Source: Planctomycetota bacterium (GTDB taxonomy: Bacteria; Planctomycetota; UBA1135). Taken from it: 64,000 nucleotides of DNA. The stretch lies in NCBI GenBank assembly GCA_008501825.1, contig QQUA01000004.1:248001-312000 (forward strand), in the 5' to 3' direction. The notes under the pieces were generated by a model that saw only the letters and a list, made by a program, of their open reading frames with translations, searched no databases and had not been told where the DNA came from. Both the position numbers and the translations under genes were made by a program. Shown piece after piece: positions 1-64,000 of this stretch (within the stretch, counting starts at the first letter, position 1; the number at the start of each line of letters is the position of its first letter).

Positions 1-1382
1 TCCAATCGGTAGCGAGCCAAATTCACGACAGCAGCCTCGCCGTCGGCCAGGAAGTAGGGCAACAACGTGCGCAAAGCATCGCGGCTTCCTCCACCATTGC
101 CGCGCAGGTCGATGACCAAGCCATCTGTGGTTCTGAATTCTCTCATCCGTCGATCCAAATCGGCCAAAAACTCCCGCTTGCTCGACATGCTTGGAATGCG
201 CAAATAACCAATTTCTTCCTTCAAGATTTGCGATTCCATCTCCGGCCAAGATCCGAAGATGGGCTTTTGTTCGACCACTGGAACGATGAGTTGCTTGTGC
301 TCCTTGCTGTTTAGCGACCTCAACATCAGCTTAATCCGACGTTTGGCTGGCAATCCCAGTTCCGTTCGCAAATAGACAATGTCTCGCAATCCACGAGCAA
401 TTCGCTCCTTGGCGAATTGAGGGGAAGAGTCGCAAATCACTCGGTCACTCGCTTCCAGCCACTTCTCCAGCGGCAGGCCGTCGATGCCCTCCAACACCGG
501 AAAAGCCTCGTCCAGAAGGCCGGAACGGTCGGCCCGGAATGCAAGCAGTTTTCCACCGATCCAGTGGGTCAAAAAAGGTGCATAGCCACGGAGGACCCAG
601 CGACTGCGAACGCGGGAATGGCCGTCTCCGAATAAAGCCAAAACTTTTTGAATTTGGGCGGCAAAGGCAGGAACGGTAGGCCTTTCGGGAATGCTGACCC
701 GAACCGCATCTAGCGCCCCCCGGTAGTCAATCTGCAATAAATCACGGTAGGCAAAGCGCTCCTGAATCAGCCATTCCAACTGACCCAAATCCTGTCGGAT
801 TTGCTCCGCCGAAAGTTCCGGTCCATTCAAGTTCGGCCATCTTGCCAGTACGGCAAACTCCGCTTTCATGACCAGCCTATGGCTCCGCTCGATGCGTTTG
901 GTCGAATCCATTGGAGTTCCAGATTCCACGACGAAGCGGTAGGCCTTGCGGTGACTTGCATCTCGTATCGCATCGCGCTGAGCTCGGGTCATCACCACAT
1001 CTTCCATCAAAATCACCTCACCTGTTGCAAGATCGATTAACTCCAGGTCGACGGTGCGCTCCAGCTTGATTCCCTTCAAATCCAAAGCCTCAACCAGATC
1101 TTCCTCAATTCTTTTGATGCCCTTATCTGGCCAAGTCTTTTCACAAAACTGAACCAGTTCAACCGAATCGATCCCGGCAACGGATTTCCATCCATACCAA
1201 GCATCCCCGATCTTGACTTCAGCACGTGGCCCCGGCCAACGGATGCCATCGAATGGCGATAACTTTTCGTACTCTTGGATTGTAAAAGCGAGTCGAGTTG
1301 GAGCCGTCATGGGGGCGGCTTGAGAAACCGAGGCGGCGGTAGAAAGCCAAACCGCCAGCCAAAGAAGCATGCAAGTTCTCAT
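1..1382 (-). CDS. S41-family (C-terminal processing / tail-specific) peptidase, secreted, C-terminus truncated by window edge
   Basis: Own reverse-strand translation from ATG at 1382: MRTCMLLWLAVWLSTAASVSQAAPMTAPTRLAFTIQEYEKLSPFDGIRWPG... (signal peptide) ... DGLVIDLRGNGGGSRDALRTLLPYFLADGEA (S41 GNGGG-type motif). Open to position 1, so it is not listed in the ORF track. Confidence 0.85.
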   Translation of the reverse strand, partial: MRTCMLLWLAVWLSTAASVSQAAPMTAPTRLAFTIQEYEKLSPFDGIRWPGPRAEVKIGDAWYGWKSVAGIDSVELVQFCEKTWPDKGIKRIEEDLVEALDLKGIKLERTVDLELIDLATGEVILMEDVVMTRAQRDAIRDASHRKAYRFVVESGTPMDSTKRIERSHRLVMKAEFAVLARWPNLNGPELSAEQIRQDLGQLEWLIQERFAYRDLLQIDYRGALDAVRVSIPERPTVPAFAAQIQKVLALFGDGHSRVRSRWVLRGYAPFLTHWIGGKLLAFRADRSGLLDEAFPVLEGIDGLPLEKWLEASDRVICDSSPQFAKERIARGLRDIVYLRTELGLPAKRRIKLMLRSLNSKEHKQLIVPVVEQKPIFGSWPEMESQILKEEIGYLRIPSMSSKREFLADLDRRMREFRTTDGLVIDLRGNGGGSRDALRTLLPYFLADGEAAVVNLARYRL

Positions 1383-1440
1383 CTAATAAAAGACTGAGAA
1401 AAGCACGATTCGACGGATAAAAATTCGGTATTTTTTCTCA

Positions 1441-3231
1441 ATGGGCAGAAATCGCCTTTCGGACCCGGAACTTTGGAGCATGGTGGATCGCCAGGCACCG
1501 GAGTTAGCGGACCATCTCCGGGCCCACCCGGAAGACAAGGATCGGGTAGCCGGGCTTCAAAGGGTCGTGGCGAACTTGTCTAATGCGGCGCCCAGTCCAC
1601 CCTGGAAAGCCCCGAAACGCATCGGTCCGTTCCGGGTACTGCGTACCTTGGGTGAAGGCGGAATGGGAGTTGTGTTTGAAGCCGAACAACAACACCCGAA
1701 CCGCAACGTGGCTCTTAAGGTGCTGCGCCCTGGATTTGCTGAGCACTACATTGAGCGCGAGGTTCAGGCGTTGGCACGCCTGGAACACCCGCATATCGCC
1801 CGAATCTATGACGCCGGCAAAGATGATACGGGCTTGGCCTGGTGCTCTATGGAAATTGTCCGCGGCTTGCCATTAGTTCAACATGCCCAAACCCTGAAGC
1901 TGAATCAACAAGATCGAATCCGCTTGTTTCTAAAAGTATGTGAAGGCGTTCAGCATGCCCATGAAAAGGGTGTGATTCATCGAGATTTAAAACCCAGCAA
2001 TATCCTGATGGACCCTGCTTCCGGCCCGAAGATATTGGATTTCGGCCTGGCGATGAGCGAAAGCGGCAATTTATCCCTTTCCGCGGCCACCGGCAATTTA
2101 GCAGGAACGCTAACTTATATGAGCCCTGAACAATTTGCCGGCGAAGTGGACCAAATTGACGAGAAAAGCGATCTTTATTCTTTGGGTGTAGTTCTCTTCG
2201 AATTGATTTGTGATCAGCTGCCTTTTAATCCTGAAGCGATGTCATTGCGCGACTATGCGCGAATCGCAGAATCTAGCGCCCCTCCCTTGGCAGGCATGGT
2301 TCACAAGCCTGCAGCCGGTGATTTGCAACAAGTCATTGCCAAAGCCATGCATCCTGACCGAAGCCAGCGCTATGCGACGGTCAATCAACTTAGAATGGAT
2401 TTAGAAAATTTTTTAACTGGCAAGCCGGTTTCGGCAATGGGAGTTCGTCCGGCTTATTGGTTTCGCCGCTTTCTTCACCGCCGGCGCGCCGGCCTGCTAT
2501 TGGCATTCTTCATCCTTCTTCTGAGCACGGCAGTCCTTTGGGTTTCTATATTTCCGGTTTCCTTTTTCAATTCGTTTCTTCCGGGGTGGTGGTCAACGAA
2601 AAGTCCCTTCGAGGGTTTGCGGTGGAACGGTGACGAGGCGGAAGTCCAAGTGGACGGCCAGTGGTATGGATTGGAATCCACGGACCGACTTTCTACCGAT
2701 TTTCTCATTGGCCGCTGCAAGCAATTTGCTGGTCCGTACCAGTGGAGGAAACGATTCTCGGAAGACTTTCAGCAAGTCTTGAATCGGTCCGGCTCTTTGG
2801 CCATTTGGAAGGTGGATTTAGTCCTGAGGGACTTGAAATCAGAGAATCTCATCTTGAAAGAAAATGTTCCCTTACTTTCAGGAAACCGTAGGCGTATTTA
2901 CGACAATCGCCATGCCATTCCCTTTGGGATTCTAGGTAAGGAGAAGAAAACATTCATCGTCTGGTTTGAAAGCTCGGCATGGGAACTTATTTCGGTGGAA
3001 AGCGCAGGCTATGAGGAAATGAACCGCACTTGGGCCCGGCTGGATCGCAAGAAGCGCCTTGGCGCGATTTCCAGCTATGACTTTCTAGTAGAGGTTTTGG
3101 GATACTCACCGCCGAAAAAATTGGATTTTGTTTTGCATCATCCGGAAGACGGAACCATCCGAAAATTCGTTGACCTGGATCGACTCTCCTACGCCCAAAC
3201 CTCAAGCACGACCATCCTTCCCTTTCAATGA
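1441..3231 (+). CDS. Transmembrane Hanks-type Ser/Thr protein kinase with extracytoplasmic C-terminal domain
   Basis: RTLGEGGMGVVFEAE, ALKVL, HRDLKPSNILMD, DFGLAMS, GTLTYMSPEQ; single TM (AGLLLAFFILLLSTAVLWVSIF); about 200-aa C-terminal domain. Confidence 0.95.
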   Translation: MGRNRLSDPELWSMVDRQAPELADHLRAHPEDKDRVAGLQRVVANLSNAAPSPPWKAPKRIGPFRVLRTLGEGGMGVVFEAEQQHPNRNVALKVLRPGFAEHYIEREVQALARLEHPHIARIYDAGKDDTGLAWCSMEIVRGLPLVQHAQTLKLNQQDRIRLFLKVCEGVQHAHEKGVIHRDLKPSNILMDPASGPKILDFGLAMSESGNLSLSAATGNLAGTLTYMSPEQFAGEVDQIDEKSDLYSLGVVLFELICDQLPFNPEAMSLRDYARIAESSAPPLAGMVHKPAAGDLQQVIAKAMHPDRSQRYATVNQLRMDLENFLTGKPVSAMGVRPAYWFRRFLHRRRAGLLLAFFILLLSTAVLWVSIFPVSFFNSFLPGWWSTKSPFEGLRWNGDEAEVQVDGQWYGLESTDRLSTDFLIGRCKQFAGPYQWRKRFSEDFQQVLNRSGSLAIWKVDLVLRDLKSENLILKENVPLLSGNRRRIYDNRHAIPFGILGKEKKTFIVWFESSAWELISVESAGYEEMNRTWARLDRKKRLGAISSYDFLVEVLGYSPPKKLDFVLHHPEDGTIRKFVDLDRLSYAQTSSTTILPFQ

Positions 3232-3243
3232 CCCCAACGCGTC

Positions 3244-3765
3244 ATGGACGAGCAAGCCTTTCAACAACTCATTCAAACAGGTAGTCAAAAAGCTGCCGAA
3301 TTTTTGAATACCACCTATGGATCGGCCCTGGAGCGCTACTGCAGCAGTTTCTTAAGAGATCCGAGCTCGGCTGAGGATGTTGTGCAGGAGACGTTTCTGA
3401 AGTTGCTCGCCCAGGAGGAAGCCCCTCGCAACTTGCGCAGTTGGCTATTTTGGGTTGCCAGGAATGCATGCCTCTCTCGTTTGAATGAAGCTGGCAGAAG
3501 AAAGGCCGCTCCTCAGGCCATCGATGAGCTTGAACTCGTGGCAAGTGTGACCGGACAACTCACCAAACTTGTGCGAGCGGAGCAAAGGCGCGAACTTCAT
3601 CGCCAGCTCGCCAGGCTCAGCGAGGAACAGATTGAAGTGTTGCACCTGCGTTACAGCGAAGGCCTCAGCCGCCAAGAAGTAGCCGATGTCCTTGGGATTC
3701 CAGAGTCGGTGGTGAAGTCGAGGGCATACGAGGGAACCAAGAAACTCCGTGACGCCTTGAAGTAG
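3244..3765 (+). CDS. ECF-type RNA polymerase sigma factor
   Basis: DPSSAEDVVQETFLKLL (region 2) and LSEEQIEVLHLRYSEGLSRQEVADVLGIPESVVKSRAYEGTKKLR (region 4); 12 bp after the kinase stop. Confidence 0.92.
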   Translation: MDEQAFQQLIQTGSQKAAEFLNTTYGSALERYCSSFLRDPSSAEDVVQETFLKLLAQEEAPRNLRSWLFWVARNACLSRLNEAGRRKAAPQAIDELELVASVTGQLTKLVRAEQRRELHRQLARLSEEQIEVLHLRYSEGLSRQEVADVLGIPESVVKSRAYEGTKKLRDALK

Positions 3766-3833
3766 GTTCCAACGATTGGCCTGTCCCCAAATACGGATCT
3801 ACCGGCCTTCCTTCATCATGGTGTAGGATCAAG

Positions 3834-6188
3834 ATGTCCATGCAGCGGTGGACTGTCCTGTTTCTCGCCTTCCTGGCGATCTTGTGCGGTTGGATCGTCT
3901 GGGAAGAACCCACCCGAGCGGAAGGCCGAAGTTCGGTTGCCGCCGGCGGTTCGGACACCGCCTTCGATCAAACCGAACCCGAGGAGGAAGGCCGGGTGGC
4001 CGCTCCCCCGCCGCCAGGCTTTGCCGAGGGCCGCAGCCTTCTCGAGTCGGAAAGCGCCTCATCCCAGGCCAAAGCCACGACGAGCTGGGATCCAGCCAAG
4101 GCTTGCACCGTGCAAATCTGGTTGGGATCCGCCACCGAAGGGCTTCCGATCGCCGACGCGCCGATCGCCTTGCGCTTCAGTCTGGCGGAAGAAGGCAGCA
4201 AGGGAGTCTGGCAGGAAGCGGCGGGTCGCACCGGAGCCGGCGGCGGATGGCAGGTTGAGGTGCCGTTCGATTGCAAGAGCTTGATTATGGAAGCCGGGCC
4301 GGCGGCGGGTTTCGCCCGAACCCTTCACTTCGCCGATTTGGAAAAGCAGCCGTTGACCGCGGGAGGCTTTCAAGAATTCCGTTTAAAGGCTTGGGAAGGC
4401 TGGACTCTCGCCGGCCAAGTGGTGCAAGCCGACGGCCAACCGGTCACCGGCATGCACCTGAAAGTCAACCACGGAAGCCGTTCCCGGGTACCGGGCCCCG
4501 GAGCCATGCTTCCCGATTATCAGAACAAGGCCGAAACCGACGCCCAAGGGGCTTTTGAAATCACCGGCATGCCGCGAAGATTTCGGTTGACTATGGATTC
4601 AGAAGAATTCGGCGAGTTCCAACTCGATGCTTCCTTTCACGACTTGCCCAAGGAAGTGCACGATGTCCGCCTGGAATTATTCAGCATGAAAAAGGCTCAA
4701 CTGAGAATTGTCAGCGGCGGCAAGCCGGTGGCCGGAGCCACGGTCACCGGATACAGTTGGGCCAAACGCAGCCGCTTGGACATGCCCGGACTGCCACCGG
4801 AAGTCTTGCGGGTTCACCGTTTTCGCAGTTCTTCTCTGCCGGCAAAACAGAGCAATGCTCTGGGAGAAGTCACGGTGTTGTATGCCGGCGATAAAGGCTT
4901 GCGCCTGCATGTTCAACACCCGGATTATCTGAAGTGGTATGGCCGGTTTCAGGACGGGCAAGGCCAGATGGAAATCGAGCTGAAACCCCCTTTCCGGGTT
5001 TTGGGCCAAATTCGAGATTCTTTGGGAAGGCCGGTGGCCGGCGCCGAACTGCGCTTGCACCTGCCAGAGAAAAATCGCGGCCGCTTCCAGGAAAGCAAAG
5101 TGGCGACGGCGACCAGCGGCGCCGACGGTGCCTTTTCGATTCCTATCGAAGAAAAACTCCCCTTAGGGTCGGCGGTACTCTGCGCCCGAGCCGAGCACAT
5201 GGCGCCTTTGGTGATTTCGCCGCTGGCGATTCAAGAGGGCATGATTCCGCTGGCCCTGCAAATGGAGCCGGAACTCCAGATCGCCGGGAAAGTTCTCGAC
5301 CGGGAAGGCCAGCCTGTTGCAGGATTGCAGATCCGAGTCAGCGGCACAGAAGCTCTGGCCAAGCCCCCCTTTAAAAGCTTCGTCAATTTGGAACGCCTGG
5401 CCGGCCATCCGGCCAAGGCGGAAAGCGATGAACAGGGCAACTTCGCCGTGGGTCAATTGCTGCCCGGTTTGTACAAGGTAGAAGTTCGCCAGCCGGGCGA
5501 TCCTTCCCCCCTGGCGGAAATAGAACTTCGCGCCGGAGTCCAGGATGCCCAAATCGTATTGGGCCAAGGATTGGAAGACGATTTGAGCTTGCGGTTGCAG
5601 GTTCTCGATGGCGAGAGCCAGGAAGCCATGGATCGAATCGTGGTGGAAATTTGGCAAAGTCGAGGCCGGCGGATTTGGCGCCGCAGCCTTCATGGAAACG
5701 AAGGACGGTTTGAACTTCGCGGTTTGCCGATACCTTCCGGCCAAGCCTTCCTCCGGGTGGAATCGCCAGGCTACGGCGCTTGGCTCAGCCCGTCCAAACT
5801 CTGGTCTCCGGGAATCTTCGAATTCCAACTCTCCTTATTTCCCGGACGCCATCAAAATTTGCGGTTGATGGATGAAAAAGGCCGTGCGTTTCGGATCGTT
5901 GAGGTGGAAATCTTGAATTCCGAAGGCCAGAAAATCCCGTATGTGACTTCGGCCGGAGGGCGATCGCAAAACCCGACCATGAGCAGCAGTAGCCGTCTCG
6001 ACGCCAATGGCTGGCTTCGGCTCCGAAACTTGCCGGCGGAAACTTTGCAATTGCACTTCCTCAACCCTTATCGCAAGAAAAAAGGCGGTAGCGAAAAGTA
6101 CGGACCGAAGGAGTACCACCAGTCCTTGGATCTCGGATTTTCAACCGGCAAAAACCTGACCGTCACTTTGCCTTGGAAGGCCCGCTGA
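3834..6188 (+). CDS. Signal-anchored protein with repeated carboxypeptidase-regulatory-like domains
   Basis: N-terminal hydrophobic segment (RWTVLFLAFLAILCGWIV); repeated LAGQVVQADGQPVTGMHLKV / LGQIRDSLGRPVAGAELRL / IAGKVLDREGQPVAGLQIRV motifs. Confidence 0.75.
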   Translation: MSMQRWTVLFLAFLAILCGWIVWEEPTRAEGRSSVAAGGSDTAFDQTEPEEEGRVAAPPPPGFAEGRSLLESESASSQAKATTSWDPAKACTVQIWLGSATEGLPIADAPIALRFSLAEEGSKGVWQEAAGRTGAGGGWQVEVPFDCKSLIMEAGPAAGFARTLHFADLEKQPLTAGGFQEFRLKAWEGWTLAGQVVQADGQPVTGMHLKVNHGSRSRVPGPGAMLPDYQNKAETDAQGAFEITGMPRRFRLTMDSEEFGEFQLDASFHDLPKEVHDVRLELFSMKKAQLRIVSGGKPVAGATVTGYSWAKRSRLDMPGLPPEVLRVHRFRSSSLPAKQSNALGEVTVLYAGDKGLRLHVQHPDYLKWYGRFQDGQGQMEIELKPPFRVLGQIRDSLGRPVAGAELRLHLPEKNRGRFQESKVATATSGADGAFSIPIEEKLPLGSAVLCARAEHMAPLVISPLAIQEGMIPLALQMEPELQIAGKVLDREGQPVAGLQIRVSGTEALAKPPFKSFVNLERLAGHPAKAESDEQGNFAVGQLLPGLYKVEVRQPGDPSPLAEIELRAGVQDAQIVLGQGLEDDLSLRLQVLDGESQEAMDRIVVEIWQSRGRRIWRRSLHGNEGRFELRGLPIPSGQAFLRVESPGYGAWLSPSKLWSPGIFEFQLSLFPGRHQNLRLMDEKGRAFRIVEVEILNSEGQKIPYVTSAGGRSQNPTMSSSSRLDANGWLRLRNLPAETLQLHFLNPYRKKKGGSEKYGPKEYHQSLDLGFSTGKNLTVTLPWKAR

Positions 6189-6199
6189 CCGGTCGCGGT

Positions 6200-9100
6200 T
6201 CAAGCCGGGAATCGCTTGCGGTTCAACAAGTAAAACAGGGCCGGAACCACGATCAAGCTGAACAAGGTCGAGGCCAGCAATCCGAAAATCAAGGACCACG
6301 CCAGTCCTGAAAAAATCGGATCCAAGGTAATCGGCCAGGCGCCCAAGGCGGTGGTTCCCGCGGTCAACAGAATCGGTCGCATGCGCACCGCCCCGCTTTG
6401 CAGGATGGCTTCCCGCAAACCAAGGCCGCGCTGCAGTCCACTGGTAATGAATTCCAACAGGACCAAGGAATTGCGCACCACGATGCCGCCCAAGGCGATC
6501 ATGCCGATCATGGCGGTGGCGGTGAAAAACACCGAATCGGTATAGCCGCCGACTTCACCGGCGAAAAAGTGGTTCAACAACCAAAAGCCCGGAAGAATGC
6601 CGATGGCGGTCAAGGGAATCGCCATCATGACCAAGAGCGGCAAGGCCAGGGATTTGGTTTCTACGGTTAACAACAAATAAATGAACACCAGGGCAGCCCC
6701 GAAAGCCAAACCGAGGTCGCGGAACACGCGGATGGTGATTTCCCACTCCCCCTCCCCGGCCCAATCGACTTCGATTGCCGGAGGCATGGGCTTTTCCCGA
6801 AGAGAAGCTTGCAGGGAAAGAATGGCTTCGGCGGGAGCTCGCCCCGCCATTTCGCCGGTCACGTAAACCACCGGCCTCAAATTCTTGTGGTAATAAACCG
6901 TATCCATCGCCTCCGATTCAAACTCCCCGACTTCCTGCAAAGCCATCAAGCGGCCGTCGGAAGTTCTAGCAGCGAGCAGAGCCAGTTGTTCGGCGCCGGT
7001 TCGTTGCCCCCGGGGCAAGCGAATGCGGACAGGCAACGGCTGCCTTTCGTTGGGAAGTCTCAAGTGCAGTGGAGTGGCAGCCGGCACTTCCCCCAAGGCC
7101 AAACCCAAGATTCCGGCGACTTGGCTTTCATCCACGCCGTGTAAAGCGGCTTGACGGCGATCCAGGCGAAAGTGCAACCGCTGCTGGGGAGCCGCCGCCA
7201 TCACGTCCAAATCGGTCAAGCCGGGTTCTTCCGCCATCCGTTCCTTCAACGCGAAGCCGGCGTCGACCAAAGCTTGGTACGGCGTATCCTCCGCACCGCG
7301 CACTTCGGCGACTACGGTGGACAATACCGGAGGACCCGGAGGAACTTCGACGATTTGCAATACCGCCCCGTTCTCTTCCGCCAGGGCTTCTAGATCCCGG
7401 CGCATGGCCAAAGCCAAGGCGTGACTTTGCTGAGAGCGTTGTTCCTTCGGTAACAGCTTGATCCGGATGTCGGCCAGATGCGGCGCCTGCCGGAGATAGG
7501 AATGGCGCACAAGGCCGTTGAAATCCATCGGCGAAGCCAAGCCGACATAGCTTTGACAACTGAGCACTTCCGGCCGTGCCGCAAGAAAGCGCTCGAAATT
7601 CCGCACTACCGCGTCGCTTTGCTCCAGAGTATTGCCTTCCGGTAAATCCAGCACCAATTGCAATTCGTCCTTATTGTCGAAAGGCAACATTTTCAGCGGC
7701 ACCTTGCCAAGCAGCACCAAGGAGCCGGAAGCCAAAAACATGACCAAAACAGTAAACAAGAGCAACCAGGCTCTTTTGCCGGAAGCGATCCAGGGGCCGG
7801 CTAACCAACGATAGATGCGGCCGAATCCTTTCGGTGCCTGAGGTTCGCTCAAGGCGTCTTCAAGAACTTCCTCGGTTTCGACTTCCGAACCAGGCTTCTT
7901 CTTCGGCTTCAAAAGTACGAAGGCCAACCACGGAACCACGGAAAGGGCCGCCAAGGTGGAGGCGGAAACCGCCAGCGGCACGTTGGCCGCCATCGGCGCC
8001 ATATAAGGCCCCATCATGCCGGTGATGAAGAACATCGGCAGGAAGGAAACGATGATGGTCAAAGTACTCATAATCACCGGCGGCAAGACTTCTCGGACCG
8101 CATCCAAGACTGCCCTCCGGGGTCGCCCGGGTTTGCTGCGAATGTGCCTTTGAATGTTGTCGACGTTGGCAATGGGATCGTCGACCACCAAGCCCAACGA
8201 CAAGATCAACGCGAAAAGGGTGACTCGGTTGATGGTATAGCCGAACATCCAATTCACGAATAAGGCCAGCGAAAAGGAAACCGGAACCGCCACCGCCACC
8301 ACCAAGGCTTCCCGCCAGCCCAAGGTGAACAAAAGGAGGATCACTACGCTGATCAAAGCGAAGCCGATGGAAGACAACAAATCATCCACCTTGCGATCCG
8401 CCGTGGCGCCGTAATTGCGGGTAACTTCCATTTCCACGCCGTGGGGAAGCACTTCTTCTTGCAAACGCCGGGCTTCGCTCAAAACTCGTTCCGCCACTCG
8501 AGTGGCATCCGAACCTTTTTGCTTGGAAATGGCCAGGGTGACGGCGGGCAAACTGTGGCCGGCACGCTCCGAGGCTCCCCCCCAAGTCATCCGGGTATAA
8601 CTTTCCAATTCCGCCGGTCCGTCTTGAATCTCCGCGATTTCCCGCAAGTGAACCGGCAAATCATCCCGGGTGGCCACCACCAATTCCCGCAATTCATCCA
8701 AACTGCGAAAACCGGAACCGGTCGCCACTTCCACCTGCTCATTCAACCGCTGAAACGACCCGAGCGCCGCTTGCACCTTGGAAGCGGTCAAGGCTTGTTG
8801 CACTTCCCAAAGGGTCAAGTCTCGGCCTTGCATCCGTTCCCGATCCAGCTCGATGCGGATTTCTCTCGGAGCGCCGCCATAGATCCCGGTGCGACTCAAC
8901 TCCGGCAAGGAGTCGAGTCTGGCTTTCATTTCTTCCGCCACCCGGCGAAGGTCGTATTGGTCATATTCCGGACCGTATAAGGTCAAAGTAACGATCGGCA
9001 CGTCGTCGATTTCAATCGGCCGCACCAGCCACCCCTGGACGATACTGGGGACTTGATCGAGATGGGATTCGATCCGGTTGCGCAGTTTGATGATCGAGTC

Positions 9101-9439
9101 TTCCCGATCCTGGCCGACGAAAAAGCGCACCGTGACGATGGCGCGGTCGCGGCTGGACATGGAATAGACGTATTCGACGCCGTCCAACTGCCAAAGGAGG
9201 CGCTCCAAGGGAGTGGCCACCAAGCGCTCCACTTCTTTGGCCGAGTAGCCGGGGACTTCGACGAATACATCGGCCAAAGGAACCACGATTTGCGGCTCTT
9301 CTTCTCTTGGAGTACCGAGCACCGCGGCGACGCCGAGCACCAAGGCCAACAAGAGAAGCAAAAGGGCGTTGCGGCCTTCCAAAAACCGGGCCACCACTCC
9401 AGCCAGAAATCCCCCGGCTTGTTTGCGTGTCTCTTCCAT
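6200..9439 (-). CDS. RND efflux transporter permease subunit
   Basis: 1079 aa with RND topology and motifs: VFVEVPGYSAKEVERLVATPLE, LGLVVDDPIANVDNI, GGIVVRNSLVLLEF, RMRPILLTAGTTALG. Confidence 0.95.
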   Translation of the reverse strand: MEETRKQAGGFLAGVVARFLEGRNALLLLLLALVLGVAAVLGTPREEEPQIVVPLADVFVEVPGYSAKEVERLVATPLERLLWQLDGVEYVYSMSSRDRAIVTVRFFVGQDREDSIIKLRNRIESHLDQVPSIVQGWLVRPIEIDDVPIVTLTLYGPEYDQYDLRRVAEEMKARLDSLPELSRTGIYGGAPREIRIELDRERMQGRDLTLWEVQQALTASKVQAALGSFQRLNEQVEVATGSGFRSLDELRELVVATRDDLPVHLREIAEIQDGPAELESYTRMTWGGASERAGHSLPAVTLAISKQKGSDATRVAERVLSEARRLQEEVLPHGVEMEVTRNYGATADRKVDDLLSSIGFALISVVILLLFTLGWREALVVAVAVPVSFSLALFVNWMFGYTINRVTLFALILSLGLVVDDPIANVDNIQRHIRSKPGRPRRAVLDAVREVLPPVIMSTLTIIVSFLPMFFITGMMGPYMAPMAANVPLAVSASTLAALSVVPWLAFVLLKPKKKPGSEVETEEVLEDALSEPQAPKGFGRIYRWLAGPWIASGKRAWLLLFTVLVMFLASGSLVLLGKVPLKMLPFDNKDELQLVLDLPEGNTLEQSDAVVRNFERFLAARPEVLSCQSYVGLASPMDFNGLVRHSYLRQAPHLADIRIKLLPKEQRSQQSHALALAMRRDLEALAEENGAVLQIVEVPPGPPVLSTVVAEVRGAEDTPYQALVDAGFALKERMAEEPGLTDLDVMAAAPQQRLHFRLDRRQAALHGVDESQVAGILGLALGEVPAATPLHLRLPNERQPLPVRIRLPRGQRTGAEQLALLAARTSDGRLMALQEVGEFESEAMDTVYYHKNLRPVVYVTGEMAGRAPAEAILSLQASLREKPMPPAIEVDWAGEGEWEITIRVFRDLGLAFGAALVFIYLLLTVETKSLALPLLVMMAIPLTAIGILPGFWLLNHFFAGEVGGYTDSVFFTATAMIGMIALGGIVVRNSLVLLEFITSGLQRGLGLREAILQSGAVRMRPILLTAGTTALGAWPITLDPIFSGLAWSLIFGLLASTLFSLIVVPALFYLLNRKRFPA

Positions 9440-9460
9440 CCCAACTCGTTGGCTAAAACG

Positions 9461-10483
9461 CTAAGGCAAACCTACGGTTTCCCGACCCTGCAGACCGGAA
9501 AGGATTTCTATGCGCTCCCCGGCGGCCGGCCCGGCTCGTACCGCCCGGCGCTGCCAGCGACCGTCTCGCTCGACCAGCACCATCTCCACCTGACCGACGC
9601 GGAACAAGGCGGCTTTGGGAACGCTGATTCTTTCCCGCTCCCCGACCGGATACTGCAAGATGCCGAAGGTGCCGGGCGCCGGTTCTTCTCCGGAGACTTT
9701 CAAGTCCACCGGAAGGGGCACCCGAATGCGAATGGTTCGACTTCGAGGATCGCTGCTAGGGGCCACTTCCTGCACCTGGGCTTGCCCTTGGCCGGCTCCC
9801 AATTTCCAAATCAACTCCGCACCCAAAGCGGCGTGGTCTCGATCCCCGACTGGAATGTGGGCTTCCAGACTCAAACGCATCGGATCGTAAAGGGAATAAA
9901 GAGGAGTCCCGGGAACCGCCAGATCGCCGGGCCCGACCAATCGCTCTTCCACCACCCCGTCCACGGGAGCTTCGACTTTGGCGTAGGAAAGATTGGTTTC
10001 CGCCACCGCCAGTATGGCCTTGGCTTGTTTCAGCGCCGTCTGGGCCGCATCTCGCTCGCTGGCCGGAGCCACTTTTTGTTGAAACAGCCGCTCCACCCGA
10101 TCGGCCTCGGCCTGAGCCAACTCCACCGCCGCCAATGCAGCGTCCCGATTGGTCCTCAATACTGCGGAGTTCAATTCAGCCAAGAGTTGGCCGCGGTGCA
10201 CTCGGTCTCCGACCTCGGCATGCACTTGCAACACCCGACCGGTCACTTCCGAGGCCACTTGGATGTGGTCCAGGGATCGAACCGTGGCGGTGACCTCTCG
10301 GAAGATGGCCACCCGTTCCCGCAAGGCGGAAGCCTGAGAGGCCGGTGCCGGGACTTCGGCAATGGAAGCCAGCTCGACCCCGTCGGCGGGATTTTGTGAA
10401 ACCGGCCCGCAACTTGCACCTGCTGCCAGGCCCAAGAAAAGAAGAAGCGATCTTTTCAAAGCTAACCAGGTATTCCTTGGCAA
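9461..10483 (-). CDS. RND efflux periplasmic adaptor (membrane fusion) lipoprotein
   Basis: Lipobox-like LGLAAGASC; lipoyl/hairpin/beta-barrel organisation (VTGRVLQVHAEVGDRVHRGQLLAEL, VDGVVEERLVGPGDLAVPGTPLYSL). TTG start overlapping arsR by 22 nt. Confidence 0.9.
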   Translation of the reverse strand: MPRNTWLALKRSLLLFLGLAAGASCGPVSQNPADGVELASIAEVPAPASQASALRERVAIFREVTATVRSLDHIQVASEVTGRVLQVHAEVGDRVHRGQLLAELNSAVLRTNRDAALAAVELAQAEADRVERLFQQKVAPASERDAAQTALKQAKAILAVAETNLSYAKVEAPVDGVVEERLVGPGDLAVPGTPLYSLYDPMRLSLEAHIPVGDRDHAALGAELIWKLGAGQGQAQVQEVAPSSDPRSRTIRIRVPLPVDLKVSGEEPAPGTFGILQYPVGERERISVPKAALFRVGQVEMVLVERDGRWQRRAVRAGPAAGERIEILSGLQGRETVGLP

Positions 10484-10770
10484 TGCTCGCGGATGCAGCC
10501 AATCAAGCGAACCAGGGCCTTGATTTGCAAGCGATAGATCATCCGCTGGCCATCCCGGTGGGCGGTCAAAATGCCATGCTCACGCATGACTGCCAAATGT
10601 TGGCTGGCCACCGGCTGGCTGCAACCGACGATCTCCGCGATCTCGCCTACGGAGCACTCGGTCTTGCTCAGAAGATCGATGATCCTCAAACGAATTGGGT
10701 GAGCAGCGACTCGAATGATCGGAGCTGCTTGGGTCAATTCGTCCATGCTCAGAAGATCGGCCGTAGACAT
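10462..10770 (-). CDS. ArsR/SmtB-family winged-helix transcriptional regulator
   Basis: AHPIRLRIIDLLSKTECSVGEIAEIVGCSQPVASQHLAVMREHGILTAHRDGQRMIYRL. Confidence 0.93.
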   Translation of the reverse strand: MSTADLLSMDELTQAAPIIRVAAHPIRLRIIDLLSKTECSVGEIAEIVGCSQPVASQHLAVMREHGILTAHRDGQRMIYRLQIKALVRLIGCIREHCQGIPG

Positions 10771-10778
10771 CTTGACTT

Positions 10779-10807
10779 TTGAATATACCCTGTGCCATAT
10801 GTTTCAA
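10779..10807. promoter_or_regulatory. Candidate ArsR-family operator (imperfect inverted repeat)
   Basis: TTGAATATAccctgtgccATATGTTTCAA, just upstream of the arsR start codon; A/T-rich ATAT-containing arms resemble ArsR/SmtB operators. Confidence 0.4.
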
Positions 10808-10833
10808 GGTCTATTTTTCCAGAAATCCAAATT

Positions 10834-13038
10834 TCACGAGGATTGAGCGGGAGCCGGACGGGCACGGCTCCGTGGCTTTAACCACTGACTCACACTAAAG
10901 ATCGGCCAACCAGGATGAGTGAAGGCCGGCAATACGAAGAGGTTGGCGATCATGGCGGAAAAGGCACCCAGAGCAGTCAAGGCGCCGAACCGAGCCGTCG
11001 GCGGGAACCCGGACAGGGCCAATACGGTGAATCCCAGCGACAAAGAAATCGAAGACACCACGGCAGCTTCCCCAACCCGCTCGAAAGCCTGGAAGCTGGC
11101 CCGGACACCGCTGCGACCCAAAGCGGCATGAAGGATGTGGAAGGTGTTGTCCACCGCCAAGCCGAGGACCACGGCGGCCACCATCACCGTGGCGGCATCC
11201 AGCCGGAATCCGAATAGCCAAGTGGCGGCCAGAGCCACGGCAACCGGGAATAAGTTGGTCACCAAGACGGCCAGGAATTGGCGAACCGTGCGAACCACCA
11301 ACAAAAACAGCAAGGTGGTGGCCACCACGGTTAGGGCCAGCGAACTGAACAAGGTGCTGACCAGTCGATCCTGCATGTCCAACAACAGAGGCAGGCTGCC
11401 CCCCAGGAGCACCTCGGCATCATTTTCCGCCGCCCAGGCGTCTCCGGCGGCTTGCACCGAGTCAATCATCTCGTGGGTCAAATACGAACCGGCGGTCAGC
11501 AAGCGAGCGGTCCAACGAGCCCACTCCCCTTCGACGTCCACCCGGCCGGCCTCACGAAGCAGGCGGTCGGCCACCACGCCGGCCCCGATCGGCACCACTG
11601 ATTCCAAATCGCGGTGGACCTCCACCGGCCCCAAGATCCCGGTGACGTGCTCCAACCGCAGGAGCCGCTGATTCAAATCGGTGCGCCGCAGCTCGCTGGC
11701 CCGCCAAGGCCGGCCGTCTTTGTGTCGAGCCATGACTTCCAACGTGGTCAAGCCACCGCCCTCGGCTTCGATCTCCAGGAACTGTTGCCGAACCGGATTG
11801 TGGGCCGGGAAATAATCGAGATTGCTGGCGTCTTGATGCAATCGGAAAGGAGCCATGCCTCCCAATACGAAAATCAAGACCGTGGCCGCTTGGACCGGAT
11901 AGCGCCAACGAAGGGAAAAGCGAACCGGCGCCCGCCAATTGCGGCCCGGTTTGGCGTTGGCCACCGGCATCTTCATCGGCAAACGCGCCAACAATTCCGG
12001 CAGACCGAGCAGCATCAACGGAGCGAAAATCACCATGATGCCGGCCACCGACAAACCCAAACGACGGACCGGTTCTACGTCGCTTAAGGCAAAGACCGAA
12101 AATCCAACCGCGGTCGTCACCGCCGCCAACAAGCCCGCCGGTAGTTTGTGTTTTCGGGCCAGTGCGGCGGCTTGTTCCTGAGTCGCTCCCTTCGCCAAAT
12201 GCTGGCGAAACGTCGCAACCAAATGCAAAGTGGAAGCCAGCATCAAAACGAAGGCGAGCGGGCCTCCGGTAACTAGAATCAAATTCGAAGGCCAGCCGAG
12301 AAAGCGGGATCCCGATCGAATGGCGCATAGGGCTGCAGCCGCCGGCAAGATGGCCAAAACGCCGAGAGATACGGAACGAAGCGCCAAAATCAAACCCATG
12401 AGGGCCACCACTCCGAGCAACGGAGCAAAAATATTTTCCACCTTGGCGGCTTCTTGATCCAAAGCTGCAGAAAGCATCGGATGGCCGGTAGCCCGCATGC
12501 GCAAACCGTGTTCCTCCGCTTCCGCCTCCAATTCGAACACCACGGCGGCCAAACGATTGCGGTCAATCTGGCCGGCGTCGGCGGAAAGGCGCAAAAAGAA
12601 ATCCGCCCGGGCAGGTTTCAGTTGAACCTGATTCAAACTTTGGGCCAGCGGGCGCTTTAAGGCTCGCTTGAAAATGTCTCGCGGATCTCCGCCGGGGTCC
12701 AATTGCAAGCGGAACGGGTCCAACAAAAAATCGGTTCCGGGAATCGCCAGCAAGCGAGGCCCCAAAGCGTGGAGCCACTGCATTTGCTCTTCGTCGTCGG
12801 GATCGAAACGATCCGCCCGAATCACCAGGCCTTCGTCCCCGCCGAAACGCTTGCGCAAGGTACGAAAACCGTCATCCACCGAATCTTGGCTGAGCCATAT
12901 GTCCAAGCGGTTGTCCGATGGCCATCCCGCAGCATAAACCGCCAAGCCGACGCAAGCTGCAAGCACCAAGGCCAGAAGCCCATAGCCAGGCAGTCGCTTG
13001 CGGGTCTCGGTGGTGAAGGTGGGAAGTCGGGAACGCAA
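10834..13038 (-). CDS. MMPL/RND-superfamily predicted exporter
   Basis: 734 aa, two RND-like halves: ILALRSVSLGVLAILPAAAAL..., VVLGLAVDNTFHILHA. TTG start with an in-frame stop just upstream. Confidence 0.85.
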   Translation of the reverse strand: MRSRLPTFTTETRKRLPGYGLLALVLAACVGLAVYAAGWPSDNRLDIWLSQDSVDDGFRTLRKRFGGDEGLVIRADRFDPDDEEQMQWLHALGPRLLAIPGTDFLLDPFRLQLDPGGDPRDIFKRALKRPLAQSLNQVQLKPARADFFLRLSADAGQIDRNRLAAVVFELEAEAEEHGLRMRATGHPMLSAALDQEAAKVENIFAPLLGVVALMGLILALRSVSLGVLAILPAAAALCAIRSGSRFLGWPSNLILVTGGPLAFVLMLASTLHLVATFRQHLAKGATQEQAAALARKHKLPAGLLAAVTTAVGFSVFALSDVEPVRRLGLSVAGIMVIFAPLMLLGLPELLARLPMKMPVANAKPGRNWRAPVRFSLRWRYPVQAATVLIFVLGGMAPFRLHQDASNLDYFPAHNPVRQQFLEIEAEGGGLTTLEVMARHKDGRPWRASELRRTDLNQRLLRLEHVTGILGPVEVHRDLESVVPIGAGVVADRLLREAGRVDVEGEWARWTARLLTAGSYLTHEMIDSVQAAGDAWAAENDAEVLLGGSLPLLLDMQDRLVSTLFSSLALTVVATTLLFLLVVRTVRQFLAVLVTNLFPVAVALAATWLFGFRLDAATVMVAAVVLGLAVDNTFHILHAALGRSGVRASFQAFERVGEAAVVSSISLSLGFTVLALSGFPPTARFGALTALGAFSAMIANLFVLPAFTHPGWPIFSVSQWLKPRSRARPAPAQSS

Positions 13039-13431
13039 CTCAGCCGTGAAAGTCGCTTAGGCGGAATGCCGCCGGGCCAGGGGAACCTTTGGTGGGATTT
13101 TTGGGTCCGCCCTTGCGGCCGGGGACCACCCCAGGCCCCAAAACAGCATACGGATGCCCACTCCAATCAGCAGGCGCCGAGGCAAAAGAATGCCAGGCTT
13201 TGCCGGCGGATTCATCCGAATACAAAACCAGCTGCAAGACCGAAGTCCTGCAGCTGATTTCCTTTTCCCCTTTGCAACCTAGCCTGCGATTGCCATCCCC
13301 CTGCAATCAACAGGCCATAAAGAAGAGAACCCATGCGCAGCAATCCTTCGTCGGATCGCCAGCCCGAACTCCTTGAGCATTTCCTGAAGGAATTTTTCTG
13401 AAAATTTGAAATTTCTCAGAAGCTGGGGCAA

Positions 13432-13453
13432 AAACAGGCATTTACGCCTGTTT
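13432..13453 (-). terminator. Rho-independent terminator of prmA
   Basis: Minus strand reads AAACAGGC GTAAAT GCCTGTTT followed by T-run (GCCTGTTTTTG); perfect 8-bp stem directly after the prmA stop. Confidence 0.75.
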
Positions 13454-14373
13454 CATTGCTTAACTAGGGCTCCGGCTACCCACCTTCCGCGGCTGCTGGT
13501 CCACTCCAGGCGCAAATCGCTCCGCTTCAAGCCGAGAAAAGTGCCTTCCGCCTTGCGATCCAGAATGCCTCCCACGAACAACCGACCTCCGGGCGCCAGC
13601 AAGCGATGGAAATCGGCGGCGTGGTCCCGGACCAGATCGGAATGCAGGTTGGCCATCACCGCCTGCCAGCGACCACCGGCGGATTCCAGGGTTCCTCGCC
13701 AGAAGCGGCAGCGCTGAGCCACTCGATTCAAAGCCGCCGTTTCCTGGGCTTGGGCCGGGCTTTGGGGATCGGGATCCATGCCGGCAACCTTGGGTACTCC
13801 CAAAACCGCGGCGGCCACCGCCAGGATTCCGGAACCGGTCCCCAAATCGATCAAATCGGCCGGTGGCCGGTTGCGACACCAACGCTGCAAGACTTTCAAG
13901 GCCAGTCTGGTAGAAGCGTGGCCACCGGTGCCGAAGGCCGATCCAGCCTTCAAACACAAGGGCTGATCCCGGTCTCGAGTCGGAAAATTTCGGGGATCGT
14001 GAAACTCGGCATGAACCACCAGATTTCCGCAACGGAAAGCCTTCCAACGCTTGCGCCAAAGAGCTTCCCAGTCTTGCTCCTGCCGCCGTTCCACTTGGAT
14101 TCGCCAACTTCCCTGCGGCCATTCGAAGGCCTTCGCCACCGTTTCCGTCAAGGCTCGCAATCGAGAAACCTCCTGCTCTTCGGTCACGACCACGATTTCA
14201 GGATCCGCCCCCACCTGACCGCCCTCTCCTTCCAAGAGGCCGGCCGGAAAGGTTTGCTCGGCAACGGCGGCCTCGAAACCGGCTTCCCGAAAGTGCCACA
14301 ACAAGCTTTCTTCCCAGCCGGGAGGGTGGGTAAGGGTGACGCGCCAAAGAGGTTTCAGGGGTTTCGCATCCAT
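13453..14373 (-). CDS. prmA: Ribosomal protein L11 methyltransferase
   Basis: KAGSAFGTGGHASTRLALKVLQRW and IDLGTGSGILAVAAAVLGVPKVAGMDPDP; PrmA-like length and organisation. Confidence 0.88.
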   Translation of the reverse strand: MDAKPLKPLWRVTLTHPPGWEESLLWHFREAGFEAAVAEQTFPAGLLEGEGGQVGADPEIVVVTEEQEVSRLRALTETVAKAFEWPQGSWRIQVERRQEQDWEALWRKRWKAFRCGNLVVHAEFHDPRNFPTRDRDQPLCLKAGSAFGTGGHASTRLALKVLQRWCRNRPPADLIDLGTGSGILAVAAAVLGVPKVAGMDPDPQSPAQAQETAALNRVAQRCRFWRGTLESAGGRWQAVMANLHSDLVRDHAADFHRLLAPGGRLFVGGILDRKAEGTFLGLKRSDLRLEWTSSRGRWVAGALVKQ

Positions 14374-14394
14374 GGTGGCGCCCCTTAGGATGCC

Positions 14395-15066
14395 TTGGCC
14401 ATGGCGCGAAAGGTCTCAAAACGAGAATCCAAAGAAAACCGGCGCAAGCGTGCCCAAAAAATCCTGAGGCGCTTGCGACGCCATTTCCCCGAGGCGGCAA
14501 CCGCCTTGGACCATCACGATCCGTGGCAACTGCTGGTAGCCACCATTCTTTCCGCTCAGTGCACCGACGAGCGGGTCAATCAAGTGACGCCGGCTCTGTT
14601 TCGCCACTATCCGCGAATCCAAGATTTCGCCGAAAGCCCGAACGGTGAGTTGGAACAACTCATCCGCTCCACCGGATTCTTCAACAACAAAGCCAAAAAC
14701 ATCCGAGGGGCGGCCCGCCGAGTACTGGAAGTCCATCAGGGCCAGGTTCCCGATGAAATGGAGGCTTTATTGGCTCTTCCCGGGGTAGCTCGGAAAACCG
14801 CCAATTGCGTCTTGGGGACCGCTTTCGGCAAAAATGTCGGCGTGGTGGTCGACACTCACGTAGGCCGATTGGCCCGGCGCTTCGGCTTCACTGCGGAGAA
14901 GAATCCGGTGAAAGTGGAAAGAGACTTGATGGAGCTCTTTCCCCAAAAAAGTTGGACCTATTTGTCCCACGCACTGATCTTGCACGGTCGAGCCACCTGC
15001 AAGGCTCGCAAAGCAGATTGCGAATCCTGTAAATTCGCCGACCTCTGCCCGCAAATCGAAGTCTAG
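14395..15066 (+). CDS. nth: Endonuclease III
   Basis: LLVATILSAQCTDERVNQVTPALF, LPGVARKTANCVLGTAFG, VDTHVGRLARRFG; C-x6-C-x2-C-x5-C [4Fe-4S] motif CKARKADCESCKFADLC. Start may be 14401. Confidence 0.95.
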   Translation: MAMARKVSKRESKENRRKRAQKILRRLRRHFPEAATALDHHDPWQLLVATILSAQCTDERVNQVTPALFRHYPRIQDFAESPNGELEQLIRSTGFFNNKAKNIRGAARRVLEVHQGQVPDEMEALLALPGVARKTANCVLGTAFGKNVGVVVDTHVGRLARRFGFTAEKNPVKVERDLMELFPQKSWTYLSHALILHGRATCKARKADCESCKFADLCPQIEV

Positions 15067-15143
15067 CTTTTTCTGTTCGGTTTTCGCTTTCGCCCCGTTC
15101 TTGCTAAAAAAGGCCGATACCCGGTCCAGCAGCGAGAACACCC

Positions 15144-16673
15144 ATGTTGTTAAGAATCTTACTGTTCGGTGGCTTCCTTCTCGGATCCGCCGCCACTGTA
15201 GAAGCGCAGGCGACCCTTCACCGTTTCCCAGGCACTTCGCCTTTGGAACAAAGCGGTTTACGACTGTCCATGTTGGGTGATTTGGACGGTGACCAAGTCG
15301 CCGATTTCCTGGTCGCCACCCCCTTGGCCGAAGTTGGCGGCGTGGTGGAAGCCGGTCGAGCGGAAATCTATTCCGGAGCCACCCGCACCCTCATCAGGAC
15401 CCACGCCGGTACGAATACCGGCCAACATTTGGGTTGGGCCTCCGATGATGTCGGCGACTTGGATTTCGACGGCCTGGATGATTATTTGTTGGCCAGTCCG
15501 GGATGGGACGGCGGCCGGGTCCAACTTTTATCCGGTGCCGACGGCTCCCTGATCCACGAAAAAAGCGGTCAAGCGAGTTATGACGATTTCGGCACCGCGG
15601 TCGCCGGCGGTGGAGACGTCAACGGCGACGGTCTGCCTGACTTTGCCATCACCTCGGTCTACTTTGGCGATTTGAACGTCTACAGCGGTTTTGATTTCTC
15701 GTTGATCCATCAAATCGAAGCTTGCTGCTCCTGGGGAGGATCCCTCAGTCTGTTTCAAGATCTGGACCAGGACGGTTTCGACGAAGTCGCATGGGGAAGT
15801 TTCTGGGATGATGAGGTGGCTGTATATTCCGGCCAAACCGGAGCCTTGCTCCATTTCTTTTCCGGCCCTTCGCATTCAGATTTCGGACGTTCCATTGCCG
15901 CGATTCCGGACATCAACGGCGACGGCATCGAAGAAATTGCCATTGGCTCGCCTTTGGATTCCACCCAAGGTCAAAACGCCGGCCGGGTAGTTGTGTACTC
16001 AGGTTCCGATGGCGCCTTCCTGCAGGAATTCTTCGGGCAATCCCAAGAACAATTCGGCTATGCCATAAGCGGCGGAGACTTCGATCAGGATGGCTTCGGA
16101 GATTTGGCCGTGGGTGCCTATCTTAGTGACGAAAACGGTTCCAACGCCGGGAGTTGTCGCATCATCGACGGTGCATCCTGGCAATTCCGCTTCACCTTGA
16201 CCGGGGAAGCGGCCAACGATCATTTCGGAAAGAGTCTCTCGCAGCGAGCCGCCGACGTAGATGACGACGGTTTTCCCGATTTCTTGGTCGGCGCCCCGGA
16301 TGCCGACCCGAACGGTATCTTCGGAGCCGGAGAAACTTTTTTGATTTCCGGCCATTCCGGCATGGCGGTGCAGGCTGTAGAACCGGGAATTGCCGGCCAA
16401 AACAACACCGTAATCGTCGATCGCTGCACTCCAGGAGAAGGGGTTTATTTAACCTACAGTCTCCAGCGGGGAAGCCATGCGGTTCCGGGCTGCAACGGTC
16501 TTTTCCTGGATTTGGATCAACCGAGTTTGGCAGGAATTCAAACAGCTTCAGGCATCGGCCGTGCCACTTTTACCGGTCCGGTACCGGCGAGTTTGCAAGG
16601 CAGACGCCTTCACTTACAAGCGCTGGAGCCGAGGCTTTGCCGCAAGAGCCAAGTTCGTCCGCAAGATTTTTGA
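15144..16673 (+). CDS. Secreted FG-GAP/integrin-alpha-like beta-propeller protein
   Basis: Signal peptide (LLRILLFGGFLLGSAATVEAQA) and seven D-x-D-x-DG FG-GAP motifs (DLDGDQVADFLVATP ... DVDDDGFPDFLVGAP); C-terminal YSL module. Confidence 0.85.
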   Translation: MLLRILLFGGFLLGSAATVEAQATLHRFPGTSPLEQSGLRLSMLGDLDGDQVADFLVATPLAEVGGVVEAGRAEIYSGATRTLIRTHAGTNTGQHLGWASDDVGDLDFDGLDDYLLASPGWDGGRVQLLSGADGSLIHEKSGQASYDDFGTAVAGGGDVNGDGLPDFAITSVYFGDLNVYSGFDFSLIHQIEACCSWGGSLSLFQDLDQDGFDEVAWGSFWDDEVAVYSGQTGALLHFFSGPSHSDFGRSIAAIPDINGDGIEEIAIGSPLDSTQGQNAGRVVVYSGSDGAFLQEFFGQSQEQFGYAISGGDFDQDGFGDLAVGAYLSDENGSNAGSCRIIDGASWQFRFTLTGEAANDHFGKSLSQRAADVDDDGFPDFLVGAPDADPNGIFGAGETFLISGHSGMAVQAVEPGIAGQNNTVIVDRCTPGEGVYLTYSLQRGSHAVPGCNGLFLDLDQPSLAGIQTASGIGRATFTGPVPASLQGRRLHLQALEPRLCRKSQVRPQDF

Positions 16674-16748
16674 CCCAAGGGCGAGATCCGCATCTCGTTG
16701 TGGTTTAGAATCGGCCTGGATTCCCATTCTCAAGAGGAAATCCAGGCC

Positions 16749-17300
16749 GTGACTTTCCGCCCCACCGTTTTGCAAACTGACCGCCTTGTGTTGCGCACGC
16801 CGCAACGGGATGACGTGGATGGCCTGCTCACCATGTTGGGTGATCCCGAGGCCATGAAATACGTCGGTCAAGGCAAAACCATGAACCGCCAACAAGTCGA
16901 AGCCGATGTCGATCGCTGGATCGCCCTGGAACAAGAATGCGGTTTATGCCTTTGGACCGTCCGAAAGCAAATGGCTCAAGGTCGGGAACAAGTCATCGGC
17001 CATTGTGGTTTGATCTACATGCGGCGGTCAGGAAGCCAAACCCGCGGGCCGGAAGTGGAATTGGCCTATGGCTTCGCCCGGTCGTTTTGGGGCCAAGGAT
17101 TTGCCACCGAGGCCGGCCGCGCCGCCTTGGAATATGGCTTTTCCAACTTGGATCTGGATTCCATTCTGGCCATCACCTATCCGGAGAACTTAGCTTCGCA
17201 GAAGGTGCTGCTTAAACTCGACTTCGAACCCTTGGGAAGAACCGAGAAGTATTACGACATTGAAGCCGAGTTTTTCCGTCGATTGCGGCAGCCTTCTTAG
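16749..17300 (+). CDS. GNAT-family N-acetyltransferase (RimJ/RimL type)
   Basis: LQTDRLVLRTPQRDDVDGLLTMLGDPEAMKYVG ... ELAYGFARSFWGQGFATEAGRAALEYGFSNLDLDSILAITYPENLASQKVLLKLDFEPLG. GTG start at 16749 preferred over 16698. Confidence 0.85.
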   Translation: MTFRPTVLQTDRLVLRTPQRDDVDGLLTMLGDPEAMKYVGQGKTMNRQQVEADVDRWIALEQECGLCLWTVRKQMAQGREQVIGHCGLIYMRRSGSQTRGPEVELAYGFARSFWGQGFATEAGRAALEYGFSNLDLDSILAITYPENLASQKVLLKLDFEPLGRTEKYYDIEAEFFRRLRQPS

Positions 17301-18652
17301 CCTTCGTGGCTGCCCAGGCCATCGGCATCACGCCAGGGACTTCTGCCGATTCCTGGCCAAATCCGGAGCATGCCGAACAAGGCCCGGAGAAATATCCAGG
17401 CGCCGGTAACCGCCCATACCCAAGCATATGCCTGGGGATGGCCGGTGGGAATCAGAAGCAACAACCCTATCCCACAAATCGTGGCCAACGTCATGACTTT
17501 GCGCAGATAGGCGAAGTCTCGAGTTCCCCAATGAATGCCGTCGGTAACGAAACTCAATGAATTCAACGGCTGACTCAAGGCGGCCCAAACCCAAGCTCCA
17601 TGGAACCAAGGTCGGGCTTCTTCCGGTACAAACCAAGGCAAGAATAAGGGTTCTCCCAGCAGCATGACGGCAGTCAAGACAAAACCGGTGGCCAAACTCC
17701 AGCGGCAAGCCAAAGCGGCTACCTGCTTCGCTACTGCAAAGCGGTTTGCGCCCAAGAAATACCCGACCAGGCTTTGAGCGCTGGCGGCAAAGGCGTCCAA
17801 TACCAAAGCGGTGAAGAACCAAACCTGGCGTATGCTTTGGTGGGCGGCGCCCGCTCCAGGGTCTATTTGATTGGCCACTCGGGTTGCGAATAAAAGGAAC
17901 AAGCTCAATAAACCGGTGCGGAGAAACAAATCCCCTCCCACCCGCAACAAAGCCGGAGCCCCGCGAAAGCGCAGCATCGGTGCCCCAAGCTGTCGACCGA
18001 CCGCCCAGAAACTCAAGCCGGCTCCAAACCATTGGCTAAAGGTGGAGGCCCAGGCGGCACCTGCGATGCCGAAAGCTGGAACCGGCCCCCAACCGAAGAT
18101 CAACAAGCGATCCAACAATATGTTCAACAAGTTCAGGGCCACGGCAATGACCAATGGGATCTGCATGCATTGCAATCCGCGCAAGGTGCCGAAGCCGGCC
18201 ATGATCATTAAAACCGCCGGCGCTCCCATCAAGCGGATGCCCATGTACTCCCGGGCAGCTTGCAGGACTTCGCCTTCCGCCCCCAAGGCCCTGGCTGCAG
18301 GAGTCAAGACGAAAAAAGCCGCCAGGCAAAGAACCACGCCGAAAGCGGCGGCCAGGAAAAAGGCTAAATAGCTCCTTTCACGAGCTTGATCCTTGCGTCC
18401 AGCTCCGTACGCCAAGGCAACTTCGGTTTGCGTTCCGATGCCGAGGAAATTGAAAATCCAAAATATCGAGGAAAGGGCAATGGTGCCCACTCCAAGCCCG
18501 GCCAAAGGCACGGTACCCAGGGAGGCCACAAAAGCCGTGTCCACCATCCCGGTTACCGGTTCGGCAATAAGGGAAAGAAGCACCGGGACGGCAAGGGCCA
18601 ACAAAGTCCTGCGCGGCCTTTGCTCGAACGGATGGGGACGGGCGGAGCTCAT
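17297..18652 (-). CDS. MATE-family efflux transporter
   Basis: 451-aa polytopic protein; LALAVPVLLSLIAEPVTGMVDTAFVASLGTVPLAGLGVG and GLQCMQIPLVIAVALNLLNILLDRLLIFG. Confidence 0.92.
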   Translation of the reverse strand: MSSARPHPFEQRPRRTLLALAVPVLLSLIAEPVTGMVDTAFVASLGTVPLAGLGVGTIALSSIFWIFNFLGIGTQTEVALAYGAGRKDQARERSYLAFFLAAAFGVVLCLAAFFVLTPAARALGAEGEVLQAAREYMGIRLMGAPAVLMIMAGFGTLRGLQCMQIPLVIAVALNLLNILLDRLLIFGWGPVPAFGIAGAAWASTFSQWFGAGLSFWAVGRQLGAPMLRFRGAPALLRVGGDLFLRTGLLSLFLLFATRVANQIDPGAGAAHQSIRQVWFFTALVLDAFAASAQSLVGYFLGANRFAVAKQVAALACRWSLATGFVLTAVMLLGEPLFLPWFVPEEARPWFHGAWVWAALSQPLNSLSFVTDGIHWGTRDFAYLRKVMTLATICGIGLLLLIPTGHPQAYAWVWAVTGAWIFLRALFGMLRIWPGIGRSPWRDADGLGSHEG

Positions 18653-18747
18653 GCTCGGTGCCTTCGGAGGCGGTAAGCCAGAAGACTCTATCCCGATTCG
18701 ACGCCGGCGGGTCGAACCGGGGACGATGCCGCGGCATGTTAGATTAG

Positions 18748-21030
18748 TTGAGCATGTCCGGCTCCCTTCAAGCCGCCTTGTTTTGGGCCTTCCTCCTGCT
18801 GTCGAGTTCGAATTTCACCGTCGAGGCAGCTAGTCAGCAAGGGGAACCAAGCTCGAAAGCGCCGTCCCAAGATCCGATCCTGAATCGGTACTGTTTGGAA
18901 TGCCATTCCGGGGACAAGCCGAAAGCCGGCCTGGATCTTTCCCAAGGCATTCCCAACGCCGCTCCGGATTCAGAATTTGCCGAGATCTGGCGGGAACGAA
19001 TCGGTTTAAGAGAGATGCCGCCTGCCGCTTATGCTCAGCCCACCGAGGCGGAGCGGCAAACTCTACTGGCCTGGTTTAGCCATGCTGACAAAAATGCCGA
19101 ACTTGCCGATCCCGGCCCTCCGGTGCTACGGCGATTGAACAATGCGGAGTATCGCAACGCGGTCCGGGACATATTTCGAGTCGACTTTCCGGCCCATGAA
19201 TTTTTTCCTCCGGATGCAGTCGGTTTTGGATTCGACACCGTAGCGGAAAGCCAAAGTCTTTCCGATTTGGCCTTGGAAAGATACTTGGAAGCGGCCGAAC
19301 AAATCGTTGCCACCGCCTTCGTATTGGAAGATCCGAACCGCCCTGCGGTCCGCTCCTTTGAGCCGGAAGACTTTAGCGGTAGTGGACAAATCCGCCGTTT
19401 CGGACTTCATTTCACTACCCGGGGAAGCGCCCACCTGAAGTACGAATTTCCAAGAGCCGGAGATTACCTTTTTCGGGTTCAGGCTTCCGGAGATCAAGCT
19501 GGCCCGGATCCATGTTTCATGGACCTTCATTTGGACGGCCAAAGACTGCATCGATTCGAAGTACGCCAAAATCGAGATCAACCGGAGTGGTTTAGCCTGC
19601 GTCAAAAAGTTGAGGGCGGCCGACGCCGCCTCAGTCTTTCTTTCGTCAACGACTACTACCATCCCGATCATCCGGATCGAAGTCAGCGAGATCGCAACCT
19701 ATGGATTCAAAGGGTGGAAATCGTCGGCCCCATCGACCCAATTCCCCAAACTTCTTTCCAAACCCAACTCTTCCAGACTTTCGGGCCCGAACTCAAAGGA
19801 AAGCGCAAGCGAGCGATTCTTCGTCATTTGGCAGAAAGAGCTTGGCGCCGGCCGGTAACCACTCCAGAAGTTGCCCGCCTTGAACAATTGGCACCGAGAG
19901 ATGTCGATTTCACCAACAGCATCGCCCTGGCCTGCCAGGCTATCTTGATCTCTCCGCATTTTCTGTTTCGATTGGAGTCGGACCCGGTGGATTCCGAAGA
20001 GATTCGGCAATTAAACGGCTATGAAATGGCCTCTCGCCTGTCCTTTTTCCTTTGGTCAACCACGCCTGACCCACAACTTCATCAAGCCGCGGCTGCTGGG
20101 GAACTACAAACCGAAGCCGGCCTCCGAAAGCAAGTGCAACGCATGCTGCTCCATCCGAAGTCACGGGAGTTGGCCCGCAACTTCGGGTCCCAGTGGTTGC
20201 AACTTCGAAGCCTGGAGCACAAAGAGGTCGACCCAGATCTCTTTCCGGAGTTTGACCAAACCTTGCGCCAGGCGATGGTGGAGGAAAGCTTGACCTTGTT
20301 CGAAGTCATCATCCGATCCAGACGAAACGTATATGAGTTGCTTGATGCGGATTACACTTATGTCAACGAAGCCCTGGCTTCTTTATATGGAATGCCCGAA
20401 GTCAAGGGAACACAAATGCGAAGGGTCAGCTTGAAAGATCAACCTCGCCGCGGCCTTTTGACCCACGCGGGAATTTTGACTTTGACTTCTCAGCCAAATC
20501 GCACCTCACCGGTGAAGAGAGGTCTATGGGTGCTGGATAACTTGCTGGGCACCCCTCCTCCCCCTCCGCCGCCGAATACGCCGGCTTTGGATGAGGGAGA
20601 TAGCGTGATCCAGGCGGCTTCTTTGCGGGAAAGACTTGCCCAACATCGACAGGATCCGGCCTGCGCCGCATGTCACGACAGCATGGATCCGCTCGGTTTG
20701 GGATTGGAAAACTTCGATCCGCTTGGGCGCTGGCGCGATCAAGATGGATCTCACCCAATCGACGCTTCCGGCGAACTCCCGGATGGCCGCCGCTTCCAAG
20801 GTCCTTTGGATTTGATCGCTATATTGCAACGGGATCCTGCCTTTTTACATTGCTTGACCGAAAAGCTGTACGTCTATGCCCTGGGCCGGGGAGTACAAGC
20901 CAGTGACGGGCCGATCTTGGATCAAATCCTGGCCGGACTGAATCCCCAAAAACCGACTTTTGCGGATATGGTGGAAGGAATCATTCTGTCCCCGGCCTTT
21001 CGCTTCCGCCGGGTGGAGCAAAGACCATGA
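18748..21030 (+). CDS. DUF1592/DUF1588-type Planctomycete cytochrome-like secreted protein
   Basis: CLECHSGDKPKAGLDLS (PSCyt-type CxxCH), LRRLNNAEYRNAVRDIFRVDFPA (DUF1587), RRGLLTHAGILTLTSQPNRTSPVKRGLWVLDNLLGTPPPPPPPN (DUF1588), CAACHDSMDPLGLGLENFDPLG. Confidence 0.92.
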   Translation: MSMSGSLQAALFWAFLLLSSSNFTVEAASQQGEPSSKAPSQDPILNRYCLECHSGDKPKAGLDLSQGIPNAAPDSEFAEIWRERIGLREMPPAAYAQPTEAERQTLLAWFSHADKNAELADPGPPVLRRLNNAEYRNAVRDIFRVDFPAHEFFPPDAVGFGFDTVAESQSLSDLALERYLEAAEQIVATAFVLEDPNRPAVRSFEPEDFSGSGQIRRFGLHFTTRGSAHLKYEFPRAGDYLFRVQASGDQAGPDPCFMDLHLDGQRLHRFEVRQNRDQPEWFSLRQKVEGGRRRLSLSFVNDYYHPDHPDRSQRDRNLWIQRVEIVGPIDPIPQTSFQTQLFQTFGPELKGKRKRAILRHLAERAWRRPVTTPEVARLEQLAPRDVDFTNSIALACQAILISPHFLFRLESDPVDSEEIRQLNGYEMASRLSFFLWSTTPDPQLHQAAAAGELQTEAGLRKQVQRMLLHPKSRELARNFGSQWLQLRSLEHKEVDPDLFPEFDQTLRQAMVEESLTLFEVIIRSRRNVYELLDADYTYVNEALASLYGMPEVKGTQMRRVSLKDQPRRGLLTHAGILTLTSQPNRTSPVKRGLWVLDNLLGTPPPPPPPNTPALDEGDSVIQAASLRERLAQHRQDPACAACHDSMDPLGLGLENFDPLGRWRDQDGSHPIDASGELPDGRRFQGPLDLIAILQRDPAFLHCLTEKLYVYALGRGVQASDGPILDQILAGLNPQKPTFADMVEGIILSPAFRFRRVEQRP

Positions 21031-22382
21031 AGCCGAAAGTCCTGAGCCGTCGCACTGTTCTTCGAGGTTTCGGAACCGCCTTGGCTTTGCCGTTTTTGGA
21101 CGCCATGTTGCCTGCGGCCGGGAGTATGCGGCCTGCGGCAAAAACCCGCCGCTTACTTTATCTCTACGTCCCAAATGGCATTCACATGCCGGCTTGGACT
21201 CCGTCGGAGCTGGGTTCTTCCTTTGCTTTGCCCCCTCTGCTGCAACCGCTTTCTCCCTTCCGCAACAAGTTTTCCGTACTCAGCGGTTTGACTCACGACA
21301 AAGCGCGGGCCAACGGCGACGGCCCCGGAGACCACGCCCGGGCAGCTGCCGTGTTTTTGACCGGCATTCAACCTTTAAAAACCGAGGGCAAGGTCCGCCT
21401 CGGCCGTTCCGCCGACCAAGTTGTAGCCGTCCAAATCGGCGATCGCACCCGCTTCCGCTCCTTGCAATTGGGCTGCGAACCTGGAATTTTGGCTGGACAA
21501 TGCGATTCCGGTTATGCCTGTGCCTACTCCGGGCACATTTCCTGGTTTTCCGAAACCACTCCGGCCAGTAAAGAAACCCATCCCCGTAAAATCTTCGATC
21601 GCCTGTTTCGCGGCGGCCAAGATGCGGAAGCTTGGGCGGCTCAAGCAGAGCGCCGTCAGCGGAGAAGAAGCCTGCTGGATTATGTCCACGAAGAAGCCGG
21701 CCGCTTGCGCCGGCAACTCGGCCACGAAGATCGCCGCAAAATGGAAGAGTATTTGGAAGGGGTCCGCGAATTGGAACGGCGGATGGATTTCGCCGATCGC
21801 GAACTCGCCGAAGCCGTGGGAGAAGAACACCGGCCCTCGGGGATTCCGGTTAAGTTCGGCGATTATCTGGAAACGATGGCCGATTTATTGGTTTTGGCCT
21901 TGCGCAGTGACGCTACCCGGGTAGCCACTTGGATGTTCGCCAACGAAGGAAGCAATCGAACCTATCCTGAACTCGACATTCGAGACGGCCATCACAGCCT
22001 CAGCCATCACGGAAAAGACAAAGAAAAGCAGGCCAAGATCCAGCGTATCAACCAACTTCACTTGGAAAAATTCGCCTACTTCCTCGCCGCGATGGAAGCG
22101 GCAAAGGATTCCCAAGGAAGTCTGCTGGATCAAAGCATGATCGTATTCGGTAGCGCCATTGCCGATGGAAACCGCCATAACCACGATAATCTTCCGGTTT
22201 TGTTGGCCGGCGGTGGCTGCGGTTCGTTTCAGCACGGCCGTCACCTGCGTTTTCCGAAGGAAACGCCGTTGAATAATTTGCACATGAGTTTGCTGGAGGC
22301 TATGGGGGTTCCTCAGGAGGAGTTTGGAGATGGGAAGGGCCCCCTCCTGAAACTGGCACAAAGCATTGGAGGTAATTTTTAA
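21027..22382 (+). CDS. DUF1552 protein (Tat-type signal)
   Basis: SRRTVLRGFGTALALPFLDAMLP signal; GIHMPAWTPSE...; starts in 4-bp ATGA overlap with the preceding gene. The last codons lie in the left TIR of the downstream IS. Confidence 0.9.
   Translation: MKPKVLSRRTVLRGFGTALALPFLDAMLPAAGSMRPAAKTRRLLYLYVPNGIHMPAWTPSELGSSFALPPLLQPLSPFRNKFSVLSGLTHDKARANGDGPGDHARAAAVFLTGIQPLKTEGKVRLGRSADQVVAVQIGDRTRFRSLQLGCEPGILAGQCDSGYACAYSGHISWFSETTPASKETHPRKIFDRLFRGGQDAEAWAAQAERRQRRRSLLDYVHEEAGRLRRQLGHEDRRKMEEYLEGVRELERRMDFADRELAEAVGEEHRPSGIPVKFGDYLETMADLLVLALRSDATRVATWMFANEGSNRTYPELDIRDGHHSLSHHGKDKEKQAKIQRINQLHLEKFAYFLAAMEAAKDSQGSLLDQSMIVFGSAIADGNRHNHDNLPVLLAGGGCGSFQHGRHLRFPKETPLNNLHMSLLEAMGVPQEEFGDGKGPLLKLAQSIGGNF
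22346..22374 (+). repeat. Left terminal inverted repeat of IS
   Basis: cctgaaactggcacaaagcattggaggta, paired with 23462-23490. Confidence 0.88.
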
Positions 22383-22453
22383 GCCTCCGGCGTAACCAAA
22401 GCCGCCTCAAGCCGTCTGCCTAGCCGAACCCTTTTCTTTCGGAGGCACCGGCG

Positions 22454-23473
22454 ATGCCGCGTTTTCAACCCCCGCACTGCCCCTGGGACGCCTGTCCCAG
22501 CCGCACCGATTCCGTCCCCTTCCGCTTTCAAAAACGAGGCTTCTACAGCGGCCGCCAGCAACGCAGAATCCAGCGCTTTTGGTGCCACGGCTGCCGCCGT
22601 TCCTTCTCGTCGCAAAGCTTCAAGTTCCACTATCGCCTGAAGTACGGCCGGCTCCATCTCGACTTCTGGCCGCTGGTGGTGAGCAAAGTCACCCTGCGAC
22701 AAAGCGCTCGCATGCTGGGAGTGGATCGCCGCACCTTGGCCGACCGCCTGTTGCGCATGGGCGAACACGCTCGCCGCTTCCATCGCTTGCGATTACAGGA
22801 GGTGGCCGCTCGAGGCGGGCTGCCGGGAGTGTTTCAACTGGATGAGTTGGAAACCTTCGAAACCGACCGCAGACTGCAGCCGGTGACCGTTCCGGTGCTG
22901 ATCCACCGTGCCAAGTATTTCGTCGTTCACCTGACCGCCGGCACCTTGCCCTGCCGGGGATCGCTCCCTCCACGGTTACAAAAGAAGAAGGAGGAACGGG
23001 AGAAACTGTTCGGCAAGAGACGCTCGCAGTCGCGGCAAGGAGTGGAAGCATGCTTGCAGGCTTTGAAGGAGGTCTTGCCTCCAAGGCAGCCGGCGGTACT
23101 ACAAAGCGATCGCAAGAAGATCTATCCCAGCGTCTTGAAATCGGTGTTTGGAGCGGCAGGTTTCCAGCACCTGCAGGAGTGCTCCAAGCGCAAGCGGGAT
23201 CGAGGCAACCCGCTGTTTCCGATCAACCACACCCTGGCCCAGATGCGGGACAACCTCTCCCGGCTGGTGCGTCGCAACTGGGGCCACTCCAAGAAGCGGA
23301 GTTGGCTGCGGCTGCACATGTGGCTGTGGCTTTTGTGGCGCAACTACGTGCGGCCGATCACCGCCGAGGGCGAGCCCCCGACTCCGGGGATGTTGCTGGG
23401 GGTGACCTCTCGGCGTTGGACCGCCAGGGAACTGTTTCGGTGGAGGATCTTTTCTTCCTCCTACCTCCAATAG
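22454..23473 (+). CDS. Transposase with N-terminal zinc-ribbon (IS1/IS1595-like DDE type, family uncertain)
   Basis: CPWDAC...CHGCRRSFSSQSF zinc-ribbon; VSKVTLRQSARMLGVDRRTLADRL HTH; candidate acidic positions FQLDELETF and LQSDRKKIYP; NHTLAQMRDNLSRLVRRNWGHSKKRSWLRLHMWLWLLWRNYVRP. Lies between matching TIRs. Confidence 0.78.
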   Translation: MPRFQPPHCPWDACPSRTDSVPFRFQKRGFYSGRQQRRIQRFWCHGCRRSFSSQSFKFHYRLKYGRLHLDFWPLVVSKVTLRQSARMLGVDRRTLADRLLRMGEHARRFHRLRLQEVAARGGLPGVFQLDELETFETDRRLQPVTVPVLIHRAKYFVVHLTAGTLPCRGSLPPRLQKKKEEREKLFGKRRSQSRQGVEACLQALKEVLPPRQPAVLQSDRKKIYPSVLKSVFGAAGFQHLQECSKRKRDRGNPLFPINHTLAQMRDNLSRLVRRNWGHSKKRSWLRLHMWLWLLWRNYVRPITAEGEPPTPGMLLGVTSRRWTARELFRWRIFSSSYLQ

Positions 23474-23490
23474 TTTGTGCCAGTTTCGGG
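23462..23490 (-). repeat. Right terminal inverted repeat of IS
   Basis: tacctccaatagtttgtgccagtttcggg; the transposase stop codon TAG (23471-23473) lies inside it. Confidence 0.88.
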
Positions 23491-23575
23491 GAAATCGCTA
23501 TTGTTAGCGAATTCTGCGCCTTCCCACCCCCATTGAGGAAGGGCACCCAAGTTTTTCCCCGCCGCCGCAGCCGTC

Positions 23576-25258
23576 ATGCCCAAGCTCATCGAGTGTGTTC
23601 CCAATTTCAGCGAAGGTCGAGACCTTGCGGTCATCCGGCAGATTACCGATCAGATCGAGACCGTCGACGGAGTCAAGTTACTGGACGTAGACCCCGGGGC
23701 AGCGACCAACCGAACGGTGGTCACCTTCGTCGGTGAACCGGAGGCGGTGATCGAAGCCGCAGTCCGGGCCGGACGGAAGGCGGCGGACCTTATCGACATG
23801 AGCAAGCATCAGGGCGAGCATCCGCGGTTTGGTGCCATGGATGTTTGCCCGCTGGTGCCCATTGCCGGGATCACCATGGAAGAAACCGTTCAATATGCCC
23901 ATCAGTTGGCCAAACGCTTGGGAGAAGAGGTCGGTTTGACCATTTTCTGTTACGAGTTTGCTGCAACCAAACCGGAACGGAGCAACTTGGCCACGGTTCG
24001 GGCCGGTGAATACGAGGCCTTGCCGGACCGCTTGAAGGACCCCCAGTGGCAGCCGGACTTTGGACCGGCGGAGTTTCAAGCCAGGACCGGGGCTACGGCA
24101 GTCGGAGCCCGAAACTTTTTGGTGGCCTTCAACATAAACCTGAACACCACTTCCACCCGGCGAGCCAACGCGGTGGCGTTCGACGTCCGGGAACGTGGCC
24201 GCATCAAGCGCGAAGGCCACCCCTTGCTTGGTCCCAAGGTCACCGATGAAAACGGCAAGACGGTTTGGATACCAGGCTCTTTGAAGTGCGTGAAAGGCAT
24301 CGGCTGGTTCATCGAAGAATATGGCATTTGCCAAGTCTCCATGAACCTGACCGACATCAGCGTGACTTCGGTCCACGAAGCCTTTGATGAAACGAGTCGA
24401 AAAGCGGAAGCCCGAGGCATTCGGGTGACCGGTTCCGAGCTGGTGGGCCTGATTCCACTGCAAGCCATGTTGGACGCCGGCCGGTATTTCCTCCGCAAAC
24501 AAAAACGCTCTACCGGTGTTTCCGATCACGAACTCATCAAGATTGCGATCCGCTCCATGGGTTTGGACGAATTGAAGCCGTTCAAGCCGGAGGAAAAAAT
24601 TATTGAGTACATGATCGACGAAACCGCCGGCCGCCGGCTGGTGGACTTTTCCATTCGCGGCTTCGTGGAAGAAACCGCCTCGGAATCCAAAGCCCCTGGA
24701 GGCGGCTCGGTCGCCGCGACCTTAGGAGCCTTGGGCGCCGCCTTGGCCGCCATGGTGGCCAACCTTTCCAGCCACAAACGGGGCTGGGACGAGCGTTGGG
24801 AAGGTTACAGCGATTGGGCAGAGAAGGGAAAGGCCTGCTACCAAACTTTGCTGCGATTGGTAGACGAAGACACGGCCGCGTTCAACGCCATCGTCGATTC
24901 TTGGAAGCTACCTGACGCCACCGAGGCGGAAAAAGCTGCGAAAGAGGCCACCGTGCAAGCCGCAGTCCAGCGGGCTATCGAGGTCCCCTTCGAGGTCATG
25001 CAAGTCGCCTTGGAAAGTATGGAGGTGGCGGAAGCCATGGCGGAAACCGGCTTGGAGGCTTCCGTCTCCGATGCTGGAGTAGCCGCCCTGTGCGCCCGCA
25101 GTGCAGTCATGGGAGCTTACTTGAACGTTCGCATCAACGCCGGCGACTTGCAGGATGAAACGCTGCGAAACCAATTCTTGCAGCAGGGAGCCGACCTCCA
25201 GGCACAAGCTCAAGAACGGGAACAACGCATCCTGTCCTTGGTCGAAGGCAAGCTTTAA
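23576..25258 (+). CDS. ftcD: Bifunctional glutamate formiminotransferase / formimidoyltetrahydrofolate cyclodeaminase
   Basis: MPKLIECVPNFSEGRDLAVIRQI ... HQGEHPRFGAMDVCPLVPI (FTase) fused to SESKAPGGGSVAATLGALGAALAAMVANL (cyclodeaminase). Confidence 0.95.
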   Translation: MPKLIECVPNFSEGRDLAVIRQITDQIETVDGVKLLDVDPGAATNRTVVTFVGEPEAVIEAAVRAGRKAADLIDMSKHQGEHPRFGAMDVCPLVPIAGITMEETVQYAHQLAKRLGEEVGLTIFCYEFAATKPERSNLATVRAGEYEALPDRLKDPQWQPDFGPAEFQARTGATAVGARNFLVAFNINLNTTSTRRANAVAFDVRERGRIKREGHPLLGPKVTDENGKTVWIPGSLKCVKGIGWFIEEYGICQVSMNLTDISVTSVHEAFDETSRKAEARGIRVTGSELVGLIPLQAMLDAGRYFLRKQKRSTGVSDHELIKIAIRSMGLDELKPFKPEEKIIEYMIDETAGRRLVDFSIRGFVEETASESKAPGGGSVAATLGALGAALAAMVANLSSHKRGWDERWEGYSDWAEKGKACYQTLLRLVDEDTAAFNAIVDSWKLPDATEAEKAAKEATVQAAVQRAIEVPFEVMQVALESMEVAEAMAETGLEASVSDAGVAALCARSAVMGAYLNVRINAGDLQDETLRNQFLQQGADLQAQAQEREQRILSLVEGKL

Positions 25259-25295
25259 GTTCTGGCTCAGCTTCCCACCTGGCTTTGGATCGCTC

Positions 25296-26090
25296 CTAGA
25301 AACCGATCTGAAATCGGGTAGCCAAAAAATGCACTAGCCCGGGGGAGTGTTTGCCGACGAAGGCGCCAAAGCGCCCGTGTTTGGTAAATACGTACTCGCG
25401 CTTTCGCCGGTCAATGGCCTTGACCATCACCTTGGCGGCTCGATCGGCCGGCCACATCAATTTTTGCGGACGTCGATCCGGGAAATCGGGGTGATATACC
25501 CCTTGATTATCCACTTGCCCGATTTCGCTTTCCACGAATCCAGGATGGATCAAGGTACAACTGGTACCGGTACCGTGCAGTTCTTGAGCCAGGCATAAAC
25601 CGAAGGCTCGCACTGCCGCTTTAGAACTGCAATAAGGTGCATTGCCTCCGCCACTGAGAAAGGCCGCCACCGAAGCGATCAAAGCCAATCGCCCTTGGCG
25701 GACTTCCAGCAAAGGCAAGGCCAGGCGAACGGTGGTGATTAAACCAAAAAAGTTAACCTCGAATTGGCGCCGCCATTCTGCTTCGGAAAGTTTGGAAAAG
25801 GCGCCTCCGATCCCAATGCCAGCGTTGGCGATCGCCACGTCCAAACCACCGAATTGTTCCGCGATCCGATCCCGCGCCGACTCCATGCTAGGTAGAGAAG
25901 TGACGTCGGCGGGAAGGCACAGGGCCGTTCCTCCGGCAGCCTCCACCTCTTCTCCGACTTGCTCCAGCCGTTCGACCCGACGGCCGCTCAATGCGACCGA
26001 AGCACCGCGACGCCCGTATTCCAGTGCCAATGCTCGTCCGAGGCCACTTCCGGCGCCGGTAATCCAAATGAGGGGAGAAGAATTGCTCAT
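25296..26090 (-). CDS. SDR-family oxidoreductase
   Basis: WITGAGSGLGRALALEYGRRGASVALSGRR (TGxxxGxG), IANAGIG, YCSSKAAVRAF (YxxxK). Confidence 0.93.
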   Translation of the reverse strand: MSNSSPLIWITGAGSGLGRALALEYGRRGASVALSGRRVERLEQVGEEVEAAGGTALCLPADVTSLPSMESARDRIAEQFGGLDVAIANAGIGIGGAFSKLSEAEWRRQFEVNFFGLITTVRLALPLLEVRQGRLALIASVAAFLSGGGNAPYCSSKAAVRAFGLCLAQELHGTGTSCTLIHPGFVESEIGQVDNQGVYHPDFPDRRPQKLMWPADRAAKVMVKAIDRRKREYVFTKHGRFGAFVGKHSPGLVHFLATRFQIGF

Positions 26091-26181
26091 GGTAGCCAAG
26101 GGGCCCTTCGGAAATCCTGCAACGCAAGCCGGAGGGGAAACCGGCGGTCGTCAGGACTTCCCGTGGGGATTAAGGTACTGC

Positions 26182-27654
26182 ATGCGCCAGGCTCTCCTCC
26201 CCCTCCTCCTTGCGGCGCTGTCCCTTTCCGCCTGCCAGAGTCCTTCCACGAAGGCAGAACGTCCCCCCAACATCATCTTGATCTTGGCGGACGATCTCGG
26301 CTATGGCGAACTCGGAAGTTACGGTCAAAGCAAAATCCGGACCCCGCATTTGGATCGGCTGGCCGCCGAAGGGATGCGCCTTCGCCAGCACTATTCGGGA
26401 AGCCCGGTCTGCGCGCCGTCACGTTGCACCTTGTTGACCGGGTTGCATACCGGCCACGCTTTCATTCGTGACAACGATGAAATGGGTCATCGAGGCGACG
26501 TTTGGCGGGATCCGGCCCTGGAAGGGCAGAGACCATTACCTCCGGGAACCCAGACCTTGGGCCATGCCTTGCAGGCCGCCGGCTACCGCACCGCGGCAGT
26601 AGGCAAGTGGGGTTTGGGTTGGGTCGGCTCCAGCGGCGAACCCAGCCGGCAGGGCTTCGATTTGTTCTTCGGCTATAACTGCCAGCGCCAGGCTCATAAC
26701 TACTATCCCACGCATTTGTGGAAGAACGCCGAGAAAGTCCCCCTCGGGAATCCTGTTTTTTTCCCACATCAAAAATTCCCGGAGGAGGAATCGGCCGCGG
26801 ACCCGGCAGCCTACCAGCGTTATCAAGGATCGGATTACGCCCCCGATCACATGATTGAAGAGGCCTTGCAGTTCATTCGCGAGAACCGCGACCAACCCTT
26901 TTTCCTGTATTACCCTTCCCCCATTCCGCACTTGGCTTTGCAAATTCCACCTTCGGAACTGCAAGCGTATCTAGGGGAGTTTGAAGAGGAGCCCTATTTA
27001 GGTGACAAGGGCTACCTTCCTCATCCGGCCCCTCGGGCGGCTTATGCCGCCATGATTTCTCGCCTGGACGCCGAAGTCGGACGCATGCTCGCCTTGTTGG
27101 ATCAACTGGAGTTGGAAAACGACACTCTCGTGGTGTTTACCAGCGACAATGGGCCGTCTTGGGTGGGAGGCGTGGATCGCGAGTTCTTTCAAAGTTCGGG
27201 AGGTTTGCGCGGCCGCAAAGGCCAGTTATTTGAAGGCGGCATTCGAGTGCCTTGCATTGTCCGCTGGCCCGGCAAAGTCGAAGCGGGAAGTCAAAGCGAC
27301 CACCTTTCCGCCTTTTGGGATTTCTTCCCCACGCTGGCGGAAGTCGCCGGCGCCGAAACACCGAAGAAGTTGGACGGCATTTCCATGCTGCCCACTTGGC
27401 TGGGAAACCCGGAGCGGCAACAGCAGCACGAGTACCTTTATTGGGAATATGCCCGCCGCTTCCAAGCCATGCGCATGGGGAATTGGAAGGCTTATCGCCC
27501 CCGACCTTCGGCGGATTTGCAGCTTTACGACCTTGAAGCGGATCCAAACGAAAGTCACGACTTGGCCGCCGAACACCCGGAACGGGTGGAAAGATTCACT
27601 CAATTGATGGAGACCGCTCGAAGCCGCTCCGAGCACTTCCCGCTGAAGCCCTGA
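26182..27654 (+). CDS. Sulfatase (S1 family), lipoprotein
   Basis: [10 protein letters not shown] lipobox; [30 protein letters not shown] (C-x-P-S-R). True start ATG 26182; the upstream ORF extension is antisense to the SDR gene. Confidence 0.95.
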
Positions 27655-27668
27655 TTTCCCGAAGCCCC

Positions 27669-28811
27669 ATGAACCCGATCCAAGAATCCACCGACCGAGA
27701 AAGCCGCGTCCGCGGCCTAAAAAGTCTCATCGGCAATACCCCGCTGTTGCAAATCCGTTTCCGCTATCGTGGCCGGGAAAGAGTGCTGTTCGCCAAAGCC
27801 GAGCACCTCAACATGACCGGAAGCATCAAGGACCGGATGGCCTTGCACATCGTGCAACAGGGCTACGCCGGAGGAGCCTTGCGGGCAGGCGACCGCATCA
27901 TCGAAGCCACCAGCGGCAACACAGGGATCTCTTTCTCCGCCATCGGCCGGGCCTTGGGGCACCCAGTGACTATTTTCATGCCCAACTGGATGAGTACCGA
28001 ACGGATCAACTTGATCCGGAGTCTGGGCGCCGGCATCAATTTGGTCAGCCCCGAGCAAGGAGGCTTTCTTGGCAGCATCCGCATGGCGGAGGAACTTGCC
28101 GAAAGAGAGCAAGCCAGCTTCTTGCCGCGGCAATTTTCCAATGAGGACAACAGCTTGGCCCACTATCAAACCACCGGACCGGAGATCTGGTGGCAGCTCC
28201 GTTTTCGAAATCTGCTTCCGGACGCCTTCGTCGCCGGAGTGGGCACCGGCGGAACCGTGATGGGCACCGGGCGTTTCCTGAAGGAGAATCATCCAGAAAT
28301 CAAAGTCCATCCCTTGGAGCCGGCCAATTCTCCTACCTTGCGCACTGGACATTGCGTCGGAAAACACCGGATTCAAGGCATTTCCGACGAGTTCATCCCG
28401 CCGATCGTGGATTTGGATTTCACCGACGAAATTGTCGACGTCGCCGACGGCGATGCCATCTTGATGGCACAAAAACTGGCGACTCAACTGGGTTTGGGCG
28501 TCGGGATTTCATCCGGAGCCAATTTCCTCGGCGCCTTGCAGTTATTGGAACAACGAGGTGGAAACGCTGTGATCGTTACAGTGTTTCCGGATGACAACAA
28601 GAAATATTTAAGCACCGATCTGTTAAGGGAAGAGCCGATTCAAGACGGGTTCATGGCCCCGGAAGTTGAACTCATAGAATTCACCGGATTGAAACGGGTA
28701 TGCCACACTTGTTGTGATCCAGCGGAGTGCAATGAAGCGCTTCCGGGATCTTTGCCCCACCCGACTGAATTGGAACTGCCGCCCTGCCCGCGCCGGCCGA
28801 CGGACTCCTAG
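27669..28811 (+). CDS. Cysteine synthase-family PLP enzyme with Cys-rich C-terminal tail
   Basis: [66 protein letters not shown]; tail [12 protein letters not shown]. Confidence 0.9.
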
Positions 28812-28817
28812 TCCGAT

Positions 28818-28850
28818 CCGCCGGGCCCGACCAAAGAGCGGACCCGGCGG
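28818..28850. terminator. Terminator-like hairpin between convergent genes
   Basis: ccgccgggccc-gaccaaagagc-ggacccggcgg; 11-bp stem with one G-U/mismatch; no strong U-run. Confidence 0.5.
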
Positions 28851-28860
28851 GAAATTAAGT

Positions 28861-30033
28861 TCAGGATCCGCTCTTTTCTTCGGCGGCTTTATGCCGCTCG
28901 TGGAAAGCAGCCAGCACCTTCTTTTCCTTGTCCGGGCGAATTCCAGTTCGATTGAAGGGACGATCGCCCCGCTCGTTTTTCGCCCACGCCAAAGTATCGC
29001 GGATGGTGTCGGCAATCGGGCGGAACTTCAAACCCTGCTCGATGGCCCGGCGATTGTTTACATAGGTATTGCCTTCTTCCGGCAACCACATCGGCATTTC
29101 CATCCACGGCCCCACTCCCTGCTCCTTCAGGAAGGCTTCATCCGCCCAGGTGAATTGAACCGGAGTGGAAGTCCCACACTTGCAACCGTGGAGAAACTCT
29201 TCCATGGAAAGTTCGCCGTCGAAACCGCAAGCGTTATAAAAACCGGTGACTTGGTTTTCGATGCAATGGACCACCCATTCACCCAGATCACGAACGTCGA
29301 TCGGCTGAACCAAGGCATTCGGGTCACCCGGTGCCAGCACTTCGCCGCCCCGGTCCACTCGTACCGGCCACCAAGTGAATCGATCGGAACGATCCATCGG
29401 ACCGACGATTAAACCGGGCCGAATGTTGGCCACCCGGCCGGGCATGGTCTTTTCCGCGGCTTGTTCGCACAGGGCTTTCATCGCCCCATAGTGGGGAAAA
29501 GACTCTCGAATCAATTTGACCGAATCGATGACTTCCTGGGAGACCGTCAACAACTCGGCGTCTTCATCGATGGTTCCCTGAACGTTGCTGAAGTCTTTGT
29601 AAACCGAAATGGAGGAAATAAAGGTGTAGTGCTCGGCTACGTCGGCGAAGATCTTGGCTGTGGCTTCGACGTGACCGGGAACGTAGCCGGATGTATCGAC
29701 GATGGCGTCGAACTTTTCCCCCCGAAGGGCATCCAACTCGCCTTTGTCTCGATCGCCTTTGAATTTCTTCAACTCGGGATAAAGCCCGGGATTGGATTTG
29801 CCGCGGTTAAACAGAGCGACTTCATGGCCCCGTCTCAATGCGGCATCCACCACCGCTGGCCCGAGGAAGACCGTTCCGCCCAAAACCAAAATCCGTTTGG
29901 CCTTGCCCGGGCGAGTGCCGCCGGCCCAGGCAGCTTTAGGAAGCAGCGGCGCCGCCATCCCGGCACCGAGAGCGGATCCGAGAAAGGAACGGCGGCTGGG
30001 ACGCCCGGGATGCGGATTTGAGTGGGGATTCAT
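28861..30033 (-). CDS. NAD-dependent epimerase/dehydratase with twin-arginine-type signal
   Basis: SRRSFLGSALGAGMAAPLLPKAAWA signal; RILVLGGTVFLGPAVVDAALRRGHEVALFNRG Rossmann motif. Confidence 0.85.
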   Translation of the reverse strand: MNPHSNPHPGRPSRRSFLGSALGAGMAAPLLPKAAWAGGTRPGKAKRILVLGGTVFLGPAVVDAALRRGHEVALFNRGKSNPGLYPELKKFKGDRDKGELDALRGEKFDAIVDTSGYVPGHVEATAKIFADVAEHYTFISSISVYKDFSNVQGTIDEDAELLTVSQEVIDSVKLIRESFPHYGAMKALCEQAAEKTMPGRVANIRPGLIVGPMDRSDRFTWWPVRVDRGGEVLAPGDPNALVQPIDVRDLGEWVVHCIENQVTGFYNACGFDGELSMEEFLHGCKCGTSTPVQFTWADEAFLKEQGVGPWMEMPMWLPEEGNTYVNNRRAIEQGLKFRPIADTIRDTLAWAKNERGDRPFNRTGIRPDKEKKVLAAFHERHKAAEEKSGS

Positions 30034-30045
30034 GAAGGCAGTCCT

Positions 30046-30624
30046 TTAGGAACAAGTTGAGTCCAAACGGAGACGCAGGACCGCACGGTCCCCTACCTCT
30101 TTGAGCTTTTCGAATCCAAGCTCCAGGAACAGGGAGAGTGGGCCATTCCAAAGATCCTCTTCGGCCAAGTCGGCGCTTTGTTTGGGAAATGCTTCCACGA
30201 AGGCAACGCCGCGCCGGCGCAAATCGGCCAGCACTCCCTTCAATAAAACACGAGCCAGTCCGCGACCGCGTTGCGCCGGAGGAATGAGGAAACATCCCAA
30301 AGCCCAACCGCCCGGCTCCTCCTGCAATTCGAATTGCCGCATCAACTTCGGCCAACTTCCCCGGGGCGCGACTTGGCACCAAGCCACCGGTTCGCCGTTC
30401 TCGATCCAGAAGTAGCCGTCGAAAATCCCTTCCGCGAACAAGGACTGCCGCAGGCTGCGGTTTTGATCCGCGCTCCGCTCGCCCCAACCGGTCCAATCCG
30501 GAACCCACCAGGCCACGCAATAACACCAGTCGGCGCAAGCCAATTGCTGATGAAAACGAAAGAAGAGCGCTTCGTGCTCGGCGCTCAAAGGCAACAAACC
30601 GTCCGGCAAAGACTGGGCTTTCAT
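30046..30624 (-). CDS. GNAT-family N-acetyltransferase
   Basis: GWALGCFLIPPAQRGRGLARVLLKGVLADLRRRGVAFVEAFP (Q/RxxGxG/A motif). Start ATG 30624 overlaps the upstream gene by 4 bp. Confidence 0.8.
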   Translation of the reverse strand: MKAQSLPDGLLPLSAEHEALFFRFHQQLACADWCYCVAWWVPDWTGWGERSADQNRSLRQSLFAEGIFDGYFWIENGEPVAWCQVAPRGSWPKLMRQFELQEEPGGWALGCFLIPPAQRGRGLARVLLKGVLADLRRRGVAFVEAFPKQSADLAEEDLWNGPLSLFLELGFEKLKEVGDRAVLRLRLDSTCS

Positions 30625-31151
30625 CGTGGAATCCTGTGCAGTTTCAAGGCTCTTGAAACGCTTCCGACCTCGGACAACAAGGCCCGCAATCGAGTCCGCA
30701 TGCCGGCAAAGGACGGCTCCGCTTCGAAATAAAGAAAATGACTGGGACAAGCGCAATCCGACGCCCCGAAACCGGGAATCCAATGGCTACCGCCGAGGCG
30801 CAACCCGGCTTCCATCCATAGATGCTCGTGAACCGCCGGATCCTGGCACCACCAAGCTCCTGCCGGGATTTCCACTCGCCGCAAAAAATCGACGTGCCAG
30901 TGACAGCGGTGGCCGCCGAGAAGGTGGCGTCCCAAACGGGCTCGCAACCCTCCGGGGCCGCGAGCGGAGCCGGCGTAGCCATACCAACCCGGCAGAAACT
31001 CCCGGGAACCCAGAGCGCCAACTTTCAGCTTCAGCCTTCGTTGCAGCGCAAAGTTCAACCAATAACTCCCTGGAGCAGGAGGAAGCCGCGCCACCGCTTC
31101 CTCGAAAATAGGACCCCCATGACTGGGTCGCCGAAGGCTTTTAGCCACCAT
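30621..31151 (-). CDS. DUF123 / GIY-YIG-like nuclease-family protein
   Basis: GSYWLNFALQRRLKLKVGALGSREFLPGWYGYAGSARGPGGLRARLGRHLLGGHRCHWHVDFLR ... HEHLWMEAGL ... GFGASDCACPSHFLYF. Confidence 0.85.
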   Translation of the reverse strand: MVAKSLRRPSHGGPIFEEAVARLPPAPGSYWLNFALQRRLKLKVGALGSREFLPGWYGYAGSARGPGGLRARLGRHLLGGHRCHWHVDFLRRVEIPAGAWWCQDPAVHEHLWMEAGLRLGGSHWIPGFGASDCACPSHFLYFEAEPSFAGMRTRLRALLSEVGSVSRALKLHRIPR

Positions 31152-31350
31152 AGCGCGAGCGCTTGAACAGCAAAATTATGTGTCGGGTCGCCCCCTGGCC
31201 CTGATTGGTGTCGAAGGCGGCCACCAGCTCCCAACCGCGCTCCCCCATGCGATTCATGGAATCGTCCAATTCCTGTTGATTGACCTTGCCGCCCAGGAAT
31301 CCACCTGGATCCAGGCGCAGGCTTTGGTACTCCCACTTTTGCTGACTCAT
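31141..31350 (-). CDS. DUF4177-type small protein
   Basis: MSQQKWEYQSLRLDPGGFLGGKVNQQELDDSMNRMGERGWELVAAF. Confidence 0.75.
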   Translation of the reverse strand: MSQQKWEYQSLRLDPGGFLGGKVNQQELDDSMNRMGERGWELVAAFDTNQGQGATRHIILLFKRSRYGG

Positions 31351-31628
31351 GTTTTCCCCATGGTTTCGAAGGTCGGAGGTTGGCGACCGGCGTGCCGTCC
31401 CGCCCGCTTGCCGGCCCACTGGCCGAGGAAAAAGGCGGACACCAAAATCGGATAGCTAAACCACTGAAACCCCAAGCCGGAGAGCAGGCGCAGAGCGACC
31501 ACCAAGGGAATCGGAGCGTGGATCGCCACCATCCAAAGGAAGCTGAATTTGCGTAGGCCGGCGCGCCACCACCCGAAAGGCAGGTTCACCAGGAACACGG
31601 CGAAGGCCACCAGCAGCAAGGTCTCCAT
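31347..31628 (-). CDS. Small membrane protein of unknown function
   Basis: METLLLVAFAVFLVNLPFGWWRAGLRKFSFLWMVAIHAPIPLVVALRLL...; 4-bp overlap with the DUF4177 start. Confidence 0.7.
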   Translation of the reverse strand: METLLLVAFAVFLVNLPFGWWRAGLRKFSFLWMVAIHAPIPLVVALRLLSGLGFQWFSYPILVSAFFLGQWAGKRAGRHAGRQPPTFETMGKT

Positions 31629-31740
31629 GGCCGCCCCAGGATAGCCGTCACCGGCGATCCGGCTGGAATCGTTCTCGAGCCTCGAGTCCAAGGCCTTGGC
31701 CACAGTTGACGCAAACTGGCAGAACAGCCAAAATGGCCGG

Positions 31741-32151
31741 ATGTCCGGCTCGGAATCGGCTTTCGACATTGCCGAATTGGCCCAGCGAGCCCAAGTCTCC
31801 AGTCGCACCATCCGCTACTACGGAGAGTTGGGTTTGCTTCCCCATTGCGGCCGCGGCCCCGGCGGCCGCCGGCTCTACGGCCAGGACGCCCTCGAGCGCT
31901 TGGGCTTCATCCAACGCTTGAAGGGTTTGGGACTCACCCTGGAAGAAATCGGCCAACTCAACCAGGCCTTTGCCCGCGGTCGAACCGAAGGCATGCTGGA
32001 TGAGTTGGAAGCTCTCCTCCTGCATCATTTGGAAAGCGTTCACCTGCGCATCGAAGATCTTCGCCGGCTCCACGAGCAGCTCGGCCAGTACTTGGATCAC
32101 ATCCGACGCCGTCGCAGCGCCAAAGCAGCCAAGGATCCCCTTTCGTCATGA
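31741..32151 (+). CDS. MerR-family transcriptional regulator
   Basis: [66 protein letters not shown]; 4-bp ATGA overlap with icmF. Confidence 0.92.
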
Positions 32152-35100
32152 CGCCTCCCACCAGCACCTCCGCCACCCAAAGCAGCGAGACTCAATTCCA
32201 GACCAAGAACAAGGTCCGGGTAGTCACCGCCGCTTCCCTGTTCGACGGACACGACGCCGCCATCAACGTCATGCGACGGCTGTTGCAAAGCCACGGCGCC
32301 GAGGTCATTCACCTTGGCCACAACTGTTCGGTGGAGAACATCGTCGAGGCGGCCATTCAAGAGGACGCCCAGGCCATTGCCGTGTCTTCCTATCAGGGTG
32401 GACATTTGGAATTCTTCCAATACATGGTGGATCTGTTGCGGGAAAAGGGCTGCGGCCACATTCGAGTTTTCGGCGGCGGCGGCGGCACCATCACCGAAGA
32501 CGAAATCGCCACCCTCCACGCTGCCGGGGTCGAGCGGATCTATTCGGTCCAAGATGGCCGCACCATGGGCTTGGAGGGCATGATCCAAGATCTCTTGCAA
32601 CGGGCCGATTTCAATACCGTGGAGGCCTTGTCGGAAATTCCCGAAGAACACTATGCCCGGCGGCCGGGAAAAGTGGCTCAAACCTTGAGCCTGATCGAGG
32701 ATCGCCACCAACGCAGCGAAGAAGTCGAAGAGCTGCGCACCGCTTTGCAACAAAAACTGGCCAGCAAGCCGGCTCCGATTCTGGGCATTACCGGAACCGG
32801 CGGCTCCGGCAAGTCCTCGCTGGTGGACGAACTGATTCGTCGTTTTCTGGACCGCTTTCCCGATCGCAGCGTGGCCATTTTGGCGGTCGATCCCAGCCGA
32901 CGCCGGACCGGTGGTGCCCTGTTGGGAGATCGGATTCGCATGAATGCGGTCCACGGCCCCCGGGTGTACATGCGTTCCATGGCCACCCGCCGCGCCCATT
33001 TGGCGGTGGCTCAATCGGTTCGCGATGAACTGTTGGCTTTGCAGGCGGCCGGTTTCGATTTGGTGATTTTGGAAACTGCCGGCATCGGCCAAAGCGATAG
33101 CGAAGTGGTCGATCTTTGCCATTTGTCTCTTTACGTCATGACTCCGGAATACGGTGCGCCCAGCCAACTCGAGAAAATCGACATGCTGGACTTCGCCGAC
33201 TTCGTGGCGATCAACAAAGCCGACAAACGCGGTGCCAAAGATTCGCTCCGGGACGTTCGCAAACAAGTGATGCGCAACCGGGAGCGTTTCCACGACGATC
33301 CGGAAACCATGCCGGTGTATTTGACCGCCGCCAGCCGCTTTGCCGACGACGGCGTCGAAGCTTTGTTTCAGGGCCTTTGTCGCCGGCTGGGAGAAGTCGA
33401 CGGCCGCCAGTGGGACAGCGGTCCGGCACCGCAGAAACACAAAGAAATCGCCACGGTGGTGCCTCCCGACCGGGAGCGGTATCTGGCTGAAATCGCCTCC
33501 ACCTGCCGGAGTTATCGGAGCAAGGTGGAATCCCAAGCTGAACTGGCCTCCCGGGCCGACGGTCTTTACCGCACCTTGATCGAGTTCGAAGACTCGGTTC
33601 CGGCGATTGGCGAAGACTATCCGCAGCAGGATTTGCTGGATCCCTCCACCGATCCGGTGGTTCGGGTATTGCGCCAGCGGTATCACGAAGTCCTGTCCGA
33701 AATGCAGCCCAAGATGCGCGAGGCTTTAGCTGGATTTTCCGCCTTGCAGCAAAAGTACCGGGATCCTCAATTCCGTTATCAAGTGCGGAATCGGGAAATC
33801 GAAGTCCCCAACTTCGTCACCAGCCTTTCTGGAACCCAAATCCCGAAGGTATGCCTGCCGGCGACCGCAGATTGGGGCGACATCGTGCGCTGGTTGGGTA
33901 CCGAAAACGTGCCCGGAGCTTTTCCCTTTGCCGCCGGGGTGTTTCCTTTTAAGCGGACCGCCGAAGATCCGACCCGCATGTTTGCCGGCGAAGGGACGCC
34001 GGAACGGACCAACCGGCGCTTTCACTTCGTCAGCCGGGGACAACCGGCGGTGCGGCTTTCCACCGCCTTTGATTCCGTCACCCTCTACGGCGAAGACCCC
34101 GCTCGGCGCCCGGACATCTACGGCAAAATCGGCAATTCCGGCGTCAGCGTTTGCACCTTGGACGATGCCAAACGGCTCTATTCCGGCTTCGATTTGAGCT
34201 CGCCGAAAACTTCGGTTTCGATGACCATCAACGGGCCGGCCCCCATGATGCTGGCCATGTTCTTGAACACGGCGATCGATCAAGCGGTGGAACGGCGGCT
34301 GAAAGAAAGCGACCGCTGGCCTCAAGCTCAAGCCAAGATTCGGGAACTCTGCGGCGGTGAGGTGCCGGAATATCGAGGCCAATTGCCCGACAATCATGAC
34401 GGCAGTGGACTCGGTCTGCTTGGAGTCAGCGGCGATCAGTTGCTTCCGGCGGAAGAATACGCGCAAATCAAAGCGGAAGTCTTGCAGCAGGTTCGAGGCA
34501 CGGTTCAAGCCGACATTCTGAAAGAGGACCAAGCGCAAAACACTTGCATCTTCTCCACCGAATTCGCCTTGAAGGTCATGGGCGACATTCAAGAATACTT
34601 CGTTGGGGAATCGGTTCGAAACTTCTACAGCGTTTCCATCAGCGGCTATCACATCGCCGAAGCCGGCGCCAATCCGATTACCCAGCTTGCCCTGACTTTG
34701 GCCAACGGGTTCACCTACGTCGAGTATTACCGCTCCCGCGGCATGGACGTGGATGCTTTCGCGCCCAATCTTTCCTACTTTTTCAGCAACGGTTTGGATG
34801 CCGAATACTCGGTCATCGGCCGCGTCGCCCGGCGAATTTGGTCGGTAGCCATGCGCGATCTTTACGGAGCCGGAGATCGTTCCCAAAAACTCAAGTATCA
34901 CATTCAAACTTCCGGCCGCTCGCTGCACGCCCAGGAAGTGGACTTCAACGACATCCGCACCACCCTTCAGGCACTGTACGCCATATACGACAACTGCCAG
35001 AGCTTGCACACCAACGCCTACGACGAGGCCATCACCACCCCCACCGAGGAATCGGTTCGCCGAGCTCTCGCCATCCAGATGATCATCAATCGTGAATTGG

Positions 35101-35597
35101 GCGAGGCCAAGAACGAGAATCCTTTGCAAGGATCCTTCTTCATCGAGGAACTAACCGACTTGGTGGAGGAAGCGGTGTTGCAAGAGTTCGAACGCATCAG
35201 CGAACGAGGAGGCGTTCTTGGAGCCATGGAGCGGATGTACCAGCGCGGCAAGATCCAAGAAGAGAGCCTCTATTACGAGAAATTGAAGCACAGCGGCGAA
35301 CTTCCCATCGTCGGCGTCAACACCTTCTTGAACCCGGGCAAGCAGGGACAAGCCGACGTGGTTCCGGAATTGATTCGGTCTTCCGAAACCGAAAAGGAAG
35401 ATCAAGTCCAGCAGATTCAAGACTTCCAAAAACGGCACCGAGCCGAAAGCGAAGCCGCTCTGATGAAACTTCGCCGGGTGGCTTTGGAAGGAGAAAATAT
35501 CTTCGCCGAGCTGATGGAAACGGTGAAGCGTTGCTCCCTCGGCCAAATCAGCCATGCGCTTTACGAAGTCGGAGGCCAATACCGCCGCAATATGTAA
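32148..35597 (+). CDS. icmF: Fused B12-binding / G-protein chaperone / acyl-CoA mutase (IcmF, isobutyryl-CoA mutase fused type)
   Basis: [41 protein letters not shown] (B12), [21 protein letters not shown] (MeaB-like GTPase), [50 protein letters not shown] (mutase). Confidence 0.95.
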
Positions 35598-35601
35598 AGT
35601 C

Positions 35602-35627
35602 GCCCGAGCCGGAAACCCGGCCCGGGC
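35602..35627. terminator. Hairpin downstream of icmF (terminator-like)
   Basis: gcccgagccgg-aaac-ccggcccgggc, 10 of 11 paired; a second perfect hairpin cttggggc-cgattcga-gccccaag follows at 35652-35675. Confidence 0.45.
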
Positions 35628-35699
35628 TGTGGACTGAGAACCTGAGGCGCCCTTGGGGCCGATTCGAGCCCCAAGCCTGCCTTAGGGTTTGGGCGGCCC

Positions 35700-36128
35700 T
35701 TAAGGTTTGGGAGGTAGGTGCGAAGCGGAAAGGTAGGCCCCCAAAGCGATCACGATCAAGGCCAGCAGCAGATTGATCCGCATCAAGGTCCAAGGCTTGG
35801 CCTGCAAGGAGGCCAGGGGCGGATAGGGCAAGCTGAGGGCCAGGCTGATCGCAATCACCACCAAGGCCAGCAAGATCTTGGCCACCAACAGGCCGGCGTG
35901 TTCGCCGTGCATCACCCCGGTGCTGAACAACAGGTGCGCGCCGCTGGCCACCAGCAGGACCAAACCGATCCAGATGATGTTTCGGAAACCGCGGCGCAGC
36001 CCTTTCAAAGCTTCTTCCGACCCGCCGCCTTTCTTGGACCAAGGCAAGGCCACTACCGCCAAGAAGTGAACACCTCCGACCACGGTGATGACCGCCAGGA
36101 GGTGAAAAAAGAGCATGATCGCGTTCAT
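35700..36128 (-). CDS. CopD-like integral membrane protein
   Basis: Four-TM pattern: LFFHLLAVITVVGGVHFLAVVALPW ... IIWIGLVLLVASGAHLLF ... VAKILLALVVIAISLALS ... RINLLLALIVIALGAYL. Confidence 0.6.
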   Translation of the reverse strand: MNAIMLFFHLLAVITVVGGVHFLAVVALPWSKKGGGSEEALKGLRRGFRNIIWIGLVLLVASGAHLLFSTGVMHGEHAGLLVAKILLALVVIAISLALSLPYPPLASLQAKPWTLMRINLLLALIVIALGAYLSASHLPPKP

Positions 36129-36142
36129 GAGGATTCCGGAGC

Positions 36143-38554
36143 TTACTTGACTCGTTGAAGTTCGATTTCGCTGAAGCCGACCGCGTCTCGACCTAAGGTT
36201 CTATTTCTAGAATCCAAAACCACCACCTTCAACAAGCGAATGCCTTTGGCTTTTTCCAGGCGAACCTCAGTTTTTCGATGAGGGTCGGGGTCCACGTCAA
36301 AATCGCCGATCTTTTCCCGATTGATCCACAACTGAAATTTGGCCGGCTGCGGGTCGTGCTGCCGGTTCAACATAGGATAAGCATGACTCAGCAATATCCG
36401 GTTGGCCCGAACCGGCTTACGGAAGTTCAATTGCAGCCACGGTTGGCGATCGTCCACCGCCGAATGCCAGCGGGTGCTGAAGCGGCCGTCGGCGATGCGG
36501 GCCGGCGCTTGGTGGTCGCCGTGAAAGCTGGAAGCGGACGCCTTCCAAATCCCGGCTTGGATGAGGTTGCGCTGCGCATCTTCGCCATAAGCCAAACGCT
36601 CCGGCTCCAAAACCTGCTCCACCTGAACCCGTAGAGGGGGCGATTCCACCACCCGCAGGCCGGAGGCGCCGGCATCCGGCGGCGGAAGGAAATGGAGCCT
36701 GGCAATGACCCGCCAAGTCCCCGGCCGGCGGAAGCGGTGCTGAACCGCAAGGCGATCGTCCTTCGACCAGGGTTCATCCGGATTCCGCACTTGACTCACC
36801 AAAAGCTCCGGAGCTCCCTGGCGGTTTTCGAACCAAGCCAAATACTCCAAGCGCGCCAGGTGGACTCCGCCCCCTTCTTCTTCCGGCCAAGCCATGCTTT
36901 GGATCACGGAAGGAGCCAATCCAGCGATCCACAGCACCATCGGCGTATCGCCGTCGGCGCGCAACCGAATGTTCGCTCCCTCTTCCCCGGCCAGGGTGTA
37001 ATGCTTTTTCGGTGGAGCCTTGATTTCCCCGGTGGAAGCAGCGGTAGCCCGCTTCAGGAACAGGAGAGCCAACAAGGTTTCCTGATCCCAAGTACCGAGG
37101 TCCCAAGAACCGACCGGCTTTTGTTGCGAAAGCAGATATTCGGCACCGTCGGCATACCAGCGCCGGCCGCCCACGATCGGAGCCTGCATCAAGCTTCCGA
37201 TCCGTTCGATGCCGTAAAGGAAATAGAAATGATGACCACCGGAACCGGGATTGGAAGTCCAACTCATGTTTTCTTCCACCCATCGCAACCCACTTTCGAT
37301 GGCCGCCTGCACCGGCCCGCGAAGATCTTTGGGCATGGCGGAGCCCAGACTTTGTTGCGCCAGCAAACAAATGCCGACCCCGGCGGTGGTCATGGATCCA
37401 GTCGCCCCTTGACCGATCCGATAACTGAAACCAACAGCCGCCTTTTCTCCGGTCAATCCTTTGCCTTTCGGTGGCAACACCCGGCATAAAAGGCTGCCCC
37501 GAACCAGAGAAACCCAATTGCGGAACGGCACTTTCAAACCGACTTGTTCGGCCGAATGAAAAGCCAGGGCGGCAAACACGGTGTTGGAAAGGTCCAATTC
37601 CAAAGAACCGTGATCGGGATGGCGAGGGTATCCGTACAAACCCTTACGATCTTGGATCTCCAACAGGTTCTTTAAAGCTTCCTGCAACCATTCCTTTTCC
37701 CCGTCGCCCAAGGCGGACAAAGCCAGGACCAAGCAGGCGGCGGAATAGGTGTAGGGCGGTAACGGTTGCCGGCGCAGCCATCGGAGAGCCATCTCTACCG
37801 CCGGGTGTTCCCGGGAAAGGCCACATTTCAACAAGGTATACAGGACGAAAGCGGTATAGCCGGAGTCATACACTTCATAGGGAGCCCAGGAACCGTCCAG
37901 CAATTGTTCCCGCAACATAAAATCCAAACCGCGATCGATGGCTTTTTGAATGGGAACCGGATCTACCGGTTTCCAGGCCTGCATCTGAAAAGACCATTGA
38001 CCTCCTTCATTGACCACTTTGACCAAAAGGTGATTGACCCCTTTCACCGCCGGCAAAACCAAGCTGTGGTCCTTCAAGTTCAAGGCCCGAGCAGCGCTTT
38101 TTCTCAACTGCAACTTTCCGTTCCACCACAATTCCACTGCATCATCGCTGCCTAAATAAAAAGTCAGCGAAGTCTCCTGCTTGCTGTGAAACTGGCGGTA
38201 GAGATAGACCGCCGCTTGGTTGATCCACGCCGGGTCCTCGGGCGGTCCGGTCAAATGATCTTGGAAATTGATCCGGCCGACGTCCAAGGCGACCGAGTTG
38301 GCCATCCCTCCGGCCAAGTCCCGCCACTGGATTTTGGCTTTGCCTTTGCCCTGGTGGTCGGCTTCGAAGTCGGGCCCTCCCGCCCGTCCGGCCAATAAAT
38401 AGCGCAATTCCTTTTCTGGAGAATGGGGCAACTCCACCTGCTTGGCTCCAGGCGGGTGGTGAAAAGGCCCGAGGACCTTCCAAGGGCTCCATTCCTGGGC
38501 GCATAGGGAGGATGTCAAGACGGCGGGAATGAACGCGCAAAGGACGGATTTCAT
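36143..38554 (-). CDS. Secreted protein with prenyltransferase/squalene-cyclase-like toroid repeats and C-terminal F5/8 type C (discoidin-like) domain
   Basis: Signal peptide; IQKAIDRGLDFMLREQLLDGSWAPYEVYDSGYTAFVLYTLLKCG, YGYPRHPDHGSLELDLSNTVFAALAF; C-terminal SSFHGDHQAPARIADGRFSTRWHSAVDDRQPWLQLNFRKPVRANRILLSHA. Confidence 0.75.
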   Translation of the reverse strand: MKSVLCAFIPAVLTSSLCAQEWSPWKVLGPFHHPPGAKQVELPHSPEKELRYLLAGRAGGPDFEADHQGKGKAKIQWRDLAGGMANSVALDVGRINFQDHLTGPPEDPAWINQAAVYLYRQFHSKQETSLTFYLGSDDAVELWWNGKLQLRKSAARALNLKDHSLVLPAVKGVNHLLVKVVNEGGQWSFQMQAWKPVDPVPIQKAIDRGLDFMLREQLLDGSWAPYEVYDSGYTAFVLYTLLKCGLSREHPAVEMALRWLRRQPLPPYTYSAACLVLALSALGDGEKEWLQEALKNLLEIQDRKGLYGYPRHPDHGSLELDLSNTVFAALAFHSAEQVGLKVPFRNWVSLVRGSLLCRVLPPKGKGLTGEKAAVGFSYRIGQGATGSMTTAGVGICLLAQQSLGSAMPKDLRGPVQAAIESGLRWVEENMSWTSNPGSGGHHFYFLYGIERIGSLMQAPIVGGRRWYADGAEYLLSQQKPVGSWDLGTWDQETLLALLFLKRATAASTGEIKAPPKKHYTLAGEEGANIRLRADGDTPMVLWIAGLAPSVIQSMAWPEEEGGGVHLARLEYLAWFENRQGAPELLVSQVRNPDEPWSKDDRLAVQHRFRRPGTWRVIARLHFLPPPDAGASGLRVVESPPLRVQVEQVLEPERLAYGEDAQRNLIQAGIWKASASSFHGDHQAPARIADGRFSTRWHSAVDDRQPWLQLNFRKPVRANRILLSHAYPMLNRQHDPQPAKFQLWINREKIGDFDVDPDPHRKTEVRLEKAKGIRLLKVVVLDSRNRTLGRDAVGFSEIELQRVK

Positions 38555-38620
38555 GGCGTTAAGTCGGTTCGATTCCGATCCTAACGGCGAATCCGCCGTT
38601 GCAAAGGGGGAAGCCGCGAA

Positions 38621-39379
38621 TTACAGGTCGGCCAAGATTTGTTCCGCCGGCCCGGTCAAGGCAAGATTCACCCGCGAGGTGGCCGGAGTGGTTTCGGCGT
38701 TGATTTCCACCGTATAGGCGCCGTGAGTCGCGGCGGCATCGACCAAGGAGGCCGCCGGATACACCTGGGAAGCCGTGCCGATCACCACCATCAGGTCGCA
38801 AAGCACCGCCTGTTGCGCCGCTTGGAGAGCCGCCGAGGGAATGGCTTCTCCGAACCAGACCACCCCGGGCCGCAACAGGCCCCGGCAATAAGGACAGCGA
38901 GGCGGCATTTCCGGTAGAGGTTCGCGCCGGTCTTCCCAACTGGAGGGCGCGTCCCGACAAGCCTCCGCGCATTGCATCTCCCAAAGAGAACCATGGAAGC
39001 GAACCACGTTGCGGGTGCCGGCGGCTTCATGCAAACCGTCGACGTTCTGGGTGATGCAAGTGAATTCCGGCTGCCTTCGACTCCAGGCCGCTACCGCGAG
39101 GTGAGCCGGGTTCGGGTGACACTGGGAAACCAGCTCCCGCCTCCAGGCATAGAACTCCCACACCAGTTGGGGATCCTGCCGGAAGGCTTCCGGAGTCGCC
39201 AAGTCGGTGGCTCGATATTGGCGCCACAAGCCGCCTTCTCCCCGGAAAGTTGGAACCCCCGAAGCAGCGGATATGCCGGCACCGGTAACGACCGTCAGCT
39301 TTCGAGAACGAGCGAGCCGGGACTTCAGCTCGCCCACCGCTTCCTGCCAAGGGGGATTGGGGGTCATGGACTCCGACAA
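38621..39379 (-). CDS. Sir2-family NAD-dependent protein deacylase
   Basis: VVTGAGISAASGVPTFRGEGGLW, TQNVDGLHEAAG, CRGLLRPGVVWFGEAIP, VIGTASQVYPAASL; YAWRREL (Y-x-x-R). Confidence 0.93.
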   Translation of the reverse strand: MSESMTPNPPWQEAVGELKSRLARSRKLTVVTGAGISAASGVPTFRGEGGLWRQYRATDLATPEAFRQDPQLVWEFYAWRRELVSQCHPNPAHLAVAAWSRRQPEFTCITQNVDGLHEAAGTRNVVRFHGSLWEMQCAEACRDAPSSWEDRREPLPEMPPRCPYCRGLLRPGVVWFGEAIPSAALQAAQQAVLCDLMVVIGTASQVYPAASLVDAAATHGAYTVEINAETTPATSRVNLALTGPAEQILADL

Positions 39380-39394
39380 TTATCGGAGATCCCC

Positions 39395-39414
39395 CTGCCT
39401 TGTTTTCAAGGCAG
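39395..39414. terminator. Perfect hairpin downstream of the lipoprotein gene
   Basis: CTGCCTTG-TTTT-CAAGGCAG; no clear U-run. Confidence 0.4.
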
Positions 39415-39431
39415 TCGAAGAATCCTGCCCT

Positions 39432-42400
39432 TTACCAGACGAAAGGCAGCTTCATGTAGTCCAGAGTCGGCCGCGGACTGTTCAAACTCAAGCCACCTTC
39501 ATCGGCATTGATTTCGAAACCGACCCGGTAACGAATGAAGCGCTTGCCCAGCAATTGGCTGAGGTCGGAAGTCCATTGCGAAGGCCCGGGCACCGGGGTT
39601 CCCGGTTCGTTACTACCCGGAGCCGATTCATCGGCACCCTGAAACTCGAAAGTCACCTCGGTGCTGGACGGGAGATAATCCTTCAAGCCGCTGGTATCCA
39701 AGCGGAAGAACTTGGCCGCAACCGACCATTGCGGGTGGTTCCCGTTCAACGCGGAAATCAAGGGACCGTCGCTGGCGGCCGTAGTCAGCGTCAACACGTC
39801 CGTTCCCCGGTTGTAAACCGCATCCACAATTTGGAAGCCGGTTTCGTTCGGAGAGTCATCGGGCAACAAGTCGTAACCGTTCAACAGCTCGGGACGGCGC
39901 AAGAAGGCGGGAGCGAAGTAACTGGATGCCCCTGCCAAGGTCATTTGGTTGCTCTGCCAATCGGCCACTGCGGTGGAGCCTGCGGCGACGGCAGTTTGCC
40001 GGTCGACTTGGAAGTTGGTGGTTTCCACCAATCCGGTGCCATCGACGCCCAAGAACTGAACTAAAGCTGCGTTGGCGTAATCGGGATAGTTGTCGTTGCC
40101 GTTATCCGGATCCAGGCGCTGATACGCCAATCCGGAATCGATCCAACGGCTCTGCAACTGAGAACCGGAAGCAAAGAAGGGCACCAACAGATAGGGCTTG
40201 GGAGAAGCGAAGATGGACAACACTTCTTCCATGCGGTCGGCGTCCATGACTCCTCCGCTGTCGACGTATTGATCCACCAACTGATCGAAGTCGTTGGTGG
40301 TACTGAACAACAGGTCGGTGGCAGGATTCGGAACGTGAATTTGCAAGACCCCGGAAGCTCCCGCTCCCCCACGGCCGATCATGAAGTCGCCGTTGCCGTC
40401 CAATTTGATGCCGTCGGAAGCCCGAGAAAGGCGACTGGCGCACCAACCGCGGCGGCCGCCAATGCCACGAATCAAGTCCAAATGAGTGGTTTGATCCTGA
40501 ATGGTGTTTACCAACTCGGCGAAGTTGGTCACCCCGTCGACGGTCACCCGGCTTAAGTCCAGGGCGGTGGCACTGTGCAGAACCACGTGCCCTCCGGAGC
40601 CCCCGCCGGAGCCGGAAATTTGCCAATAAGTGAAGCTCACCGACTCGCCGCCGTAACCGACGCCGCCGTTGGCTCGGATCATGGCATTGGGTCCGATGGA
40701 AATGGTCCCGATCGCCATGATCAGCAGTTGTCCGCCACCGCCGGCACCGGGAGCGCCTTTGCGGTAGTACTGGGTATAGGTTTGGAACGGACGGTCGGGA
40801 TAAAAGTCGTTGATCGGATCGATGCCGGCAAAGCCGTCGATGTCCTGCCGGGTGATGATCTGAGAATCGCCTCCAGCTCCGCCACCGGCACCGGCCCAGG
40901 GAGCCAGCAATTCCCCAACCAGGAATTCACCGGTAGCCGGGTTGAAGCGGCTTCCCCAGAAATCGTTGGCGGTCAAACCATCGCCGGAAAAGATCGACGG
41001 CCCGGCGGCACCACCGTCAGGACCGTTGGTCGGATGCCCCTCGTCCCAATCGGGACAACCGGGAGCATCGCAGGGCGGATCGATGCGGGGAAAGTCCCCG
41101 CCCAAATTGCGGTCACCGTCCCAAGCCACCGTGTCCACGGTCATGTCTTCCATGCCGTAGGCACCGTGGGGATCGGAATAAGTCTCGCCGTTTTCCAGGA
41201 AGAAATTGGACTCGAAAGAACTACCGCGCAAGCCGGCTTCCGCGCCGAGGATGCCGCTGGCCGGATTGAAAGGATGTTCGGTGGCATCGTGGTCCGGCCC
41301 TTCATCGTCGAGACCGTCGGGAACTTCCGGCGTGGTCTTGTCCCACTTGGTCCAAACCACCGAGTCGTTGGCCACCAAAGCAAAGTTGCCGCCGCCGCCA
41401 CCGCCGGCGACCATGCGGATACATTCCAAATCGCCGGAGCCGCCGTTGTTCGCTTGCTGATAGCAACCCTCGCCACCTTGACCGCCGGCGGCTTCCAATT
41501 GGAAGGCACCGTATCCGGTTTGCCCTCGAGGCGTCTCCCGATCGGTAATCCAGGAAGAAGTTCCGCCGTCACCGCCGCCGCATTCTCCCAAAGAACCGCC
41601 TTCGGGAAACTGCGGTGAATTCAAAGAAGTCGGCCAATGAGAATGGTTGCCGCTGACGTCCAACTCGCCGTCCAAAGTGACGTCGCCGGTGGCGTAAATC
41701 ACTAAAGGATTGCGACCGCGACCGCGCAGCGTGGAACCTTCGGCCAAGTGAAACTCATCGACGTAGAGGACGCCGTTGTTGACCACGAACACTCGTCCGT
41801 TGGAATCGGAAAAAAGAGTTTGGCCGTCGGTAAAAATTTCGGTGTAAGGAAGGTCCAGATAGAAATCGGCTTCCGGAGGTACGAACTGACCGGGGAAATC
41901 GAAACTGGCAAAGGCCCGGCCGTCTTTGATTTCGGCCGGCGGAAGCGAAAGGCCGGCGTCGGCGTCCACGTAGGTTGCATTGAGAAATTCATCGCGGAAC
42001 TCATCCACCGTCGGATCGCTTTCCTGCCAACTCGGGTCTTGATACAACTCGGCCAAAGTTGGGGTCCGGTGATCGGACCAAATACTGTCCACCAAATTGC
42101 GCTGACCGACGATATCGGTGAATTGACTCCGCATGACCAAGCGCAAATAGCGGTCCGGCGGCAAAATCCCGGCAACCTGGAATAAAACCTTGGCTCCGGT
42201 TTCAGTACAGTTTTCCGCCAAGACCAAAGTTCCCGGTACCAAGTTCGTGTCCGGGAAATCGGAAGGCTGAGGATTGGGTCCGATGTTGGTCGCGGTATCT
42301 CCGGAATAAAGCAGAAAGACGTTGCTGTTATTGAGATTCAACGCCCGGCCGTCGATGGCTTGATCAAAGAAGATTTCGATGGCCCCCTCGCCATCGGTAA

Positions 42401-42989
42401 AGAGATTCAGACCATCAGGATAAATAACGTCGGAAATGGCCGGAGGCTGATTGCTGGAATCCAAGAACAGGATTTCCGACGGAGGAATGGGAGTCCGGAA
42501 TTGAACCGTAGTTCCTTCCGCCAAGGCATGTCCGGAAGTATCCCGCAAAACGGTGGCGCCAAAAGTTTCGGTAGTCGGCAAACTGATCTCGTATTGGTAC
42601 CCCCCAGGAGCCAATCCGCCGTTGTCGTTTTCTTCATTGGTGGGACAAGCCGGCCGGAACAGCAATACCGTGTTCCCGCTTCCCACTTCGAATTGGAAAG
42701 ATCCGGTCACCGGCCGCCCGATGATTCGACTGTCCACCGGACGAATCAAAACCGAACCGAAAGAAACGGAGTTCGGATCCACCGGATGGTTGAACACCAT
42801 GCGGATGCTGCGGTTCAACTCCCAAACCGCTCCTTCGGTCAAGTTCAGGCTCAACAACTCGAATCGGCCGGCGGTTTTGGCTTCCGATTGACTGAGACTT
42901 CCGCCTCCGCCGAAGCAGCCGGGAAGGACTAGACCTAGGGCCACGAGAATGGTGGGAGTGAATCGGCGCGGATTCATGCGTGTGACCAT
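39432..42989 (-). CDS. Giant secreted lipoprotein, bacterial Ig-like (SbsA/Big_5-type) and glycine-rich regions, paralog A
   Basis: Lipobox ILVALGLVLPGCFGGGGSLS; FNHPVDPNSVSFGSVLIRPVD Ig-like motifs; Gly-rich MVAGGGGGGNFALV; C-terminus RPTLDYMKLPFVW. Confidence 0.75.
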   Translation of the reverse strand: MVTRMNPRRFTPTILVALGLVLPGCFGGGGSLSQSEAKTAGRFELLSLNLTEGAVWELNRSIRMVFNHPVDPNSVSFGSVLIRPVDSRIIGRPVTGSFQFEVGSGNTVLLFRPACPTNEENDNGGLAPGGYQYEISLPTTETFGATVLRDTSGHALAEGTTVQFRTPIPPSEILFLDSSNQPPAISDVIYPDGLNLFTDGEGAIEIFFDQAIDGRALNLNNSNVFLLYSGDTATNIGPNPQPSDFPDTNLVPGTLVLAENCTETGAKVLFQVAGILPPDRYLRLVMRSQFTDIVGQRNLVDSIWSDHRTPTLAELYQDPSWQESDPTVDEFRDEFLNATYVDADAGLSLPPAEIKDGRAFASFDFPGQFVPPEADFYLDLPYTEIFTDGQTLFSDSNGRVFVVNNGVLYVDEFHLAEGSTLRGRGRNPLVIYATGDVTLDGELDVSGNHSHWPTSLNSPQFPEGGSLGECGGGDGGTSSWITDRETPRGQTGYGAFQLEAAGGQGGEGCYQQANNGGSGDLECIRMVAGGGGGGNFALVANDSVVWTKWDKTTPEVPDGLDDEGPDHDATEHPFNPASGILGAEAGLRGSSFESNFFLENGETYSDPHGAYGMEDMTVDTVAWDGDRNLGGDFPRIDPPCDAPGCPDWDEGHPTNGPDGGAAGPSIFSGDGLTANDFWGSRFNPATGEFLVGELLAPWAGAGGGAGGDSQIITRQDIDGFAGIDPINDFYPDRPFQTYTQYYRKGAPGAGGGGQLLIMAIGTISIGPNAMIRANGGVGYGGESVSFTYWQISGSGGGSGGHVVLHSATALDLSRVTVDGVTNFAELVNTIQDQTTHLDLIRGIGGRRGWCASRLSRASDGIKLDGNGDFMIGRGGAGASGVLQIHVPNPATDLLFSTTNDFDQLVDQYVDSGGVMDADRMEEVLSIFASPKPYLLVPFFASGSQLQSRWIDSGLAYQRLDPDNGNDNYPDYANAALVQFLGVDGTGLVETTNFQVDRQTAVAAGSTAVADWQSNQMTLAGASSYFAPAFLRRPELLNGYDLLPDDSPNETGFQIVDAVYNRGTDVLTLTTAASDGPLISALNGNHPQWSVAAKFFRLDTSGLKDYLPSSTEVTFEFQGADESAPGSNEPGTPVPGPSQWTSDLSQLLGKRFIRYRVGFEINADEGGLSLNSPRPTLDYMKLPFVW

Positions 42990-43247
42990 GACAGGAGGCC
43001 GCAGGGGGGCTGCGGCGAAGAGGGACCAGACCGGCCAAGGAGGCCGGCATGCGGAATGGGGCAATTCCTGTACCAGGCAGGATACCCGAGATCTCCAACT
43101 CTTTGGGGCTGTTGCGCTCTGACAGTTCGAAATCGCACAGTCAGTTTCTGGCCAATTTTCCGTCACTAGAGACCCTTGCGTTTCCCAATTCCCCGATCTC
43201 CAGCTCTGGTCTGCCCTGAATGAAAAACCCTGCGGCGGCAAAAGCAG

Positions 43248-43277
43248 ACGCCGCCGAATCGCTGGACTCGGCGGCGT
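43248..43277 (-). terminator. Terminator-like hairpin after paralog B
   Basis: ACGCCGCCGA-atcgctggac-TCGGCGGCGT, perfect 10-bp stem; short T-run (TTTT) further downstream on the minus strand. Confidence 0.55.
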
Positions 43278-43298
43278 CGGACCGGAAAGAAAGCCGGC

Positions 43299-46200
43299 TT
43301 ACCAGACGAAAGGCAGCTTGAAGTAATCCAGAACCGGTCGCGGGCTGTTCAAAGTGAGCCCGGAACGATTGGCATCGATGTCGAAGCTGAGGCGGTAGCG
43401 AATGAAGCGCTTGCCTTGCAACTGGCTCAAGTCGGAAGTCCACGAGTAAGTTCCGGGCAGGATGGTCCCAGGTTCATTCGAACCGGGGAAGGATTCATCG
43501 GCACCCTGGAACTCCACCTGAATCGAAGAGGTGTTCGGCAGCCCGTCTTTAATCCCGGAAGTATTGACCCGCATGAACTTCGGCCGAATCGCCCAGGTCG
43601 GGTTACCGGGGTTGGTCACCATGGCGCCGTCGATGGCGCTGCTTTGCAACACCATGAGATCGGAAGTCCGGCTGTAGCTGGCTTCGACGATTTCAAAACC
43701 GGTGAGCTGATCTTCATCCGGGAAGATGTCGTAGCCGAGCAACAATTCCGGATGCCGCAAGAACGAAGCCGGGAACAAAGCCGAAGCACTGGGAATGCTC
43801 AGTTCAAAACCGGCGAAGGAAGCCTGGCTCAAATCGGCGCTGACCAGCGGCGCCAATTTGGTCATCCGCTGTTGCGTAGTGCCGACCAAACCAGTGCCGG
43901 TATCGATGCCGTCGAACATGACCATGCCAGCATCGGCGAAGTCCGGGTAGTTGTCGTTCAAGTTATCCGGATCCAGACGCAGATAAGCCAGACCGGTATC
44001 GATCCATTTGCTTTGGAACTGGGAACCGGCGGAGAAGAACGGCACCAAGACGTAAGGTTCCGGCGAGCAGTACAAACCCATCACCGCTTCCAAACGATCC
44101 AAGTTCAGCGGGCCGCCGCCGGGCTGGATGAAGGAAGCAATGGTGTTCTTGTAGTTGTTGTGGAACTTGATGTTGTCTTCCGGGCTCGGCACGTGGAATT
44201 GAATCACGCCGTTGCCGCCGGCACCGCCCCGGCCGATCATCAGGTCAGGGTTGCCGTCCTTGTTGTTGTTCGACCGAGTCCCGTCGCTCAAGCACCAACC
44301 GCGGCGACCGCCGAAGGCCTGGAACATATCCTTGTGATCTTCCGGACGATCTTGGATCAGTTCCAAAAGTTCTTGCACCGACGGATTGGACGGAAGGTCG
44401 AGGAAAATCGGCGACAGGTCGATTTCGGTCGCACTGTGAATCACGACGTGGCCACCGGAACCGCCACCGGAACCGGAAGTCTGGTGGTAGGTGTAGATGA
44501 TCGACTCGCCGCCGTGGCCGATCCCGCCTTTGGATTTCACTTCCGCGTTATTGCCGAACTTGATCTTGCCGATGGCCATGATCAGCAACTGACCGCCGCC
44601 GGCGCCACCGGGGGCACCCTTGTAGTACCAAGCCGTGTTGGTCAAGAAAGGACGGTCCGGGAAGAAGTTCACCAGCGGGTCCACACCGCCAATGCCGTCC
44701 AAATCCAAGCGGGTAATGCGCTGGGTATCGCCGCTACCGCCGCCGCCGGAACCGGCCCAGGGAGTCAACAACTCGCCGATGGTGAATTCGCCGCTGGAGG
44801 GATCGAATCGGCGGCCCCAGAAATCGTTTTCCGTGGTGCCGTCGGCGGAGAAGATCGAAGGTCCGGCGGCGCCGCCGTCAGGACCGTCGGTCGGGTGGCC
44901 CGGTTCCCAGTCGGGACAACCCGGCGCATCGCAGGGCGGGTCCAATTGGGCGGTCGGGTTGCCGGTGTTGGAGCCGTCGTTGGCCACCGTGTCCACCGAC
45001 TGGTCTTCCATGCCGAACACCCCTTGCTGGTTTTGCCCGGTCCCCGGAGGCACGAAGTTGGCCGATTCGAAGGAGCTGCCGCGCAGGCCGGCCTCACCGC
45101 CGGGAATGTCTTCCGGCAGATAGAAGGGATGGCGCACCGGATCGTGGTCCGGACCGGCGTTTTCAAAGCCGTCCGGGTTTTCCTCGCCCACCCACTTGGT
45201 CCAGACAATGGCTTCCGGAGGGGTCTTGGCGAAAGTTCCGCCGCCACCGCCGCCGGCGGCGAGACGCATGCCTTGGAGCAAGTACGAACCGCTGTGGCCG
45301 TTGGACTGCTGGAAGCCGCCTTCTCCGCCCTGGCCGCCGGTCCCGACGCCGAAAGCGCCGACCCCGGATTCAGCCCGCAAAGTTTCTTTCAGGCCTTCCT
45401 GGGAGGAGGTTCCGCCGTCACCGCCGCCACATTCCCCGATCGCTCCGCCTTCCGGGAATTGAGGCGAATTCAATGAAGTCGGCCAGTGAGAGTTGTTGCC
45501 GCTGACATCCAACTCGCCGTTGATGGTGACCGTTCCGGTGGCGTAGATGATGAGCGGGTTGCGGCCGCGGCCACGCAAGGTGGAGTTGTTATCGATGGTG
45601 AAGTCATCGCAATACAACACGCCGTTGCTGACCACGAAGGTCCGGTTGTTGGTATCGGAAAAAATGGTCTGACCGTCGGTGAAGATCTCGGCGTAGGAAT
45701 CGGCGAAATACAAATCAGACTCCGGCGACACGAATTGGCCGGGGAAATCGAAACTGGCGGTCATGGCGCCATCGCTCATCGTTGCCTGGGGCAACGGCAA
45801 TTCGGCGTCAGGATCGATCCACTGAGTGTTGTCAAAAGAGTCGCGGAACTCGTCCACCGTCTCATCGCCTGCACTCCAACTGGGATCGTTGTAGAGATCG
45901 GCCAAGGTCGGAGTGACGTAATCGGGCCATTCCACCCGAGCCAAGTTGGTCTGACCGACGATGTCCCGGAAGGTGTTTTGCATCACCAAGCGCAGATAGC
46001 GATCCGGGGGCAACAAGCCGGCCACTTGGAAGTAGACCGTGGCTCCGGTCTCGGTGCAGTTCTCCACCAGCAATAACTCGCCGGGCAGGCGATTGGTTTC
46101 CGGGAAGTCGGAGGGCTGGGGATTCGGGCCGATGTTGGCCGCGGTGTCGCTGGAGAACAGGATGTATAGGTTGGTGTTGTTCAGGTTCAGGGACCGGCCG

Positions 46201-46838
46201 TCGATGGCCTGGTCGAATTGAATTTCCACGGTGCCGTCCGGAGTGGAGAAGAAGTTCAACCCTGTGGGATAGTCCACTGAAACGATCTCGGGTGCGGTCG
46301 GCCGGGTATCCAAAAACAGCGTTTCCGCCGGATAGATCGGGGTGCGGAATTTCACCGAGGTGCCTTTGGACAAGGCGTGACCGGAGGTATCGCGCAGCAC
46401 CGTGGCGCCGAATTGATCCGTGGTCGGCAGAGTGATCTCGTACCAGAAGCCTCCCGGATACAAACCGCCGTTGTCGTTATCCTCGTTGGTAGGGCAAGCC
46501 GGGCGGAAAACCACCGTCTGGCCGTTGCTGCCGGGCAGCACGCTAAAGCTGCCGGTCACCGGGCGCCCCAAAATCTCCGGATCCAAGGGTTTGAACTGGA
46601 TCGAGGAGAAGTTGATCGAAGTCGGATCAACCGGGTGGTTGAAGTACAGATGGAAGGCACGGTTCAACTCCCAAGTAGCTCCCTCATCAACATTTACGGA
46701 GAGCAACTGGAAGTTTCCTGCGGTCTGGGCTTCCTTGTTGGACAAGCTGCCGCCGCCGCCGAAGCAACCGGGCACGAAACTGAGCGCCAACAGTCCGAGG
46801 ACTTTGGCGGAAAAAGTGGATTTGGGGAACATCCTCAT
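43299..46838 (-). CDS. Giant secreted lipoprotein, Ig-like and glycine-rich, paralog B (tandem duplicate)
   Basis: Lipobox LLALSFVPGCFGGGGSLS; strong full-length similarity to 39432..42989; C-terminus RPVLDYFKLPFVW. Start ATG 46838. Confidence 0.75.
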   Translation of the reverse strand: MRMFPKSTFSAKVLGLLALSFVPGCFGGGGSLSNKEAQTAGNFQLLSVNVDEGATWELNRAFHLYFNHPVDPTSINFSSIQFKPLDPEILGRPVTGSFSVLPGSNGQTVVFRPACPTNEDNDNGGLYPGGFWYEITLPTTDQFGATVLRDTSGHALSKGTSVKFRTPIYPAETLFLDTRPTAPEIVSVDYPTGLNFFSTPDGTVEIQFDQAIDGRSLNLNNTNLYILFSSDTAANIGPNPQPSDFPETNRLPGELLLVENCTETGATVYFQVAGLLPPDRYLRLVMQNTFRDIVGQTNLARVEWPDYVTPTLADLYNDPSWSAGDETVDEFRDSFDNTQWIDPDAELPLPQATMSDGAMTASFDFPGQFVSPESDLYFADSYAEIFTDGQTIFSDTNNRTFVVSNGVLYCDDFTIDNNSTLRGRGRNPLIIYATGTVTINGELDVSGNNSHWPTSLNSPQFPEGGAIGECGGGDGGTSSQEGLKETLRAESGVGAFGVGTGGQGGEGGFQQSNGHSGSYLLQGMRLAAGGGGGGTFAKTPPEAIVWTKWVGEENPDGFENAGPDHDPVRHPFYLPEDIPGGEAGLRGSSFESANFVPPGTGQNQQGVFGMEDQSVDTVANDGSNTGNPTAQLDPPCDAPGCPDWEPGHPTDGPDGGAAGPSIFSADGTTENDFWGRRFDPSSGEFTIGELLTPWAGSGGGGSGDTQRITRLDLDGIGGVDPLVNFFPDRPFLTNTAWYYKGAPGGAGGGQLLIMAIGKIKFGNNAEVKSKGGIGHGGESIIYTYHQTSGSGGGSGGHVVIHSATEIDLSPIFLDLPSNPSVQELLELIQDRPEDHKDMFQAFGGRRGWCLSDGTRSNNNKDGNPDLMIGRGGAGGNGVIQFHVPSPEDNIKFHNNYKNTIASFIQPGGGPLNLDRLEAVMGLYCSPEPYVLVPFFSAGSQFQSKWIDTGLAYLRLDPDNLNDNYPDFADAGMVMFDGIDTGTGLVGTTQQRMTKLAPLVSADLSQASFAGFELSIPSASALFPASFLRHPELLLGYDIFPDEDQLTGFEIVEASYSRTSDLMVLQSSAIDGAMVTNPGNPTWAIRPKFMRVNTSGIKDGLPNTSSIQVEFQGADESFPGSNEPGTILPGTYSWTSDLSQLQGKRFIRYRLSFDIDANRSGLTLNSPRPVLDYFKLPFVW

Positions 46839-47020
46839 CCGGGTCACGCTTACCGAGGAGGAACGATGAACAACCGTCCGGCGGGCAGGACGCGGTGGTC
46901 TTGCCTGAACCATACGTTACCCGGCAACTGCCGTACCAGAAAGGTTGAAGAGAAAAGCAAAGAACTGGGAGCGAGAGCGCGCTGCCTGTTCGATCTCGCA
47001 CAAGTCCAGATACCGAAGGC

Positions 47021-47062
47021 AAAAAAAAAACCCTCGCCTCCCGTGGTGAGCAGGAGACGAGG
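47021..47062 (-). terminator. Rho-independent terminator downstream of the 47100..47822 gene
   Basis: Minus strand: CCTCGTCTCC-tgctcaccacg-GGAGGCGAGG followed by a run of ten T. Confidence 0.88.
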
Positions 47063-47099
47063 ACTTAAGTTCCCCAAAACGCCCTGGGGGATCGGACGT

Positions 47100-47822
47100 T
47101 TAGGGCTGATAGGTCACGACCACGGTGCTCAGAGTGACGTCAAAGTCGATCTGAAGCGTTCCGAGGTCCAAGTTCTGAGGGTTAGGAGTCAAGATGACGG
47201 AAGCCCCGGTACCTTCGGCCTGCAAGGCCACCTCCGCCAAAGGCAAAGGCAGGTATTGGGTGACAATCGGGTATTCGGTGGTTCCCTGGGCTCCGACGTA
47301 AGTGAGCTGCCCGCCCAGGAAAACATCCGGTACCCATTGCCAAAGGGCCACATCATCAAGATTTGCACACGCGGTGCGATCAAGGATTACGTCCCCACCT
47401 TGAACCATGCCGAAGCAGGTCCAACCGGAACCTTCATTGATCCGCCCGAAGGGATTCCCATTGGCATCCAGCAGGACGCCGTCCAGCTCGTTCTGGCCGA
47501 TGAATCCGAGCGTCGCTATCGGGTTTTGGATCAAATTCTGATTCTGGGGCACGCCACCCAAGGGGAGCCAGAACATGATGTCCAAATCGGTCGGCTCCAC
47601 CATGCAGGGGAGACTTCCCACCAAGGGGTCGTCGCCGCGATCTTCTTCGCTGGCCTTATCGCCGGCGGTCAACAATGGCAGGAGCAGGGCGCCGAAACAA
47701 AGCGCCACGAAGAGCATGCCCCATAGGGCACGACCGGACTTAGCTTCACCAGTTTGGCCCGCAAGATCGGCAAGGCCCGCCTTGGTACTGCGGCGAGTGA
47801 ATTGGAAGGAAGGCAAATTCAT
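47100..47822 (-). CDS. Single-TM (N-in) protein of unknown function, coupled to sigma factor
   Basis: About 31-aa basic N-terminus, TM (ALWGMLFVALCFGALLLPLLTA), about 190-aa extracytoplasmic domain; ATGA overlap with the upstream sigma gene. Confidence 0.7.
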   Translation of the reverse strand: MNLPSFQFTRRSTKAGLADLAGQTGEAKSGRALWGMLFVALCFGALLLPLLTAGDKASEEDRGDDPLVGSLPCMVEPTDLDIMFWLPLGGVPQNQNLIQNPIATLGFIGQNELDGVLLDANGNPFGRINEGSGWTCFGMVQGGDVILDRTACANLDDVALWQWVPDVFLGGQLTYVGAQGTTEYPIVTQYLPLPLAEVALQAEGTGASVILTPNPQNLDLGTLQIDFDVTLSTVVVTYQP

Positions 47823-48868
47823 TCGGGACCTCCCGGACCCGCGGCATCCCGGGTCTCAGGTTCGTCTTGGGGCATTCCGCGATTCAGGTTTTCCACCTGT
47901 TGGACGGCGCCCGCTAGTTTTCGTTTCATGATTCCGAAAACCTTTCGTCGAGAGCGGAAAATGGTGCGTTTGACCGCTTCCACCCCCAAACCGGCTTCGG
48001 AGGAGATGTCTTTGTAAGACTTGGCCTCAACCTCGACCAGGTACAGAACCCGCTTTTCTCGAGGTGTCAAAAGGCGATAGGCGTGAAGATAAGCCTGGAG
48101 GTAAAGCAGCCAACTCTGGGCCATTTCCTCCGGGGGAATGCCTACTTCTTGCCCATGCAAGCCATCCAGCGGCTCCGATTCGGTCTGAGAGGTCCGAGAA
48201 AAACCAGGGGCCAGAGGGTCGGATTCCACCGGGCGGCTTTGGGCACGCTGGTGGGAGCGTTCGATTTCCTGGCGCAAATCCTGCAAACCCGGAATCTCGC
48301 GCTCGACCTTGTCTTGACCTGAAAAGGTTCGAACCGAAGCCTCAAAATCGGCCAAAGAACCCTTGGGGGCGTCGAAACCGGAACGGGAGTCGGCATCTCG
48401 GTGCGAGAATCCCGCCCGCTGGCTTTGTTGCCTCCGGCGATGGCGCAACACCATGTTGCGCACCGAAGCATGGGTCCATTGCCTGAACCCCTTCGGACCC
48501 TGAACCAGGGCCTTCTGAGGTTCGTAAAACAGACTGGCGAAAACATCTTCCAAAATCGACCGGGCATCCAGACCCTGTTCCGATTTGTGGAGATGGTGGT
48601 AGATCAGACGCAGGACTTCGTCCTGGAGCAACTCGCAGAACAAGGAGAAAGCGACTTTCTCCCTGCTTTCTGCAAACACCTGAAGCAGAGCAACCTGAAG
48701 GGGAGCATAAGAAAGGCTCTGGCGCTCGACGGGGGCTTGCCGAAAGCGCTCCACGATGCCCAGGAATTCCTCTTCCCCAGGCCGCTGGCCTGAGACGCCC
48801 TGCGCGAAGGCTTCCAGACGCTTGAAGAAGCCTTTCGGGGGGGTCAGTCGGTGAGAGGTGGAGAGCAT
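47819..48868 (-). CDS. RNA polymerase sigma-70-family factor (ECF-like, with long inter-domain linker)
   Basis: DARSILEDVFASLFYEPQKALVQGPKGFRQWTHASVRNMVLRHRRRQ (region 2-like); LTPREKRVLYLVEVEAKSYKDISSEAGLGVEAVKRTIFRSRRKVFGIM (region 4). Confidence 0.82.
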   Translation of the reverse strand: MLSTSHRLTPPKGFFKRLEAFAQGVSGQRPGEEEFLGIVERFRQAPVERQSLSYAPLQVALLQVFAESREKVAFSLFCELLQDEVLRLIYHHLHKSEQGLDARSILEDVFASLFYEPQKALVQGPKGFRQWTHASVRNMVLRHRRRQQSQRAGFSHRDADSRSGFDAPKGSLADFEASVRTFSGQDKVEREIPGLQDLRQEIERSHQRAQSRPVESDPLAPGFSRTSQTESEPLDGLHGQEVGIPPEEMAQSWLLYLQAYLHAYRLLTPREKRVLYLVEVEAKSYKDISSEAGLGVEAVKRTIFRSRRKVFGIMKRKLAGAVQQVENLNRGMPQDEPETRDAAGPGGPE

Positions 48869-49034
48869 GGGGCAGGAACCATGTTAGAGGCGGGTTTCGG
48901 AACGCAAGGAAGAAAATGTCAAAAAATCGTGTTGCCGACAGAATCGAATTATCTAAGGCGGCACGTCTCCAGCATAGCCCGGTTTGCAACCATTGGGCAA
49001 TCCAATATCTAAAGGTTTTATTTTTCCTAAGTTG

Positions 49035-50645
49035 TTAGGAATCCTGATTTTCGGCCGCGGCTCGGAGCCAGGGAACGACCCAGAAAATCGCCGCCATCAG
49101 GCCGTAACCCCAGAACCACGGCCAGGCCGGCCCAAGGGCGATCACGGTATCCCCGCCGGCCCAGCGATAGCCGTGAATCAAGCCGCTGAGACTCAATCCG
49201 GCGGCCACCGCGCACCAGGCCGCCGCCACTCGGAATCGGCCCTCGATCACGGCCACGGCGCAGGCGGCCAGAATCATGGAGGTGAAGATGAAGCCTTGCT
49301 CCAGAGCGAAGGCGCCGTGGACCCAAAGGTCGAGCTGATGGAAGGCCGGCAGGATTTGGCTGTCGAAATCCAAGCTGGCCAACTTTTCCCGAGCTTGATC
49401 CGGCCCGGCACTGAGTTGCACTCCGGTTCGAAAGCCGCTTTTCAACAGCAAAACCCCCCAAGCGGCCACTCCCGGCAACAGCCCCATGGCCGCCGCCGGC
49501 GCATGATGCCGGGGAGTGGCTTGGAAAGCTTGGGCGGTGATGATGACCGCAATCCAAATCAATATGGCCGCGCCGGCGTCCACCGGAACCGCCCAGACCA
49601 GATAAGAAACGGTGCCGGTCAAGCACACCAGGGTCATGAATACGCCGTTTAAAACCGAATAGCCCGCTCGGGCACCCATGCCTTTCCAACCGGGGTGACC
49701 GATATAGATGGTGGTCGGAAAGCAGGAGCCGAACAAGGCGGCGGCCATGGTGCCGAGACCGTTGATCAACAAAGATGGGCGGGTCGGAAAGGGATCGCCG
49801 GCGGCCTCGGCCGACTCGATGTTCTGCAAGGAGCCGACCACGTTGGCCACCCCCATTGGCAGGATCACGGAAAGGTAGCGCAACCATTCCCCGCTCCAGA
49901 TCACTTCGCCCAGGTCGGCCAATACCGGCACCGGCGGACAGAAACCGGCGGGACTCGGGCTTTCCCCCACCGGGGCGTAACCGAGCATCCAAGCCAGACC
50001 GGCTCCCAGAATGACGGCCACCAATCCGCCGGGCAGGCGCCAGCCCCCAAGGGCCGAGGGCAACCGCAACGACGCCTTACCGAAGTACACCGCCATCACG
50101 ATGGCGAGGGTGGCGAAGCCGACGATCGGCCGTTCGAACACCCGGAACACGAAGCCGAGGGAAATGAAACCGAGGGCGATGCCGGACAAGGTCGCCAGCA
50201 AGGCGGCCCGCGGGGTGGCTTTGCGGATGCGATCGGCGACCAAGGCGCCGCCGCACTCAATCAGGCCGGAACCGACGCAAGCCAACAAGCCGGCTCGCCA
50301 AGCCACCATCGCCGGATCGGGATGTCCTGCCGCCTCCGCCGCCAACTTGGCCGGAAGCATCACCAGAAACACGTGGCCGATCAGGGAAACGGTGTTGATG
50401 CCATAGGGCAGGGCGCAGACGTCGCTGCGGCCGCTTTGCCGAGCCAGCTTCATCGCCTGCCGGGCATAGAACAAATTGCCCACCAACAGCGAGACCGCCA
50501 CTCCCGGCAACACCCGGCCGTAGACCAATTCGGCCGGAAAGCCGAGCACCAGGCGGCAAAAACTATCGATCAGCAGCAACTGGACCAGATTGTCCAGAGC
50601 CAAGCCGAAGAAACCGTCGACGTCTCCTCGTACAAACCAGCGCAT
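49035..50645 (-). CDS. NCS2/xanthine-uracil-type permease
   Basis: Polytopic; MRWFVRGDVDGFFGLALDNLVQLLLI, GRSDVCALPYGINTVSL, VANVVGSLQNIESAEAAGDPFPTRPSLLINGLGTMAAALFGSCFPTTIYIGHPGWKGMGARAGYSVLNG. Start 50645 more likely than 50672. Confidence 0.85.
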   Translation of the reverse strand: MRWFVRGDVDGFFGLALDNLVQLLLIDSFCRLVLGFPAELVYGRVLPGVAVSLLVGNLFYARQAMKLARQSGRSDVCALPYGINTVSLIGHVFLVMLPAKLAAEAAGHPDPAMVAWRAGLLACVGSGLIECGGALVADRIRKATPRAALLATLSGIALGFISLGFVFRVFERPIVGFATLAIVMAVYFGKASLRLPSALGGWRLPGGLVAVILGAGLAWMLGYAPVGESPSPAGFCPPVPVLADLGEVIWSGEWLRYLSVILPMGVANVVGSLQNIESAEAAGDPFPTRPSLLINGLGTMAAALFGSCFPTTIYIGHPGWKGMGARAGYSVLNGVFMTLVCLTGTVSYLVWAVPVDAGAAILIWIAVIITAQAFQATPRHHAPAAAMGLLPGVAAWGVLLLKSGFRTGVQLSAGPDQAREKLASLDFDSQILPAFHQLDLWVHGAFALEQGFIFTSMILAACAVAVIEGRFRVAAAWCAVAAGLSLSGLIHGYRWAGGDTVIALGPAWPWFWGYGLMAAIFWVVPWLRAAAENQDS

Positions 50646-50744
50646 GGGCTCCTCTCCCGGGACTGCGGGCAAGATCCCGCCGCCGCCGACCAGGATCCTA
50701 AGCTTCCCGGCCGGCGGCCTCCGGTTTTTCCGCGAACGCAGGCT

Positions 50745-53700
50745 CTAAGGAGTCACCACTACCCCCACCGGGGCTCCGGCGAAGGCATAGCTGCCGCTTC
50801 CGGGCGGGTCCTGCACTAAGCCGGCGAAGTAGAGGGTGCGTCCCACCCAAGAGGCGGGAATGGTCCCGGGACCGGGTTGGTACACCGCCGCCAGGCTGCG
50901 ACCGCTGAAGTCCAAGGTGCCGAGGAAGTTGGTGTAAGGCAGTTGGTTGAAGTTGGCCTGGATGTCGGTGGTCAAGGCGTCGAAGTTCAAGTCGACGTGA
51001 AGGCTGCCGCCACCGGTGGCCGGCACATCGGTTCCCGGGACGGTGCCGCTGGCCGAAGCCAACAAAACGTATTCCTTACCGGCGAAGCCGTAGCCGCAGT
51101 ACAGGCCGAAGAACACGTTGCCGCCCAAGCTCTGGGAAATGCTGGTGGCACTGGCTTCGGTTTCCTGAGCCCAGTAAATCCGATCTTCCGCCACCGCCGA
51201 ATCATGGCCGAGGGCATCGCGGAATTGGGCGTAGACGGTGTGCAATTCACTGGCACCGCCGCTACCGCCGAAAGCCAGCAGGTCCCAGCCGCTGTAAGTG
51301 GTGGCAAAGGGTTGCCAAACATCCCAAGTCAGACCGTCGTTACTGAACCGCATCTCCGAAACCCCGGAAAGGGCATCGGAAGCATCCAAATTCAAATCCA
51401 CCACCGCGTCCAAGGTGTAAGGCAGGCCGTTTTCCACCAACACGCTGGGATTGATCGGCGGGCTGGTGTCGATTTGAATCGGGCCGAAGCTGGCGGCTTC
51501 GCCGTCCCAATTGCCGGCTTGATCCAAACTGCGGATGTTGAAGTACCAACTGCCTTCGGTCAGAACGAGGTCGTAGATTTCCACCGCTCCGAGATCTTCC
51601 ACCGCATCGGGCAAGGACGGCGTGGCTTTCACCGAAACGCTGTAGCCCTGAATTCCGGAAAAGGCATCCGTCGCCGCTTGCCAAACCATCTGGACGTCGA
51701 CGGCTTGGTTCCAAACCCCGGCCTGATGGCTGGTGCTGTCCAACAAGGTGACGGCTTCTGGTTCGGTAGTATCGACTTGAATCGGACCGTAGGAAATGAA
51801 GTCGCTGTCCCAATTGCCGGCGACGTCGGCGGAGCGGAGGTTCAAGTACCAACTGCCTTCGCCGGGCTGGGCACTGAATCCGGTGATGGCACCGATGTTC
51901 TGAGTCGCCGTGGGTAAGGTCGGCGTCGCCTGGAACTCAGCCGAGTAACCGCTGAGTCCGCTTAAAGCATCGCTGGCTTCATCCCAATTGAATTGCACCG
52001 TGGCTTGATTCGACCAAACTCCAACGGCGTGACTGGAGGAACTCAAATTGGTCGCCGCCAAGGGTTCGCTCAGGTCGATCAATATCGGCCCGTAATTGCG
52101 ATGGGCCGGAGACCAATTGCCGGCGTTGTCGGTGGAACGCAAGTGGAAGTACCACAAACCTTCGGCCAAAGTAGTTTGGTAGGTCGTGACTTCCTCGATG
52201 ACTTTGTTGGTGCCCGGTTGAGTCGTGGCTTGGTCGTCCAACACCAGGCTGTAACCGTCCAAGCCGGAATCGGCGTCACCGGCGGCATTCCAACTGAGAT
52301 CGACCGTAGCCAAATTGGTCCAAACTCCGGCGGCATGGCTGCTGGAGGTCAAACCGCTAACCGCACCGGGGGGAACCGTGTCAATTTGAAACGGCCCGAG
52401 GGTGGCGAAATCAGCGTCCCAGTTACCGGCAAAGTCTTGGCTTCGAATGTTGAAGTACCACTGGCCGTCAACCAAGGTCGCGCTGTACCCGAGATCCGGC
52501 CCGATTTCAGCGGCTTCATCCGGAATTAAACTGCTGTCTTTGATGGAAAGGCTGTAAGCCCCGACTCCGGACAAATTGTCGCTGGCTGCGTTCCATTGCA
52601 GATCCAATTGAGTTTGATTGCTCCAAACTCCGGGCGTGTGACTGCTGCTTACGAGTTGGGTCACGACATCGGGTTCGGTCAAGTCAATAAGTACCGGACC
52701 GACCGAGGCACCGGTGGATTCCCAATTATCGGCTTTGTCGCCGGCGCGAATGTTGAAGTACCAACTGCCTTCAGCCAGGGTTTCGGTGACCTTGATGAGA
52801 TCGCCGATTTCCTGCACCGCATCGGGCAAGCCGGGAGCGGCCGCCACTTCATAGGAGTAACCCAGCAAACCGGAAGGAGCATCGGTGGCGGCGGTCCAAC
52901 CGAATTGCACTTCCGGATCGTTGCTCCATTGTCCGAGAGTATGCGTCACCAAACCAAGATTGGTCACCGGGCTGGGATCGGTGAGATCGACCCAGAACGG
53001 TCCCAACAACTTGTATTCCCCACTCCAGTTGCCGACGTTGTCCACGGCTCGAATGCTGAGGAAGGAATTCCCCTCCGGCAAAGTGGCTTGCAAACTAACT
53101 ACTTCTTCAATGTCTTTGATGGTGTCGGGAATGCCGCTGCTTTGGCTGTCGATGTCGTAGCTGTAACCGTCGATGCCGGAACCGGCGTCCACCGCCGCAT
53201 CCCAGGAGAAATCGGCTTGGTCGTAATTGACCCAGGTCGCCAAGGGGTGACTGGAACTGGTCAAATTGGAGACTCGGCCAGGCGCCAGGGTGTCGATCCA
53301 ATATGGTCCGACGAAAGCATAGTCATCGTCCCAGTTGCCGGCCAGATCCATGCTGCGAATGGAGAAGTACCATTCGCCGTCGGTAACGGTGACCGAAGTG
53401 GAGGAAGCATTGCCGATGTCGGGAAAATCGAACGGCAAGGTCGGCGCGTTTTGCATCGAGATGCCGTAGCCGCCGATGCCGGAAAGATTGTCGGTCGCCG
53501 GGATCCAGGAGAAGTCCAGAGTATTGCTGCTATCCCACTGGCTGATGGTGTGACTGGTGCTACTTAAACCGGTCACGGTATCCGGCTGGGTCAAATCGAT
53601 TTGAAAGGGACCGAGGTTTTCGTATTCAGCATCCCAATTGCCGGCGATATCCAAAGACCGGATGTTGAAGTACCAAGTTCCATCGGTCAGCGCCAAGTTC

Positions 53701-56700
53701 ACCGCACCGACGTTGCCCAAGTTCTTCACTTCCGGAGGCAAAGTTGGATTGGCGGTGGTAGTTACCGAATAGCCGTCCAATCCGGAACGATCGTCACTGG
53801 CCCCGGTCCACAGGAAACGGACCGTATCCAAACGGCTCCATTGCCCGATGGTGTGGGTGTTGCTGCGCAAATCGGTTACCGCTTCGGGATCGGTGAGATC
53901 GACCCAAATCGGCCCGAATTCCCGGAAACCTGAATTCCACAAACCGCTGTTGTCCACGCTGCGGATGGAAAAGAAACTGGTGCCTTCGCCCAAAGTCACC
54001 GAATGGCTCAAAACTTCTTCGATGTCTTTGACCTGATCCGGATTGACCCCCGATTGAGCCGAGACTTCGATGCTATAGCCATCCATGCCGGAACCGTCTT
54101 CCACCGGCTCGGTCCACTGCAGATCCAATTGCGCCACGTTCGACCAGACGAAGGGCTGGTGCGAGGTGGAATCCAAATTGTTGACTAAACCCGGCGGGGT
54201 ATTGTCGGCTTGAATCGGACCGTAACTAACGAAATCGGAATCCCAATTACCGGCCTTGTCCAAGGTCCGGATGTTGAAATACCAACTGCCGTCAGCCACC
54301 GTTTGATTGCGATAATCCACGTCCTCCAAGTCCTTGACTTCGTCAGGAAGGGAAGGTGAAGGGCTGAATGAAAAGCTGTATCCACTAACCCCGGACGCAT
54401 CGTCGGTGGCCAAATCCCAATTCATTTTGACGAAATTGTCGTGAATCCAGGATCCGACCGGATGGGTGCTGCTGCTTAAATTGCTCGCCGCTCCCGGTTC
54501 GGTCATGTCAATTTGAATGGGACCGAAAAACTCGAAGGAATCGGCCCAATTGCCGGCTGCGTCTTGGGGCCGGATTTTAAACCACCAGCGCCCTTCTCCC
54601 ACCGTGGTCGAGTATTGGCTGACCGCACCCAACTCGGCGATGGTGTCCGGCAAGGCTTGGGGATCTTCATCCACCAATATGCTGTAACCCGAAACCCCGG
54701 CGTGAAGATCGGCCGAAGGGGTCCAGGTGTAATCCAAATCGGGAAGGTTCGACCAAGCCTGGGCTTGGTGGCTGGTGGAATCGAGATCGGTCGGTAAATC
54801 GGGCGGCACCGTATCGACTCGCACCGGTCCGTAGTTGGCGTAATCGTCGGACCAATTCCCGGCCCGGTCTTGGGCTCGAATGTTGAAATACCACTCACCG
54901 TCGGCCAAGTTTTCGGTGGTCGTGACCACCGCATCCAAATCCCGAATCGGCGCCGGCAAGGTGGGCGTCGAAGTGGTTTCGGTGGCATAGCCATGAATGC
55001 CGGCGCGATCGTCGAAGGCTTCCTGCCAAGTCAGGATTACGTCCGATTGATTGACCCAAACGCCAGAAGGATGGGTCGGGGAATCCAACAAAGTTACGGC
55101 GCCAGGTTTGACCCCGTCGACGAACACTTCCACGGTTTCGCTATCGCTGTGACCGGTCAAACCGGGACCGTTGTCGTTGTTGCTGCGAAACACCACCGGA
55201 TAGGTACCTTCCACTCCGCCTTGGAAGCTGAATTCCACCGCCCTGGCGGTGCTGCCGCGAATCGCCCCCATCGGCACCGCCCGTTTCCCGGGACCGTAAT
55301 CGGCAACGGTGCCGTCCAACATCGTGACTCGGGTGTTCACCAAGTCCAAGCCGGCCGGCAAGTCGATCAAATTCAACATGGTCGACAAAGCCACGTGACT
55401 GGGAGCGTGAACTTCGGTTCGAATCACCGCCGTTCCGCCCGGCGCCATTCCCGGAGGATCGGCCACGATTTGTAAATCCGCCGCCGGCCGGACATCGTCG
55501 AAATCCAAGATTCGAGCGACGCTGAAATACAAATCGTCGGCTAGACCGTCTTCATCGATGTCGGTGTCCCGCGGCCAAAACTTGATTACGTGATTTCCTG
55601 CCGGCGGATTGTCGATGACGAAGTATTGATAGTTGCCGTCGCCGTTGGAAAGCAGATCGCCGGTGTTGCCGCCGACTTGATCGCCGTCCCAATCCAACCA
55701 CATGTCGATGTGACCCTGCACCGGAGAAGCGCCGCCGATGGTAGAAGGCGGAGGTTCATCCCAGCAAAGCACCAAGATCAAACGGCTGGCTCCGGCGGGA
55801 ACGGTCAAATTCCATTGGCCCCAAATCCCGCTTTCATTGACGAAAGAAAACGGAATCCAGGTTCCTTCCCACATGCCGGTGTAACTGAAGTGCATGCGGT
55901 CGGCATTGGCCACCCCAAAGCCGTAGGTATTGTCCACCGGGTGATCGCCACCTTTTTTCAAAGCAGTGGCCATGGTCCAAGCCCGCAACAGCTTGGGATT
56001 GTTTTCAAACAAAAAGGCGTAATGTTCCAAAACGCTGGCCAGCATGCCACTGACGTGAGCCGAAGCGGAGGACGTCCCTTGGCGAACTTCATAACCGGCG
56101 GCCTGGTTGGCATCCACCGAAGTTACCCAGGATCCTGGCGCAGTGACTTCCGGCTTTAAACGGCCGTCGCCGGCAGGTCCGGCGGAAGAAGTCGGGCTGA
56201 TGTCGCCGAGATCGTCCTGAGATTGAATCGATTCAAAATCGGTGATGGAGCCGACGGCCAACACGTTCTTCGCCACTCCCGGCATGGCGACGCCTTGCAA
56301 AGCGGCGTTGCCGGCGGCGAATACATAAGCTTGTTGGTGATCCCAAACCACCTGATCGACGTCGATGCATTCTTGCTCGGTTCCCGTCCAAGCCGAAACC
56401 GTGGGTTCGATCCCCCAAGAGCAATTCACCAACAACGGCGGATCGGTAGTGCGATTGGAAGCGTCGGTATAAGGCTGGGCAAAATCCTGGTAGAGATCGG
56501 CGACGTCGCCGACCACTTGCCCGAAATCATCCAAGAAGCGGCCGATGTAAACCCGGTCGAAAGGCCCAATGCCCAAACCGGGAGCCATGCCACGATGCCG
56601 GGCCATGGCGCTACCGTTGCCCAAGACCGTGCCGGCGACGTGACTGCCATGTCCAGTGCCGTCATTGAACGCTCCTAGACCGGTCAAATCGAAACCGGCC

Positions 56701-57617
56701 ACCCAGGAAGTCAGATCTGGATGACCCAAGGCATAACCGCTGTCGATAATGCCGACGCCGACGCCGTTGCCGGCATAAGTAGCCCTGGCCCAATCTTGGC
56801 TGACCATGACTGAAGAATGATCGTGAAAGGCTTCCGGATCGAAACGGGGCGCCAAAAAATGAACCCAAGATTCCTGCAACAACTCGGCCAGTTGAACCGC
56901 CGGTCCGGTCACAGCAAAGGTTCGCGTTCCGCTTCGATAAAGCTGCACTTCGAAACCGCGCCGTTCCAATTCAGTTTGGAAACGCCCGCCGCTTAGGCCG
57001 TTTTCATCCATTTGGCCGCCGCCGACTTCTTGTCCCATCAGCGCCACCCAGGCGGAAAGAAAATCACCGGGACCGGCTTGCTTCAATTCCGCTTCCAAAT
57101 TCGGATGCAGTTTGAATTTCGGCGGCGCCTGCCCGGCCCATCGCAACCAAGATTTGGCCGCCAAAGCCGGCAAACTTTGCCTCGGTACCCAAGCTTGAAT
57201 GGCCTGGTGAGGAAACACCGCCCAAGTGCGGATTCCCAAAGCCTCCAATTCCTGGAAATGCAGGCGACTGAGCTTGCCCCGGACTTGGACGTAAGCGAAC
57301 ACGCCTTTGCCGGCGCCGGCACTCAGGGCCAACTGGGGATCCAATCCCTCCGGGGCGACCCAAGTGCCTCCGGCGAAAGCTAGATCTCCCGGATCGGCGG
57401 CTACGCCGTGGCCACTGGCGGTTTCCAAACCGGGAAAGTTCGGTGTGCCGATGAGGGCGGGAGAAGGTCCGGTATCCGGAAGGAAGGGCATCGGCTGAAC
57501 CACACCGCTGTGGATGGGGACAGCTTCACCTAGGCGACTGGGGAGGTCGCCTTCCTGGGTTTGTGCCAAGCTTCCTTGCAGAAACGGCAGGACAAGCAAG
57601 GGGGCAAGAAAGTCCAT
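50745..57617 (-). CDS. Giant S8 (subtilisin-like) serine protease with 12 tandem ~101-aa modules and a C-terminal module
   Basis: Catalytic motifs VGIIDSGYALGHPDL (D), GHGSHVAGTVLGNG (H), GTSSASAHVSGML (S). Signal peptide MDFLAPLLVLPFLQGSLAQ; ATG 57617 preferred over the 57644 alternative. Confidence 0.93.
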   Translation of the reverse strand: MDFLAPLLVLPFLQGSLAQTQEGDLPSRLGEAVPIHSGVVQPMPFLPDTGPSPALIGTPNFPGLETASGHGVAADPGDLAFAGGTWVAPEGLDPQLALSAGAGKGVFAYVQVRGKLSRLHFQELEALGIRTWAVFPHQAIQAWVPRQSLPALAAKSWLRWAGQAPPKFKLHPNLEAELKQAGPGDFLSAWVALMGQEVGGGQMDENGLSGGRFQTELERRGFEVQLYRSGTRTFAVTGPAVQLAELLQESWVHFLAPRFDPEAFHDHSSVMVSQDWARATYAGNGVGVGIIDSGYALGHPDLTSWVAGFDLTGLGAFNDGTGHGSHVAGTVLGNGSAMARHRGMAPGLGIGPFDRVYIGRFLDDFGQVVGDVADLYQDFAQPYTDASNRTTDPPLLVNCSWGIEPTVSAWTGTEQECIDVDQVVWDHQQAYVFAAGNAALQGVAMPGVAKNVLAVGSITDFESIQSQDDLGDISPTSSAGPAGDGRLKPEVTAPGSWVTSVDANQAAGYEVRQGTSSASAHVSGMLASVLEHYAFLFENNPKLLRAWTMATALKKGGDHPVDNTYGFGVANADRMHFSYTGMWEGTWIPFSFVNESGIWGQWNLTVPAGASRLILVLCWDEPPPSTIGGASPVQGHIDMWLDWDGDQVGGNTGDLLSNGDGNYQYFVIDNPPAGNHVIKFWPRDTDIDEDGLADDLYFSVARILDFDDVRPAADLQIVADPPGMAPGGTAVIRTEVHAPSHVALSTMLNLIDLPAGLDLVNTRVTMLDGTVADYGPGKRAVPMGAIRGSTARAVEFSFQGGVEGTYPVVFRSNNDNGPGLTGHSDSETVEVFVDGVKPGAVTLLDSPTHPSGVWVNQSDVILTWQEAFDDRAGIHGYATETTSTPTLPAPIRDLDAVVTTTENLADGEWYFNIRAQDRAGNWSDDYANYGPVRVDTVPPDLPTDLDSTSHQAQAWSNLPDLDYTWTPSADLHAGVSGYSILVDEDPQALPDTIAELGAVSQYSTTVGEGRWWFKIRPQDAAGNWADSFEFFGPIQIDMTEPGAASNLSSSTHPVGSWIHDNFVKMNWDLATDDASGVSGYSFSFSPSPSLPDEVKDLEDVDYRNQTVADGSWYFNIRTLDKAGNWDSDFVSYGPIQADNTPPGLVNNLDSTSHQPFVWSNVAQLDLQWTEPVEDGSGMDGYSIEVSAQSGVNPDQVKDIEEVLSHSVTLGEGTSFFSIRSVDNSGLWNSGFREFGPIWVDLTDPEAVTDLRSNTHTIGQWSRLDTVRFLWTGASDDRSGLDGYSVTTTANPTLPPEVKNLGNVGAVNLALTDGTWYFNIRSLDIAGNWDAEYENLGPFQIDLTQPDTVTGLSSTSHTISQWDSSNTLDFSWIPATDNLSGIGGYGISMQNAPTLPFDFPDIGNASSTSVTVTDGEWYFSIRSMDLAGNWDDDYAFVGPYWIDTLAPGRVSNLTSSSHPLATWVNYDQADFSWDAAVDAGSGIDGYSYDIDSQSSGIPDTIKDIEEVVSLQATLPEGNSFLSIRAVDNVGNWSGEYKLLGPFWVDLTDPSPVTNLGLVTHTLGQWSNDPEVQFGWTAATDAPSGLLGYSYEVAAAPGLPDAVQEIGDLIKVTETLAEGSWYFNIRAGDKADNWESTGASVGPVLIDLTEPDVVTQLVSSSHTPGVWSNQTQLDLQWNAASDNLSGVGAYSLSIKDSSLIPDEAAEIGPDLGYSATLVDGQWYFNIRSQDFAGNWDADFATLGPFQIDTVPPGAVSGLTSSSHAAGVWTNLATVDLSWNAAGDADSGLDGYSLVLDDQATTQPGTNKVIEEVTTYQTTLAEGLWYFHLRSTDNAGNWSPAHRNYGPILIDLSEPLAATNLSSSSHAVGVWSNQATVQFNWDEASDALSGLSGYSAEFQATPTLPTATQNIGAITGFSAQPGEGSWYLNLRSADVAGNWDSDFISYGPIQVDTTEPEAVTLLDSTSHQAGVWNQAVDVQMVWQAATDAFSGIQGYSVSVKATPSLPDAVEDLGAVEIYDLVLTEGSWYFNIRSLDQAGNWDGEAASFGPIQIDTSPPINPSVLVENGLPYTLDAVVDLNLDASDALSGVSEMRFSNDGLTWDVWQPFATTYSGWDLLAFGGSGGASELHTVYAQFRDALGHDSAVAEDRIYWAQETEASATSISQSLGGNVFFGLYCGYGFAGKEYVLLASASGTVPGTDVPATGGGSLHVDLNFDALTTDIQANFNQLPYTNFLGTLDFSGRSLAAVYQPGPGTIPASWVGRTLYFAGLVQDPPGSGSYAFAGAPVGVVVTP
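51468..55115 (-). repeat. 12 tandem protein-coding modules of 101 or 102 aa (3648 nt)
   Basis: Each module follows xxPxxVxxLxSxSHxxxxW...W...D..SG..GYS...P...G..W(Y/F)FNIRS.D.AGNW....GP..ID; aa lengths counted as 101,102,101,102,101,101,102,101,101,102,101,101, which sums to exactly 1216 codons. Confidence 0.93.
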
Positions 57618-57759
57618 GATTCCGATTCGCGAGGGGAGTTCCACGGCCTCCGGATGTCCTCCGGCGACCCCTAGCTACTTTATCCACAAATTCCCCCGAG
57701 AGATGCTTGCCGGGGCTCGGGATTCCGTCCTCTATACTCGCCTGCCCCCCTTTGTCGCC

Positions 57760-59400
57760 ATGTCAACGCCTTCCCCTCCCCGTTCTACCCACTCCCGCTT
57801 TCGCCGATTTTCTTGTTGGCCGGTCGCCCTGGCCCTGCTGTTGGCAGGCGAAATCGGTGCCCAGGAACTGCACTGGGACATCTTCGGACTGGCTTCCGGC
57901 GATAATTTCGGCCAATCGGTCGCCGGCATCGGCGATGTCAACCTCGACGGCATTCCCGACTTTGCCATCGGCTCCCCCGGCGACGACACCATGGCCGATC
58001 GAGGCGGTGCGGTCACGGTTTACTCCGGCGCAGACAGCTCGGTGCTCTATCAGGTGTTCGGCACGGAATACCACAACGGCCTGGGCCACCGCCTGGCTGC
58101 TGCCGGCGACCTCAACGCCGACGGCCGGCCGGATTTCTTGGTGAGTTCGGAGCACGACAACCCCAACCAGTTCCCCAGCGGCTTCGTCCAAGCCCGGTCC
58201 GGACCGGACGGCAGCCTGCTGCAGCAATGGGATGGTTGGACCGATTGGGACCACTTCGGCCACGCCATCGCCGGCGCCGGAGACGTCAACGGCGACGGCT
58301 TCGACGACGTCATCATCGGTGCCCCGCAAAACAGTTGGCACGGAGTCGGCTCAGGCTCGGCTTTCGTGTTTTCCGGCAGTGATGGCAGTCAGTTGCACAT
58401 GTTCCATGGCGGATCGCCGTGGGAGCTGCTCGGCCAGTCGGTCACCGGAGCCGGCGACGTCAACGGCGACGGATTCGCCGACTTCGGCATCGGCGCCCGT
58501 CTCTATGACGCCGGCCAGCGCACCGACGCCGGCGGCGCCTGGGTGCACTCCGGAGTCGACGGCACCGTGTTGGTCAGTTACACCGGCCGTAAGAAAAAAG
58601 ACCACTTCGGCGTGTCCATGGCCGGGCTGGGCGATTTGAACCAGGACGGGGTCCCGGATCTGGTGGTCGGCGGTATGAACGACCACACCAATTTGGAACG
58701 GCCGGGATTCATTCGCGCCCTGTCCAACGCCGACGGCGAGGTGCTGTACACCATCAATTACGACCAGATCGGCGAAGGTTTCGGGGCGGTGGTCGCCAGT
58801 GCCGGCGACGTCGACGGCGACGGCGTTCAAGACATCATGGTCGGCGCCCCCTGGGGCGGCACCTACAACGGCTCGGGGCTGGGCTCCGGCGCCCTTCGCA
58901 TCTACTCCGGCTTCACCGGTTACCGCTTGGTGTACCTGGAAGGCCCCAGCGCCGGAGTCGCCCTCGGCACCGCCTTGGGCGGTCTCGGCGACATCACCGG
59001 CGACCATCTGGACGATTGGATCGTCGGCGTGCCCAATTCCGGAACTACCGGCCGCGCCCAGCTTTACCGCAGTCCGACCGAGCCCTGGCTGCGGGCGGAA
59101 AACTTCGTCTCCGGCCAAGTGACCACTTTGATCGCGGAAAACTGCGTTCCCGGCGCCCCGGTCACTTTCTACTACAGCCTGAGCGGCCTCGGTCAGACCG
59201 TGCTTCCCGGCACCGTGCTCGACCTGGCCCCGCCGGTCACCGAGGCCGGCAACGCCTCCGCGGACGTTTCCGGGGTGGCGCAATTTAGTTCGCCCCTCCC
59301 TCCCGGCACTTCCGGCCTGAAGGTTTACCTCCAGGCCTACCAGAAGCCGCCGCAAGCCAACTGGCAAGGCAGCACGGTGGTGCACGCCGAGATCCAGTGA
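57760..59400 (+). CDS. Secreted FG-GAP beta-propeller protein
   Basis: Signal peptide (WPVALALLLAGEIGAQE); seven FG-GAP motifs (DVNLDGIPDFAIGSP ... DITGDHLDDWIVGVP); C-terminal YSL module. Start ATG 57760. Confidence 0.88.
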   Translation: MSTPSPPRSTHSRFRRFSCWPVALALLLAGEIGAQELHWDIFGLASGDNFGQSVAGIGDVNLDGIPDFAIGSPGDDTMADRGGAVTVYSGADSSVLYQVFGTEYHNGLGHRLAAAGDLNADGRPDFLVSSEHDNPNQFPSGFVQARSGPDGSLLQQWDGWTDWDHFGHAIAGAGDVNGDGFDDVIIGAPQNSWHGVGSGSAFVFSGSDGSQLHMFHGGSPWELLGQSVTGAGDVNGDGFADFGIGARLYDAGQRTDAGGAWVHSGVDGTVLVSYTGRKKKDHFGVSMAGLGDLNQDGVPDLVVGGMNDHTNLERPGFIRALSNADGEVLYTINYDQIGEGFGAVVASAGDVDGDGVQDIMVGAPWGGTYNGSGLGSGALRIYSGFTGYRLVYLEGPSAGVALGTALGGLGDITGDHLDDWIVGVPNSGTTGRAQLYRSPTEPWLRAENFVSGQVTTLIAENCVPGAPVTFYYSLSGLGQTVLPGTVLDLAPPVTEAGNASADVSGVAQFSSPLPPGTSGLKVYLQAYQKPPQANWQGSTVVHAEIQ

Positions 59401-59712
59401 AGTTCCCCCGGCCCCTCCATAAATGCAACATGGAAAGATTGTTGCGTAAATTCGGTGCAAAACCGGTTATGGAGAGCTGGCGGAACTTCTAGTTCCCCCC
59501 AAAGAAAACTCGAACCTTGGCCCCTTTTCCTGCCTCATAATTCATGCAGGAGCTTGAGGACCGCATTCAAGTCCCGCTCAAGCCTCCCCGAACCTGGCTA
59601 GGCGAACAGGGTCTCGTTCGGATTTCCCCTCACCCTCTTCTCCTTTCCAAGATCCAAGGAAAGGGCCTGCACTTTCCCTCCTTCAATCCCTAAACATCGA
59701 CCTAGGAAACAG

Positions 59713-62700
59713 GTGAATCACCCGAAACTCCATGCCCTCGGAGCTGGAATCCTGTTGACCGCGACGGCTGGCCTTATGGCTCAGTCCACACCGGCGCAAC
59801 AAAGCTCCGATCAACCTCTCCCCGAACATCGAGTTGTTGAAACTCGAGTCAACACTTTTACCCATTCCACCCAGTGGAATCAGTCTCTGGACATCGACGG
59901 CCAGGGCAGGATTCTGGTGGCTTGGGGCAGCAAGCGGCAAGAACACGGCAACTTCGGCGTATTTGGCCAGTTGTTGGACCCCCTCGGACGGCCGCTCGGC
60001 ACCGAACTTCACATCAATGAGTTCATGCCCGGCAACCAGATCGAACCGGCGGTCGCTTTCGCCGACAACGGCGTAGCCTGGGTCGCCTGGTGCTCGCTGG
60101 CCGGTCAAGACCAAAGCCAAGGAGGGGTTTACCTGCGCCGCCTGGCCGATCAGTCGGTGGAAACGGAAGACGGCAAAAAGGCCTTCTTCGGCCCCACCGG
60201 CGGTGAAATCCAAGTCAACCAAACCACCGACGGCGACCAACTCGATCCCGCCGTGGCCGTGCACGCCAACGGCACCGTGATGGTTTCTTGGGTTTCCCAC
60301 CACAGCGGCCAGCCCACTGCCTACGGCCGGCTGTTCAACGCTCAGGGCGAAGCCTTGACCGCTGAATTCGCCCTCAGTGGCGCCAAGGACGGCCGCGAGA
60401 GCCTGCCCACCCTGGCCACCCTTGACCACGGCCGCTTCGTCGCCGTTTGGGCTCGGGCCGAGATGGATGGCATGCCCGAAGGCGTGTACGGCCGCATTTT
60501 CGATCGCGAAGGCCAAGCCACCGGCGACGTCTTCCCGATCCATGAAGCCGGCACCGGCCGTCATCTGGAGCCTTCCTTGGATTCCAACGGCGCCAACGCC
60601 TTTGCCGTGGCCTGGATGCGGACCGAAAACAACAGCGATTACCAAGTGCTCGCCCGCCGCTTCGATGGCGAAGGCCGGGCCCAAGGGGAAACCCAGGTAT
60701 TGCCGGAAACCACCGATGGCTACGCCAATGGCGCCACCTTGACCATGAAGGCGGACGGCCGCTTCTTGGTGGCTTGGACCGCCCACCTGGACAAGAGCTC
60801 CGAGGAAGTCGGCCAGTTCATGGAGCGTCAGGCCGACATCCGCGGTCAGATGTTCGCCGCCGACGGCCAAGCCCTGAGCGGCGTCCGTCGTCTGAACTTG
60901 GAACATGATGGCAAGCAAAGCCTGCAAGTCGGCCTGAACAGCCGCCATGCCGTTTGGTCCGACCTGGATCAACTGGCCTTGGTGTGGAGCGGTCGCATCA
61001 GCGGCGACGGCAGCGGCATCGGCCTCACCTTGATGGCTCCGGAAAGCCTGAACCCGGTGGCCCCGCCGGCGATCGAGCCGGTGGCCGCTCTGGACGGCGT
61101 CGCCAGGCAGATGCTGCATGAGCAGATCGAAGCCATGCCGGAATGGGATCCGAACTGGGTCAGTGACGCACATTTGCCGAATCCGCCGCCGGCCGGCGCC
61201 GACTTCGGCTTCACCCCCTTCACCTCCACCGGCTGGAACCCGCCTGACCCCGACTTGGCCGTCGGCCCCAACCACATCGTGGCGGTGGTCAACGTCGACA
61301 TGCGATTCTTCGACAAGTCCGGTAACCAGCAGTTCAACACCGGCTTGGAATCCTTCTTCGGCACTTCCGGCTTCGTGTTCGACCCGGTCGCCCTGTACGA
61401 CCCGCACGACGATCGCTACGTGATCGCCTGCGCCGAGCACGCCGGCAGCACCGATTACTTCACCTTCGCCGTCTCCGACGACAACGACCCGAACGGCACC
61501 TGGCACAAGTACCGGGTCAACATCAATTCCTTGTGCAGCTTCGTCGACTTCGAAAACCTCGGCGTCAGCGAAAACGCTTACTACGTGGTGGCGGACTGCT
61601 TCGGTAACGGCCGCAACTACATCCACGTCATTGACAAGGCTTCGGTGTTGAGCGGCGGTTCGATCAGCGTCACCCACCGTTTGAGCGTTTCCGGCATCAT
61701 CTCCATGGGTGCCACCAAGAACTACGACACCGGTTCGGAAGGCTACTTCGCCAGCTCTTACAGCCCCGGCTCGCCCAACATCGGCATTCGTGCGATTACC
61801 GATCCCGCCGGTTCGGCCACCTTGCACACCTACAACTTGAACGTCGGCAGCTTCTCCAACCCGCCCGACGCCGAGCAATTGGGAACCAGCAACCGGGCCG
61901 ACACCATTGATCACCGGATCAAGAACGGTGTTGTACGGGACGGCATCATGTACATCTGCCACAACGTCAACGGTGGCGACGGCGCCGCCAAGGTGCGTTG
62001 GTACAAGATCGACTTGCGCGGCTGGCCGACTTCGGGCAACAACCCGACTCTGCTGGACAGCGGCGACGTAGATCCCGGCAACAACGTGGACACCTGGTTC
62101 GGCGACATCAACGTGGATGCCAACGGCACCATGGCGATCGCTTACAACCAGTCTTCGCCTAACGAGTACATCGGCGTTTACCGCACCTACCGGACCACCA
62201 GCGACGCCGCTGGAACCCTTCGCCCGGGTGTGGAAATGCAAACCAGCACCTCGCCGGAAACCGGCTCCCGCTGGGGCGACTACGCCGGCTTGGAAGAAGA
62301 TCCGTCCGCTCCGGGCACCTTCTGGAACCACCACGAGTACCGCACTTCGAGCTGGCGCACCTGGTGCGGCTCCTTCACCCCGGATACCGGCGGTGGCAGC
62401 TTGCAGTTGAGCCAAAGCCAGTTGTTCCGTGGCGCTACCGCGGTGTTCACTTGCGACAACGCCAACAACGGCGAGACCGTGTACTTCCTGTACAGCCTTG
62501 CCGGTCAAGGCGTCGGTCCCTGCCCGGGTAGCCTCGGCGGCATGTGCTTGGACATCCTGGCTCCGGTCACCATTACCGGTACCGCCACCGCCAACGCCGG
62601 CGGCACCGCTCAGTTGACCATCACCGTTCCCTCCACGGCGCCCTTGGTTCCGGTCTACTCCCAGGCCGTGGTCCAGCGTGGCGTCGGTGGCGTGGATTCG

Positions 62701-62736
62701 GACAAGTCCAACGTCACGGTGGAAACCATCCAGTAA
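59713..62736 (+). CDS. Large secreted protein of unknown function with repeated VAW-type beta-strand motifs
   Basis: GTG start with upstream AGGAAACAG; signal peptide (LGAGILLTATAGLMAQ); repeats such as VAWCSL/VSWVSHH/VAVWARAE/VAWMRTE/VAWTAHL; C-terminal YSL module. Confidence 0.82.
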   Translation: MNHPKLHALGAGILLTATAGLMAQSTPAQQSSDQPLPEHRVVETRVNTFTHSTQWNQSLDIDGQGRILVAWGSKRQEHGNFGVFGQLLDPLGRPLGTELHINEFMPGNQIEPAVAFADNGVAWVAWCSLAGQDQSQGGVYLRRLADQSVETEDGKKAFFGPTGGEIQVNQTTDGDQLDPAVAVHANGTVMVSWVSHHSGQPTAYGRLFNAQGEALTAEFALSGAKDGRESLPTLATLDHGRFVAVWARAEMDGMPEGVYGRIFDREGQATGDVFPIHEAGTGRHLEPSLDSNGANAFAVAWMRTENNSDYQVLARRFDGEGRAQGETQVLPETTDGYANGATLTMKADGRFLVAWTAHLDKSSEEVGQFMERQADIRGQMFAADGQALSGVRRLNLEHDGKQSLQVGLNSRHAVWSDLDQLALVWSGRISGDGSGIGLTLMAPESLNPVAPPAIEPVAALDGVARQMLHEQIEAMPEWDPNWVSDAHLPNPPPAGADFGFTPFTSTGWNPPDPDLAVGPNHIVAVVNVDMRFFDKSGNQQFNTGLESFFGTSGFVFDPVALYDPHDDRYVIACAEHAGSTDYFTFAVSDDNDPNGTWHKYRVNINSLCSFVDFENLGVSENAYYVVADCFGNGRNYIHVIDKASVLSGGSISVTHRLSVSGIISMGATKNYDTGSEGYFASSYSPGSPNIGIRAITDPAGSATLHTYNLNVGSFSNPPDAEQLGTSNRADTIDHRIKNGVVRDGIMYICHNVNGGDGAAKVRWYKIDLRGWPTSGNNPTLLDSGDVDPGNNVDTWFGDINVDANGTMAIAYNQSSPNEYIGVYRTYRTTSDAAGTLRPGVEMQTSTSPETGSRWGDYAGLEEDPSAPGTFWNHHEYRTSSWRTWCGSFTPDTGGGSLQLSQSQLFRGATAVFTCDNANNGETVYFLYSLAGQGVGPCPGSLGGMCLDILAPVTITGTATANAGGTAQLTITVPSTAPLVPVYSQAVVQRGVGGVDSDKSNVTVETIQ

Positions 62737-62772
62737 GTTCGCTGGATCCTTCGGGCCTATCGCCCGAGACGA

Positions 62773-62807
62773 GCGCCCCGGTTTCGGCCGGGGCGTTCTT
62801 TTTTTGT
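62773..62807 (+). terminator. Rho-independent terminator of the 59713..62736 gene
   Basis: GCGCCCCGG-tttcgg-CCGGGGCGT followed by TCTTTTTTT. Confidence 0.92.
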
Positions 62808-62839
62808 TTCAGCATGCACCAGCCTTCATCATGAAAAAC

Positions 62840-62865
62840 AGCCCGACCGATGGATCGGCCGGGCT
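62840..62865. terminator. Bidirectional terminator between convergent genes
   Basis: AGCCCGaCCGATggATCGGccGGGCT flanked by AAAAA on the left and TTTTT on the right, so U-runs form on both strands. Confidence 0.85.
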
Positions 62866-62888
62866 TTTTGCTTGCGAATGGGTGGGTT

Positions 62889-64000
62889 CTACTGAGGGAA
62901 GGCTTGGCTGGGAAGCACGGCAATTCGATATTCGGTGACCGAGTCGATGAATTGATTTTCCAGGCGGACTTCCGAACCGTTCCAGCTCCATTCCGCAGGG
63001 GAAAGTCGTTGCCCATCTCGCCAAACTCCCAGTTGCGACCAGCGACTGAAATCCCCACGCAACACCAGGGACGGCGTTAAGACCTCACCCGGATCCGGCA
63101 CCAGGGCGGGATCGAAAGTCGGCTCGACCAAAGGCTGCACTTGCAAGGACAAGGGCCGGTTGGCCCGTAACTCCAAACCGGCGACGCCCAGATCGAAGGC
63201 AATTTCCGCCACCCGAACCAATTCCGCCTCCAGCCGGTTCCGGGCGTTGACACGACTGACTCGAACCGCTCCGGGTTTGTTCAACCAAGGCGTCGAGATG
63301 TCCATTTCCACCCAAAACGCCCGGGTGTGCTCATCGGTGTAGCTCTTGTACACCACCGTTTCCGGATTGTGCTGCAAGCTGCGGCGGTCGAAGAACTCGA
63401 ACATGCCGATCAAATTTCCCGGGTTCTGCGGATCTTCTACACCGAGATCGGTGCCGTTGATCGGAGTTCCATGCAACCACTTCGGATCGGTGGAATGGCC
63501 AACGGGCGTAAACATAAAGGCCCAGTCATAGCCTTCCGGATGTCTTCCGTGCAACTCTTCCAGTACCGGAGTGTGGCCGAAACAAAGAGCGGGCGAATGA
63601 CAAGCACTCCAAGAAGCGTCCTCGGTAATGTGCCAGCCGTGCAAGAAAGGTGCATTGGCGGGAGTGTTGTTGGCAGTCGTATCCAGCAATCCGTGGCCGT
63701 GGAACACCGGCAAATTGAAAGCGTTTTCAATCAGGAAACGTCCGCTGGTAATGGAATACATGGTGTCGACAAAGGGGCTGTCTCCCGGTTCTCCTCCGAC
63801 CATGCCTTCCTTGCAAGCCCGGGGTTCGGGCCGCCGAATATAGACTTCAAACATGTCGATCGCCGGACCTAGGGGAGCGATCGCAGCGAACAGATCCGGA
63901 TTTTTCAAACCGATGATGTACGACCCGCGGCCGCCCATGGAGAATCCGGTGAGATAAACCCGATCCAAATCGATGGGAAAGTTGAGAGCCGCCCAATCGA
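62889..64000 (-). CDS. Secreted-type alpha/beta hydrolase (prolyl-oligopeptidase/esterase-like), 5' truncated at window edge
   Basis: LDRVYLTGFSMGGRGSYIIGL (G-x-S-x-G nucleophile elbow), PVFHGHGLLD; the frame stays open to position 64000 (DWAALNFPIDLDRVYLTGFS), so the listed ORF start is a mid-gene TTG. Confidence 0.8.
   Translation of the reverse strand, partial: DWAALNFPIDLDRVYLTGFSMGGRGSYIIGLKNPDLFAAIAPLGPAIDMFEVYIRRPEPRACKEGMVGGEPGDSPFVDTMYSITSGRFLIENAFNLPVFHGHGLLDTTANNTPANAPFLHGWHITEDASWSACHSPALCFGHTPVLEELHGRHPEGYDWAFMFTPVGHSTDPKWLHGTPINGTDLGVEDPQNPGNLIGMFEFFDRRSLQHNPETVVYKSYTDEHTRAFWVEMDISTPWLNKPGAVRVSRVNARNRLEAELVRVAEIAFDLGVAGLELRANRPLSLQVQPLVEPTFDPALVPDPGEVLTPSLVLRGDFSRWSQLGVWRDGQRLSPAEWSWNGSEVRLENQFIDSVTEYRIAVLPSQAFPQ

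Follow-up and report, generated by a model that had tools for sequence, protein, structure and literature searches.

The locus described here raises the question of why an exported protease and a membrane Ser/Thr kinase, encoded back to back, carry the same extracytoplasmic domain, and of what this arrangement means for the ECF sigma factor gene that follows the kinase. The locus lies at the start of the window, the whole 64,000-nucleotide stretch of DNA that was analyzed. Its features are listed below by position in the window.

3..1382, minus strand: 5' part of the gene for an exported S41 protease (CPAF/IRBP-like, Ser-His type; Pfam Peptidase_S41, E=8e-24)
1317..1382, minus strand: putative signal peptide of the protease, residues 1-22, MRTCMLLWLAVWLSTAASVSQA (read from the sequence)
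948..1259, minus strand: shared domain of the protease, most likely PDZ-like, residues 42-145 (BLASTP; AlphaFold2 strands and helices at 42-139 in the relative L071)
273..569, minus strand: internal PDZ-like domain of the protease, about residues 272-370 (hhalign; AlphaFold2 element order)
1383..1440, no strand: divergent intergenic region of protease and kinase, 58 bp between start codons (sequence)
1441..3231, plus strand: membrane Hanks-type Ser/Thr kinase with the shared, most likely PDZ-like, domain as ectodomain, 596 aa (Pkinase, E=9e-46)
1459..1584, plus strand: cytoplasmic N-terminal motif of the kinase (SDPELWSMVDRQAPELADHLRAHPED..RV), residues 7-48 (alignment of module kinases)
1633..2382, plus strand: kinase catalytic domain, residues 65-314 (Pfam Pkinase)
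2488..2556, plus strand: single putative transmembrane helix, residues about 350-372 (seen as a hydrophobic run in the translation)
2602..2913, plus strand: shared domain, copy 1, kinase residues 388-491 (BLASTP; AlphaFold2 pLDDT mostly >90)
2914..3210, plus strand: shared domain, copy 2, degenerate, residues about 492-590 (AlphaFold2; profile of kinase tails)
3244..3765, plus strand: ECF sigma factor, 12 bp 3' of the kinase (Sigma70_r2, E=1.5e-14; TIGR02937, E=1.6e-25)

The protease gene encodes 638 aa in the genome and is cut by the window at residue 460, with the remainder outside. Its product scored 84.5 bits against PF03572, for which the curated Pfam cut-off is 24. Its placement among the CPAF/IRBP-like S41 proteases was supported by the conserved catalytic residues H255 and S545 and by the CPAF-like structure of a 44%-identical relative (L071), for which the best Foldseek matches in the PDB were 4ghn (E=2e-20) and CPAF itself (3dor, E=1e-19). 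D253, H255 and S545, the last of these outside the window, were invariant in 55/55 relatives, and because of this invariance the protease is predicted to be, and should be, active.

Direct BLASTP comparison of protease residues 42-145 with kinase residues 388-491 gave 37 identities over 104 positions (36%), with 61 bits and E=5e-14. When the protease segment was searched against the whole 5.7 Mb genome, the kinase was retrieved at E=5.9e-9 and all other matches had E>0.5; similarly, a domain profile found the protease and the kinase only, in a genome with about 70 Pkinase matches. Since just one of some 70 kinases has the domain, its position beside a domain-bearing protease is not a chance product of kinase abundance. 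These observations bear out the initial annotation, which had proposed that the two extracytoplasmic regions are homologous, that the start codons lie 58 bp apart on opposite strands and that an ECF sigma gene follows the kinase; the genome-wide profile recovered exactly the pair of proteins that it had compared. The homology reaches protease residue 145 and kinase residue 491.

The kinase has VALK, HRDLKPSN and DFG in its translation, as expected of the Hanks type (PF00069). Its ectodomain is longer than was first noticed, running from residue 388 to about 590 as a tandem of two domain copies. In an AlphaFold model of residues 380-596 (pLDDT 86.5, pTM 0.81), two repeats with the same order of strands and helices were seen. 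The second copy was also detected clearly by HMMER in several related kinases, and a profile of five kinase tails matched the domain with Prob 98.8 (hhalign), a comparison that is weaker than its E-value implies because 1 of 100 control shuffles scored high, over 4 columns only, as an artefact.

No family was assigned to the shared domain in Pfam or NCBIfam scans of the window proteins or in Pfam scans of the domain alignments, and none of the 27 domain-bearing sequences scanned matched a Pfam PDZ family. The domain profile found nothing convincing among PDB sequences, a plasmid search with the protease domain returned no match, and a PHROGs scan returned kinase matches only. The domain, which had been described as unrecognised, can now be placed through its homology to the protease's own internal PDZ-like domain. 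A domain profile built from 55 S41 proteins aligned with their internal region (residues 284-375) with Prob 94.7, E=6.4e-8 and a score of 43.1 (hhalign), compared with a maximum of 18.2 in 100 column shuffles and about 16 at most in non-overlapping 92-residue windows. The AlphaFold model of full-length L071 (pLDDT 89.6) covers both protease domains, and both have the order strand-strand-strand-helix-helix-helix-strand-strand. The same strand-helix order in the kinase ectodomain and in this relative further agreed with the proposed homology.

The internal domain lies just after the catalytic His255 of the protease. The catalytic His of CPAF, His105, lies immediately before its cryptic PDZ domain. 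That PDZ-like domain occupies CPAF residues 106-212 (PMC4734761). The window protease thus resembles the CPAF-type S41 peptidases (PMC4734761; 4ghn, 3dor) in its S41 fold, in its Ser-His pair and in the position of the His, directly ahead of an internal PDZ-like domain, and differs from them in its extra N-terminal PDZ-like copy and its kinase-ECF neighbors. Because it is homologous to the internal S41 domain at the position of the CPAF cryptic PDZ, the shared domain is most likely a divergent PDZ-like domain, and on the profile evidence the two have a common ancestry. Foldseek comparison of the kinase ectodomain with the PDB gave a best match of E=0.14 and none that was significant, and so did not confirm a PDZ fold; PDZ proteins were frequent among the weak matches, recurrently the PDZ structures of DegP, DegS, RseP, CtpA/CtpB and MucP.

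The domain constitutes a previously undescribed family with an invariant charged motif. R91, E94, D95 and R136 of the protease domain correspond to R438, E441, D442 and R483 of the kinase. They were conserved in 62/62, 62/62, 62/62 and 61/62 S41 copies, respectively, and all four were kept in 11/11 kinase first copies and in 6/6 other domain proteins. The second kinase copies have mostly lost them. These residues may be structural and not ligand-binding.

The distribution of the domain was surveyed in 154 genomes of the window's order, where it was present in 30, and in a sample of 392 Planctomycetota genomes, where it was present in 52. Within the window's own family, no further listed member has it. 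A domain match is present in Planctomycetes bacterium Poly30 (Saltatorellus ferox), which is of the same order and in which no kinase adjoins the domain-bearing S41 gene. Eleven domain-bearing kinases were found in Planctomycetota, with an ECF gene adjoining 11/11 and an S41 gene adjoining 10/11. The S41 gene is divergent from the kinase in eight of these ten loci and head to tail in two, where the genes overlap. The kinase and sigma genes often overlap as well, or are separated by 12 bp. In 9/10 loci the S41 protein visibly has the domain, and in the tenth the contig stops within the S41 gene. The S41, kinase and ECF neighborhood therefore occurs in ten Planctomycetota genomes, at least nine of them with the domain on both proteins. 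This pairing is a conserved module, and the reading of the locus as an envelope-signalling module has gained support accordingly. The recurrent pairing in at least nine distant genomes suggests that sensor and enzyme read the same envelope signal.

In a kinase-domain tree that included many other kinases of the window genome, the module kinases clustered with 3 label changes, compared with a shuffled mean of 9.3 and 0/500 shuffles as low as 3. The module proteases fell within one half of the S41 tree and did not form one clade, which was counted against the explanation that we prefer and likely reflects repeated loss or transfer. In a single-domain tree, the domain was too short to resolve its S41-to-kinase origin or its first context.

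Three contexts of the domain were distinguished. Most commonly it is N-terminal on S41 proteases; it also forms the ectodomain of Hanks kinases, and it is C-terminal or central in multi-pass membrane proteins encoded immediately 3' of an ECF gene. Some of these membrane proteins include a beta-lactamase-fold serine hydrolase, and the domain is found on separate secreted serine hydrolases as well. At one locus (L252 in genome G507, 5087-11651), an ECF gene heads an operon-like row in which three domain-bearing serine hydrolases follow, the first a membrane protein and the other two secreted, all three being of the beta-lactamase fold; ECF and membrane-protein pairs resembling this type were seen at L182, L184 and L186. 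This type of locus repeats the logic of the window locus with different parts.

So wide an attachment, to S41 proteases, beta-lactamase-fold hydrolases, kinases and multi-pass membrane proteins, is what would be expected if the domain were a generic envelope anchor that merely positions exported proteins and carries no signal, the adjacency of its bearers then reflecting domain exchange between neighbors. We consider this decidedly unlikely, given that the domain accounts for the whole ectodomain, or the greater part of it, in 10/11 kinases, that every one of these kinases adjoins an ECF gene and that the charged residues are invariant across contexts.

The distribution also bears on the idea that the protease and kinase domains interact directly or in mixed oligomers, protease held by the kinase then being the signal, for example when it is displaced by substrate. 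The co-encoding of partners with the same domain and the tandem copies in several members would suit such docking. On the other side, beta-lactamase-fold hydrolases have the domain too, as do ECF membrane partners with neither S41 protease nor kinase, and only about 10/61 loci of domain-bearing S41 proteases have a kinase nearby. Docking is unlikely in our estimation. Because most of these S41 loci have no kinase nearby, the protease evidently works without it, a point that was also counted against our preferred explanation.

That explanation, to which we would give about an even chance, is a shared-ligand envelope-sensing module, in which kinase and protease use their common domain to recognize one class of ligand and the ECF factor is under kinase control. 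A common ligand fits best because serine hydrolases of unrelated kinds and further partner proteins of ECF factors have the domain as well. The class bound by both domains would probably comprise peptide ends that lie exposed or misfolded stretches of envelope proteins. The protease domain would bring substrate to the catalytic site or gate it, and the kinase domain would report the amount of ligand, upon which the kinase would alter the activity of the adjacent ECF factor. The latter would then induce genes for envelope repair, among them, plausibly, that of the divergent protease. Serine hydrolases of the classes that bear the domain often act close to the end of a peptide, and recognition of C-termini by a PDZ-like domain would be in keeping with this. 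Ligand binding by the PDZ-like domain, the identity of the ligand, the kinase-to-sigma signalling and the regulon are the parts of this model that we infer. Besides a common ligand, the initial annotation had considered a decoy and protease control of the sensor, neither of which has gained specific support.

The S41 enzyme could instead act on the sensor, by cleaving or trimming the kinase ectodomain or another regulator and thereby switching the kinase on or off, with the shared domain as a by-product of duplication. The catalytic His and Ser of the S41 protease are invariant and ECF pathways are under protease regulation elsewhere (DegS/RseP, sigma-E), both in keeping with such control. We nevertheless judge it very unlikely, as no conserved cleavage linker was identified and the parallel type of locus carries the same domain on hydrolases that are not of the S41 family.

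For the step from kinase to sigma factor, the ECF43 systems offer a precedent. In the pairs EcfP/PknT and EcfK/PknS (PMC8999054, PMC13147305), a membrane Hanks kinase is likewise co-encoded with an ECF factor, and ECF43 factors are without the acidic DAED motif of sigma2.2 (PMC8999054), so that direct phosphorylation of sigma would supply the missing charge. As in the ECF43 systems (PMC8999054), the kinase and ECF genes adjoin each other here, with an overlap or close to one. The product of the window sigma gene has sigma-70 regions 2 and 4 only, as is typical of an ECF factor, and its sigma2.2 motif reads SAED, the E and D of which are retained in those module ECFs that were aligned; it therefore does not belong to ECF43. 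Because these acidic residues are present, a rescue of the ECF43 type is not supported, and we regard this mechanism as highly improbable. The window locus differs from the ECF43 pairs in its ectodomain and S41 partner as well.

Alternatively, the kinase N-terminal motif may bind sigma and release it upon phosphorylation. This motif was kept in 10/10 module kinases in the alignment, reading SDPELWSMVDR in the window and SDEQLWSWVDR and variants elsewhere, and is a possible sigma-factor contact. In 20 related genomes no convincing match to it was found, the query genome itself excepted. An anti-sigma zinc finger of the zf-HC2 type (HxxxCxxC) was considered for the kinase N-terminus and was absent from the window kinase by Pfam scan. 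A related kinase (L192, 7848-9701, minus strand) has an anti-sigma-type N-terminus, with zf-HC2, kinase domain and C-terminal shared domain, and adjoins an ECF gene without an S41 gene; its zf-HC2 and the N-terminal motif had no profile similarity.

In E. coli, the DegS/RseP - RseA - sigma-E pathway uses extracytoplasmic PDZ-type domains to sense envelope proteins and to control an ECF sigma factor. This pathway is summarised in PMC8103513 and PMC6411480. It differs from the window locus in that a protease cascade acts on an anti-sigma factor there and a Hanks kinase is the sensor here, and in that the domain here is not recognizable by sequence as a standard PDZ. The locus consists of S41, kinase and ECF genes only and is not a DegS-RseP-type pathway. 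In a survey of microbial PDZ proteins with 12 families, the ComP histidine kinase is the sole sensor kinase and no Ser/Thr kinase family appears (PMC6411480); ComP has a PDZ on a sensor kinase, as here, but is a histidine kinase with a standard PDZ, as opposed to a Ser/Thr kinase with a PDZ-like domain. PDZ domains are not mentioned in a survey of planctomycete Ser/Thr kinases that included the Saltatorellus clade (PMC11032199), and no description of the module was found in a search that covered mostly open-access and few subscription papers.

The signals of planctomycete Ser/Thr kinases, and of kinase-linked ECF factors beyond ECF43, are largely unknown. Here the ectodomain points to the signal, as the same domain sits on the neighboring protease, whose substrates can be sought, and PDZ-like domains gain a place on Ser/Thr kinases. 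The arrangement is suggestive of a simple design, with one recognition domain common to the detector and the repair enzyme. More tentatively, and leaning slightly against it, we propose a sensing principle of Planctomycetota in which a receptor and an effector hydrolase share a PDZ-like ligand domain and of which at least two versions, built from different parts, would have arisen; these would be, in the same tentative reading, a Hanks kinase with an S41 protease, and a membrane ECF partner with beta-lactamase-fold hydrolases. If true, the ECF system would measure exactly what the hydrolase handles.

Several further observations were made at this and related loci. An 8-bp inverted repeat, TGAGAAAA / TTTTCTCA, lies at window positions 1395-1402 and 1433-1440, inside the 58-bp divergent region; a scan of the locus for sigma-70 promoters and terminators gave nothing above shuffled expectation. 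A 784-aa exported protein with CarboxypepD_reg repeats is encoded 3' of the ECF gene (window 3834-6188, plus strand), and at L028 an ECF factor adjoining an S41 protease has related repeats fused to it. At L033 the S41 gene adjoins an ECF gene with a long extension. A domain-bearing S41 gene and a nearby ECF gene are each split over several frames at L034 (8900-11564), reflecting either decay or a low-quality assembly. Two of the domain-bearing S41 genes, L071 and L086, come from assemblies that carry the labels Acidobacteriota and Lysobacterales.

Outside the window, a gene of 190 aa (L005, 8891-9463, minus strand) lies directly 3' of the S41 gene with a 2 bp gap, and its product has TPR-like repeats and a membrane or lipoprotein-like N-terminus. 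It is possibly a protease adaptor like NlpI or LbcA. An S41 envelope protease with a TPR adaptor is also found in Prc-NlpI and CtpA-LbcA (5wql, 8sxe), from which the window locus differs in the N-terminal PDZ-like copy and the kinase-ECF neighbors. In L091, an S41 protease has a fused segment that resembles the 190-aa product (E=1e-6).
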